From the IMG/VR virus record IMGVR_UViG_3300044638_007592, positions 1 to 35,596 of that record: DNA of 35,596 bases; one strand, given 5' to 3'. The stretch is from a virus. The notes beneath the pieces were generated by a model. The model was not told where the DNA came from. It was given only the letters and a program-made list of their open reading frames with translations, and did no database searches. Positions 1 through 35,596 of the stretch are shown here, piece after piece. The position numbers were made by a program, and so were the translations under genes. The first letter of the stretch is position 1. The number at the start of each line of letters is the position of its first letter.

Positions 1-137
1 GTCCTCTCTGCACTTCGCCAGATCGTTCAGATCCTTCACCGGCGAGCCATCCCGCATCACCAGACCCGGCGTTAGGATGCGCACCGCCGCGCCATCGATC
101 TCGCGCCTGCCCCAGGCCGCGATGTCGTCCGGCTCAT
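1..137. repeat. Left copy of the 137-bp terminal direct repeat
   Basis: Bases 1-137 match 35460-35596 at 136 of 137 positions; the only difference is G at 127 against C at 35586. Both copies lie inside the primase gene, and joining them restores one open frame across the ends. The simplest reading is the overlap of a circular assembly. A physical terminal repeat is less likely because the terminase is of the cos-cutting GpA type. Confidence 0.95.
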
Positions 138-1233
138 AGCGCGGCCCTACGCAAAACGTCTCCACCGCCGCCCCCACCTCCGTGAGCTGCGCCGCCCACC
201 GCGCCGCAGCCTCCATCCCTGGCATGCTCCGCTTCTTCGGCTTCATTCCCTCCTCGATCACACCGTCCTTCAGCGGGTCCGCATCCACCATGATCCGCAC
301 CCGGCGGCCCTTGAAATACGGCAGCGACTCCGCATGCAGCCGATTGCCCGCCCCCAGCATGCACACCACCGCCACGCGCTCCAGCATGCGATGCCGCAGC
401 AGAAAGTGATACGCCGCCAGCATGTCCGGCCCGCCCTCGACCAGCATCACCGCCACCTTGTCCCCGATCATGCTCGCCCCCACCGGCCAGCTCTTCCCCC
501 GCGTGCTCCACGCCTTGATCTCGCGCCCCTCGCTGATCTCATACAGCGCATTATCCAGCCGGCGAAACTCCGCCACCCGCCGCGTCCGATCAATCGCGCA
601 CCAGCTCGGAAACGTCACCTCCGCCACGCAGTTCGGCTTATCCAGCGCACAGCCACTCCGACCATGCACCAGGCACCGCGGCAGCCACTCGCCATTGGAT
701 CGGCGATACAAAGGCCACTCCGAAAAAGCCATCCGCGCAAACTTCCGCGCCGCCAGCCACACCGCCTCCGCATCCAGCCCACGCTTCTGCGCCACCATCT
801 CGCACTCATGGCGTTTCAGATGACGGAGTGGCGGCAGCTCAGGCGGTAGCTGCGACTCATCAAGCGCCCTTTCCGGCTGCCGCGCCACCGGCCGCTCCGT
901 GCGCGGACCGTAGTCGATCCCCTCGCCCACACTCACCCCCGCCTCACGCGCCAGATCCATCAGCGCCTGCTTAAAGTCGCAGCCCTTCACCGCCATCCAA
1001 AACGCGATCACATCCCCATCCCACCCGCAGCCAAAGCAGTGCATCCTGCCCCGAAATGCGTTCCCGCCGCCGATATTAAACGACGCCGACTTCTCCGCAT
1101 GAAACGGGCATGGCGCGGTGAAGTGCCCCTCCTTCACCCGCTTCATCCCGCCCACCTGGCACCACTCCGCCACCCGCACCGCATCCACACGGTCCAGCAC
1201 CTCCATCTTGATGTCTTCAAAGTCGCGCAGCAT
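1..1233 (-). CDS. DnaG-like primase, CHC2 zinc finger plus TOPRIM (5' part, continues across the contig joint)
   Basis: The ATG at 1233 opens a frame that runs off base 1 (411 codons) and continues at 35459 to a TGA at 35409-35411, giving 427 residues. A zinc finger is seen as CPFH (Cys42, His45) and CFGC (Cys66, Cys69), as in CHC2 primase domains. A TOPRIM core follows with LVEGGPD (Glu266, Asp270) and MVDADP (Asp317, Asp319), the usual metal-binding acids. The protein should make RNA primers for phage replication. It is shorter than bacterial DnaG (about 600 residues) and has no helicase domain; the next gene downstream supplies one. Asp369 becomes Glu in the right-hand copy of the terminal repeat. 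Family assignment is firm; partnership with the helicase is inferred from adjacency. Confidence 0.9.
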   Translation of the reverse strand, partial: MLRDFEDIKMEVLDRVDAVRVAEWCQVGGMKRVKEGHFTAPCPFHAEKSASFNIGGGNAFRGRMHCFGCGWDGDVIAFWMAVKGCDFKQALMDLAREAGVSVGEGIDYGPRTERPVARQPERALDESQLPPELPPLRHLKRHECEMVAQKRGLDAEAVWLAARKFARMAFSEWPLYRRSNGEWLPRCLVHGRSGCALDKPNCVAEVTFPSWCAIDRTRRVAEFRRLDNALYEISEGREIKAWSTRGKSWPVGASMIGDKVAVMLVEGGPDMLAAYHFLLRHRMLERVAVVCMLGAGNRLHAESLPYFKGRRVRIMVDADPLKDGVIEEGMKPKKRSMPGMEAAARWAAQLTEVGAAVETFCVGPRYEPDDIAAWGRREIDGAAVRILTPGLVMRDGSPVKDLNDLAKCRED

Positions 1234-1252
1234 CTTCGTTCCTCGTTCTTCG

Positions 1253-1283
1253 TTCTTCGTTCGTTGTTCACGCTTCAGCGTGT
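1253..1283. repeat. Junction repeat family B (hairpin CACGCTTCAGCGTG)
   Basis: A TTC/TTCG-rich lead is followed by GTTCGTTGTTCACGCTTCAG and GTGT. CACGCT-TC-AGCGTG at 1269-1282 is a perfect 6-bp hairpin. The same unit, with TC or TG in the loop, recurs near 2726, 4300, 15007 and 20535. This copy lies between the primase and the ParB-like gene and slightly overlaps the 3' end of the latter. Confidence 0.85.
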
Positions 1284-2684
1284 CCCCAGCGCCCCCTCAC
1301 ACTCCGCCAGCGCCTTATCCATCTCCACGTCGTTCTCCTTACACAGCGCTAGAGCCGCAAGCGCCAGGAAAGACCAGCGCAGACCCATCCGCCGCTCATT
1401 CTCATCGCGATCCAGCTCCCCTTTCATCACCACATACACCTCTTTCGGCAGCAAATGGCGCATCGCGCACCACCACATCCCCATCAGCGGCTTCCACGGC
1501 CCATCCGCCCGGATCGCATCCGGCTTCGACAGCAGTGCCGCGAGAAGGGCTTTCCAGCGTGCCAGGTCATACACAAAAAGACCCCGGCACTCCCCCGCCT
1601 CATCCACTCTTCCTCCTCCTCCTACTCCTACTCCTCCTCCCCCTTCATCGTGCTCTTCATCCCCACCCTCTCCCTCACCGGGAGGAAGAGTAGGAGTAAG
1701 AGGAAGAGTAGGATTACCGCTACGCTTCCCGCGGCCCATCCGCGGCTCCTCCGACCCCTTATCCGCCTCACGCACCGCCTTCATCGGCACCAGCACCACA
1801 TGCTTCGCGCTGATCGCCATCGCAGGCGCGATGAAAATCGGCACCCCATACACACCCGCCAGCCCGCCCCACGTCAAAGGCTCCGCCGGATTGATCAGCT
1901 CGCTGCTCTCGATGTATTCCTCCGCCCGCGCAAACGCCCCCTGCGGCAGCGCATCGCCCATCACATACTCCTCCCGATCCTCCCACGCCACGATCTGCGC
2001 CCCCTCGTGCTTCTTCCGCAGCCCTGGCGACATCTTCGCCCACTCCTTCTCCCACCGCATCGGCTTCAAAAACGCCTCTTGCAGCAGCACCTTCGCCTGC
2101 GCCCCGCTCATCGGCTGGCCCGTGATCTTGTCGTGCAGGATCATCTCTAGCGCCTCCTCCTGCTTCTCCTTGCTCGCCAGTTGGCGCATCAGGTCCGCCA
2201 CTTCGAGCGACACCAGCCCCTTCCACACCGCCTCCTGCACGCGATGCGGTAGCGTCTCCAGGTCCAGGTAAAGCTGCACCGTCTCCGCGCTCCGATGAAA
2301 CACCTGCGCCACCTCCGCGCTCGTGCGACCCAGCCGCACCAGCGTCCGCGCCGCCATCGCCAGCTCCCGAGCATCAAAGGGATCATTGCCATTTTGCAGC
2401 GAGATCAGGATCTCCATCGCCTCCGCGTCATCGAGTCGGCCGTAATCCTTCACCCACACCTCCGCGATCCCCGCCCGCAGCCCCGCCGCGTGGCGACGAT
2501 GCCCCTGCATGATCGTCCGCACCCCATTGCGGTCAAACACATGCAGATCCTCGCGGACGCCCTCCTTTTGCAGCACCGCCGCAAACTCCGGAATCCCCCG
2601 CAGCTCGCCCCCTCGCGGATTCATCTCCCACGGTGTTAAGCTCATCAGCATCACTTTTTCTCTTGTTGGTGTCATCGCATTCAT
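1275..2684 (-). CDS. ParB-like DNA-binding protein with an inserted low-complexity segment
   Basis: The protein has 469 residues. The N-terminal part resembles the ParB/Srx fold: GVREDLHVFDRNGVRTIMQ followed by GHRRHAAG (61-68), the ParB-box signature. A helix-turn-helix-like stretch, GRTSAEVAQVFHRSAETVQL, lies at about 119-138. This suggests a sequence-specific DNA-binding protein for replication, partition or early control; no ParA partner is seen. Residues about 318-366 are unlike the rest, with a Pro-rich LPLTPTLPPGEGEGG and a Gly/Glu tract, and look like a repeat inserted in frame. The C-terminal 100 residues are normal again. An alternative start is the ATG at 2675. It lies directly upstream of the primase. 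The ParB-type domain is well supported; the role is inferred. Confidence 0.8.
   Translation of the reverse strand: MNAMTPTREKVMLMSLTPWEMNPRGGELRGIPEFAAVLQKEGVREDLHVFDRNGVRTIMQGHRRHAAGLRAGIAEVWVKDYGRLDDAEAMEILISLQNGNDPFDARELAMAARTLVRLGRTSAEVAQVFHRSAETVQLYLDLETLPHRVQEAVWKGLVSLEVADLMRQLASKEKQEEALEMILHDKITGQPMSGAQAKVLLQEAFLKPMRWEKEWAKMSPGLRKKHEGAQIVAWEDREEYVMGDALPQGAFARAEEYIESSELINPAEPLTWGGLAGVYGVPIFIAPAMAISAKHVVLVPMKAVREADKGSEEPRMGRGKRSGNPTLPLTPTLPPGEGEGGDEEHDEGGGGVGVGGGGRVDEAGECRGLFVYDLARWKALLAALLSKPDAIRADGPWKPLMGMWWCAMRHLLPKEVYVVMKGELDRDENERRMGLRWSFLALAALALCKENDVEMDKALAECEGALGTR
1584..1735. repeat. In-frame repeat insertion inside the ParB-like gene
   Basis: The plus strand reads CCTCCTCCTACTCCTACTCC-type tracts, then CCCTCTCCCTCACCGGGAGG, then AGGAAGAGTAGGAGTAAGAG. 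The CCTAC/GTAGG arms face each other around a LTPTL-PPGEG-type palindromic core. It is translated as a Gly/Pro/Glu-rich insert that no ParB domain needs. It resembles the intergenic palindromic repeats that read LTPTLSPEGRG in many bacteria (recalled, not checked). Confidence 0.65.
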
Positions 2685-2695
2685 CGTTCTTCGTT

Positions 2696-2782
2696 CGTTG
2701 GTTTGTTGTTCGTCGTTCGTTGTTCACGCTTCAGCGTGTTCTGAAATCATCGTCACTCCGGTCACTGCGGTCATTGAAGTCA
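2696..2782. repeat. Composite junction repeat: family B hairpin followed by family C 9-bp repeats
   Basis: GTTCGTTGTTCACGCTTCAG is followed after a short spacer by GTCACTCCGGTCACTGCGG and related 9-mers. The same B-then-C arrangement occurs at 4290-4367. On the minus strand it encodes the last residues of the upstream gene (NDRSDRSDDDFRTR), so the repeat has supplied that protein's C-terminus. Confidence 0.85.
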
Positions 2783-3642
2783 CCTCGGACCCTCCCTTCC
2801 GCCTTCAGTCCCATTTTCAGTTCCTCCATTCCTCCATTCTCAGTTCCACCATCGTGCATGGAAGAATGGGCCAGAATGGCGGAATGGGTCAAAATGGAGG
2901 AATGGCCCGACTCCTTCCCCGCCCGGTTCCTCTTCCCTTTCATCGCCTTGCTCAGCGCGGCCCGGCATCCCTCCCGCTTCATAAACCACAGCTCCGCCAT
3001 CGCGTGACTGCGATCCCGCCGCTGCATCCGCTGCATCAGCTCCAAAGCCGTCCGCTTCAGCGCCGCGCTCACCGCGCTCCGCTTATTCTCCGCCTTTAGC
3101 CCCACCGCGTGCCCGATCGCATCCAGGCTCGCCGCCAGCGCCGGCCGCGCACTCTTCCGGCTTTGAAACGCATACACAAAGCACAGCGCCCGCAGCCCCA
3201 CCTCACGCGCACTCCAGCCCTTGCGAGTCATCAGCGCCAGCATGATCCGGCCCGCCTCCGGCTCCCACGCCACCGCCGGGCACCGCACCATTGCCGCCCG
3301 CGCCCGCGCAAACTCCACCTGTCCGCGCCACAGCTTCCGCGGGGCCATCTCCGGCGCATTCAGCGCCGCGATCACCGCCACCCGATCCCGAATCACCTCC
3401 ACCGAAGCCGCCTCAAACGTCACCGCCATGATCACGCTCATCAGGCACTCCGCCTTCGCACGGCTCCCATCCATTCCTCCATTCTGGCCCATTCCTCCAT
3501 TCTCAGTTCCACCCTGCTCCTGCTCATCCTCCGCGCGCATCATCACCTCATCCGGCGCGAGCCCATGCAGCGCATCGAAGCCCAAATCAAAAGCCTCCTC
3601 CTGCGCCACATCGTGGAATTCGTTCGTGAAGTGATCGTTCAT
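2731..3642 (-). CDS. Unknown early protein carrying repeat-derived segments
   Basis: This 303-residue protein is of no family I recognise. Two stretches derive from junction repeats: GGTENGGMGQNGGMDGS near residues 44-60, and from about 244 to the end (HSSILTHSAILAHSS, then GGTENGGMEELKMG, then NDRSDRSDDDF). The remaining core, about 60-243, is Ala/Arg-rich and helical, with a possible helix-turn-helix at DAIGHAVGLKAENKRSAVS. It lies between the ParB-like gene and a small coiled-coil protein in the early block, so a replication or regulation role is possible but not shown. The true ancestral stop may have been upstream of the repeat-derived tail. Confidence 0.65.
   Translation of the reverse strand: MNDHFTNEFHDVAQEEAFDLGFDALHGLAPDEVMMRAEDEQEQGGTENGGMGQNGGMDGSRAKAECLMSVIMAVTFEAASVEVIRDRVAVIAALNAPEMAPRKLWRGQVEFARARAAMVRCPAVAWEPEAGRIMLALMTRKGWSAREVGLRALCFVYAFQSRKSARPALAASLDAIGHAVGLKAENKRSAVSAALKRTALELMQRMQRRDRSHAMAELWFMKREGCRAALSKAMKGKRNRAGKESGHSSILTHSAILAHSSMHDGGTENGGMEELKMGLKAEGRVRGDFNDRSDRSDDDFRTR
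2813..2912. repeat. Junction repeat family A (inverted arms)
   Basis: The left arm reads TTCCTCCATTCTCAGTTCCA and the right arm GAATGGGCCAGAATGGCGGA and GTCAAAATGGAGGAATGG. The arms are imperfect inverted copies and can form a long hairpin around 2855. It lies inside the 3' part of the 2731-3642 gene. Confidence 0.8.
3470..3513. repeat. Junction repeat family A, short copy inside a coding region
   Basis: CCATTCCTCCATTCTGGCCC and ATTCCTCCATTCTCAGTTCC match the arms at 2813-2912 and 4690-4797. It is read in frame as GGTENGGMGQNGGMDGS in the 303-residue protein. Confidence 0.75.
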
Positions 3643-3647
3643 GGTAT

Positions 3648-3702
3648 TCGGTTCTCAAAGTCTCCCTGTCTCATGGCCTCATTGTCCGATGGTCTCCCCG
3701 TG
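3648..3702. repeat. Junction repeat family D (GTCTCC type)
   Basis: TCTCAAAGTCTCCCTGTCTC, ATGGCCTCATTG and GATGGTCTCCCCG belong to the family that dominates 18376-18490. It spans the junction between the two flanking early genes and runs into the 3' end of the 3679-3990 gene. Confidence 0.65.
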
Positions 3703-3990
3703 CTCCGCTTCAAACCGCACACGCTCACGCTCCATCACCGTCACCAGGCGACGCCTCTCCTCCTCCACCTCGCGCAGCTCCCGTGCGCTCGTCATCAGGT
3801 TCACGCTTGCCAGTCGGAATTGCAGCGCCAACACCTCCAGGTCATCCGCGCCCATCTCCTCCGTCACATCGCGCTCCAAGATCGCCCTCGTCCGGGCAAT
3901 CACCCCGCGCTGCGCATCCTGCGCCCGGTTAAACTTGATCTCCGGCTGAAGCTGCCAGCCCTCATGTGATGTCGTCGTCGTCGTGTTCAT
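3679..3990 (-). CDS. Small coiled-coil early protein, unknown function
   Basis: This 103-residue protein starts with MNTTTTTSHEGWQLQPEIKF. Its second half is Glu/Arg-rich with heptad-like spacing (LREVEEERRRLVTVMERERV, about 72-91), consistent with a coiled coil. There is no signal peptide, membrane segment or known motif. It lies in the early minus-strand series between the HTH-like 74-residue protein and the 303-residue protein. The last residues overlap a family D repeat. Confidence 0.65.
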   Translation of the reverse strand: MNTTTTTSHEGWQLQPEIKFNRAQDAQRGVIARTRAILERDVTEEMGADDLEVLALQFRLASVNLMTSARELREVEEERRRLVTVMERERVRFEAEHGETIGQ

Positions 3991-3994
3991 TTTC

Positions 3995-4045
3995 AGTTCG
4001 TGGTTCAGGTTCTCAATTCGTCATTCCTCATTCTGGTTTCGTCCT
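3995..4045. repeat. Junction repeat family E (GGTTC / CATTCCTCATTCTGG)
   Basis: CAGTTCGTGGTTCAGGTTCT is followed by ATTCGTCATTCCTCATTCTGGTTTCGTCC. The reverse complement shares the 20-mer GACGAAACCAGAATGAGGAA with the segment just after the integrase stop (about 9018). The 3991-4052 gap between two early genes holds nothing else that I see. Confidence 0.75.
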
Positions 4046-4052
4046 TCCGCCG

Positions 4053-4277
4053 CTAGGCGGCCGGATACTCCCCCGCCGCAATGCGCTCACTCACCTCCTG
4101 CACCTCGCGAAAGGCGTAATACACACTCCCGCCCTCCGGCTTCCGCGCGCACGGCCGCAGCCATCCCGCCCGCATCGCATCCTCAAACACCTGGCGACGC
4201 AGGAACTCGATCACCTCAGCCTGCGCCATGTGCGAAGGCGGCGGGAAAAGCGTCTTTCGTTTCAGCTTCAGGCTCAT
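4053..4277 (-). CDS. Small helix-turn-helix/excisionase-like protein (weak call)
   Basis: The protein has 74 residues. The stretch EVIEFLRRQVFEDAMRAGWL is followed by Pro-Cys-Ala-Arg, then GGSVYYAFREVQEVSERIAAG. The pattern of a helix, an AGWL turn, a short basic wing and a closing helix resembles small MerR/excisionase-like DNA-binding proteins. Such a protein could act as a recombination directionality factor or early regulator. It overlaps the upstream membrane protein gene by 4 bp (ATGA, 4274-4277), so translation is probably coupled. It is distant from the integrase, so the excisionase role is a guess. Confidence 0.55.
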   Translation of the reverse strand: MSLKLKRKTLFPPPSHMAQAEVIEFLRRQVFEDAMRAGWLRPCARKPEGGSVYYAFREVQEVSERIAAGEYPAA

Positions 4278-4909
4278 ACCGCCACCTCCTCAGTCGCACG
4301 TTGTTCACGCTTGAGCGTGCTCCGGGCCTCGTCACTCCGGTCACTCCGGTCAATGCAGTCACTCCTCAGCCTCCCCGCCAGCGCCACCATCTCCATCAGG
4401 CTTGTCATGAAGAGCACCTTCTTCCAGCGCCAGCGCACAAACCGATCCACCGCCGTCAGCCCCTGCTCACTCAGCGCCAGATCCCGCAGCAGTTGCAGAT
4501 CCACCGTCGTCACCACCGCGATCCCATGCCGACGCAGCATCACCCGCATCGGATCTTCCCGCCCGTCGCCCGCGTAGGGATCCATCTCCACCGCCCCATC
4601 CTCCCGCGCCTGCCGACGCACCGCTAAAGCCAACACCATCACCAAAAGCATCACCGCCGCGCCACTGGTCAACACCTCACCCATCGTCCATCCATTTTCA
4701 GTTCCTCCCTTTTCAGTTTTCAGTTCCACCATCTCAGTCATCCCAATCATGGAAGAACTGAAAATGGAGGAATGGGCCAAAATGGAAGAATGGCCCAAAC
4801 CCGTCTCCGCCTTCGCCGCCGACCACGCCCAGCCGCACAGCGCACTCAGCGCCAGCATCCGCAGCATCGCCATTCCACCGCGCACACGTCGCCCCATGGG
4901 CGCGCGCAT
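4274..4909 (-). CDS. Putative membrane protein with repeat-derived inserts
   Basis: From the ATG at 4909 it has 211 residues; an upstream in-frame ATG at 4942 would start inside a family C repeat and is less attractive. The N-terminus is basic then hydrophobic (MLRMLALSALCGWAWSAAKA), a signal-anchor or signal peptide. A second hydrophobic helix, GAAVMLLVMVLALAV, lies near the middle. Between them is a family A repeat read as GHSSILAHSSIFSS and ENGW. The C-terminus (CIDRSDRSDEARSTLKREQR) is read from B and C repeats. No function is recognised. Both ends and the middle have been remodelled by junction repeats. Confidence 0.5.
   Translation of the reverse strand: MRAPMGRRVRGGMAMLRMLALSALCGWAWSAAKAETGLGHSSILAHSSIFSSSMIGMTEMVELKTEKGGTENGWTMGEVLTSGAAVMLLVMVLALAVRRQAREDGAVEMDPYAGDGREDPMRVMLRRHGIAVVTTVDLQLLRDLALSEQGLTAVDRFVRWRWKKVLFMTSLMEMVALAGRLRSDCIDRSDRSDEARSTLKREQRATEEVAV
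4290..4367. repeat. Composite junction repeat B plus C
   Basis: GTTGTTCACGCTTGAGCGTG is followed by GTCACTCCGGTCACTCCGGT and CAATGCAGTCACTC. The order and orientation match 2696-2782. It encodes the C-terminus of the membrane protein on the minus strand. Confidence 0.85.
4690..4797. repeat. Junction repeat family A, long inverted copy
   Basis: CCATTTTCAGTTCCTCCCTT and TTTCAGTTTTCAGTTCCACC form the left arm; ATGGAAGAACTGAAAATGGA and GGAATGGGCCAAAATGGAAG form the right arm. It is a large imperfect hairpin inside the membrane protein gene. Confidence 0.8.
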
Positions 4910-4942
4910 CGTCACTAAAGTCACTCGGGTCAGTAAAGTCAT
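4910..4942. repeat. Junction repeat family C, degenerate copy
   Basis: GTCACTAAAGTCACTCGGGT and CAGTAAAGTCA are 9-bp-period copies of the GTCACTCCG type, just before the preferred start of the membrane protein gene. Their position argues for the start at 4909. Confidence 0.65.
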
Positions 4943-4985
4943 AATCAGCTTTCTTGTTCGTGGTTGTTCGTTCTTCATTCGCCCC

Positions 4986-5228
4986 TCACGACGCGCCCCA
5001 AATCCGCGCCACCATCACCGCCGCGCAGCTCAGCCAAAACACCGACCACATCACCGCGCTCGGCCATGGGTTCTCCGGTGCCCGCATTAGCAACGACCGC
5101 TTCGCATCCGGCAGCCCATTGTAAGCCCTCAGAATCTCCGCCAGCTCACCCGCCGTGCATTCATCCATCAGCCGCATCATCACCGCCTCCGTCAGCGGCT
5201 CCTTTGTTTGTGTAGGTTGCTCAGTCAT
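4986..5228 (-). CDS. Small single-span membrane protein, unknown function
   Basis: The protein has 80 residues. The soluble N-terminal part is acidic and helical (EAVMMRLMDECTAGELAEIL). The C-terminus carries one hydrophobic helix, SAVMWSVFWLSCAAVMVARI (58-77), so it is probably a tail-anchored membrane protein. It lies downstream of the sigma factor in the early block and may be co-transcribed with it. No family is recognised. Confidence 0.6.
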   Translation of the reverse strand: MTEQPTQTKEPLTEAVMMRLMDECTAGELAEILRAYNGLPDAKRSLLMRAPENPWPSAVMWSVFWLSCAAVMVARIWGAS

Positions 5229-5271
5229 AAAATTTCAAATTTCAAATTTCCAGTTTCCAATTTTCAGTTCT
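5224..5271. repeat. Junction repeat family F (AAATTTC tandem)
   Basis: AAATTTCAAATTTCAAATTT is followed by CCAGTTTCCAATTTTCAG. It is AT-rich in a GC-rich genome. It fills the junction between the sigma factor gene and the small membrane protein and overlaps the last codons of the sigma gene. Confidence 0.8.
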
Positions 5272-5845
5272 CCGCGCCCCGCGCGCCCATCCACCCCCGC
5301 AGCTTCCGCAGCGCCCCCGACGCGATCTGCTGCACCCGCGTGTAGGTGATCCCAAACTCCGGCGGCAGATGCCGCAGCGGCACCCCATCCCAAAACGCCC
5401 GACGCAGAATCTGCATCTCCCGCTCATCCAGGCGCGAAAGCAGCGACTGCATCTTTACGTGCGCATCCTCCTCCACCCACTCCGACTCCACCGGCACCGT
5501 GAATACCGCGTGCATCGTGGTTTCGCTGCCATCGTCACCGAACATCGGCGCATCCAGCCGCATCTCACCCACCCACCAAAACTTCTCATTCGAAGGCAGC
5601 TTCACGATCTGGCCCATCCGCATCACCCATCGGTGCATGCGTGTCTTGATCGCGCGGCCCGCATACGAAATAAACTTCACCCCGCGTTCCGGATCATAGC
5701 TCTTCGCCGCCAGCACCAGTGCCACGCGTCCCTCTTGCAGCAGGTCCGGCAGCCCTGATTCACCCACCACCTTCAGCCAGTCATTCGCGCACGACCTCAA
5801 AAAGCCCTCATGCTCCGCCAGCATCGCATTGAGATCCGGGTTCAT
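5264..5845 (-). CDS. Phage-encoded sigma-70 family RNA polymerase sigma factor
   Basis: The protein has 193 residues. Region 2 is seen at about 31-76: LPDLLQEGRVALVLAAKSYD, then RGVKFISYAGRAIKTRMHRW, the core-binding and -10-reading helices. Region 4 is at about 133-185: SLLSRLDEREMQILRRAFWD, then ITYTRVQQIASGALRKLRG, the -35-reading helix-turn-helix. Length and the lack of regions 1 and 3 fit small phage or ECF-like sigma factors. It should redirect host RNA polymerase, perhaps to late genes. The start at 5845 overlaps the upstream gene by 4 bp (ATGA). The late genes carry a shared TTTGACACC element that it could read; that link is inference. Confidence 0.88.
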   Translation of the reverse strand: MNPDLNAMLAEHEGFLRSCANDWLKVVGESGLPDLLQEGRVALVLAAKSYDPERGVKFISYAGRAIKTRMHRWVMRMGQIVKLPSNEKFWWVGEMRLDAPMFGDDGSETTMHAVFTVPVESEWVEEDAHVKMQSLLSRLDEREMQILRRAFWDGVPLRHLPPEFGITYTRVQQIASGALRKLRGWMGARGAEN

Positions 5846-6147
5846 GGCTCGCCCCTCCCTTCGGTCGAAGACTGGGAGACCATGAGACTTGGAGACTCGG
5901 AGCCACCATCAGGCCCCAGCATCCGCAGGCACACGCCCTCCACCTGCCCCGCCACCACGCTTGAAACGATCAGCATCTCCCGCAGCCGCGAATCCTCGAT
6001 CACCAAAGAGCGCACCAGTCGCAGCCGCGCATCCATCGTCATCGCCAGCGCCAGCCCATCCGGCCCCATGATCGTCACCCGGTAATCCGAGCTTGATCCC
6101 TCACCCGCCCCGTCAACACGGTCATTGTTGTCAGTCAGGTCACTCAT
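5842..6147 (-). CDS. Unknown early protein coupled to the sigma factor
   Basis: This 101-residue protein is not recognised. The core (YRVTIMGPDGLALAMTMDAR, about 22-41, followed by RLRLVRSLVIEDSRLREMLI) looks like a small alpha/beta domain. The C-terminus is read from a family D repeat (PSLMVSQSSTEGRG). It overlaps the genes on both sides by 4 bp (6144-6147 and 5842-5845), so three genes form a translationally coupled string that ends in the sigma factor. Coupling suggests a shared early role, possibly modulation of the sigma factor, but nothing in the sequence shows it. Confidence 0.65.
   Translation of the reverse strand: MSDLTDNNDRVDGAGEGSSSDYRVTIMGPDGLALAMTMDARLRLVRSLVIEDSRLREMLIVSSVVAGQVEGVCLRMLGPDGGSESPSLMVSQSSTEGRGEP
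5868..5905. repeat. Junction repeat family D
   Basis: GAAGACTGGGAGACCATGAG and ACTTGGAGACTCGGAG belong to the GAGAC-GGG type. It lies at the 3' end of the 5842-6147 gene and is translated there. Confidence 0.7.
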
Positions 6148-6374
6148 GCCACGGCCTCCTCCTCTCCATCTTGCCCCGTCACATGCTTCGCCAGAGTCGT
6201 CGCCACATCATGCAGGTCCTCAAAAGCGGCGCGCAGCGATTCATAATCCGGCGGCACCGCCGCATCAAAATACGGCGTCTCCAAAATCCCTTGGCAGAGA
6301 TCCTGCACCAGCGTGCTTTTCAGATCCTCTGTCCCTCGCGGCTCCCGTTTCCGTGTCAGTGTGTGTGTCGTCAT
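6144..6374 (-). CDS. Small acidic early protein, unknown function
   Basis: This 76-residue protein is not recognised. It is acidic and largely helical (YESLRAAFEDLHDVATTLAK, about 44-63) with no membrane segment. It is the first gene of the 4-bp-overlap string that leads to the sigma factor. Upstream lies a 153-bp gap with a family D repeat, so transcription probably comes from the regulator gene promoter at about 6.75 kb. Confidence 0.6.
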   Translation of the reverse strand: MTTHTLTRKREPRGTEDLKSTLVQDLCQGILETPYFDAAVPPDYESLRAAFEDLHDVATTLAKHVTGQDGEEEAVA

Positions 6375-6527
6375 CGTCTTGCCCTCGATTTGTTGGTTTG
6401 GTTATCTCCTGGTCTCCTAATCTCCCGGTCTCCCGGTCTGGTTTGAATGGTCCCCGCCTCGCCCGCGCTAAACTCTCCCCAGAGCAGGCCTCATCGAAGC
6501 CCCCAGCGCAGACGGGCGGGGAAATTG
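6375..6527. repeat. Intergenic gap with family D repeat
   Basis: TATCTCCTGGTCTCCTAATC and TCCCGGTCTCCCGGTCTGG (about 6403-6441) are 9-10-bp-period repeats of the GGTCTCC type. The rest of the gap shows no clear promoter or hairpin. A GTG-start frame across the gap overlaps the RHH stop but is largely made of the repeat, so I do not call a gene. Confidence 0.6.
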
Positions 6528-6725
6528 TCACGCCGCCAGCGCGGGATCGGGGCGCGGCAGCTGCATCAGCTTCACGCCGCCCGTCTCGCGGCGCTCCAGC
6601 AGCAGGCGCACCATGCCCTGCCGCAGCAGGTCGCTCAGGCTCACGCCCGTTTCGTTGCTCAGGGTAATGCCACCCTCATTGAGTTCGGGCGGCAGCGTCA
6701 CAGTGATTCGATTCGGTTTATTCAT
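6528..6725 (-). CDS. Ribbon-helix-helix (CopG/Arc-type) transcription regulator
   Basis: The protein has 65 residues. MNKPNRITVTLPPELNEGGI is a short basic beta strand (RITVTLP) of the type that reads the DNA major groove. VSLSDLLRQGMVRLLLERRE is the following helix with hydrophobic spacing typical of RHH dimers. It is the first minus-strand gene after the divergent switch region, and a three-box dyad lies only 4 bp upstream of its start, so autoregulation is likely. It probably controls the early operon or the lysogeny decision. Fold call good; target inferred. Confidence 0.75.
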   Translation of the reverse strand: MNKPNRITVTLPPELNEGGITLSNETGVSLSDLLRQGMVRLLLERRETGGVKLMQLPRPDPALAA

Positions 6726-6810
6726 CGCGTTATCATTGTTAACTAAGATAACGAACCGCGCAAACAGTTTTTGATGACAAAGTTAACTTTGTGATGAATG
6801 GTGCATCACC
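6726..6810. promoter_or_regulatory. Divergent control region with two dyad operators
   Basis: Two dyads lie between the divergent RHH gene (minus) and 6811 gene (plus). The first is GTTATC-ATT-GTTAAC-TAA-GATAAC at 6729-6752. The second is the perfect 16-bp palindrome ACAAAGTTAACTTTGT at 6777-6792. Both are centred on GTTAAC. TGGTG-CAT-CACCA at 6799-6811 is a third small palindrome at the plus-strand start. Promoters must lie here, but no hexamers are convincing. The dyads fit binding by the RHH proteins on either side. Confidence 0.7.
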
Positions 6811-7266
6811 ATGAGCACCAAAAACGCCCGCATCCTCGGCATCCGCCTTGACGAAAAAACCAACGCACGGCTCTTGGTTTTCGAGTCCGCCACCCTCATT
6901 GAAGGCGTCTCCCTCGCGAGAGCGGCACTCATCGCCTCGCTCGATGCCTTTGACCAGCACGGCACCTTAACCCTGCCCCTGCGCATCACCGACGCCTCAC
7001 AATCCCATCCATTTTCGCATGGACAAACGCGCCAAAATCCGCTGGAATTCCCCGCATGCACGCCTCCGACATTTGCGACGCCTGCCCCTTCCATCGGCAT
7101 TTTCCCGACCAAGAAACCGCCGCTGGAGACTGCCAGCATTGCGATGCTGCCGCCTCCGCCCGTTCTGTCATCGTTGAACGACCGCCCGACTGCCGAACCT
7201 GCCCCCACCGAGCAGCGCAGCGAACCCAGCTACAGCAAGCCCAATCCGAAGCGCAAAGCCCGCTAA
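6811..7266 (+). CDS. Putative RHH-like regulator with Pro-rich tail
   Basis: The protein has 151 residues. The first 50 (RILGIRLDEKTNARLLVFES, then LARAALIASLDAFDQHG) resemble a ribbon-helix-helix fold: a strand with a basic residue, then two helices. From about residue 72 the sequence is Pro/Ser-rich without clear structure, and from 7056 the same DNA also encodes a Cys-rich frame. The coding region may therefore be shorter in function than its length. It is divergently transcribed from the minus-strand RHH gene across a shared operator region, an arrangement typical of a lysogeny switch. It is the first gene of the plus-strand set that leads towards the integrase. Confidence 0.6.
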   Translation: MSTKNARILGIRLDEKTNARLLVFESATLIEGVSLARAALIASLDAFDQHGTLTLPLRITDASQSHPFSHGQTRQNPLEFPACTPPTFATPAPSIGIFPTKKPPLETASIAMLPPPPVLSSLNDRPTAEPAPTEQRSEPSYSKPNPKRKAR

Positions 7267-7313
7267 ACACCCGTCAACAACGTCAACTCGGTCAATCCAG
7301 TCACCCCTCATGA
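7056..7313 (+). CDS. Small Cys-rich protein overlapping the regulator tail out of frame
   Basis: The frame encodes 85 residues with three CxxC pairs: CDAC, CQHC and CRTC, within about the first 50 residues, suggesting zinc binding. It overlaps the previous gene for 211 bp in another frame. Its TGA overlaps the ATG of the next gene (ATGA, 7310-7313), the same coupling seen elsewhere in this genome. That overlap and the ordered cysteines favour a real gene. The C-terminal part is read from a family C repeat (7267-7306). Against it: no known homology and possible chance. Confidence 0.45.
   Translation: MHASDICDACPFHRHFPDQETAAGDCQHCDAAASARSVIVERPPDCRTCPHRAAQRTQLQQAQSEAQSPLNTRQQRQLGQSSHPS
7267..7306. 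repeat. Junction repeat family C, degenerate copy
   Basis: CGTCAACAACGTCAACTCGG and TCAATCCAGTCACCCC are 9-bp-period repeats of the GTCACTCCG family, between the regulator gene and the membrane zinc-ribbon gene. Confidence 0.65.
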
Positions 7314-7690
7314 ACGCTTCCACCACCGAAACCATCTACACCTACCGCCGCGCCCGCAAAGTGCATGTCAGCGGCAGCGGCTTTGTCGCGCTGCTTTTTC
7401 TCATCGCCGCCGTCGTGTTCCTCATCCCCTTTTGGCCCCTTAGCCTCATCTTCCTCGCCCTCACCATCGCGTGCGACGCCAAGATGAAAACCATCTACCA
7501 CTGCGACCACTGCGGCAACGAAGTCGCCGCCACCTGCCGTCTGTGCCCCACCTGTCATGCCGATCTCGCCCCCGCGCCCCGCACACCGCTATGGAAAAGT
7601 CTCCTCATCACCACCGGGCAGCTCATCCTTACGCTCACCCTCATCGTCCTCGTCCTTTACGCCTTTCACATCTATAATCGCGCCGCTTGA
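7310..7690 (+). CDS. Membrane protein with a zinc-ribbon loop
   Basis: The protein has 126 residues. Two adjacent hydrophobic stretches near the N-terminus (FVALLFLIAAVVFLIPFWPL then SLIFLALTIACDA) and one near the C-terminus (LLITTGQLILTLTLIVLVLY) give about three membrane spans. Between them lie CDHC and CPTC plus CRLC, a small zinc ribbon. Its position in the lysogeny-side plus-strand block, just before a strong terminator and the attachment site, is typical of genes expressed from a prophage. A superinfection-exclusion role is possible but not shown. Confidence 0.65.
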   Translation: MNASTTETIYTYRRARKVHVSGSGFVALLFLIAAVVFLIPFWPLSLIFLALTIACDAKMKTIYHCDHCGNEVAATCRLCPTCHADLAPAPRTPLWKSLLITTGQLILTLTLIVLVLYAFHIYNRAA

Positions 7691-7720
7691 TTGCACGCTT
7701 CACAGATCTCATTCCCTATC

Positions 7721-7746
7721 AGCCCGCTCCAAGAGCGGGCTTTTTT
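7721..7746 (+). terminator. Rho-independent terminator
   Basis: AGCCCGCTC-CAA-GAGCGGGCT is followed by a run of T (7741-7746). The stem is 9 perfect base pairs. It ends the plus-strand transcript of the 6811-7690 genes and separates it from the integrase. Confidence 0.93.
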
Positions 7747-7764
7747 ACGGCCACAGCGCACCGT

Positions 7765-7787
7765 TTAGCACACAGTCATTAGCACAC
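7765..7787. other. attP arm-type integrase site pair, left
   Basis: TTAGCACAC occurs at 7765-7773 and again at 7779-7787, 14 bp start to start. The same pair with the same spacing occurs on the other side of the core at 7940-7962. This is the expected layout of arm-type sites for a tyrosine integrase. Confidence 0.75.
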
Positions 7788-7835
7788 CCGCGCCACAGCC
7801 AAGTAAAATCAAGCCCTCCAGCCTCACGGCGCATT

Positions 7836-7882
<47 letters not shown>

Positions 7883-7939
7883 CTGTTGACGATGGGAAGG
7901 GTTGCTTTGGGTGTGTTATTTGTGCTATTTGTGCGGCGA

Positions 7940-7962
7940 TTAGCACACATTGATTAGCACAT
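7940..7962. other. attP arm-type integrase site pair, right
   Basis: TTAGCACAC at 7940-7948 and TTAGCACA at 7954-7961, again 14 bp apart. TGTGCTAT at 7921-7928 is a near-inverted third copy. The last repeat overlaps the integrase ATG (7961), so integrase bound here could repress its own translation or transcription. Confidence 0.75.
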
Positions 7963-9019
7963 GAAAACCAAACGCACGGACGCCAAGGCACGACTTCCAA
8001 AGGGGCTTTATCTTCGCGGGCGGGGCTATTGGCTGAGGTGGACGCCAGTGGAGGGTGGGGAGCAGGTGCGGCAATCGCTGGGGACGGAGGATCTGGCGGA
8101 AGCGATCGCGGAGGCGGCTCGGGTGCGGCGGGAAACGGGGGCGCAGTTGCGGGAGGTGGCGGGGTCGTGTGAGGCGGAGCTTGAACGATACCTGGCGGCG
8201 AAGGCTCGCGAGGGATTGAGCACGAGCACGCTGTCTTCGCGGCGGTATGTGCTGGCGGGATTCGCGAGCTGGTGCGGGGCGGAGTCGCCGCGAGGGATTA
8301 CGCCAGGGATGTGTGCGCGGTGGTTTGAGGAGCGACTGGAGCGGCATGAGCATACGGCGGTGGCTTACTTGCACCAGGTGCGATGGTGGTTCGCTTGGCT
8401 GATGGAAAGCGGGCGGATCGGGCGTGATCCTTCGTCGGGAATCAAAATGCCGAAGCTCAAGATGCGGGCGCGGAAGCGGTTCATCACGGCGTCGGAGGCT
8501 CGGGCGGTGGTGGAGGCGTGCGAGGATGTGGAGCTGCGCTTTGCGGTGATGTGCGGACTGCATGCGGGGATGCGAAAGCTGGAGGTGATCGAGGCGCGGC
8601 CGGAGTGGTTTGATCTGGAGGCGGGGTTGATCCACATTCAGAAGACGGCAACGTTTGAGCCGAAGGATCGGGACAATCGCACGGTGCCGATGAGTGACGA
8701 TTTGCGGGCGTTTCTACAGGGGTATGGGCTGCGCGGGCCGTTCATGCTGGCGAGCGCGGTGAAGCACGGGAAAGCGCGGTATCGGTTCGATTTCCGCAAG
8801 TCGTATGATTCGCTGATGCGGCGGTGCGGGCTGGATGATGTGACGTTCCACGATTTGCGGCGGACGTTTGCGTCGCTGCTGGTGTCGCGTGGGGTGTCGC
8901 TCTACAAGGTGGCGAAGTGGCTGGGGGATGAGCTGGAGACGGTGCAGCTGCATTACGGGCATTTGATCCCGCAGGATGCGGAGATCAATGCGGCGTGGAG
9001 GACCGCTAAGTCGGAATGA
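7961..9019 (+). CDS. int: Tyrosine recombinase, phage integrase
   Basis: The protein has 352 residues. The N-terminal third is an AP2/SAM-like DNA-binding part (KGLYLRGRGYWLRWTP, then a core-binding domain about 70-155). The catalytic domain shows Arg205 (GLHAGMRKLEV), His297-x-x-Arg300 (FHDLRRTFAS), LGD at 321-323 where many relatives have LGH, and Tyr332 (VQLHYGHL). It cuts and joins attP at 7836-7882 with a host tRNA-Pro gene. Among the larger genes it is the only one on the plus strand. The ATG overlaps an arm-type repeat. No Shine-Dalgarno sequence is evident. A directionality factor was not firmly identified. Confidence 0.95.
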   Translation: MKTKRTDAKARLPKGLYLRGRGYWLRWTPVEGGEQVRQSLGTEDLAEAIAEAARVRRETGAQLREVAGSCEAELERYLAAKAREGLSTSTLSSRRYVLAGFASWCGAESPRGITPGMCARWFEERLERHEHTAVAYLHQVRWWFAWLMESGRIGRDPSSGIKMPKLKMRARKRFITASEARAVVEACEDVELRFAVMCGLHAGMRKLEVIEARPEWFDLEAGLIHIQKTATFEPKDRDNRTVPMSDDLRAFLQGYGLRGPFMLASAVKHGKARYRFDFRKSYDSLMRRCGLDDVTFHDLRRTFASLLVSRGVSLYKVAKWLGDELETVQLHYGHLIPQDAEINAAWRTAKSE

Positions 9020-9077
9020 CGAAACCAGAATGAGGAAGGACGAGCCGAACGGCCGCTGCGCCGAACTTCGATGTGGA
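9020..9077. repeat. Convergent junction with family E repeat
   Basis: GACGAAACCAGAATGAGGAA (about 9018-9037) is the reverse complement of a stretch at about 4021-4045. No clear bidirectional terminator is seen between the converging integrase and lysis transcripts. Confidence 0.6.
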
Positions 9078-9371
9078 TCAGTCGGCGAGCTGGGTGTTAG
9101 GCTCAGTGCAGACGAGGTGATTCGGCACATAGGCCAGCACATTTGAGATCGTGAGCGAGTTCCTCCATGTTGCTCGTTCTACCGTCAGTGTCCCGGCCCT
9201 CGTGGACGGTTTAAGCGTGACCAATTCACCAGCGGTAAAAGAGCAGTATTCACCAGCCAGTGGCGCAACAAGCCGAACAATGTCACTGGAGACAACAGCC
9301 GGGGAATCGTGTTTTACAGAGAAGCATTTTGGGCATTCACAAAATGGAGATGGTGCGGTGCATTTTCTCAT
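9078..9371 (-). CDS. Small Cys-containing protein downstream of the endolysin, unknown
   Basis: This 97-residue protein is not recognised. The N-terminus has CECPKC, possibly metal-binding; the rest looks like beta structure (VRLVAPLAGEYCSFTAGELV). It begins 22 bp after the endolysin stop on the same strand and is the last gene of the late transcript. Its GC content is lower than that of neighbours, as in a recently gained gene. It ends in EPNTQLAD, close to the KDNTQLGN end of the methyltransferase, the two sharing a 13-nt identity. Confidence 0.5.
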   Translation of the reverse strand: MRKCTAPSPFCECPKCFSVKHDSPAVVSSDIVRLVAPLAGEYCSFTAGELVTLKPSTRAGTLTVERATWRNSLTISNVLAYVPNHLVCTEPNTQLAD

Positions 9372-9393
9372 GGCTGTGTTTCAGTTTGATCAT

Positions 9394-9957
9394 TCACCGC
9401 GTCGCTTGGAAGTGCATGCTATCGCGATGCCAGAAGGCTCCGGCGGGGAGCCAGCCTTCGCGGGCGAAGGCTTCCATGACTTCGAGGGGCATGATGGCGG
9501 AGTTGGGCCAGTGCTGATGGTTCGCGTTGTTGTCGGGATCGAAATCGGCGGCGGCACCGCGGGCGTGGAGGCTGGGGAGGCTGCCGTTGCGCATGGGGCG
9601 GTTGTTGTAGCATCCGGCGTATTTTTCGAGGATGCTTTTGTGCGGGCTTTGAGCCATGGCTTCGAGCACGCGGCGGAGACTGGCGGCGACTTTGAGGTGG
9701 CAGCGGATGACGCGCACGGGCTTGCCGTCGTATTTGAGGCCGAGATCGGCGACGTTTAAGGCGGTGAGCTTGGATTCATCGCCGGGCGCGCCGTAGAAGC
9801 GCGTGAGGCTGGCTTGATCGGTGGCGGGCCAAGGGTTGCGCGCGGGCATGAGCTTCTTGAGGTGCGCTTGGCAAGCGGCGATGCTTTGAGGCCCCCACCA
9901 GCCGTCGGCGGTGACTCCGATGCAGCGCTGGATGTTTTGGATGTCTTTTAGGTTCAT
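9394..9957 (-). CDS. Endolysin: peptidoglycan-binding domain plus M15-type peptidase
   Basis: From the ATG at 9957 it has 187 residues; an upstream in-frame start at 10017 lacks domain support. Residues 1-37 (MNLKDIQNIQRCIGVTADGW, WGPQSIAA) match a peptidoglycan-binding type 1 repeat. The C-terminal domain has the M15 zinc site: His131-x6-Asp138 (HARGAAAD) and WHRDSMHFQ with His182. It should cut peptide cross-links or D-Ala ends of the host wall at lysis. No signal peptide, so it needs a holin. It follows the two lysis membrane proteins and an XRE regulator. A TTTGACAAT element lies 15 nt before the start. Confidence 0.88.
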   Translation of the reverse strand: MNLKDIQNIQRCIGVTADGWWGPQSIAACQAHLKKLMPARNPWPATDQASLTRFYGAPGDESKLTALNVADLGLKYDGKPVRVIRCHLKVAASLRRVLEAMAQSPHKSILEKYAGCYNNRPMRNGSLPSLHARGAAADFDPDNNANHQHWPNSAIMPLEVMEAFAREGWLPAGAFWHRDSMHFQATR

Positions 9958-10013
9958 GGATGCCGCGGCGGGATTGTCAAAAAGGCCGGACACGCTGGAA
10001 TGACGAAGACCGA

Positions 10014-10199
10014 TCACTTTTTTGGCTTCAGTTTAGCGAGGCGAGCGAGCGCTCCCTCTTGTAGCAAAATGTGAGGATCACGGGCGCTGTATTCGGCTTT
10101 TTCTACCCACGATTTTGAAGCGCTGAGGGCCTTTGCCGCCTCTTCCTGCGTGAGTCCAAGTCGCTCACGCTCGCTTTTGAGCTGTGCTGCAAAGTTCAT
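10014..10199 (-). CDS. Small XRE-family helix-turn-helix regulator
   Basis: The 61-residue protein is little more than an HTH: LKSERERLGLTQEEAAKALS, then SKSWVEKAEYSARDPHI, a standard XRE/Cro pattern with TQEEAA in the first helix and SWVEKAE in the recognition region. It starts 1 bp after the stop of the upstream 157-residue gene. It lies in the lysis region, far from the early switch, so it may control lysis or a local accessory pair. Dyads at 10674-10722 are candidate targets. Confidence 0.85.
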   Translation of the reverse strand: MNFAAQLKSERERLGLTQEEAAKALSASKSWVEKAEYSARDPHILLQEGALARLAKLKPKK

Positions 10200-10200
10200 G

Positions 10201-10674
10201 TTATTTCACTCCGACTGCGTTGGTGACGATTTTCCAGTCTGCATCGGACCACTCGTTTGTGACGACCTCCCCTGACTCGGAAACGACATCACCGTCTGCG
10301 TCAATGACGCAAGACTCACAGCGGCTTTCGAAATCAATAATTTGGAGCCATGTCTTTTCGAGGTTCATTTCAAGGCGGCATCCTTTGAACTCGGCACGGA
10401 GCACATTACCACATGAGCTAACCACTTCCATGAACTCAGTGACTTCAGGTTCAACTTCGCGTTCCTTCCAGCCGAGTTCGATGAGGATTTCATTCACGGC
10501 CTCATTGTGGCTTTCGGCCTCGATGCTATCGACCAAAGCGGCGACTTCATTGGTGGTCATATCGACTTGCTTACCTGCGGTGGCATCGCGGAAGGCATTC
10601 ATCATTTCTTTGTGGGTGAGCTTGGTGTTCATGTTTTTGAGTGGTTCGTTGTTTTCCTCTGACTCGGTATTCAT
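10201..10674 (-). CDS. Unknown acidic protein paired with the XRE regulator
   Basis: From the ATG at 10674 it has 157 residues; an in-frame ATG at 10698 would put its first codons in a dyad operator, and one at 10632 is also possible. It is acidic and not recognised. The C-terminal half has aromatic/beta-rich patterns (FKGCRLEMNLEKTWLQIIDF, CVIDADGDVVSESGEVVTNE). The tight pairing with an XRE protein resembles a toxin-antitoxin or accessory two-gene unit, with its own operators upstream and a terminator just before. That is inference from layout only. Confidence 0.6.
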   Translation of the reverse strand: MNTESEENNEPLKNMNTKLTHKEMMNAFRDATAGKQVDMTTNEVAALVDSIEAESHNEAVNEILIELGWKEREVEPEVTEFMEVVSSCGNVLRAEFKGCRLEMNLEKTWLQIIDFESRCESCVIDADGDVVSESGEVVTNEWSDADWKIVTNAVGVK

Positions 10675-10722
10675 CGCACAACGTCCGAACGTGCGCAAGT
10701 TCTATTTTCGCACGATGTGCGA
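10674..10722. promoter_or_regulatory. Two dyad operators upstream of the XRE gene pair
   Basis: TCGCAC-N11-GTGCGC at 10674-10696 and TCGCAC-GAT-GTGCGA at 10708-10722 use the same TCGCAC half-site. The AT-rich stretch TTATTTTCAAAC follows on the plus strand. The pair likely forms the control region of the 10674/10199 gene unit. Confidence 0.65.
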
Positions 10723-10764
10723 TTTATTTTCAAACTGACCCACTGCCGAAACTTTCACGCGAAA

Positions 10765-10798
10765 CAAAAAACGCCCTCGCCGGTAAGGGCGAGGGCGC
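10765..10798 (-). terminator. Rho-independent terminator (minus strand)
   Basis: On the minus strand CGCCCTCGCC-N6-GGCGAGGGCG is followed by TTTTTTG. The stem is 10 perfect base pairs. It ends the tail/lysis transcript after the holin-like gene and isolates the downstream XRE unit, which has its own operators. Confidence 0.92.
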
Positions 10799-10799
10799 T

Positions 10800-10836
10800 G
10801 TGACGGGATTGACCGGATTGACCGGAGTGACGGGGT
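10800..10836. repeat. Junction repeat family C
   Basis: GACGGGATTGACCGGATTGA and CCGGAGTGACGGGG form a clean 9-bp-period tandem between the lysis gene and the terminator. Confidence 0.85.
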
Positions 10837-10838
10837 GA

Positions 10839-11321
10839 TTACGGCTGAACGTCCAGGGGCTGTTTGACGGGGAGGGCTTTGGGCGCGGGGGCGGGGAGGA
10901 TGATGGTTTCGGCCTCACGGATGGCGGCGGCGTCGTCGGGGGTCAATGCGCCGCGTTTGACGGCGACATCGACGGCGAGGTTGACGAGCTGCCCAAGGCG
11001 GGCGTTTTGCTCGGGGGTGGAGCAGGCGGGGAGGCTGAGGAGGCAGAGAGTGGCAATGAGCACTTTGGGGCCGTTGGTGCCGTTGATGATGGCGGAGAGC
11101 CAGCCTTTGAGGCCGCGACCGTTGGCGAGGGCGGTGAGGAATCGCCCAAAGATCATGATGCCGAGAATGAAAGCGCTGCCGTAGCTGGCGTATTTGGCGG
11201 GCAGGGCCTCGGTGACAACTTGCTGGATAGCGGGATCGACGCCAGGGATGGGCGTTTGCGCGGAGGCGGTGGCGAGGGCGAGGAGGCCGAAGGTGAAGAG
11301 GCAGAGAAGGAAGGTTTTCAT
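10839..11321 (-). CDS. Lysis protein: holin-like membrane part joined to a lipobox tail (o-spanin-like)
   Basis: The protein has 160 residues. It starts with a signal-like stretch (MKTFLLCLFTFGLLALATAS), then a membrane helix at about 46-63 (ASYGSAFILGIMIFGRFL). A second hydrophobic segment ends in LSLPAC at 95-100, a classic lipobox with Cys100. A helical stretch and a Pro-rich tail (LPAPAPKALPVKQPLDVQP) follow, as in outer-membrane spanin lipoproteins. A holin and an o-spanin may thus be fused, or a lipoprotein may follow a membrane domain. It sits between the XhlA-like protein and the endolysin block. A TTTGACAAG element lies 14 nt before the ATG. Domain call moderate. Confidence 0.65.
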   Translation of the reverse strand: MKTFLLCLFTFGLLALATASAQTPIPGVDPAIQQVVTEALPAKYASYGSAFILGIMIFGRFLTALANGRGLKGWLSAIINGTNGPKVLIATLCLLSLPACSTPEQNARLGQLVNLAVDVAVKRGALTPDDAAAIREAETIILPAPAPKALPVKQPLDVQP

Positions 11322-11381
11322 GACGTGGGAGGGCGCTTGTCAAAAAACAAACCTGCGGGCAGGAGTGCCCGCATCACGGGA

Positions 11382-11921
11382 TCACTGCGGCTGAGTGCCG
11401 CAGTCGTCGGGCTGGGCGGTGGCTTTGGCGGCGACGGTTCCGAAGGATGCGGAAGGTTTCGGCAGGATTCGGAATGATTCGGAAAAATGCCACGCTTTTC
11501 CGATCTTGACTGGCATGGGATCAAACATCTCCGCTTCGATGTAGTTGAGCACGGTGCGCTCATCGACGCCATCGGGGCCGATGCGTTTGGCGACGTCTTT
11601 GGTGGTGAGCCAGGTGCGGGCATCGGGGGACGCGGCGGCATCGAGCAAAGCGGGGCCGGATTGAGCATCGCCGGTGATGACGCTGGTGCTTTGATGGGGC
11701 GCGGTGGCTCCGGGTTTGCCGATGACGAGATTGAGGATGCCGACGAGGACGGCGGCGATGACGAGCCAGGCGAGTTTGGAGAGCGTGGCGTCGATTTTGG
11801 CGAGCATGGTTTCCGTCATGTGCATGCGGGCAGAGAGTCCTTGGCTGCTGTCGTCGTCGCCAAAAAGGGCGCGTTCACAGCGGCTGAGGCGGGTTTCGAA
11901 TTCATCGGCGTCATGGCCCAT
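11382..11921 (-). CDS. XhlA/holin-like membrane protein fused to a helix-turn-helix domain
   Basis: The protein has 179 residues. Residues 8-48 form an amphipathic helix (FETRLSRCERALFGDDDSSQ, then LSARMHMTETMLAKIDATLS), followed by a membrane helix at 50-68 (LAWLVIAAVLVGILNLVIG). This layout matches XhlA-type hemolysin/holin accessories. Residues 104-151 instead look like a DNA-binding domain of the MerR/excisionase class: WLTTKDVAKRIGPDGVDERT, then YIEAEM and a WHFS wing. A soluble domain tethered to the membrane by such an anchor is unusual. It lies between the tail fibre and the lysis protein. The start is supported by a TTTGACTTA element 11 nt upstream. Confidence 0.65.
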   Translation of the reverse strand: MGHDADEFETRLSRCERALFGDDDSSQGLSARMHMTETMLAKIDATLSKLAWLVIAAVLVGILNLVIGKPGATAPHQSTSVITGDAQSGPALLDAAASPDARTWLTTKDVAKRIGPDGVDERTVLNYIEAEMFDPMPVKIGKAWHFSESFRILPKPSASFGTVAAKATAQPDDCGTQPQ

Positions 11922-11932
11922 GGAGAGCGGGT

Positions 11933-11941
11933 TAAGTCAAA
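11933..11941 (-). promoter_or_regulatory. Start-associated element, variant TTTGACTTA, 11 nt before the start
   Basis: Minus-strand TTTGACTTA ends exactly 11 nt before the ATG at 11921. It matches the exact TTTGACACC-N11 copies in six of nine bases and in spacing. Confidence 0.55.
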
Positions 11942-11986
11942 GGATTAACGGGGCCACGTGGGAAGGATTGGAATGGAGAGGGGTGG

Positions 11987-13666
11987 TTATTTGGCGATCC
12001 AGCCGGTGTTGCCGGTGCCGCTTTCTTTGATGTAGAGCGTGGTGGACGCACCGCCATCGGTGCGGGTGTAGAGGCTGCCTATGGGGGCGGTGAGCACGCC
12101 TTCAGGGCTGCCGCTGCCGCTGCTCCAGTTGACGCCGGTCTCGGTGGTGTGGTAGCTGGCGTTGCGAGAGCTGCCGCCGCCGCTGCCTTTAACCGGGCCA
12201 AAGATCGCGGCGTTGCTGCTCCAGCGGATGCCAGCGGCTTCGTAGCTGGTGCTGCTGGTGTAGGTGTTGGCGACGTAAAGAGCATGCGGGTTTGTGCTGT
12301 TTTCAAAAAGTCCGGTGTTGGCGGCAATGACGCGGAGCTGCGTAAAGTTTCCCCCACCGTTGCCGGATGAAGAAACGCGGAGCAACGTGGTAGCATAGAA
12401 CCCAGCGGCCGCTGCATAATGCCCGTTACCGATGGAGAGCTGCCCACTCCCAAGATCGCTAATGATCCCGCCTCCAACTGTTAGAGTGCCGGTGACGACG
12501 GCTCCGCTCGTCGTGGTGCGGAAGCGCTGGGTGCCGCTATTCGTGATGGCGACTTCATTGCTGGCGCTGCGGTAGATGCCGGTGGTGGAATCGCCAAACG
12601 TGAGAGCGGGCGCGGAAACGGTGCCTGCGGGCAACGTGAGAGTGCCCGTCATGGTGTCGCCGGAGAGGCGGACCATGCCGGAGGTCCAGGCGGTGCCGTT
12701 GTGGAGCTGCATGCGGCCGTCCGTCGTATTCCAGATGACCATGCCTGCACTGCCTGTGAGGGCGTCACGCTGGGTGGTGGTGAGGTTGTTGAGCTGGAGT
12801 CCGGCGTGATCGGTGCCGCTGAAACTTTGCAGGGCGGTGAAGGTGTTTGCGCCGCGTAGGGCGATGATGCCGGTTTGATTGGGGAGCGTCCAGGTGCGTG
12901 ATGTGGTGGTGGATTCTTTGGCGAGGCGATCGCTGCCAAACCAGACGCCCATGACGGTGGGGCCTGCGGTGAGTCGCAGGGCGGAAGCGGCGGTGAATTC
13001 ACCGCTGTCGCTGTAAACGGCGATTTTCCCGGCATCGAAGCCGAACGTGCTGCCTCCCGTGCTGGTGGCGGTGTAGCTGAGGGTGCCGCTGCCGTTGTTG
13101 GTGAGGACGCCAGCACTGCTCGCGAGATTGGCGAAATTGGTGAGCGGGGTGGCGAGGGGCTGGTAGGTGAGTGCGGCGCTGGAAATCGTGAGGTAGTCCG
13201 TGATGGTGGCGGTTTGAGTGGCGAGGGTGCCGAGGCTGAGGGCGCTGCGCACGGCGGCGGCATCGGCCCGGGTGAGCAGCTCGCGGCCGTAGCTGGTGGT
13301 GGTGAGCGCGGCGATGGCGGTCAGATCGCCATCCAGCGGCTGGTAGGTGCTGGCGGCGGTGCTGGTGGTGAGGTAGCTGCTGAGCGCGGAGGCGTTGGCT
13401 TTGGCGTCCAGAGCCGTTTGCAGGTCGGTCTGGCTGCTGAGGGTGCCGGTGATGCCGCCCCAGGCGGCGGAGGCGGTGAAGCCGGTGATGGTGCTGCCCT
13501 CGGCGGCGGTGATGGTGGCTCCGCTGGCGATGGTGAGGGTTTTGCCGGAGGGGACGGTGAGGTTTTCCGTCAGGCCGTTGGTGCTGATGGTTTTGTTGAC
13601 GGTTTTGGTCTGCGCGGAGGCGGCTGCGGTCAACAAGGCGAGTGCGGCGAGGAGTCGGAGGATCAT
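11987..13666 (-). CDS. Tail fibre protein with an apparent signal peptide
   Basis: From the ATG at 13666 it has 559 residues. The frame stays open up to 14230, but that part is the shadow of the 13722-14504 gene. The N-terminus, MILRLLAALALLTAAASA then Gln, is a textbook signal peptide, odd for a virion protein assembled in the cytoplasm. Repeats of the type YQPLDGDLTAIAALTTTSYG and TTSTAAST follow, then beta-rich Gly/Thr/Ser sequence. The end (APIGSLYTRTDGGASTTLYI, then KESGTGNTGW) is a motif I know from ends of phage tail fibres. It should bind the host surface. It is the last tail gene before lysis. Confidence 0.8.
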   Translation of the reverse strand: MILRLLAALALLTAAASAQTKTVNKTISTNGLTENLTVPSGKTLTIASGATITAAEGSTITGFTASAAWGGITGTLSSQTDLQTALDAKANASALSSYLTTSTAASTYQPLDGDLTAIAALTTTSYGRELLTRADAAAVRSALSLGTLATQTATITDYLTISSAALTYQPLATPLTNFANLASSAGVLTNNGSGTLSYTATSTGGSTFGFDAGKIAVYSDSGEFTAASALRLTAGPTVMGVWFGSDRLAKESTTTSRTWTLPNQTGIIALRGANTFTALQSFSGTDHAGLQLNNLTTTQRDALTGSAGMVIWNTTDGRMQLHNGTAWTSGMVRLSGDTMTGTLTLPAGTVSAPALTFGDSTTGIYRSASNEVAITNSGTQRFRTTTSGAVVTGTLTVGGGIISDLGSGQLSIGNGHYAAAAGFYATTLLRVSSSGNGGGNFTQLRVIAANTGLFENSTNPHALYVANTYTSSTSYEAAGIRWSSNAAIFGPVKGSGGGSSRNASYHTTETGVNWSSGSGSPEGVLTAPIGSLYTRTDGGASTTLYIKESGTGNTGWIAK

Positions 13667-13721
13667 GACGGGCAGAGATGGTGGAACTGAGAAGGGAGGA
13701 ATGGAGGAACTGAAAAGGGAG
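13667..13721. repeat. Junction repeat family A, short copy
   Basis: GATGGTGGAACTGAGAAGGG, AGGAATGGAGGAACTGAAAA and GGGA belong to the family in the early region (2813, 3470, 4690). It fills the short gap between the fibre gene and the upstream tail gene. Confidence 0.75.
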
Positions 13722-14504
13722 TTAGCGCAGACGCTTCCACACCTGGGCGTTGGTGGAGGCGTTGTAGTCGTCGGGGCGCACGATGCCGTTGGCGGCGTCT
13801 TCGGCGGTGGTGCCTTCAAACAAGCGCCAGGTTTGCAGCTCGTCGGCGACATAGAGTTCCACGAGCAGCTTGGTTTTCCCGACGGTGGGGATGCCATCGA
13901 GCGCGGTGGTGCCGCCGCCGGTGAGGGCGGTGATGGCTTTGTAATACAGCGGCGCGGAGGGCGTGGGCTGGGTGCTGCTGACGACGGCTCCATCGGTGCT
14001 GCGGGCGACATCGGAGAGCACCATGAAGGGCACCCATTGGCTGCTGCGGACGGTGCCGGAGAGGTTGATCTCGATTTGCAGGTGCCCGTAGGCCTGGGCG
14101 ATGCCGGCGGTGAGCAGGGCGGCGAGGTCGTTGCCGCTGAGATCGAGGGTGCCGAGGTAGAAGCCTGCGGGATCGTCGGTGAGATCGGTGGCGGGGTTAT
14201 CGGTGAGTGAGGCTGGCTTGTCCCACGCATCGTCTTCGATGGCGGCGAGGGGATCGGCCAGGTGATCGTTCCACGGCTTCAGCACAGCGCGGAGCGTGGT
14301 GCCAGCGGGGAGGAGGATGGCTTCGTTGTCCGCGTGCGGATCAAAGACGCGCAGGCGGAGCTGCGGGGTGTCGTTTTGATTGGCGGTGAGGACGGCGGCC
14401 GGGGGGATGCCGTAGGCGGCCTCGGTGCCGCCAAAAGGAGTGTGCCCGCCCATGGAGGTGACGAGGCGGCCGGTGCGGTAATTGAGATACGCGGTGAAGG
14501 TCAC
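13722..14504 (-). CDS. Tail tip/fibre-attachment protein, unknown family
   Basis: The protein has 260 residues and starts at a GTG (14504). That start is supported by an exact TTTGACACC element 11 nt upstream. The sequence is beta-rich with AYLNYRTGRLVTSMGGHTPF near the start and a C-terminal GGGTTALDGIPTVGKTKLLV. The region 55-180 resembles receptor-binding or baseplate-upper proteins in composition only. It lies between a small tail protein and the fibre, so it probably links the tail tip to the fibre. Function inferred from position. Confidence 0.7.
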   Translation of the reverse strand: MTFTAYLNYRTGRLVTSMGGHTPFGGTEAAYGIPPAAVLTANQNDTPQLRLRVFDPHADNEAILLPAGTTLRAVLKPWNDHLADPLAAIEDDAWDKPASLTDNPATDLTDDPAGFYLGTLDLSGNDLAALLTAGIAQAYGHLQIEINLSGTVRSSQWVPFMVLSDVARSTDGAVVSSTQPTPSAPLYYKAITALTGGGTTALDGIPTVGKTKLLVELYVADELQTWRLFEGTTAEDAANGIVRPDDYNASTNAQVWKRLR

Positions 14505-14515
14505 GCGGGCGCGTG

Positions 14516-14524
14516 GGTGTCAAA
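14516..14524 (-). promoter_or_regulatory. Start-associated element TTTGACACC, 11 nt before a GTG start
   Basis: Minus-strand TTTGACACC is separated from the GTG start at 14504 by 11 nt (14505-14515). Exact copy of the element seen before 22023, 27261 and 29368. Confidence 0.7.
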
Positions 14525-14527
14525 AAG

Positions 14528-14597
14528 CCAGACGGGGAGACTGGGAGACGTGGAGACGGGGAGATTGACCGGAGTGACCGGATTGACCGGAGTGACG
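14528..14597. repeat. Junction repeats D then C
   Basis: GACGGGGAGACTGGGAGACG and TGGAGACGGGGAGATTGACC (family D) run directly into GGAGTGACCGGATTGACCGG and AGTGACGG (family C). The two families share the ATTGACC border, which suggests a composite element. Confidence 0.85.
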
Positions 14598-14598
14598 G

Positions 14599-14991
14599 TC
14601 AAGAGGCGGTTTTGGCTTCCAGGGCTTTCAGGCGGGCTTCGAGGGCGGTGAGATCGGGGGCGGGGAGGCGCGCGATGGGGCTTTTCACGGCGTCGGTGAA
14701 CCGGGTGAAGAGGGCGGCGAGGGCGGCGTGCCCGGCGCGGTAGGCGGCGGCGTCGATGGCGGTGTCGATGTCGCGGAGGAGGTCTTCGGTGTTGCCGGTG
14801 CGCTCGACGGTTATGTGGAGGTGCGGGAGGAGGCCTTGACGGAGAAAGCCCATGGTGAGCGCGGTGGCGTCGCCAGATCGGAGATCGGTGGCGGCGGGTT
14901 TTACGGGGCGGAAACCGCGGGCGCGGAGGCTGTTCACGACTTCGACGGGCCATCCGGCGGTGATGAGTTCGGCGTGTTCTTCGGGGGGCAT
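14599..14991 (-). CDS. Small tail protein, unknown family
   Basis: The preferred start is the ATG at 14991, giving 130 residues beginning MPPEEHAELITAGWPVEVVN. The longer in-frame extension to 15351 is the shadow of the neighbouring gene and repeats. It has LRARGFRPVKPAATDLRSGD and an amphipathic middle (TEDLLRDIDTAIDAAAYRAG). The C-terminus (LTALEARLKALEAK) looks like a short coiled coil. It lies among tail tip genes, so probably a minor tail component or assembly factor. Confidence 0.6.
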   Translation of the reverse strand: MPPEEHAELITAGWPVEVVNSLRARGFRPVKPAATDLRSGDATALTMGFLRQGLLPHLHITVERTGNTEDLLRDIDTAIDAAAYRAGHAALAALFTRFTDAVKSPIARLPAPDLTALEARLKALEAKTAS

Positions 14992-14995
14992 GGGA

Positions 14996-15066
14996 AGTTC
15001 GTTGTTCACGCTTGAGCGTGGGTTTGGACCGGATTGACCGGAGTGACCGGAGTGACCAGAGTGACG
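14996..15066. repeat. Composite junction repeat B plus C (C inverted)
   Basis: GTTCGTTGTTCACGCTTGAG and CGTGGG, then GACCGGATTGACCGGAGTGA and CCGGAGTGACCAGAGTGACG. Compared with 2696 and 4290 the C part is in the opposite orientation relative to B. Confidence 0.85.
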
Positions 15067-15097
15067 TTTTGAGGCTGTCAAAAGCGCGCGCGGGCCG

Positions 15098-15559
15098 TCA
15101 ATCGGTGGGGAAGTTGTCTTGGCGTTGGTTACCGTTGAGGAGCAAGCGGGCGTTGACGTTGCTGCTACCGGCCCAACTGATGCTGTAGCTACCGGGGCCG
15201 GTGATGGAGACGGTGTGAAAGGTCTCTGAGATGACGACGCCGGTGGTGTTGTTGCGGCGCTGGATGCCGTAATACACTTCGAAGGGCACGACACGGCCGG
15301 CGAGTTCCCAGGTGAGTTGGTAGGTCTCTGTGGGGGCGGCGATGCTGCCATTCAGCGACAAGCTGCCGGTGCTGGCGGAAACCCAGGCGGGGAAGGCATT
15401 GACGATGGTGCCATTCTTCCGCAGCTCACTGCGCCAATACATCGCCACACCGCGCGGGTCGAAAAAACTGTCGGAGAAGGCTTTGCGCGCCGGGTGCAGA
15501 TACATCGGCCGGTAGGGCACCGAGGTATCGGGGGCACTGGAGCGATCGCGGCGGGACAT
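15098..15559 (-). CDS. Tail tip protein, unknown family
   Basis: The protein has 153 residues. The N-terminal half (VPYRPMYLHPARKAFSDSFF, then MYWRSELRKNG) is followed by a beta-rich half (AAPTETYQLTWELAGRVVPF, then SITGPGSYSISWAGSSNVN) that could be an immunoglobulin- or fibronectin-like fold. No signal or membrane segment. It begins 6 bp after the upstream stop, as a packed tail operon gene. Probably a structural tip protein. Confidence 0.65.
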   Translation of the reverse strand: MSRRDRSSAPDTSVPYRPMYLHPARKAFSDSFFDPRGVAMYWRSELRKNGTIVNAFPAWVSASTGSLSLNGSIAAPTETYQLTWELAGRVVPFEVYYGIQRRNNTTGVVISETFHTVSITGPGSYSISWAGSSNVNARLLLNGNQRQDNFPTD

Positions 15560-15565
15560 GGCGGC

Positions 15566-16144
15566 TTACAAGTTGCCGTAGCGCAGTGTGGTGGCTTCGT
15601 AGCCGTTGTCCCACAGGGTGACGGGGATGCTGGTGTTGAAGAAGCTAGTGGTGGGCACGGAATCGACCGCAGTGTTGAATTGCAAATGCTTCACGGCGGT
15701 GCCGCTGGTGCCGCTGGTGTCGGTGGGCGTGCTGGCGCTTTCGATGATTTCCACAGTGCTGAGCGTGAAGGCGGTGAGGTAGCCATTCGTGAAGGTGGTG
15801 CTCCACGTCATCTTGAACCAGATCTTGATGGTGCCCGCGCCCAGCGTGAGCTTTGGCGGTGTGGCGGCATCCAGCGCGGTGCCGCCGAGCGTGGGCATCA
15901 CGCCGCCCACGAGGCCAGGCACGATGCTTTTGTCACCGCGGATGTCCCAGGTGTTGTAGTTTGGCGGCGGGAGCGCGATGCCTGCGGGGATGATTTCGAG
16001 GCAGTATCCGTTGTCACCGAGCTCCACCACTTTCACCGTGGAGCTCGGGCGCGGCGTGCGGTGCCGCAGGCCGCGCGCGATCACGCGGATGTGCTCCGCT
16101 TTCACGGGATCACCGGGCATGGGGCTGGGGAAAGACTCGATCAT
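15566..16144 (-). CDS. Tail tip/baseplate-like protein, unknown family
   Basis: From the ATG at 16144 it has 192 residues, starting MIESFPSPMPGDPVKAEHIR. The longer in-frame version to 16417 overlaps the upstream gene and has no support. It is rich in Thr/Ser and beta strands (GTIKIWFKMTWSTTFTNGYL). It begins 5 bp after the upstream stop and lies in the series of distal tail genes after the tape measure. Role inferred from place. Confidence 0.65.
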   Translation of the reverse strand: MIESFPSPMPGDPVKAEHIRVIARGLRHRTPRPSSTVKVVELGDNGYCLEIIPAGIALPPPNYNTWDIRGDKSIVPGLVGGVMPTLGGTALDAATPPKLTLGAGTIKIWFKMTWSTTFTNGYLTAFTLSTVEIIESASTPTDTSGTSGTAVKHLQFNTAVDSVPTTSFFNTSIPVTLWDNGYEATTLRYGNL

Positions 16145-16149
16145 GGTTT

Positions 16150-16914
16150 TCAGTTTGAATAAAGATCCGTGTCCCAGGCATCGCCCTCCGGGCTGCTTTC
16201 CCACGTGGAGGTGAGATCCAGCGCGCCGCCTTCCCATCCATTGCCGGTGACTCCGGTGAACAGCCAATTCCCCGCGATGTTGGGCGCGGGGCCGTAGGGA
16301 TTGGAGATCTTGCCGAGCTTGGCGGGAGAAGTCCAGTTCGTGTTTAGCTTGCGATAGCGCCAGATCCATTTCGGCGCGAGGTAGGAGGTCACGCCGCTTT
16401 CGATTTTGTTTGCACACTCATTTGCCAGCGTGGAGTTGCTCAGATCATCGCGGCGGGGATTGCCATCGGCATCCAGCACGCCCATTTGCAGCATGGCCGC
16501 CAGCACTTGCTTGTCCGACTCACTCAGATCGGCGTAGCGCGGATGCCGCAGGATGCTTTTTTGCTCCATGCTGGCATCGAGCTCGAAAAACTCTGTGACG
16601 GAAGAAGGCAACCGGCCCGGATAGGCCAAGTTGCCGTTCTGCACCTCATTGCTGTCTGATGCGACGGCCCGCCCGTAATTGTAAGTCACCTGCGCCGTTT
16701 CGCCCGGCTCGTAAACGATGGAGTAGTTGATGAGCGTGACCACGCTGCCCTGCACATTCAGGCTGCTGCCGAGCAGCGGGTGCGAGGTGGGCGCGCGGGC
16801 ATCCGCGTGCGACATGGTTTTGATGACGACGTGCGTGACACCGCTGGTTCGGCTCACCTGCGTGGTGCTGCCGGGATTCGTGGTGGAGATCGTGCCGAGA
16901 TGGGTGGCTGCCAT
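16150..16914 (-). CDS. Distal tail protein, unknown family
   Basis: The protein has 254 residues and is the first gene after the tape measure, the place of distal tail (Dit/gpM-like) proteins. It starts MAATHLGTISTTNPGSTTQV, close to the tail tube candidate's MAATFLGTASVLG, so the two could share a tube-like fold. A conserved-looking part is DLSESDKQVLAAMLQMGVLD and a Trp/Gly-rich C-terminus (NWLFTGVTGNGWEGGALDLT). No catalytic motif seen. Distal tail role inferred from position. Confidence 0.65.
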   Translation of the reverse strand: MAATHLGTISTTNPGSTTQVSRTSGVTHVVIKTMSHADARAPTSHPLLGSSLNVQGSVVTLINYSIVYEPGETAQVTYNYGRAVASDSNEVQNGNLAYPGRLPSSVTEFFELDASMEQKSILRHPRYADLSESDKQVLAAMLQMGVLDADGNPRRDDLSNSTLANECANKIESGVTSYLAPKWIWRYRKLNTNWTSPAKLGKISNPYGPAPNIAGNWLFTGVTGNGWEGGALDLTSTWESSPEGDAWDTDLYSN

Positions 16915-16932
16915 GGGATGAAAACGAGGGCG

Positions 16933-18351
16933 TTAATTGTAGCCGAGGCGCTGGCCTTTGATGGCCTCCTCGATGGCTTTGAGCAGCGTGTTGGAGGCAT
17001 CCAGCTTGGTGGCTTGCTTTTCGAGCAAGGAGCTTTGCTTCATCATTTCGCTGATTTGACGGCTCGCGCCGCCGGTGAGGGGATTCACACTGCGCCCGCG
17101 ACCGTAGGACACATCCAAATCGCCGCGCAGCGGGCTGAAGGCGGCCTCACCGAGCGCGCTGGCGCGGCTTTGCAGGCTCTTGCTTTGCTCCATGAGGACG
17201 TTTGCCATGGCTTTCGCGACCGGCTCCATCATGCGGCCGATTTCTGCCGCGATGCCGCCCGCTTGATTGAAAAAGCCGCTGCCGCCGCCGCCTGCCGATG
17301 AGGGCAAATTGCTAGGGTGAAATGGGTCTGGCATGCCATTTGGCAAGCGTCCATTGGGCGCACGGCCTTTAAAAGCGGCGAAAGGATCATTGGTAAAACC
17401 TTCGGGCACCTGAGACGGGATGCGGCGTCCAAGCGCACCTTTCGGCGCAGGTAGATCTCTTTTGAGTATGGTTCCGAGCGCGCTGTCCAACGATTGCCCG
17501 CCAGCCACGCGGCCGGCTAATTCACCCACATCTTTTGCCTTTCGGAATAAATCCCCAAAAAATGACGCTGTTTCTCGGGCCGCATTACCCATGTTGCGAA
17601 GCAGGTCCACGTTGTCATTGATCACCTTCCCGAGCTCGCTCATGCCATCCACACTATCCCCGACCAATCCACCCACCAGCGCTTCGGTCGCGATCATGAT
17701 GGAGGTGCGGAAGTCGCTGAGCTTTTCATCCAGGCCGGCCGTGGCGCGGTCCAGCTTCGAAAAACCGCCGATGAGCGCGCTGACGAAGTCTTCGGCGCTC
17801 ATCTTCATTTTTTGCAGCGCGTCGGTGTCCGCCGTGCCAAACACATCTTTCATCACCGCGCGCACCTGCGGCACGCGCTCGGCGATTTGATTGATCTCCT
17901 CGGCGCTGACTTTGCCTTTCGAAATGATCTGCGTGAGGGCCAGCACCACGCCCTCCAGATCCGCGCTGGTGCCACCGGCGAGGGAGAGCGCATTGCCCAT
18001 TTCCACGATCGCGCTTTTGCTCATCTCCGCGCTCATGCCGACGCTGCGCAGCTTTATGTCCGCCTTCACCGCCTGCTCAAAGTCCACGCCGGGCAGTTGT
18101 GCGGCCTCCTGCAGCTCCCGCAGTCGCTGCTCCGCGCCCTGCGCACTGCCTTCCAGCGTGGTCATGCCGCGGCGGAGGCGGTCCATGCTGGTGACGGTGT
18201 CCAGCGCCTGCTTTGCCAGCGCCAGGAAGCCGATGCCGGCAAACGCCGCGCTCATCTGCCCGGAAACGCGCTGCACGCTCTGCGGCAGCCCATTGACGGT
18301 GCGCTGGAAGGCCGCGGCATCCGCGCCGATTTCGACAACAACTTGTGACAT
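16933..18351 (-). CDS. Tape measure protein, short
   Basis: The protein has 472 residues. The region 145-165 (ISKGKVSAEEINQIAERVPQ) is the signature of the tape-measure N-terminal domain family. Hydrophobic helices (AAFAGIGFLALAKQALDTV) and an Ala/Ser/Gln-rich helical body follow, with a Pro/Gly-rich region (about 300-360) and a C-terminal helix. It sets tail length and scaffolds tube assembly. By the usual rule of about 0.15 nm per residue the tail should be about 70 nm, about half that of lambda. A TTTGACTCC element lies 12 nt before the ATG. It lies downstream of the G/GT pair, as expected. Confidence 0.9.
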   Translation of the reverse strand: MSQVVVEIGADAAAFQRTVNGLPQSVQRVSGQMSAAFAGIGFLALAKQALDTVTSMDRLRRGMTTLEGSAQGAEQRLRELQEAAQLPGVDFEQAVKADIKLRSVGMSAEMSKSAIVEMGNALSLAGGTSADLEGVVLALTQIISKGKVSAEEINQIAERVPQVRAVMKDVFGTADTDALQKMKMSAEDFVSALIGGFSKLDRATAGLDEKLSDFRTSIMIATEALVGGLVGDSVDGMSELGKVINDNVDLLRNMGNAARETASFFGDLFRKAKDVGELAGRVAGGQSLDSALGTILKRDLPAPKGALGRRIPSQVPEGFTNDPFAAFKGRAPNGRLPNGMPDPFHPSNLPSSAGGGGSGFFNQAGGIAAEIGRMMEPVAKAMANVLMEQSKSLQSRASALGEAAFSPLRGDLDVSYGRGRSVNPLTGGASRQISEMMKQSSLLEKQATKLDASNTLLKAIEEAIKGQRLGYN

Positions 18352-18363
18352 TGAGCAGGGCGC

Positions 18364-18372
18364 GGAGTCAAA
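18364..18372 (-). promoter_or_regulatory. Start-associated element, variant TTTGACTCC, 12 nt before the tape measure start
   Basis: Minus-strand TTTGACTCC is 12 nt upstream of the ATG at 18351. It differs from the exact element at one base. Confidence 0.55.
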
Positions 18373-18375
18373 GAG

Positions 18376-18490
18376 AAGACGCGGAGACGGGGAGACTTGG
18401 AGACGGGGAGACTTCGAGACGGGGAGAGAATAGCCGATGGTCTCCTTGTCTGATTGTCTCTTTGTCTCCTTGTCTCATGGCCTCCAAGTC
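18376..18490. repeat. Junction repeat family D, inverted double copy
   Basis: GACGCGGAGACGGGGAGACT, TGGAGACGGGGAGACTTCGA and GACGGGGAGAG form one arm. GATGGTCTCCTTGTCTGATT, GTCTCTTTGTCTCCTTGTCT and CATGGCCTCCAAGTCTGG form the other. The arms face each other and could form a long hairpin between the GT extension and the tape measure gene. It is the largest copy in the window. Confidence 0.85.
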
Positions 18491-18498
18491 TGGCTCCC

Positions 18499-19055
18499 TC
18501 ACGGCGGAGGCCACTCTAAATCGAGCTCCACCGGCGTCACCGGCGCATCCAAGTCAATCCTTGGCCTGCCTTGCACCTTGTAGGTGCGCAGGCCGTTGCG
18601 GCGCATTTCCGCGTGGACAAAGCCCAGCAGCGTCCAGATGGGCCATTCCCAGCCCACGGCGCGCGGGCTGTGCCCATGACGCACCCCATGCCAGATCAAG
18701 GCGACTCCGGGCTCTGGCTCGTCGGAGTCGTCTAGGCCAAAGGGCTGCCGCCTCCGCTTTCGCTCTCCACCTCCACAAACGCCGCTTTCATCCGCGCGAT
18801 CTCCGCCGCCATGCGTCGCCACAGCCCCGGCAGCGCGTCCATCGGGACGTCATGCGCATGCCGCTTGATGGCGGTGTGCAGCGCCGTCAAATCGCCCTCC
18901 AGCGCCTCTAGGGTCTCGATGGGTTGCGAATGCACAAAGCTCCACATCACTGCCGCCTCCTGCATCGCAGGCAGCCCCTGCGCCTCGGTGACGATCATGG
19001 GGCATTGGAGCTTGTTTAGCAGCGCGTAGCTGGCGGCGGAGAGGGGGCGGAGCAT
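18499..19055 (-). CDS. Tail assembly chaperone GT-like fusion made by -1 frameshift
   Basis: The frame of the 107-residue G-like protein and the overlapping downstream frame (to 18499) are related by exactly -1. At 18738-18744 the minus strand has the heptamer C-CCT-TTG in the correct register, followed by GCC and the TAG of the first frame. Slipping here gives about 106 G residues joined to 79 more ([20 protein letters not shown] onward), about 185 in all. The layout, just upstream of the tape measure gene, is that of lambda G/GT and its analogues, which load the tape measure for tube assembly. The frameshift product itself is predicted. Confidence 0.75.
18732..19055 (-). CDS. Tail assembly chaperone G-like protein
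   Basis: This 107-residue helical protein starts [20 protein letters not shown]. The middle ([20 protein letters not shown]) and the Ala-rich second half fit helical G-type chaperones, which vary strongly in sequence. It stops at TAG 18732-18734, two codons after a slippery heptamer. It is translated in excess over the GT fusion in lambda. Identified mainly by place and by the frameshift geometry. Confidence 0.78.
18738..18744 (-). other. Slippery heptamer C-CCU-UUG for -1 frameshifting
   Basis: On the minus strand AG-C-CCT-TTG-GCC-TAG fits X-XXY-YYZ with X = C, Y = T and Z = G, in register with the zero frame. It sits six nucleotides before the stop codon. I have not identified a stimulatory hairpin or pseudoknot. 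Confidence 0.75.
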
Positions 19056-19065
19056 GGGAAAGAAA

Positions 19066-19108
19066 TTTGGAGACGGGGAGACTTGGAGACAAGGAGATCA
19101 TGAGACTT
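19066..19108. repeat. Junction repeat family D
   Basis: TTTGGAGACGGGGAGACTTG and GAGACAAGGAGATCATGAGA lie in the gap between the chaperone gene and the upstream tail gene. Confidence 0.8.
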
Positions 19109-19114
19109 CAGCAC

Positions 19115-19540
19115 TCACCGCTTCAAAATCCGCAGAAACGCCTCGCGTGTGGCGCGGGGATCATTTGGGGAAAGCAGGCCGAGCTTGCCGCCGCGACCGC
19201 GGATGACGGTCATTTGATGCTGCGGGTCTTTGACGTGATCGACGGCGACGTTGAGGTTTTCGCAGAAGGCTTTCAGGTAGGCCAGTGGATGCTCCGGATT
19301 GTTTTTCATCCAGTCCATGCTGTGCCAGGCCTCCATCATGGCGCGGGTGTGATACTGCCCGCATTTACTCACGTGCGCCAGCGTCCAGGTCATGCGCGGG
19401 CGGCCGTCGGGCGTTTCGCCGCTGTAAATCGCGGGCATCTCCAGTGGCTCGATGCCGAGCGTGACAAGGGCCGCAAAAAGCCGCGTGTCCGAGGTTTGAG
19501 GCGGACGCGCGGCTTGAATGAATCGCTCAGATGGGGGCAT
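19115..19540 (-). CDS. Tail protein between tube and chaperones, unknown family
   Basis: This 141-residue protein is not recognised. It contains TSDTRLFAALVTLGIEPLEM and RMTWTLAHVSKCGQYHTRAM, mixed alpha/beta, ending in RATREAFLRILKR. It lies between the tail tube candidate and the G/GT pair, a position that in some siphoviruses holds an additional assembly protein. It is conserved-looking in composition and in the packed operon, but no role can be read from sequence. Confidence 0.6.
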   Translation of the reverse strand: MPPSERFIQAARPPQTSDTRLFAALVTLGIEPLEMPAIYSGETPDGRPRMTWTLAHVSKCGQYHTRAMMEAWHSMDWMKNNPEHPLAYLKAFCENLNVAVDHVKDPQHQMTVIRGRGGKLGLLSPNDPRATREAFLRILKR

Positions 19541-19568
19541 ATCTCGGGGAAGGTGAGGGGCGAACCGT

Positions 19569-19949
19569 TTACGCCACGTTCATGAAGGGCGAAGCGAGCA
19601 GCTGCACCGCGAAGGTGTGGAAGTCCGCATTCTGGCGGCGGCGCGTGACGCCGGTGATGACGGTATCGCCAAAACCGCTGGAGGGCGCGCCGCGGTAGAA
19701 GTCCGACTGCGTGTTTGCCAGCACGAGGTTGGCTGCCAGGCGCGAGGAGAAAGCACTGGAGGAAGGCACCAGCGCCTCCAGGCTGATGGCGAGCTCATCG
19801 CCCCACATCGCCATGCCGACTTTTTCACCGGCTTCATCCGTCACCCATTTGCGCTCCGCGCTGAAGGCTTCTTCCTGCGATTGCAGGATCATGCCGGTTT
19901 GTGCTGTGACTCCGAGGACGGAGGCGGTTCCGAGAAAGGTGGCGGCCAT
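19569..19949 (-). CDS. Candidate major tail (tube) protein
   Basis: The protein has 126 residues and starts MAATFLGTASVLGVTAQTGM. It is mainly beta with a helical turn (AISLEALVPSSSAFSSRLAA), which fits small tail tube proteins. Place: after the tail-terminator-like gene and before G/GT and tape measure, matching lambda V. Its upstream region has TTTGACACC right after the previous stop, and a 42-nt leader instead of 11, as for the capsid gene; high expression may need a longer leader. Call rests on order and size. Confidence 0.65.
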   Translation of the reverse strand: MAATFLGTASVLGVTAQTGMILQSQEEAFSAERKWVTDEAGEKVGMAMWGDELAISLEALVPSSSAFSSRLAANLVLANTQSDFYRGAPSSGFGDTVITGVTRRRQNADFHTFAVQLLASPFMNVA

Positions 19950-20000
19950 AGGATGAGAAGAGGTGAAGGGTGGGCGGTGTGCTGGGCGCGGGGTGTCAAA

Positions 20001-20450
20001 TCACACGCTGGCACCCTGCGCGGTGATTTGCAGGCCGTGCAGCGTCTGGTGCGTGCCCTCCTCCGCCGCGGCCTCAAAGCGCAAGCCGGTGAACTGGATG
20101 AAGTAGCAGTGCAGCGCATCGCCCGCGCTCAGCGCCGTCTGCACCGCCGCCAGATCGTGTAGCCAGCTCGTGAGCTTTGCCGCGGCTGTTTTGTGCGCAG
20201 CGATGGTGGTGTCACGCTGGCTGTGATAGACGATCTCCACCGCGCAATCCATCACGCCCGGCAGATCCAGCGTGCGCGGGCTCATGGCATCGCAGCTCAC
20301 CACGATGCGCGGCGTTTGCAGCGTCACATCTTCAAACGAAGCCACGATCTGCACGCTGCCCAGCCCCGCCGCACTGCGCACACTCACCAGGTAACTGGCG
20401 AGCGCGGATTCGAGTTTGTAATTCAGCGGCGTGTGATCGGTGTCAGGCAT
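20001..20450 (-). CDS. Candidate tail terminator protein (gpU-like position)
   Basis: The protein has 149 residues: LESALASYLVSVRSAAGLGS (helix), then strands VQIVASFEDVTLQTPRIVVS and MDCAVEIVYHSQRD, then a helix TAAAKLTSWLHDLAAVQTAL. A beta sheet with flanking helices of this order fits tail terminators (gpU/minor tail fold), which cap the tube at the head end. It lies between the gp10/Z-like gene and the tube gene, as expected. It stops in a TGA directly followed by TTTGACACC. AATGACACC lies 14 nt before its ATG. Confidence 0.6.
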   Translation of the reverse strand: MPDTDHTPLNYKLESALASYLVSVRSAAGLGSVQIVASFEDVTLQTPRIVVSCDAMSPRTLDLPGVMDCAVEIVYHSQRDTTIAAHKTAAAKLTSWLHDLAAVQTALSAGDALHCYFIQFTGLRFEAAAEEGTHQTLHGLQITAQGASV

Positions 20451-20479
20451 GGCAAAGCGGGTGCGGTGTCATTTTCGCA

Positions 20480-20552
20480 AACTGTTCTCGGTTCTCGGTT
20501 CTCGGTTCGCGGTTCCCGGTTCCCGGTTCGTTGTTCACGCTTCAGCGTGGGA
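20480..20552. repeat. Junction repeats E plus B
   Basis: ACTGTTCTCGGTTCTCGGTT, CTCGGTTCGCGGTTCCCGGT and TCCCGGTTCG are 7-bp-period repeats (family E), ending in GTTCGTTGTTCACGCTTCAG and CGTGGG (family B). The unit fills the gap between two connector genes. Confidence 0.88.
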
Positions 20553-20568
20553 TCGGGGAATCGGGCCT

Positions 20569-21375
20569 TCATTTCAACCGCCGCTTCAGCACCGCCGTGA
20601 TTTCCGCGCGGATGCGGTTTTGCAGTCGCCGCCGGCGCTTTTGGCTGTCCAGCACAAACTCCGCGCGACGCTTCAAATCGGCATCGGTGGCATAGGGCAC
20701 GGTGTTCGTCATGCGCACGCGGTAGCTGTCTCGACCCATGAGAATCTGGCAATCCCCGGAGGCGTGGCGCTTTGCGATCGCAGGCATGCGCACTTTGAGT
20801 TTTTTGGCTGCGTCGGCCCAAGCACCTGCCAGCATGCCAACCTTCCCCTGCTGATGCGCCACAAACGCATTAAACGCCGCCTGCGGCACCACCGGAGCCC
20901 GAAAAAGAGCCCATTGGCCTTCTTTTTGCAGCTTCACGGGCCGCGCGCGCACGCGTCCACGCACCCACGCCGCGGCGTGATGATCGCGCAGCTGGTCCAC
21001 CGTTGCGGCGGGCTGGAAATACACGCGCGGGCATCCCACCAGCGTGCCGTCATCCTCAGTCCAAAGTCGGACGTATTCGCCGCTTTGCTGCTTATTCGCA
21101 GCGCGGGTGAGTATGCCTGGTGCCAGTGGCACAAACAGTCGCCGAGCATCGCTCTTGATTTTTTGCAGCCCCCGCGCCACCGCCTTCTCACCCTTGCTGC
21201 CACTCACCAGCGGCGCGCCTTGGCTGCCCGGTGGCGTGATCGCCACCACGTCACGCACAAAGCCCATGGCATCCGTGCGCACGGTTTTTTCGAGGATGGC
21301 CTGCTTATCCTGCGCGCTAAAGCTCTGAAACGCAGCCTTCAGCTTGCCAGCATGAATGCGGATGCGCGGTTTCAT
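20569..21375 (-). CDS. Head-tail connector / tail completion protein (HK97 gp10- or Z-like position)
   Basis: This 268-residue, strongly basic protein starts MKPRIRIHAGKLKAAFQSFS. The N-terminal part (TVRTDAMGFVRDVVAITPPG) is reminiscent of HK97 gp10-type neck proteins, which end in a conserved Pro/Gly loop. The C-terminus is Arg/Lys-rich (SQKRRRRLQNRIRAEITAVL). It begins 15 bp after the upstream stop. Its order between the head-closure region and the tail terminator supports a neck or tail-completion role. The exact family is uncertain. Confidence 0.6.
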   Translation of the reverse strand: MKPRIRIHAGKLKAAFQSFSAQDKQAILEKTVRTDAMGFVRDVVAITPPGSQGAPLVSGSKGEKAVARGLQKIKSDARRLFVPLAPGILTRAANKQQSGEYVRLWTEDDGTLVGCPRVYFQPAATVDQLRDHHAAAWVRGRVRARPVKLQKEGQWALFRAPVVPQAAFNAFVAHQQGKVGMLAGAWADAAKKLKVRMPAIAKRHASGDCQILMGRDSYRVRMTNTVPYATDADLKRRAEFVLDSQKRRRRLQNRIRAEITAVLKRRLK

Positions 21376-21390
21376 GAGCGGCGGGCTGGT

Positions 21391-22023
21391 CTAGCCCTTG
21401 ATGTCGATCGCCATCACCAGGTGCGTGATTGCCGGGATCACCGCCGTGGCGGTGGCGGCATCATTGCACGCGATGCTCACCCGCACATCCAGCACATCCC
21501 CCGCAGCGAGGCCGGCGGCATTCAGCTCAAACGTGCGCGCGGCGACGGTGGTGCTGTTGATACTGGTGGCGGCCGTGGTGACGAGATCACTGCCGGTGAC
21601 TGCGCCCAGCTTGTCGATTTCAAACGCCTCAAAATCCAGCGTGCAGCTCACGGAGGCCGCCGTGGTGATCATGCCCGCATGCGCCACGATGCGCACCGTT
21701 TCCCCGGTCACATACTCCGGCGGCAGCGTGTAGAGAAACCGCGCGCGGCGAGTGGTGGCCCCGGCCGCCTTCAAATCGCCCGCCGTGACGTAAGGCGCAT
21801 TCGTCCCGTAGGTGCCGCCGCTGCTGAGCCCCAGGTCATCATTCGCCGCCGCCGCGATCGGCGTGGCAAACGCATCCCAAACGCGCAGCTCCCCGAGCGC
21901 AATCGGGATCTGCACTTCATTGTCCTGCGCCAGCTCACCCCGCGCACGCGCGGGCAGCAAAGCACCAGACACCCGGAGTGATCCGGCAATTTCAACGTCA
22001 TCAGGAAAGCGAGTCGCAGCCAT
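21391..22023 (-). CDS. Virion protein, possible decoration or connector protein
   Basis: The protein has 210 residues and starts MAATRFPDDVEIAGSLRVSG at an ATG preceded by an exact TTTGACACC element 11 nt upstream. It is beta-rich with repeated short Ala/Thr strands (TCTLDFEAFEIDKLGAVTGS, AGDVLDVRVSIACNDAATAT), suggestive of a jelly-roll or immunoglobulin-like virion protein. It lies between the head-closure candidate and the gp10-like gene. No firm homologue known to me. Confidence 0.6.
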   Translation of the reverse strand: MAATRFPDDVEIAGSLRVSGALLPARARGELAQDNEVQIPIALGELRVWDAFATPIAAAANDDLGLSSGGTYGTNAPYVTAGDLKAAGATTRRARFLYTLPPEYVTGETVRIVAHAGMITTAASVSCTLDFEAFEIDKLGAVTGSDLVTTAATSINSTTVAARTFELNAAGLAAGDVLDVRVSIACNDAATATAVIPAITHLVMAIDIKG

Positions 22024-22034
22024 GCACGCCGCGG

Positions 22035-22043
22035 GGTGTCAAA
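22035..22043 (-). promoter_or_regulatory. Start-associated element TTTGACACC, 11 nt before the start
   Basis: Minus-strand TTTGACACC is separated from the ATG at 22023 by 11 nt (22024-22034). Confidence 0.75.
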
Positions 22044-22064
22044 CCGGCCCACGCTTTGCGCAGA

Positions 22065-22421
22065 TCACGCCACCTCTTGCTCCGCCTCGATCGTCCACAT
22101 CGTGTTCGTCGGGTCCGGATTCACTCGCTTCACGCGGTAGGCCTGCGAACGGCCGCTTCGCGTCACGGTGATCGTTTGGCGCAGCACCACGCCCGTCGGG
22201 GCATCCATCAAATCAGATTCCACCAGCACCGCGAAAGGCACCACGCATCGCACCTTCCGCCCCTGCACCAGCCCGCCGCGCGCCGATTCCATCAAGCCGC
22301 GCGACTCGATCGCGCCCGCTCGATCAATCGTCTTTCCCGCCACGCTGAGGCGAGCAGGATGCAAGCTCATCGTTTGGTTCAAGGAGAGAAGCGCGGCTGC
22401 GGCGATGGCGGTTTGAGTCAT
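22065..22421 (-). CDS. Head-closure / head-tail joining protein candidate
   Basis: From the ATG at 22421 it has 118 residues, starting MTQTAIAAAALLSLNQTMSL. A longer frame to 22511 would cross a terminator and is rejected. The second half has beta strands (CVVPFAVLVESDLMDAPTGV, QTITVTRSGRSQAYRVKRVN), as in small SH3- or barrel-like head-completion proteins. Its place just after the glycosyltransferase cassette and before the connectors is consistent. No Shine-Dalgarno sequence seen. Confidence 0.55.
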   Translation of the reverse strand: MTQTAIAAAALLSLNQTMSLHPARLSVAGKTIDRAGAIESRGLMESARGGLVQGRKVRCVVPFAVLVESDLMDAPTGVVLRQTITVTRSGRSQAYRVKRVNPDPTNTMWTIEAEQEVA

Positions 22422-22456
22422 AAGGACGAAGGGCGAAAGACCAATGAGGCAGGCAG

Positions 22457-22499
22457 AAAAAACCCGCCGCGCCCCCAACCATGAAGTGCGCGACGGGTT
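22457..22499 (-). terminator. Rho-independent terminator after the glycosyltransferase genes
   Basis: On the minus strand AACCCG-TC-GCGC, a 15-nt loop, GCGC-GG-CGGGTT and then a run of T (complement of 22457-22462). One internal 2x2 mismatch interrupts the stem. It ends the 25118-22556 cassette; downstream connector genes need read-through or another promoter. Confidence 0.8.
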
Positions 22500-22551
22500 A
22501 TCTCTGAGCAACCAGACAACATCGAGGGCACGATGCTGATGGTGATTTCAC

Positions 22552-22560
22552 GGTGTCAAA
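22552..22560 (-). promoter_or_regulatory. TTTGACACC element overlapping a stop codon
   Basis: The TGA stop of the 195-residue glycosyltransferase (22556-22558) is the TGA of this element. No start codon lies 11 nt downstream (ATC is there), so it may act on the transcript or be a relic. Confidence 0.5.
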
Positions 22561-23143
22561 CCTCCGGCGCGAGCGTGGTGCGGGCGTCGTGGCGGTAGGT
22601 GTGCAGGATGGCATCGATGTGATGCGCGCGCGTGACATGCTGCCGCGCCTGCGCCACCCATGCGGCGTCTTCGCCGTAGTTGGTATCAAGGAACTGGCAG
22701 TGGCGGATTTTCGTGCGCCGCCAGGCGCAGACGTGCCAGGGGCCACGCGTGATGCGCTGGTCATCCGGGCCGTCGAGGATGAGCTTGTCATCTTTGGCCC
22801 CGAGCTGGAAATGCACGGTGAAGGGCTTGCGATTGTAGATGGCAGCCTGGTCGAAGGTGATGACATCGGCCTCCGGGTGCTCGATGATGGCCTCAATCAG
22901 ACGCGTGACGTAGTCCTCGCTGACATCATCGTCATCGTCCACGAAGGCGATGAAGTCGCCGCGGGCGGAATTGAGCAGCGCCTGGCGTTTCATGCCGATG
23001 CTGCGGGCTCGGTTGTCGTAGAGCACCAGGTGCTCGATGTGGCTGAATCCGGGCTGGTGGATGAGCTTTTCGTGAAGGGCGCGGCCTTGTTCGACGCGGT
23101 TCCAGCAGGCGGGTGTGAGGATGGAAAGGAGAGGAGGTTTCAT
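22556..23143 (-). CDS. Family 2 glycosyltransferase (GT-A fold)
   Basis: The protein has 195 residues. It starts with a GT2-type strand (PLLSILTPACWNRVEQGRAL) and carries GDFIAFVDDDDDVSEDYVTR (about 66-85), with the DxD metal/nucleotide-sugar site. NYGEDAAWVAQARQHVT near residue 158 resembles the later acidic ED motif. There are no membrane segments, so it acts in the cytoplasm on a soluble acceptor. It overlaps the larger glycosyltransferase by 4 bp (ATGA, 23140-23143). Virion protein glycosylation is the favoured role given its place in the head operon; DNA base modification is an alternative. Confidence 0.85.
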   Translation of the reverse strand: MKPPLLSILTPACWNRVEQGRALHEKLIHQPGFSHIEHLVLYDNRARSIGMKRQALLNSARGDFIAFVDDDDDVSEDYVTRLIEAIIEHPEADVITFDQAAIYNRKPFTVHFQLGAKDDKLILDGPDDQRITRGPWHVCAWRRTKIRHCQFLDTNYGEDAAWVAQARQHVTRAHHIDAILHTYRHDARTTLAPEV

Positions 23144-24825
23144 GCAGTGCGGGGTTTGATGCCGGTGAGTTCTTCGAAGATGGCAGCGCCTTCCTGGTAG
23201 CGTTCAGGGCTGTTGTGGATGGCATAGACTTCGTCCCATCCTTTGCCCTCGTTGAAAAAGGGATGGTGGTGCTCGATGACGATGTGATTGGCGTCGATGA
23301 CGATGCCGTCTTTGTAGGCAGACCAGGAGTGGAAATCGTCGCTGAAGACGGACTTGAAGCGGGGATGGAGAAAGAATCCCTGCTGCTGGTAGCGGGCGCG
23401 GTTGATGACGGCAATGCAGAGGAGGTCATCGGTGCGGTGCCCGTCGCTGACTTTGAGTGCAGCGGGATCGGCATATTTACCGGCGAAGGCTTGCTCGATC
23501 ATCACATCCCAGCCCATCGGCGGCTCAAAGTCGTCGTTGATCTGGATGAGGATCTCTCCACACGAGGCGGCGGCGGCGAGATTCCACGCGCCGACGCTGG
23601 CACCATTGCCGGTCTGGATGACGTGGCGATAGACGGCGAGCGGCATGCTTTGCTCGTCATTGAAGTCGAAGGCGAAGAGGTGCTCGACGCGGTCGGGATG
23701 CGCAGCGCGATTCAACCACTGGCGGCGGGCATCGGCGGCGATCTTTGGACGGCCGCGCGTGGCATGGAGGAGGCTGATGACGGGATGGCGCTGGGCCTTC
23801 AAGTGATTGATTTCGCGCACATCAGCTTCCTTGAAGCGACCATTGGCACGAAGGGCCATGCCGTGGAGCTGCACGCCCAGGTAGCCGTAGTATTTGCCGC
23901 GGCGGTTCCAGATGTATTCCGGCGGATCGCTGAGTCCGCCCATGGCCTCGGCATACGCGAGGGCGGCGCGGGGATCGCCGAGGCGCAGCTTGCAGTTCAC
24001 CATCTCGCCAAAGGCCTCGCGGCGATAGGGCGCGGCATTCAGGGCATGCAAAAGGTATTGCTCCTGTGCTCGCACGTTGGTGGAGACCTGGGCGATGTTG
24101 ATGAGCAGCTCGTATCCTTCATCGGGGCCGAGATCGGGGTGCTTCAGTGCCTGCTGGGCAATCTTGACGCCTTCCTCAATGCGGCCGACGAAGCGCATGG
24201 ACTGCCACAGGTGGAAAAGGTGCGAGATAGTGCGCTCGCTCTCGGGGATGCTTTCGAGGATGCGCAGATTTCGCTCGTTGTTTGGCGTGCGGTCTTTATG
24301 CGTGGCGTGATGCCAAACGGGCGATTCCTGAACAATGACGCGAGGCGCTTCTATGTTCACCTTGAAGCTCTCGTGAATGGGTGAGATCCAAGTGCCAGTA
24401 TCGCGGCGCAAGATGCGCTCACGCAGCACGCAGAGCTGATCCTCGGGCACGACGTAGGGCAGGGTGACGACATCCGGCCGCTCGGTGGCGATGCGTTTGC
24501 GCAGGGCCTGCCATTCCTCCAGCGTGCCGCCATAGACATCATCGGTGTCCGCCCAGGCGATGTAATCGCCATCGGCGAGCTTAAAGGCGAGATTGCGAGC
24601 GGCGGCGAAGTCGTCCACATGGGGCCACTCGGCATGCGCGGGCTTGTTGTGATACTCGGCGGTGATACAGCCACGGCTGCGGGCGATGTCGAGGCTGGCA
24701 TCGGGCGATTGGTTGCCGATGGCTCGCACGACGATGATTTGATCGAAGAGCGGCGAGAAAGAGTCGAGGAAGCGGGGCATCCAGTGCTCCACATTTCCGG
24801 CGATGATGGCGAGGCTGATTTTCAT
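23140..24825 (-). CDS. Large bifunctional glycosyltransferase with two GT-A domains and a helical repeat
   Basis: The protein has 561 residues. The first GT2 domain (1 to about 190) starts MKISLAIIAGNVEHWMPRFL and has GDYIAWADTDDVYGG with DxD. A helical region follows (about 210-330, LFHLWQSMRFVGRIEEGVKI, then ALKHPDLGPDEGYELLINIA), TPR-like. The second GT-like domain (about 345-561) has ISLLHATRGRPKIAADARRQ and ILIQINDDFEPPMGWD with a DD site. The last half has His-rich VIEHHHPFFNEGKGWDEVYA. Overlaps both neighbours by 4 bp. Two catalytic domains suggest addition of a disaccharide or of two different sugars. Acceptor unknown. Confidence 0.88.
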   Translation of the reverse strand: MKISLAIIAGNVEHWMPRFLDSFSPLFDQIIVVRAIGNQSPDASLDIARSRGCITAEYHNKPAHAEWPHVDDFAAARNLAFKLADGDYIAWADTDDVYGGTLEEWQALRKRIATERPDVVTLPYVVPEDQLCVLRERILRRDTGTWISPIHESFKVNIEAPRVIVQESPVWHHATHKDRTPNNERNLRILESIPESERTISHLFHLWQSMRFVGRIEEGVKIAQQALKHPDLGPDEGYELLINIAQVSTNVRAQEQYLLHALNAAPYRREAFGEMVNCKLRLGDPRAALAYAEAMGGLSDPPEYIWNRRGKYYGYLGVQLHGMALRANGRFKEADVREINHLKAQRHPVISLLHATRGRPKIAADARRQWLNRAAHPDRVEHLFAFDFNDEQSMPLAVYRHVIQTGNGASVGAWNLAAAASCGEILIQINDDFEPPMGWDVMIEQAFAGKYADPAALKVSDGHRTDDLLCIAVINRARYQQQGFFLHPRFKSVFSDDFHSWSAYKDGIVIDANHIVIEHHHPFFNEGKGWDEVYAIHNSPERYQEGAAIFEELTGIKPRTA

Positions 24826-25118
24826 GATATGACAAGATTGTTTTTTTCTTCACCACTGCGCAAAGCGTCCATGCTGACATGAAATGCTTGCGAAAAAGCC
24901 TCAACAATACTTTCGTCCACACAGCATGGGTCATCGGGCCATTTGTCTTCGATTGAATGACAAACTTGAGCTACCGCTGCTGCAGCAGCAGCAACACATG
25001 CAGCTTTAAACTCATCTGCGTATATGTTGTGGCGTTTGAAGTCTGTTTTCTGGATGCTTTGGACAAATGCTCGCTCAGCATTTTGAGCTATTTTTTGTGC
25101 GGATAAATAAGTGTTCAT
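24822..25118 (-). CDS. Small protein at the head of the glycosyltransferase cassette
   Basis: From the ATG at 25118 it has 98 residues, starting MNTYLSAQKIAQNAERAFVQ; the longer frame runs through the terminator and is rejected. It is helical and Ala-rich (FKAACVAAAAAAVAQVCHSI) and ends KNNLVIS. Not recognised. It overlaps the large glycosyltransferase by 4 bp (24822-24825), so the three genes form one coupled unit between two terminators. It could be an accessory factor for glycosylation. GC is lower than that of the capsid genes. Confidence 0.6.
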   Translation of the reverse strand: MNTYLSAQKIAQNAERAFVQSIQKTDFKRHNIYADEFKAACVAAAAAAVAQVCHSIEDKWPDDPCCVDESIVEAFSQAFHVSMDALRSGEEKNNLVIS

Positions 25119-25131
25119 GAGACGTAGAAAC

Positions 25132-25165
25132 AAAAAACCCGCGCCGGTGGTGCTCCGAACGCGGG
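25132..25165 (-). terminator. Rho-independent terminator after the major capsid gene
   Basis: On the minus strand CCCGCG, a 16-nt loop, CGCGGG and TTTTTT (complement of 25132-25137). It limits transcription from the capsid gene into the glycosyltransferase cassette. Confidence 0.8.
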
Positions 25166-25180
25166 CGGGATTACTCCCAG

Positions 25181-25221
25181 ATTGTAACCGCCCGCTGCGA
25201 GCACCAATCGCAGCGAGCGGG
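25181..25221. other. Hairpin after the capsid gene and possible cassette promoter
   Basis: CGCTGCGA (25193-25200) pairs with TCGCAGCG (25208-25215) without a T run, perhaps an mRNA 3' stabiliser. Minus-strand TACAAT (25186-25181) could be a -10 box for the cassette, but no good -35 is present at 17 nt, so the promoter call is weak. Confidence 0.4.
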
Positions 25222-25234
25222 AGTGAAGAGCCGA

Positions 25235-26128
25235 TTACGAGGTCGGCGTGGTAAAGAGCTTGACGGCACCGGTGACGGCGGCGGAGTAGCCGAAGAGCAC
25301 GTGGGTGTTGATGAACCACTTGCCCGCGGCGCGGTTCCAGTGGCGGGTGTAGAGCATGCTGATGCCGCTGTCGGGATCGACATACTGCTCGAAGGCGGAA
25401 TACTCTTCCGATGGCAGGTAGTTGCCGAGGTTGCGCATGGCAACCGCGATGCCTTCCTTGCCAGCGCAGAAGCCGATGAGGCTGATGCTGTTCGTGGGCA
25501 GGACATCGCTGGAGTAGATGTCGAGGCCCATGAGACGGCCGAGCATGCCCTCCTTGATCGCCATGTTGTCACCGCGATTGAGTGCGAGGGTGATCTTGTC
25601 ATCACCGAGCATGGCGGCTTCCACGTCCATGTTCACGACGAGGGATTTAGGGCCACGGATGCCCGCCTGAAGCATCGCCTTGCGAATGGCGATGAGCTGC
25701 GTGCGGCTGTAGTTGGCGGAGGCAGTGGTAAGGACAGCCGCGCCGAAGTTCGTGGTGGTGAGGACGCTGAACACGTCCTGAAGGAGCTTGTTCGCGGTGG
25801 CGTTGGCGAGCTGAGCGCCAAACTGCTCCAGACGGCTGGCATTGCTGCTGTCGGCGAGCTGCTGCGGCGTCACGTCGATCGGCGTGATGTAGCGTTTGTC
25901 CACATTCACCGTGATGGCGGAGATGGTGCCACCGGTGCCTTCATAGGCGGACGCACCCTGCACGAAGGAGGTGGAGGTGACATTGCCGAAGAGCGGCACC
26001 ACGACGGCAGCGCCAGGCGTGGCGACTTCCGATGAGATGTCGGTGGAGAAGACATTCAGCGGCAGCAGAATGTCCACGAGCTGCTGGAAAACAGTCTGGC
26101 CGAAGAGGGTATCGTTGAACGTATTCAT
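25235..26128 (-). CDS. Major capsid protein (HK97 fold, inferred)
   Basis: The protein has 297 residues and starts MNTFNDTLFGQTVFQQLVDI. Features fit a small capsid protein: an N-terminal arm, GAAVVVPLFGNVTSTSFVQG, ITVNVDKRYITPIDVTPQQL, an alpha-rich middle (AQLANATANKLLQDVFSVLT) and LVVNMDVEAAMLGDDKITL. The C-terminal part (YVDPDSGISMLYTRHWNRAA) fits an A-domain end. It lies immediately after the protease/scaffold gene, as in lambda and HK97. A TTGACACA element and a 33-nt leader precede it. The fold is inferred from position, size and general pattern. It is a possible acceptor of the sugars made next door. Confidence 0.82.
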   Translation of the reverse strand: MNTFNDTLFGQTVFQQLVDILLPLNVFSTDISSEVATPGAAVVVPLFGNVTSTSFVQGASAYEGTGGTISAITVNVDKRYITPIDVTPQQLADSSNASRLEQFGAQLANATANKLLQDVFSVLTTTNFGAAVLTTASANYSRTQLIAIRKAMLQAGIRGPKSLVVNMDVEAAMLGDDKITLALNRGDNMAIKEGMLGRLMGLDIYSSDVLPTNSISLIGFCAGKEGIAVAMRNLGNYLPSEEYSAFEQYVDPDSGISMLYTRHWNRAAGKWFINTHVLFGYSAAVTGAVKLFTTPTS

Positions 26129-26160
26129 TTAGGTAGAGATGCGGGGTGGTGTGAGGGTGA

Positions 26161-26169
26161 GTGTGTCAA
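26161..26169 (-). promoter_or_regulatory. Variant element ATTGACACA upstream of the capsid gene
   Basis: It lies 33 nt before the capsid ATG and just after the protease stop. The intervening leader is C-rich (CTCACCCTCACACCACCCCG), like the leaders before the tail tube gene and the internal scaffold start. Confidence 0.45.
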
Positions 26170-26595
26170 TCAAGCGGCGGCCGGCGTGAAATAGGCAGAT
26201 GGCTTTTTGAGTTCGCCCTTGTGCTTGTTATAGAAGCGGGTGCGCTCGGCGGGATCGGTGAGGGCGGCGTATTGCTCCTGCACGTTCTTGACCGTGCTCA
26301 CAGCGGCAGCCGTGACAGGCGCATTGCCACCGGCAGCGGCAGCGGGGCCGTTGGTCAACAGTGCCTTGATGCTGGCGAGCTCGGTTTCGAGCGCGGTGAT
26401 CTTGTCTTTGTCGGCCTTGGTGGCGTCGGTGATGCGCGCGGTGAAGGCGGCCTTCACATCGGCGTCTTCGAAGTCGATGACGACGTTTTTGGCGGCGGGT
26501 TTGTGCGCCTTGAAGGCCTCAACGGCCTGGTCTTCGGTGCAGTTTTCCGGCAGTTGGATGCCGAGGGCGGAGGCGAGAGCGATGATGGCTTTCAT
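26170..26595 (-). CDS. Possible internal-start scaffold protein (Nu3-like), nested in the protease gene
   Basis: The in-frame ATG at 26595 starts MKAIIALASALGIQLPENCT, a beginning I associate with scaffold domains of other phages. It would yield 141 residues. Support: the domain joint, a TTTGACACC at 26644-26652 and a C-rich leader (CCCTCACCTCC) like that before the capsid and tube genes. There is no GGAGG-type Shine-Dalgarno sequence. Lambda Nu3 provides the precedent. Confidence 0.5.
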   Translation of the reverse strand: MKAIIALASALGIQLPENCTEDQAVEAFKAHKPAAKNVVIDFEDADVKAAFTARITDATKADKDKITALETELASIKALLTNGPAAAAGGNAPVTAAAVSTVKNVQEQYAALTDPAERTRFYNKHKGELKKPSAYFTPAAA

Positions 26596-27261
26596 GTTTT
26601 CAGTTGTGGAGGTGAGGGCCGTGATGGGCGCAACGGGCGGCGGGGTGTCAAAGAGGGCGCGGGGCGCATGGCGCAGCGCGGCGGTGATGCGGGCGGTCTT
26701 GAAGGCGGAGGCGCTGAGCGCGACTTCATCGGTGGTGGCATCGGCGAAGCCGTGCTCCACCGCTTCTTCGCCGGTGAGCCAGGTCTCGGCGTCCATCATG
26801 TCTATGATGTCCTCGTCGGTTTTTTTGGTGCGGTCGCGGTAGGCGGCGACGAGGCTGCTCTTGATCTTGTCGAGTAGGTCAGCGAGCTGGCGCATGTCCG
26901 CCGCATCTCCCATGGCGAAGCCGCTGGGGTTGTGGATCATGAGGAAGGCGTTGCGCGGCATCTCGATCCGCGTGCCTGCCATAGCGATGACCGATGCCAT
27001 CGAGGCGGCGAGGCCTTCAATGCGCACGGTGACATTCCCGCGAGCCTTCAGCGCATGGTAGATGGCAAGACCGTCAAAAACCTCACCTCCGGGCGAGTGG
27101 AGTGAAAGATGGATCGGAGTCGCTGCCGCGATGCTGCGGAGCTGGGCGATGAAGTCTTTGGCACTGACGCCCCAGGCTCCAATCTCGTCGTGGATGGAGA
27201 TTTCAGCGGCGGGGGCATCGGCGGCATTGGTGATTGTAAACCAAGTCTTAGAGCGGGACAT
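26170..27261 (-). CDS. ClpP-like prohead protease with C-terminal scaffold-like domain
   Basis: The protein has 363 residues. The protease part (1 to about 200) has IEGLAASMAS with Ser87, LMIHNPSG with His110 and MDAETWLTGEEAVEHGFAD with Asp157, the ClpP triad. It should process the prohead. From about 223 the sequence is a scaffold-like domain: MKAIIALASALGIQLPENCT at the start, coiled coil DKDKITALETELASIKAL, Ala-rich linker and a tail AALTDPAERTRFYNKHKGEL. As in lambda C/Nu3, an internal start at 26595 would give a separate 141-residue scaffold. The ATG at 27261 is preceded by TTTGACACC at 11 nt. A second TTTGACACC (26644-26652) lies at the domain joint. Confidence 0.9.
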   Translation of the reverse strand: MSRSKTWFTITNAADAPAAEISIHDEIGAWGVSAKDFIAQLRSIAAATPIHLSLHSPGGEVFDGLAIYHALKARGNVTVRIEGLAASMASVIAMAGTRIEMPRNAFLMIHNPSGFAMGDAADMRQLADLLDKIKSSLVAAYRDRTKKTDEDIIDMMDAETWLTGEEAVEHGFADATTDEVALSASAFKTARITAALRHAPRALFDTPPPVAPITALTSTTENMKAIIALASALGIQLPENCTEDQAVEAFKAHKPAAKNVVIDFEDADVKAAFTARITDATKADKDKITALETELASIKALLTNGPAAAAGGNAPVTAAAVSTVKNVQEQYAALTDPAERTRFYNKHKGELKKPSAYFTPAAA

Positions 27262-27272
27262 GCTCGCCGCGA

Positions 27273-27281
27273 GGTGTCAAA
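27273..27281 (-). promoter_or_regulatory. Start-associated element TTTGACACC, 11 nt before the protease start
   Basis: Minus-strand TTTGACACC is separated from the ATG at 27261 by 11 nt (27262-27272). Confidence 0.75.
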
Positions 27282-27295
27282 GGACGTGGAAGTGA

Positions 27296-27352
27296 AGACA
27301 AAAAAATGACAGACAAAAACATGCTGATTTTTTGTCTGTCATTTTTTTGTCT
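27296..27352. repeat. Perfect 24-bp inverted repeat between portal and protease genes
   Basis: 27296-27319 and 27329-27352 are exact inverted copies around a 9-nt loop. The arms start AGACAAAAAAATGACAGACA. It is AT-rich within a GC-rich operon and includes the portal stop codon. It can terminate in either direction (runs of A and T in the arms) or act as an mRNA processing site. Confidence 0.88.
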
Positions 27353-29003
27353 AAGCTGCATCGATCGCCGCGATGTCGGCGGCGAGGGTTTCGGGGCTGA
27401 GGGTGTTGAGCGTGCCCGCGGCGGCTTGGAGTGTCTTGAGGCCCATGCCGATGGAGATGGCGATGGAGGCGGGGATTTTGACCTGGTCGATAGGTGTGCC
27501 AGTGGCCTGCGAGATGGCGAAGCGGATGCTGTTGAGCTTTTGCTCAATGGCGGCGTGGCGCACGGCCTCGCCATCCATGCCTGTGCGGCGCTCGATGAAG
27601 TCATCGGGGGTGATGAGGTTTTCACCGAGGTTTTCGAGGTCGGCTTTGTTGTCGCGTCCGGCATCGACGGTGGGGTCGGGATCGGTGACAAAGTCGATCT
27701 GGTTCCAATCGGGGACCGTGGCGTAGGCGTAAAGCGGGCCGCCGGGCTGCATGGCGGTGCCGATCACTTTTTCCCACAGCCATTCAAGGAAGGGGTAAAG
27801 GCGGGCGCGGAGTCCCTCATGGGCGCGGGCGACCTGCTGGAGCAATCCGCGATATTCGACGCCGCCGACTTTGCCGCGGGTGAAGATCCATTCAGGCGGG
27901 TATTTCAGCTCGAAGAGGAAGGGGTGGATGAGATCGGCGAGGATGTCGCGGAAGGGGATGCCTTCGGAGGGGTTGTTGAAGAAATTGAAGGATTCGTTGT
28001 CGGAGAGCGGGAGGAAGACGGCTCCTTCGGCGACTTCCACGAAGCGGCGGCCGGTATCGGCGGCGGGGCTGCCGCTCTGCTCGGCGACGGCGATCTGCTG
28101 CATGGCGTTGAGCATCTTGCCGTCGCGAGTGGTGGTGGCTCCGAGCAGAGAAGCGCGGACTTTGGCGGAGTGCTTGCGGAGGGCTTTGAGATCGAGTGAA
28201 TCAAGGAGATCGCGGCCGCTGGCGAAGATGATGGGATCGCCGTGATACTGATGGATGCGGGTGGGGTCTTTGAGGTGGAAGATGTTCCGGTGCCCCATGG
28301 CATTGACGGCGGGGATGTCGGTGAATTTTTTGGACGGCGTGTAGCCGGTGGCATCCGCGTCTTGATTGAGGCGGAGGAGCTGGAGCTGATCGAGGCCGTT
28401 GTATTGGAGTCCGTCAAACCAGCGGAGGGTGCGGGCGGCGTTGGACGGCACATCGCCATTGGTGAGCTGGTCACGGCTGACGAGCTGAATCTGGAAGGCT
28501 CGCTTGCTGCGGTCGTTGAGGCTCCAAGATGCGCCGCCGGGCTCATAGACGGGCAAAATGAAAAGCTCGCCATCGCCCAGCATGGCGGAGAGGAGCATGG
28601 GCTGGATGGCAAAGAGGTTGTGCTCCTTGCGGATGTCGATCGCGGGCGATTCGGCCCACTTTTTGAACAGGGCGGTGGCTTCGCGGCGGAAGTCGGCGTT
28701 TTGCGAGATCGACTTGCAACCGATGCCTTTGCCGACGGCTTCACGCGGAAGCTGCTGGATGCCGTAACGCACCTGCGGGATGCCTTCCTCGCTTTGCAAG
28801 AAGCGGGAAATTTGCACGAGGTCTTTGCTGCGCTGCATGCGCTCGACGCTCTTCAAGCTCCACGGCGTGTAGCGCGGCGTGGTGCGGTAACTGCCCGGCG
28901 TGGTGGAGGTGGCGACGTTGGTGATGCCGTGAGGGCTGTTGACGATGCCCGTGGTGCCAGAGATGGCGGGCGTGCGGGGCGACTTGGATGAGCGTTTTGC
29001 CAT
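27351..29003 (-). CDS. Portal protein, lambda family
   Basis: The 550 residues fit the lambda gpB family (533). The N-terminus is disordered (Ser/Thr/Pro). LKSVERMQRSKDLVQISRFL and PQVRYGIQQLPREAVGKGIG start the conserved body. GDGELFILPVYEPGGASWSL, the IQLVSRDQLT strand and GHRNIFHLKDPTRIHQYHGD form the clip/stem part. KYPPEWIFTRGKVGGVEYRG is a hallmark stretch. The dodecamer forms the DNA channel. Gene place between gpW-like and protease fits lambda. The C-terminal part contains KTLQAAAGTLNTLSPETLAA, a helical crown-like region. Confidence 0.93.
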   Translation of the reverse strand: MAKRSSKSPRTPAISGTTGIVNSPHGITNVATSTTPGSYRTTPRYTPWSLKSVERMQRSKDLVQISRFLQSEEGIPQVRYGIQQLPREAVGKGIGCKSISQNADFRREATALFKKWAESPAIDIRKEHNLFAIQPMLLSAMLGDGELFILPVYEPGGASWSLNDRSKRAFQIQLVSRDQLTNGDVPSNAARTLRWFDGLQYNGLDQLQLLRLNQDADATGYTPSKKFTDIPAVNAMGHRNIFHLKDPTRIHQYHGDPIIFASGRDLLDSLDLKALRKHSAKVRASLLGATTTRDGKMLNAMQQIAVAEQSGSPAADTGRRFVEVAEGAVFLPLSDNESFNFFNNPSEGIPFRDILADLIHPFLFELKYPPEWIFTRGKVGGVEYRGLLQQVARAHEGLRARLYPFLEWLWEKVIGTAMQPGGPLYAYATVPDWNQIDFVTDPDPTVDAGRDNKADLENLGENLITPDDFIERRTGMDGEAVRHAAIEQKLNSIRFAISQATGTPIDQVKIPASIAISIGMGLKTLQAAAGTLNTLSPETLAADIAAIDAA

Positions 29004-29029
29004 GGCGAGGAAAGTAGAGGGCGATGGGA

Positions 29030-29368
29030 TCAGCCAAGGAGGGCGGCGGGTTCACGGCCAGTGGCGAAGCGGAAGCCGAAGGGTCGGCGCTCGGAATTGT
29101 CCACGAGGCCCGCGATTTTGGCCTCGACGGCTTCGATGGCGGCCTGCACGGCTTGACGGCGTTGCTCGGGTGAGGAATCGCGGAACTGCGCGGAGTGCGA
29201 GGAGCCCTCAAAGGCATGAGCGGTGATCTCGGCTCCGCTGCGATCTTCCGCGAGGAGGAGGTATTGATCGGTGAGCCATTGGAGCTGCGCGGCGTTGTCG
29301 CCCGGATGCAGGATGCGGGCGTGGAAACGATAATCGGAAGTCAGGTCTGCAATGGAAACGGCCGCCAT
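29030..29368 (-). CDS. gpW-like head-tail joining protein
   Basis: The 112-residue helical protein starts MAAVSIADLTSDYRFHARIL at an ATG preceded by an exact TTTGACACC element at 11 nt. It contains LQWLTDQYLLLAEDRSGAEI and PEQRRQAVQAAIEAVEAKIA, fitting small joiners that plug the portal. Lambda has W between terminase and portal; so does this phage. The sequence is longer than lambda W (68 residues), so the family label is by position. Confidence 0.65.
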   Translation of the reverse strand: MAAVSIADLTSDYRFHARILHPGDNAAQLQWLTDQYLLLAEDRSGAEITAHAFEGSSHSAQFRDSSPEQRRQAVQAAIEAVEAKIAGLVDNSERRPFGFRFATGREPAALLG

Positions 29369-29379
29369 GCGGGCGGGCG

Positions 29380-29388
29380 GGTGTCAAA
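29380..29388 (-). promoter_or_regulatory. Start-associated element TTTGACACC, 11 nt before the gpW-like start
   Basis: Minus-strand TTTGACACC is separated from the ATG at 29368 by 11 nt (29369-29379). Confidence 0.75.
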
Positions 29389-29407
29389 GGCCCGGCGGTG
29401 GACCGCC

Positions 29408-29432
29408 ATGACGGGATTGACCGGAGTGACAG
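29408..29432. repeat. Junction repeat family C, short copy
   Basis: TGACGGGATTGACCGGAGTG followed by ACAG, between the methyltransferase and the gpW-like gene. Confidence 0.7.
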
Positions 29433-29473
29433 CGGCGAACTGGCGCTGCGGCAAACAGACTCGCTGAGGCTCG

Positions 29474-30457
29474 CTAGTTGCCGAGCTGGGTGTTGTCCTT
29501 CACTCGCGTGAGCCTGTTCCATGCTTCTCGCACCACTGCTGGAATTTGGCCGTTTCCAAGGGCTTCAAGTCGGTCCATCCCACGGGCCACCCCATCAACC
29601 ATTCTTCCCATTCCGGGTTTATCATCTTCCCCATGTTCTGCGGGATCTTCTCGCCACCATTCGAGATCGCCACCGCCGCATTCAGAGGATAGCTGTTCCG
29701 ATTGAACTGCTCCGCCCCCGCTCGGTTCTTGGCATCGTTCACCGTTGGAGTCGGCCACATCCTTCGGCCTTGCCTGAAGGATACCGGAAACTTCTCGGTA
29801 GTCGTATTCGTCGTCTTGGCTTGGTCCTGGGCAGTCGCATTCATGGTAGTGGGTTTCGCATTCGGGGCAATAGGGTTCATTGCAGCATTCACATTCGAGC
29901 ATGTCGGCAACGTCCATCACTCGTCTCCAGCGCCGCACTCCAGCGATCCAGACTCGTCTTCTGACGTGGGGCGCTCCGACTTCAGTTCCAGATATAGTTT
30001 CCCATCGCACATCATACCCCTCCGAGGCCAAGTCCGAGAGGACTCGCCCGAAGTATCCGTGACTTCCAAAGAGTCCGACCACGTTTTCCAGGAGCACATA
30101 CCGAGGCTCCGCACGTCGAATGATTTCGATGGTAGCGGGCCACTGATTCTTAGCTCCCGTTCCGGCAGTGCCTTGGCCTGCGTGCATGTAGTTTGCGAGG
30201 GAAAATTCTTGGCACGGAAAACCCGCCGATACAACGTCAACCACTCCTTTGTAGCAGTCAGCATATCCGTCCCGAATAAAGTCTCGGACATCGCCACAAT
30301 AGACGGGTGCATCGTCGAGAATCCCATCTGCAATGCGCTGGGCGAGCAGACGGCACGCATAGGCGTTCCACTCCACATATCCGAGTGTTGTCCATCCGAG
30401 AAGCTTGCTGCCAAGAAGGCCGCCACCTCCACCAGAGAATAGGGAGAGTTCACGCAT
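29474..30457 (-). CDS. C5 cytosine DNA methyltransferase with Cys-rich insert
   Basis: The protein has 327 residues. Motif I is LFSGGGGGLLGSKLLG, motif IV GFPCQEFS with catalytic Cys82, motif VI ENV at 124-126, motif VIII RRRVWIAG, and motif X GNGQIP near 306. Between VIII and the target-recognition region lies a run of seven cysteines (189-209: CECCNEPYCPEC, then CDC), probably zinc-binding and not usual in Dcm-type enzymes. No cognate nuclease is present, so it probably protects phage DNA from host restriction. GC is lower than neighbours; it looks like an inserted accessory gene between terminase and joiner. Starts 8 bp inside the previous gene. Confidence 0.92.
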   Translation of the reverse strand: MRELSLFSGGGGGLLGSKLLGWTTLGYVEWNAYACRLLAQRIADGILDDAPVYCGDVRDFIRDGYADCYKGVVDVVSAGFPCQEFSLANYMHAGQGTAGTGAKNQWPATIEIIRRAEPRYVLLENVVGLFGSHGYFGRVLSDLASEGYDVRWETISGTEVGAPHVRRRVWIAGVRRWRRVMDVADMLECECCNEPYCPECETHYHECDCPGPSQDDEYDYREVSGILQARPKDVADSNGERCQEPSGGGAVQSEQLSSECGGGDLEWWREDPAEHGEDDKPGMGRMVDGVARGMDRLEALGNGQIPAVVREAWNRLTRVKDNTQLGN

Positions 30458-30716
30458 TGGTCTTCGAGGGTCTGATTTCCGGTGTCCATGTTTTGCCGTA
30501 TTGTTGTTTTACCTGCTCCAGTTGATCGGCCACGCGGTCTTCCGTATAGTCGTATGTGTAGGCGAGGTTTTTGTTATCCGTGAAGGAGATGCCTCCGTGG
30601 ATGCTGGTTCGAGTGAGATACTTGCCTTCATCGTTCTTGATGAAGACTCGTTTCCCGTTGAACTCTGCGTCCATGTTTGATCGTGCTGCGAAATCTTGAA
30701 TCTCTTGGGTGGTCAT
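30450..30716 (-). CDS. Small protein paired with the methyltransferase, unknown
   Basis: This 88-residue mixed alpha/beta protein contains MTTQEIQDFAARSNMDAEFN and GKYLTRTSIHGGISFTDNKN. Not recognised. Its 3' end overlaps the methyltransferase start by 8 bp, so the two are coupled. Lower GC like the methyltransferase, so they likely arrived together. Confidence 0.65.
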   Translation of the reverse strand: MTTQEIQDFAARSNMDAEFNGKRVFIKNDEGKYLTRTSIHGGISFTDNKNLAYTYDYTEDRVADQLEQVKQQYGKTWTPEIRPSKTNA

Positions 30717-30789
30717 AGTCTTGTGTGTTAAATCCGTGAAGGAGAACCAGACGCTGATGCGGACGGCGAAGCGCCGCTGAACTCATCGT

Positions 30790-32613
30790 TCAAAGCATCC
30801 CGCCAGCACGGAGGAGCTGGTAGTCAATGCAGGCGTATTTGGAGCAATCGCCGAAGTGGTCGTGGGGGACGCGTTGCCATTCGCCGTCGGCGTCGCGTTT
30901 TTGGCCGGTGTGTCCGAGTTTGATCTCGGGATCGGCATCGACGGGGAGATGGAATCCGCCATCGATGCGCTTCATCATGCGGTTGGCGTAAAGCATGTTT
31001 TTCACTTCGCGGTCGTTGAAGACGAGCAGTGACATACCTGGTCGTGTGGCGACGCGGGTTTCGTGGAGCTGTCCATGCTTGGCGTCGGAGCCTTTGACGG
31101 GGATAAAGAAGCCTTTGGAGGCGGCGCACACGTCGAGTTGATCGTCTTGCTGCCAGCCGGTGTCGAGGTAGCCGCGGACGGGATAGATTTTTTCGCCGGT
31201 GCCTTCGACGATGATGTGTCGGGCTTTCAGGAAGTCGGTGGCGAGGAGATCCTTGGATGAGACGACGGTGCCCCAGTCGCAGACCCAAACACCGCCGTCG
31301 TGGGCGAGGGCGGCGAGTTCCCAGTGCGTGGTGGCTTCACCGGGATCGGCATTGAGGAGTAGTCGCAGCGGCTTAAAGGGCAGGGTGCCGCGGCGATACA
31401 AAGGGCGGCCGTTTTTGCCGTCGGCGATGGCTTTGACGACATCGTCCATTCTGAGGTTGACGTTGAACTCAGTCCACGGGCGGGCGAGGCGGCTGTTGTA
31501 GTAGTCCTGAAGGCCGAACATGTCCTTGAGTGAATCGAGGAAGTCCCATGCCATGGTGCCGAAGCTCTTGGTGGGCGAGTAGAACGAAGGCAGGATGAAG
31601 GTGCGGCGGTTTTTGGCGGCGAGGATGTTGTGGCGTTTTTCGGCGCAACCTTCGACCATCGCCTGTTTGTGCAGCTCGGTGATCTGGCAGCCGTTGTGCG
31701 GGCAGATGTAGCGCACGGATTCACGCACGCGGGCCTCGTCCCATTGCCCGGAGGCCTCACGGGCGTCTTTGTCCCAGGTGAGGGATTTGTAGTCGCTGGG
31801 GAGGGTGAGGCCGAGGTGGGTGTTGTATTCCTCGACATCTTCGGGCCGGCCGATGAAGTCGAGGTAGAACCAGCCGCGGCAGTGCGGACACTCGGTGTAG
31901 AAATGGGTTTGGTCTCCGGCGAGGATGTATTTCCAGAATGGATGCGTGGGGCTATTCGGCGTGCTGGAGTAGTAGTGAAACTCCAGAGCGCCAAAGCCGT
32001 CGGTGCGTTTGGCGATGAGGTGGAAAGGATGCGCCTCGGGGGCCTGGTCGCTTTCGCTTTGGATGAGCTTTGAGGCTTCATCGCAAAGGGTGATGCCATA
32101 CGAGCCACCAGAGAGCGCGCCGGGGGAATTGCCGCCGACGAGGTTGACCATGCCGCCAGCCATGTCCATGGACATGGAGCGGTAACGGTCGGAGTTGGCG
32201 GGCTTGCAGGCGGCGAGGATGGGGTTCTCGTCGATGAGGACCTGCATGCGCTTTTCGCTGAGCTCGGTCTTGGTCCAGTCGCGTGAGCTGCCGATCATGA
32301 GGATCGGCATGGGGGCATTGACGAGTCGATACGAAGCTCCGAGCGTGAGCATGGTGGTCTTAGCGATCTGCACCCCGGCGGAGACGCCGCATTCATTGAT
32401 GCCCGCTTCGGGGTTGAAGCATTCCAAGATGGGCCGCTGAAACGGACGCGAAGCCGTGCGGAACGGCCCGGCGGAGTTCGGTGCCATTTTGCGCGGGAGG
32501 ATAATGTTTTCCTCCAGCCAGGGCACGACGGCTTTTCGCCGCTGGGTGCGGAACATGCCGAGCACCTCGCTTTGCACCAGCGCGGCGCGGCGTTGCTGCG
32601 GGGTCGGGTTCAT
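30790..32613 (-). CDS. Terminase large subunit, lambda gpA family
   Basis: The 607-residue protein has the ATPase part with a Walker A-like segment at about 77-89 (VSAGVQIAKTTML) and ITLCDEAS with Asp178-Glu179 (Walker B), followed by YYSSTPNSP (motif III). A zinc-binding-like pair CPHC (242-245) and CPHNGC follows, typical of gpA relatives. The C-terminal half (LRLLLNADPGEATTHWELAA onward) is the RNase H-like nuclease. The enzyme cuts at cos and pumps DNA. Overlaps TerS by 4 bp (ATGA, 32610-32613). The gpA family implies cos-type packaging. Confidence 0.95.
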   Translation of the reverse strand: MNPTPQQRRAALVQSEVLGMFRTQRRKAVVPWLEENIILPRKMAPNSAGPFRTASRPFQRPILECFNPEAGINECGVSAGVQIAKTTMLTLGASYRLVNAPMPILMIGSSRDWTKTELSEKRMQVLIDENPILAACKPANSDRYRSMSMDMAGGMVNLVGGNSPGALSGGSYGITLCDEASKLIQSESDQAPEAHPFHLIAKRTDGFGALEFHYYSSTPNSPTHPFWKYILAGDQTHFYTECPHCRGWFYLDFIGRPEDVEEYNTHLGLTLPSDYKSLTWDKDAREASGQWDEARVRESVRYICPHNGCQITELHKQAMVEGCAEKRHNILAAKNRRTFILPSFYSPTKSFGTMAWDFLDSLKDMFGLQDYYNSRLARPWTEFNVNLRMDDVVKAIADGKNGRPLYRRGTLPFKPLRLLLNADPGEATTHWELAALAHDGGVWVCDWGTVVSSKDLLATDFLKARHIIVEGTGEKIYPVRGYLDTGWQQDDQLDVCAASKGFFIPVKGSDAKHGQLHETRVATRPGMSLLVFNDREVKNMLYANRMMKRIDGGFHLPVDADPEIKLGHTGQKRDADGEWQRVPHDHFGDCSKYACIDYQLLRAGGML

Positions 32614-33263
32614 ACCGTGAGCTCCGCGAGCACGTTTTCGAGCGCGGGGTTGAACTCCTCTTCACGCCACTGCGAGATCGCCCGCATGGCATGCTGGGGG
32701 TTGTCGGGGTTCGCCCGCTGGGCGATGCGGCCTTCAAAAGAGGCGAAGAGCGAGACGAATTTCATCAGCGCGGCTTTGGCGTCCTGCCAGGCGGACATGG
32801 GCTGAAGTCGGCCGCTTTCCAGCTCGGCCTGGACGCGACGCTGGCGGGCGAGGTGGTAGGACTTCAGCGAATCGGCCGCGATTTTCACAAAGCCGATGGC
32901 TGCCATCGGATCGCCACGATCCAAAGCCACCTCCCGCTGCGCATTGGCAGCAACCAGCCCGGCCCACGCCTGACACTCGGCATACTCTTCGGGCGTCCAC
33001 TGGTCCTGCGGCTTCTCCATAGCAGGCGGAGCCACATGCACCAGCCGATCTCCGGGGGGCGTTTGCCTGCTCATTACAGCAACCAAAGCACTTTTTTGAA
33101 CTTCATCGGGATTTGCACTTTCCGCCCCTTTTATTGCCATCGTCGCTTCTAATGCAATAAAATTTGGATGGCGATTTTTAGCATGCAACTGCGCAGTTCG
33201 CTTGGCTACCCCCTCAGTAGCCATATAAAGTTTAATCAATCCTTTTTTCAGGTGCGCACCCAC
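32610..33263 (-). CDS. Terminase small subunit, Nu1-like
   Basis: The preferred start is the GTG at 33263 (217 residues). It lies 12 nt after a TTTGACACA element and keeps the whole HTH; the ATG at 33224 (204 residues) is the alternative. The frame stays open to 33338, but that stretch is made of GCGCAAA repeats and is probably non-coding. Residues near the N-terminus (LKKGLIKLYMATEGVAKRTA, QLHAKNRHPNF) form a winged-HTH like lambda Nu1. It binds the cos region and brings in TerL. The repeats just upstream are the likely binding sites. Ends in a 4-bp overlap with TerL. Confidence 0.8.
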   Translation of the reverse strand: MGAHLKKGLIKLYMATEGVAKRTAQLHAKNRHPNFIALEATMAIKGAESANPDEVQKSALVAVMSRQTPPGDRLVHVAPPAMEKPQDQWTPEEYAECQAWAGLVAANAQREVALDRGDPMAAIGFVKIAADSLKSYHLARQRRVQAELESGRLQPMSAWQDAKAALMKFVSLFASFEGRIAQRANPDNPQHAMRAISQWREEEFNPALENVLAELTV

Positions 33264-33275
33264 ATGTGCGCTTTC

Positions 33276-33284
33276 TGTGTCAAA
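33276..33284 (-). promoter_or_regulatory. Start-associated element, variant TTTGACACA, 12 nt before the TerS GTG
   Basis: Minus-strand TTTGACACA is separated from the GTG at 33263 by 12 nt. It differs from the exact element at the last base and supports this start over the ATG at 33224. Confidence 0.55.
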
Positions 33285-33346
33285 GCGCAACAATTCCGCG
33301 CAAAGCGCAAACCTTGCGCCAAAACCATGCGCAAACACGTTTGCGC
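33285..33346. repeat. GCGCAAA repeat cluster upstream of TerS
   Basis: GCGCAA(A) occurs at 33285, 33298, 33305 and 33329, with inverted copies (TTGCGC) at 33314 and 33341. TGCGCAAA-CACG-TTTGCGCA at 33328-33347 is a palindrome. Its place directly before TerS recalls the R-sites of lambda cosB. Confidence 0.75.
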
Positions 33347-33739
33347 ACCCGCTCGCTCAAAAGCGTAGAGACGTTAAACCCGAGTGGCAGGGGCGGGCTG
33401 GAAAAAGATTCCTTACCCACCCCACCCATGCCGCCCCATGCCTCCACAATGACGGCACCGCCGTCATTGTGGAACGCTAGATCGTAAAACGTGGAACATT
33501 TAGAATGACGGGATGACTACTGGTTTTCTCTCTTCCAAATAAAATACCATCATAAAAGCAAAGCGCCTTGTTTGCACACCAATCACCGCCTTGCAGGCGG
33601 CACGCCGTCACAAACACGTTCCACGCTCGCATTATTGGACGTTCCACAATGACGGCATGACGCGTCACAAGCAGCAAGCGCCAGTCATCCAAGCCGATTT
33701 TCTGAATCGCTCGCGTCGTGGCGAGCTCAGATCATCGCA
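33347..33739. other. Non-coding segment with dyads: candidate cos site or replication origin
   Basis: A 14-bp perfect inverted repeat with 3-nt loop lies at 33443-33473 (left arm TCCACAATGACGGC). The 17-mer CGTTCCACAATGACGGC at 33640-33656 is an exact inverted copy of 33460-33476. GTGGAAC/GTTCCAC occurs four times and AATGACGG/CCGTCATT four times. An AT-rich stretch (CCAAATAAAATACCATCATA) lies at 33535-33554, and CCGCC-TTGCA-GGCGG nearby. Between helicase and TerS, this is the expected place for cos; origin iterons are the alternative. Confidence 0.7.
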
Positions 33740-35353
33740 TCACGCCGCAGGTGGCGCGATCATCCAACCCTTCCATGCACTCGTGTCCTTTTTGGTCACT
33801 CGAATGTCGCGGAAATGCTCATCCGCAAACAGCCGCCCGAGAAGGGTGCTGCACTTGTTATGCTGGAAGAGCTTCTTTGCCATAGTCGCCACGTTGCAGT
33901 GGCAGCCACCTTCGCCTGTCAAAAGCATCTGGAGCGTCTCCGCCTTGCCATGCCACGCACGGATGCGCACATGCTGCCCACCCACCCAGATCGGCGGCAC
34001 TTCCTTGTCGCCCACTAGATCCCACAGCTTCATCTCTTGCGGCCCATCGCCCAGCATCTCCTCGCCGCTGCTCTCCACACCACGAAACACCGCCGAGTCG
34101 ATGAGACTCATCAGCTGCGCCGCCGGCGTATCATCAAAAAGCTCATCCTTGATGCACGGCGCATGGTATTCGCGGAAACCGAACCGCGTCGCGTTCTTCC
34201 CGTCCTCATAAACCTTCAGCTCCTCGGGAATCTGCCACTCGTTCAGCAGCCAGTGCAGATAGCACGGCAGCTCACGCTCCATCACCTCGCGGAACTCCTT
34301 TTGGTTCTCGATGCTGTTCGTCGTGATGATCGGCAGCGGACGCGCAGCACAGTGGAAAACCAGCACCTTGTCGCCAAAATCTGCCGTGATGATCGGCAGC
34401 GAGCGCAGTTTGTCCGGATCATCATTCACCGAGATCGTCAGCCGCCAGAACGGCGACACACTACAAGGCTCCGTCCGCATCAAACGCATGCGCTGCGACG
34501 GATTCGCCACCACCTGCTTGATCTTCTCAGCCAGGCTCGTGCGATCCACTGTGCGCTGCGACGGCGTCGGGATCTCGCTCAGCATCAAGTGCTCCGCCGC
34601 AAACACATCCCCGTTAAACTCATCGCTCTCAAAGAGAAACTTCGCCGGGTCACAGTATCGCCCATAGCCACCCAGCAGCGGCGTGATCACCTGCTCCTGC
34701 AGACGATTCTTCCCGCAACCACGCGGCCCCGCCAATATCATCGCATGCCCTTGACGCCAATGCCCAGGCTCACCGCGCCGGATGCTATCCGCCGCCACCT
34801 GGCACCACGAGTGAAACCACGGCGTTTGATCAATCCCACCCATCTCCCGACGATCCAGCTGGCCCTCAATCAGCGCCCGCAGATGGCTCCAGTCGCCCTC
34901 ACGCGGCTCCACCAGCTTCGGAGCCTGCTTCACCAGCACTCGCTCACCGCTGTCCAGCGTGTAAATCTTCGACATATAGCCCGGCAGCGACGGCAGCACC
35001 TCATCTAGGCTCCGATGCTTCCGCACGTGCAGCATCACCCGCTTCGCCTCGCTCAGCATCTCATTCTCCCTCGCCTTGATCGCGATCATCCGCCCCGGCA
35101 GACTCCGCATCGCATCGATCGTCGCCTGTTGAGGCCAGCGTTGCCAGCGACCATCCGCGCTCTGCATCATGAAGTTGTCACCATCCCCGCTGCGCCAATA
35201 CATCCGCATCTCCTCCGCCACCGCCGCCTCATCAAACACCTTTGGAGCCTCCGCATCACCAGCCACAAACGACGCCGGCGCGTCATCGGCAGGTTTGCTC
35301 ACCTTGCCGCGACGCGGATTCTTTGGCTCCTTCGATGTCTGTTTTTTTGCCAC
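33740..35353 (-). CDS. D5/SF3-like replicative helicase (DUF5906-type)
   Basis: The protein has 537 residues. The central ATPase has Walker A ILAGPRGCGKNRLQ (Gly-x-x-Gly-Cys-Gly-Lys-Asn, about 209-216) and Walker B LMLSEI (256-261), then a basic stretch (SQRMRLMRTEPCSVSPFWRL) and NDDPDKLRSLP with a sensor-like Asn. These fit the viral D5-like/SF3 family often paired with phage primases. The N-terminal part is basic and then helical (DEAAVAEEMRMYWRSGDGDN). It unwinds DNA at the phage origin. It follows the primase by 55 bp on the same strand. Confidence 0.83.
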   Translation of the reverse strand: MAKKQTSKEPKNPRRGKVSKPADDAPASFVAGDAEAPKVFDEAAVAEEMRMYWRSGDGDNFMMQSADGRWQRWPQQATIDAMRSLPGRMIAIKARENEMLSEAKRVMLHVRKHRSLDEVLPSLPGYMSKIYTLDSGERVLVKQAPKLVEPREGDWSHLRALIEGQLDRREMGGIDQTPWFHSWCQVAADSIRRGEPGHWRQGHAMILAGPRGCGKNRLQEQVITPLLGGYGRYCDPAKFLFESDEFNGDVFAAEHLMLSEIPTPSQRTVDRTSLAEKIKQVVANPSQRMRLMRTEPCSVSPFWRLTISVNDDPDKLRSLPIITADFGDKVLVFHCAARPLPIITTNSIENQKEFREVMERELPCYLHWLLNEWQIPEELKVYEDGKNATRFGFREYHAPCIKDELFDDTPAAQLMSLIDSAVFRGVESSGEEMLGDGPQEMKLWDLVGDKEVPPIWVGGQHVRIRAWHGKAETLQMLLTGEGGCHCNVATMAKKLFQHNKCSTLLGRLFADEHFRDIRVTKKDTSAWKGWMIAPPAA

Positions 35354-35408
35354 GTGTGCCCTTTGGTGTTTGGTTGAGTTGTTGGTTGCTCGCTTCGTTC
35401 CCTGTCAT

Positions 35409-35596
35409 TCAAAAATCCCAGCACGTGAACGCCTCGCGCACATCCGCGCTCGTCGTCACGTCCTCTCTGCACTTCGCCAGATCGTTCAGATCCTTCACCG
35501 GCGAGCCATCCCGCATCACCAGACCCGGCGTTAGGATGCGCACCGCCGCGCCATCGATCTCGCGCCTGCCCCAGGCCGCGATGTCCTCCGGCTCAT
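35409..35596 (-). CDS. DnaG-like primase, 3' end (continues from base 1)
   Basis: The codons at 35459-35412 (VTTSADVREAFTCWDF) and the TGA at 35409-35411 finish the primase frame that leaves the window at base 1. Bases 35460-35596 repeat the left end; at 35586 the codon GAG (Glu) replaces GAC (Asp369). Confidence 0.88.
   Translation of the reverse strand, partial: EPEDIAAWGRREIDGAAVRILTPGLVMRDGSPVKDLNDLAKCREDVTTSADVREAFTCWDF
35460..35596. repeat. Right copy of the 137-bp terminal direct repeat
   Basis: It matches 1-137 with one mismatch (C at 35586 against G at 127). The circular unit is therefore 35,459 bp. The mismatch means the two ends came from different molecules or contain an assembly or read error. 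Confidence 0.95.

Follow-up and report, generated by a model that had tools for sequence, protein, structure and literature searches.

The intergenic region at 33.26-33.74 kb of the virus record IMGVR_UViG_3300044638_007592 is very likely a compact ori-cos cassette of a temperate tailed phage of the lambda type. As judged by comparison with related sequences, it appears to consist of two neighbouring modules, a cos site and a probable replication origin, each seemingly exchanged independently among relatives. The window, by which we mean the whole 35,596-nucleotide stretch of DNA analysed, carries a 137-bp terminal direct overlap (1-137 versus 35460-35596, one mismatch) and is a circular genome of ~35,459 bp opened inside the CHC2 primase gene. 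An earlier note on this DNA had taken the segment 33264-33739 for a cos site or an origin, and its GTGGAAC/AATGACGG dyads for cosN or an origin; a cos site is present and an origin is probable, but the dyads are not cosN, and the cut site at 33369-33380, the AAGGAATCTTTTT box at 33402-33414 and the mirror symmetry of the repeat array were all absent from that note. The parts are of known kinds in a new variant, with cos and ori compactly adjoined. Read on the minus strand, the order would be helicase gene, origin, cosQ-position box, cosN, cosB, TerS and TerL:

33740..35353, minus strand: helicase-type replication protein, type A, putative initiator (DUF5906-like, P-loop GPRGCGKN, alignment A1)
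33443..33656, no strand: probable replication origin, a mirror-symmetric TGACGG/GTGGAAC array (from spacing and co-segregation with the helicase)
33604..33656, no strand: helicase-proximal half of the array, inverted relative to the other half
33518..33557 (approximate), no strand: A+T-rich core, 72% A+T, candidate unwinding element
33460..33512, no strand: cos-proximal half of the array, with CCGTCA, two GTTCCAC and TGACGG read on the minus strand
33402..33414, minus strand: cosQ-position element AAGGAATCTTTTT, starting 34 nt before the minus-strand cut
33369..33380, minus strand: cosN, 12-nt cohesive end 5'-GGTTTAACGTCT-3', from recurrent contig tips
33380/33381 on the minus strand and 33368/33369 on the plus strand: staggered cut at cosN, presumably leaving 5' overhangs
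33285..33346, no strand: cosB-like cluster of six GCGCAA boxes, putative TerS-binding sites (from motif counts and clade comparison)
32610..33263, minus strand: TerS, 217 aa, start set from relatives and probably GTG at 33263, with a predicted N-terminal helix-turn-helix-like segment
30790..32613, minus strand: TerL of the lambda gpA family (GpA_ATPase, E 7.6e-35; GpA_nuclease, E 1.3e-8)

The cos site was located from the ends of contigs. A TerL scan of IMG/VR gave 34 loci, most of them 91-99% identical, which were aligned to the window. Aligned from the TerL side, many contigs end at one and the same base, 33380, and from the opposite side others end at 33369. Seventy contig tips were examined, and 51 of them map to the window: 11 at 33380 and 5 at 33369, so that 16 of the 51 fall on two coordinates, as expected of fixed genome ends at one site, and every one of the remaining 35 has a coordinate of its own. 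When divergent relatives are included, 22 of the 70 tips are exact, 14 starting at the equivalent of 33380 and eight ending at the equivalent of 33369; the 14 exact tips on the TerS side come from 14 different metagenomes, one each. One tip, that of G047, was missed by the systematic tip-count pattern and was added from separate inspection. Five further tips near cos are displaced by 10-127 bp from the cut.

Four contigs (34,200, 35,488, 37,363 and 36,681 bp, near the circular length of the window) carry the 12-mer GGTTTAACGTCT at both tips, and contigs reading through the site hold it in a single copy. In the 37,363-bp contig, G046, the right tip is GGTTTAATTGTCT and the left tip starts GTTTAATTGTCT; one extra base shifts the sequence, yet the two tips still share 12 nt. 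Because 5' overhangs are filled in during end repair, phages with 5' cos ends have a terminal sequence in common, and the shortest terminal repeats exceed 100 bp (PMC5557969). The terminal repeat seen here, 12 bp, is too short for T7-like packaging with direct terminal repeats (> 100 bp) and lies within the range of a short shared overhang (20 nt or less). The simplest reading makes 33369-33380 the cosN of a cos site whose 5' overhangs are 12 nt long, and from these sequence ends we regard cos as near-certain; the 5' polarity we infer from the fill-in logic of library preparation, because the terminal sequence is common to both ends after end repair. At the left tip of G018 (L296, 1-46), a cosQ box together with another cos variant, GGTTGAATGTCT, is joined to the left end, and the right tip of this contig ends exactly at the usual 12-mer; the left tip may stem from a read that spans a mixed junction.

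On the right-end side of the cut, the box AAGGAATCTTTT stands at a nearly fixed distance from cosN and in our analysis seems to occupy the place that cosQ, the signal for ending packaging, has in lambda (PMC4669245). When 2.9 million viral contigs were scanned for the box and cosN with spacers of N20-26 allowed, 17 stretches came back, all of them AAGGAATCTTTT-N22-cosN and all from members of the present phage group, and a looser cosQ-cosN pattern returned 27, a few of which, more divergent, have a spacing off by 1-3 nt. The pattern matches once in the window and not at all in shuffles; in alignment A2 the columns of the box are invariant, and box and spacing are conserved down to a TerL identity of < 30%. 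A scan of viral contigs for CCACAATGACGGCA was uninformative among the matches listed.

On the other side of the cut, the six GCGCAA boxes (33285+, 33298+, 33305+, 33314-, 33329+ and 33341-) lie 35-96 nt from it and, given the probable GTG start at 33263, upstream of the TerS gene, as the earlier note had placed them. Its suggestion that they are TerS-binding sites is plausible in so far as they appear to behave as cosB sites would: at comparable distances from the cut, each TerS/terminase clade has a motif of its own. Relatives whose TerS is about 23-27% identical have TGTCGC (GTCGC) boxes in place of GCGCAA, and those whose TerS is 16-17% identical have GGAAG boxes, the substitutes standing for example near 31, 50, 72 and 91-111 nt from the cut. 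The motif switch thus appears tied to the TerS/terminase clade, TerL changing together with TerS. Lambda-like phages conserve cosQ and cosN and have their TerS specificity in cosB (PMC4669245), and a conserved cosQ-cosN with a switching cosB, as it appears from these comparisons, is a lambda-like pattern.

The large terminase is of the gpA type, with both PF05876 and PF20454 matched. Neither Pfam nor PHROGs gave a match for TerS; searches of PDB sequences with both protein profiles yielded nothing meaningful, and a PDB fold search with the TerS model (mean pLDDT 76.5) returned unrelated helical proteins alone, at E > 0.4. Many relatives have an insert of roughly 1.2-2.2 kb with extra genes between TerS and TerL (window 32604-32606), for example L009:775-2653 and L027:777-2987, and also L008, L010, L015, L018, L019, L022, L031 and L034; judged by eye it holds a ParB-nuclease-like ORF (MTEKHANLELWKSAPLAEINHPHPKNPRVI...) and variable cargo, and an Rfam search of the insert gave no match. 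An ORF resembling a DNA cytosine methyltransferase (29474-30457, by eye) has TerL on one side and head genes on the other, and this stretch is missing or substituted in relatives such as L012 and L013.

The resemblance to the lambda cos group (lambda, 21, N15) extends to the gpA-family TerL, the cos site directly before TerS, the 12-nt stagger with 5' extensions (here presumed), an element on the right-end side of cosN, and repeated boxes between cosN and TerS, cosN and cosQ being kept and cosB following the terminase clade. The cosQ-position element, however, is a 12-13-nt AAGGAATCTTTTT here and 7 bp in lambdoid cosQ, the box motifs differ, and no known family resembles the present TerS detectably. 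By eye, GGTTTAACGTCT agrees with the lambda overhang, which we take to be GGGCGGCGACCT, at only some 4 of 12 positions. Among isolated phages, the nearest relative by TerL (30.6% identity) is Akkermansia phage Moulinsart (L271, ON453896.1), which around 318-505 has AAGGAATCTCTTT and then CGGAAC boxes before TerS, and this suggests a related but diverged cos. A GGTTTA..GTCT cosN match was not found in Moulinsart; the paper searched for it names the phage in a table only and has no 'cos site' text, and a literature search for cos sites of Verrucomicrobia or Akkermansia phages found none among the papers covered.

Between cosQ and the helicase gene lies the array that we consider, by strong inference, to be the replication origin. 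The repeats described in the earlier note were all recovered: the 14-bp perfect inverted repeat with a 3-nt loop (33443-33473), the 17-mer at 33640-33656 with its exact inverse at 33460-33476, four GTGGAAC (33469+, 33491+, 33618-, 33641-), four AATGACGG (33448+, 33461-, 33504+, 33648+, with no other copy in the window) and the A+T-rich patch, whose richest 40-mer, 72% A+T, is near 33518-33557. Followed along the minus strand from the stop of the helicase gene, the first half of the array reads CCGTCA, GTGGAAC, GTGGAAC, GTGACGG, and after the A+T-rich core the second reads CCGTCA, GTTCCAC, GTTCCAC, TGACGG, so that the halves face each other; the 17 bp at their outer edges are identical in the window, and the last TGACGG forms the 14-bp hairpin with one additional inverted CCGTCA (33450-33455). 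In the window and in relatives with these boxes, the CCGTCA/TGACG spacings are 44-45, 99-105 and 43-45 nt (once 54), and the 45 - ~100 - 45 arrangement is kept down to 63% helicase identity. In the most divergent relatives with helicase A (G044, G045, G050), GTGGAAC is missing and TGACG-type boxes alone are left. Short sites at fixed spacing, an A+T-rich element and an adjoining putative initiator gene are what is expected of an iteron-type origin.

Against first-order (dinucleotide-frequency) shuffles of 33264-33739, with statistics that are post hoc, AATGACGG occurs 4 times versus a shuffled mean of 0.02 and GTGGAAC 4 times versus 0.06 (0 of 2000 shuffles as good in either case); GCGCAA, the weakest enrichment of the three box families, occurs 6 times versus 1.26 (6 of 2000 as good), and the longest hairpin arm is 14 versus a maximum of 9. 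The argument is carried by comparative evidence rather than by these shuffle statistics. The cumulative GC skew of the window has its minimum at 7827, at the integrase, and its maximum at 32,860, near ori-cos, a sign opposite to the bacterial rule; it turns at these points though the minus strand encodes most genes of either arm.

The helicase A gene ends directly upstream of the array, and a separate CHC2 primase is encoded just upstream of the helicase. The protein matches DUF5906 below the curated cut-off and a PHROGs DNA primase at E 8e-4, and domain and PHROGs searches found no primase domain in it; its structure model (mean pLDDT 36.9) was discarded. In all 27 loci scorable for both, the helicase type agrees with the dominant iteron motif, types A, B, C and D going with TGACGG, ACCCTC, GGTCAC and TCCCAC, respectively, as for a site motif co-inherited with its initiator in iteron-type origins. 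Much of the spacing of type-B boxes is kept at 51% helicase identity, and type-D iterons are weakly enriched (89 of 300 shuffles as good). The agreement of motif and helicase and the kept spacing give these elements the appearance of initiator-iteron pairs. Two relatives provide, as we read their sequences, a natural experiment in which the array follows the helicase and not the terminase. In G014 the TerL is 95% and the TerS 86% identical to those of the window and cosQ-cosN is nearly identical, but the helicase, of type B, is unrelated and there are nine ACCCTC boxes, TGACGG and GTGGAAC both being missing; G046, with a TerL about 27% identical, has a helicase 80% identical and the full TGACGG/GTGGAAC array. 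The CHC2 primase is inherited together with the helicase and could, on the same comparisons, be the binder of the array instead.

Elements 3' of helicase-type genes have precedents. Helicase-primases of the pRN1 type depend on an element that lies right behind the 3' end of their own gene, and for phage BIP-1 an origin directly 3' of the helicase-type replication gene was proposed by its authors (PMC4234260). The present array is like those of the archaeal plasmid pRN1 and of BIP-1 in having an inverted-symmetry element immediately 3' of its own helicase-type gene, but it consists of conserved iterons at fixed spacing and not of one long stem-loop, and helicase A is DUF5906-like, with the CHC2 primase on a separate protein. 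The ori of phage P4 has short iterons for the alpha protein, a helicase-type initiator, around an A+T-rich region, an organisation shared by the array described here; no second locus like crr of P4 was seen in our phage.

Other readings of the contig ends and of the dyads need to be weighed. That the recurrent ends arose as an artefact of assembly or mark the att boundaries of a prophage, and are not virion ends, seems to us almost negligible in probability. They do come from metagenome assemblies and the phage does encode an integrase, but breaks at graph branches would overlap by about k-1 bases and not by 12 in contigs from 14 metagenomes, the four contigs above have both tips at the same site, many contigs read through it into phage genes and not host DNA, and the integrase is about 10 kb away on the circular map. 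We give hardly more credence to the dyads being part of cos, as cosN or as a TerS array, with no origin here; palindromic as they are and within about 280 bp of the cut, they lie outside 33369-33380, which falls between the two repeat families, and they follow the helicase gene, since G014 keeps terminase and cosQ-cosN with ACCCTC boxes in their stead and the relative with the 27% identical TerL retains them.

The hairpin might instead be the transcription terminator of the replication operon. It would be very stable as RNA (-32.4 kcal/mol, z -5.35) and stands at the operon 3' end, but on both strands it lacks a following T tract, a search for terminator-like sites did not pick it out, and its second arm is broken in some relatives where the TGACG iteron is invariant. 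We therefore think this improbable as its main role; the hairpin could act as a terminator in a secondary one. Somewhat less improbable, though still unlikely, is that the GTGGAAC/TGACGG array is an operator or a centromere, bound by a repressor or by the ParB-like protein encoded at 1275-2684. Symmetric intergenic boxes are operator-like and the phage does encode that protein; however, the ParB-like proteins show the same degree of divergence (28-30%) whether or not a phage has TGACGG iterons, which argues that ParB is not the determinant of the array, the four array types are each found 3' of a different P-loop replication gene, and the long-range 45-100-45 symmetry about the A+T-rich core is conserved. 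An origin remains our preferred reading of the array.

The host of this uncultured phage is likely to be a member of the Verrucomicrobia, because a Verrucomicrobiaceae metagenome assembly holds a relative and the closest isolate by TerL, Moulinsart, is an Akkermansia phage. In this assembly, the sole cellular record found with a relative of the phage, the gene for a 48%-identical helicase precedes TGACGG boxes, AAGGAATCTTTTT, a sequence resembling cosN and a pair of genes for TerS and TerL. Elsewhere in the window, a phage sigma-70-like factor (Sigma70_r2 and r4 matches) is encoded at 5264-5845 in the early region, and two ORFs that look by eye like glycosyltransferases lie at 22556-24825 within the structural gene block; an Rfam scan of the window gave no match.

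Taken as an ori-cos cassette, the region might work as follows. After injection, the sticky ends would anneal and be sealed, and the helicase and the CHC2 primase would then assemble on the inverted boxes and open the A+T-rich core. Late in infection, TerS would bind the GCGCAA boxes and the gpA-type TerL would nick cosN, the cut with its 12-nt stagger yielding 5' overhangs GGTTTAACGTCT; packaging would begin at the TerS/TerL end, move towards the genes for portal and capsid, and stop at the next cosQ-cosN. The scheme draws on what can be read in the sequence, namely exact ends with a 12-bp overlap, a near-rigid cosQ-cosN spacing, cosB motifs that appear to go by clade and iterons that appear to go by helicase; the protein binding and origin activity in it are putative.

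For an uncultured phage group, metagenome contigs alone thus supply the exact ends of the chromosome, its packaging signals and a candidate origin, and the cosQ-cosN signature is usable for orienting and completing such genomes. We may also ask if the adjacency of ori and cos is itself functional, the origin at the far right end of the virion chromosome serving as a circularization checkpoint and the specificities of replication and packaging being exchanged as two plug-in modules at a constant cosQ-cosN core. We hold this to be doubtful; if true, replication would start only once the cohesive ends have annealed and been sealed. Irrespective of this, the natural swaps among these phages separate terminase-cosB from helicase-origin specificity and make both directly testable.
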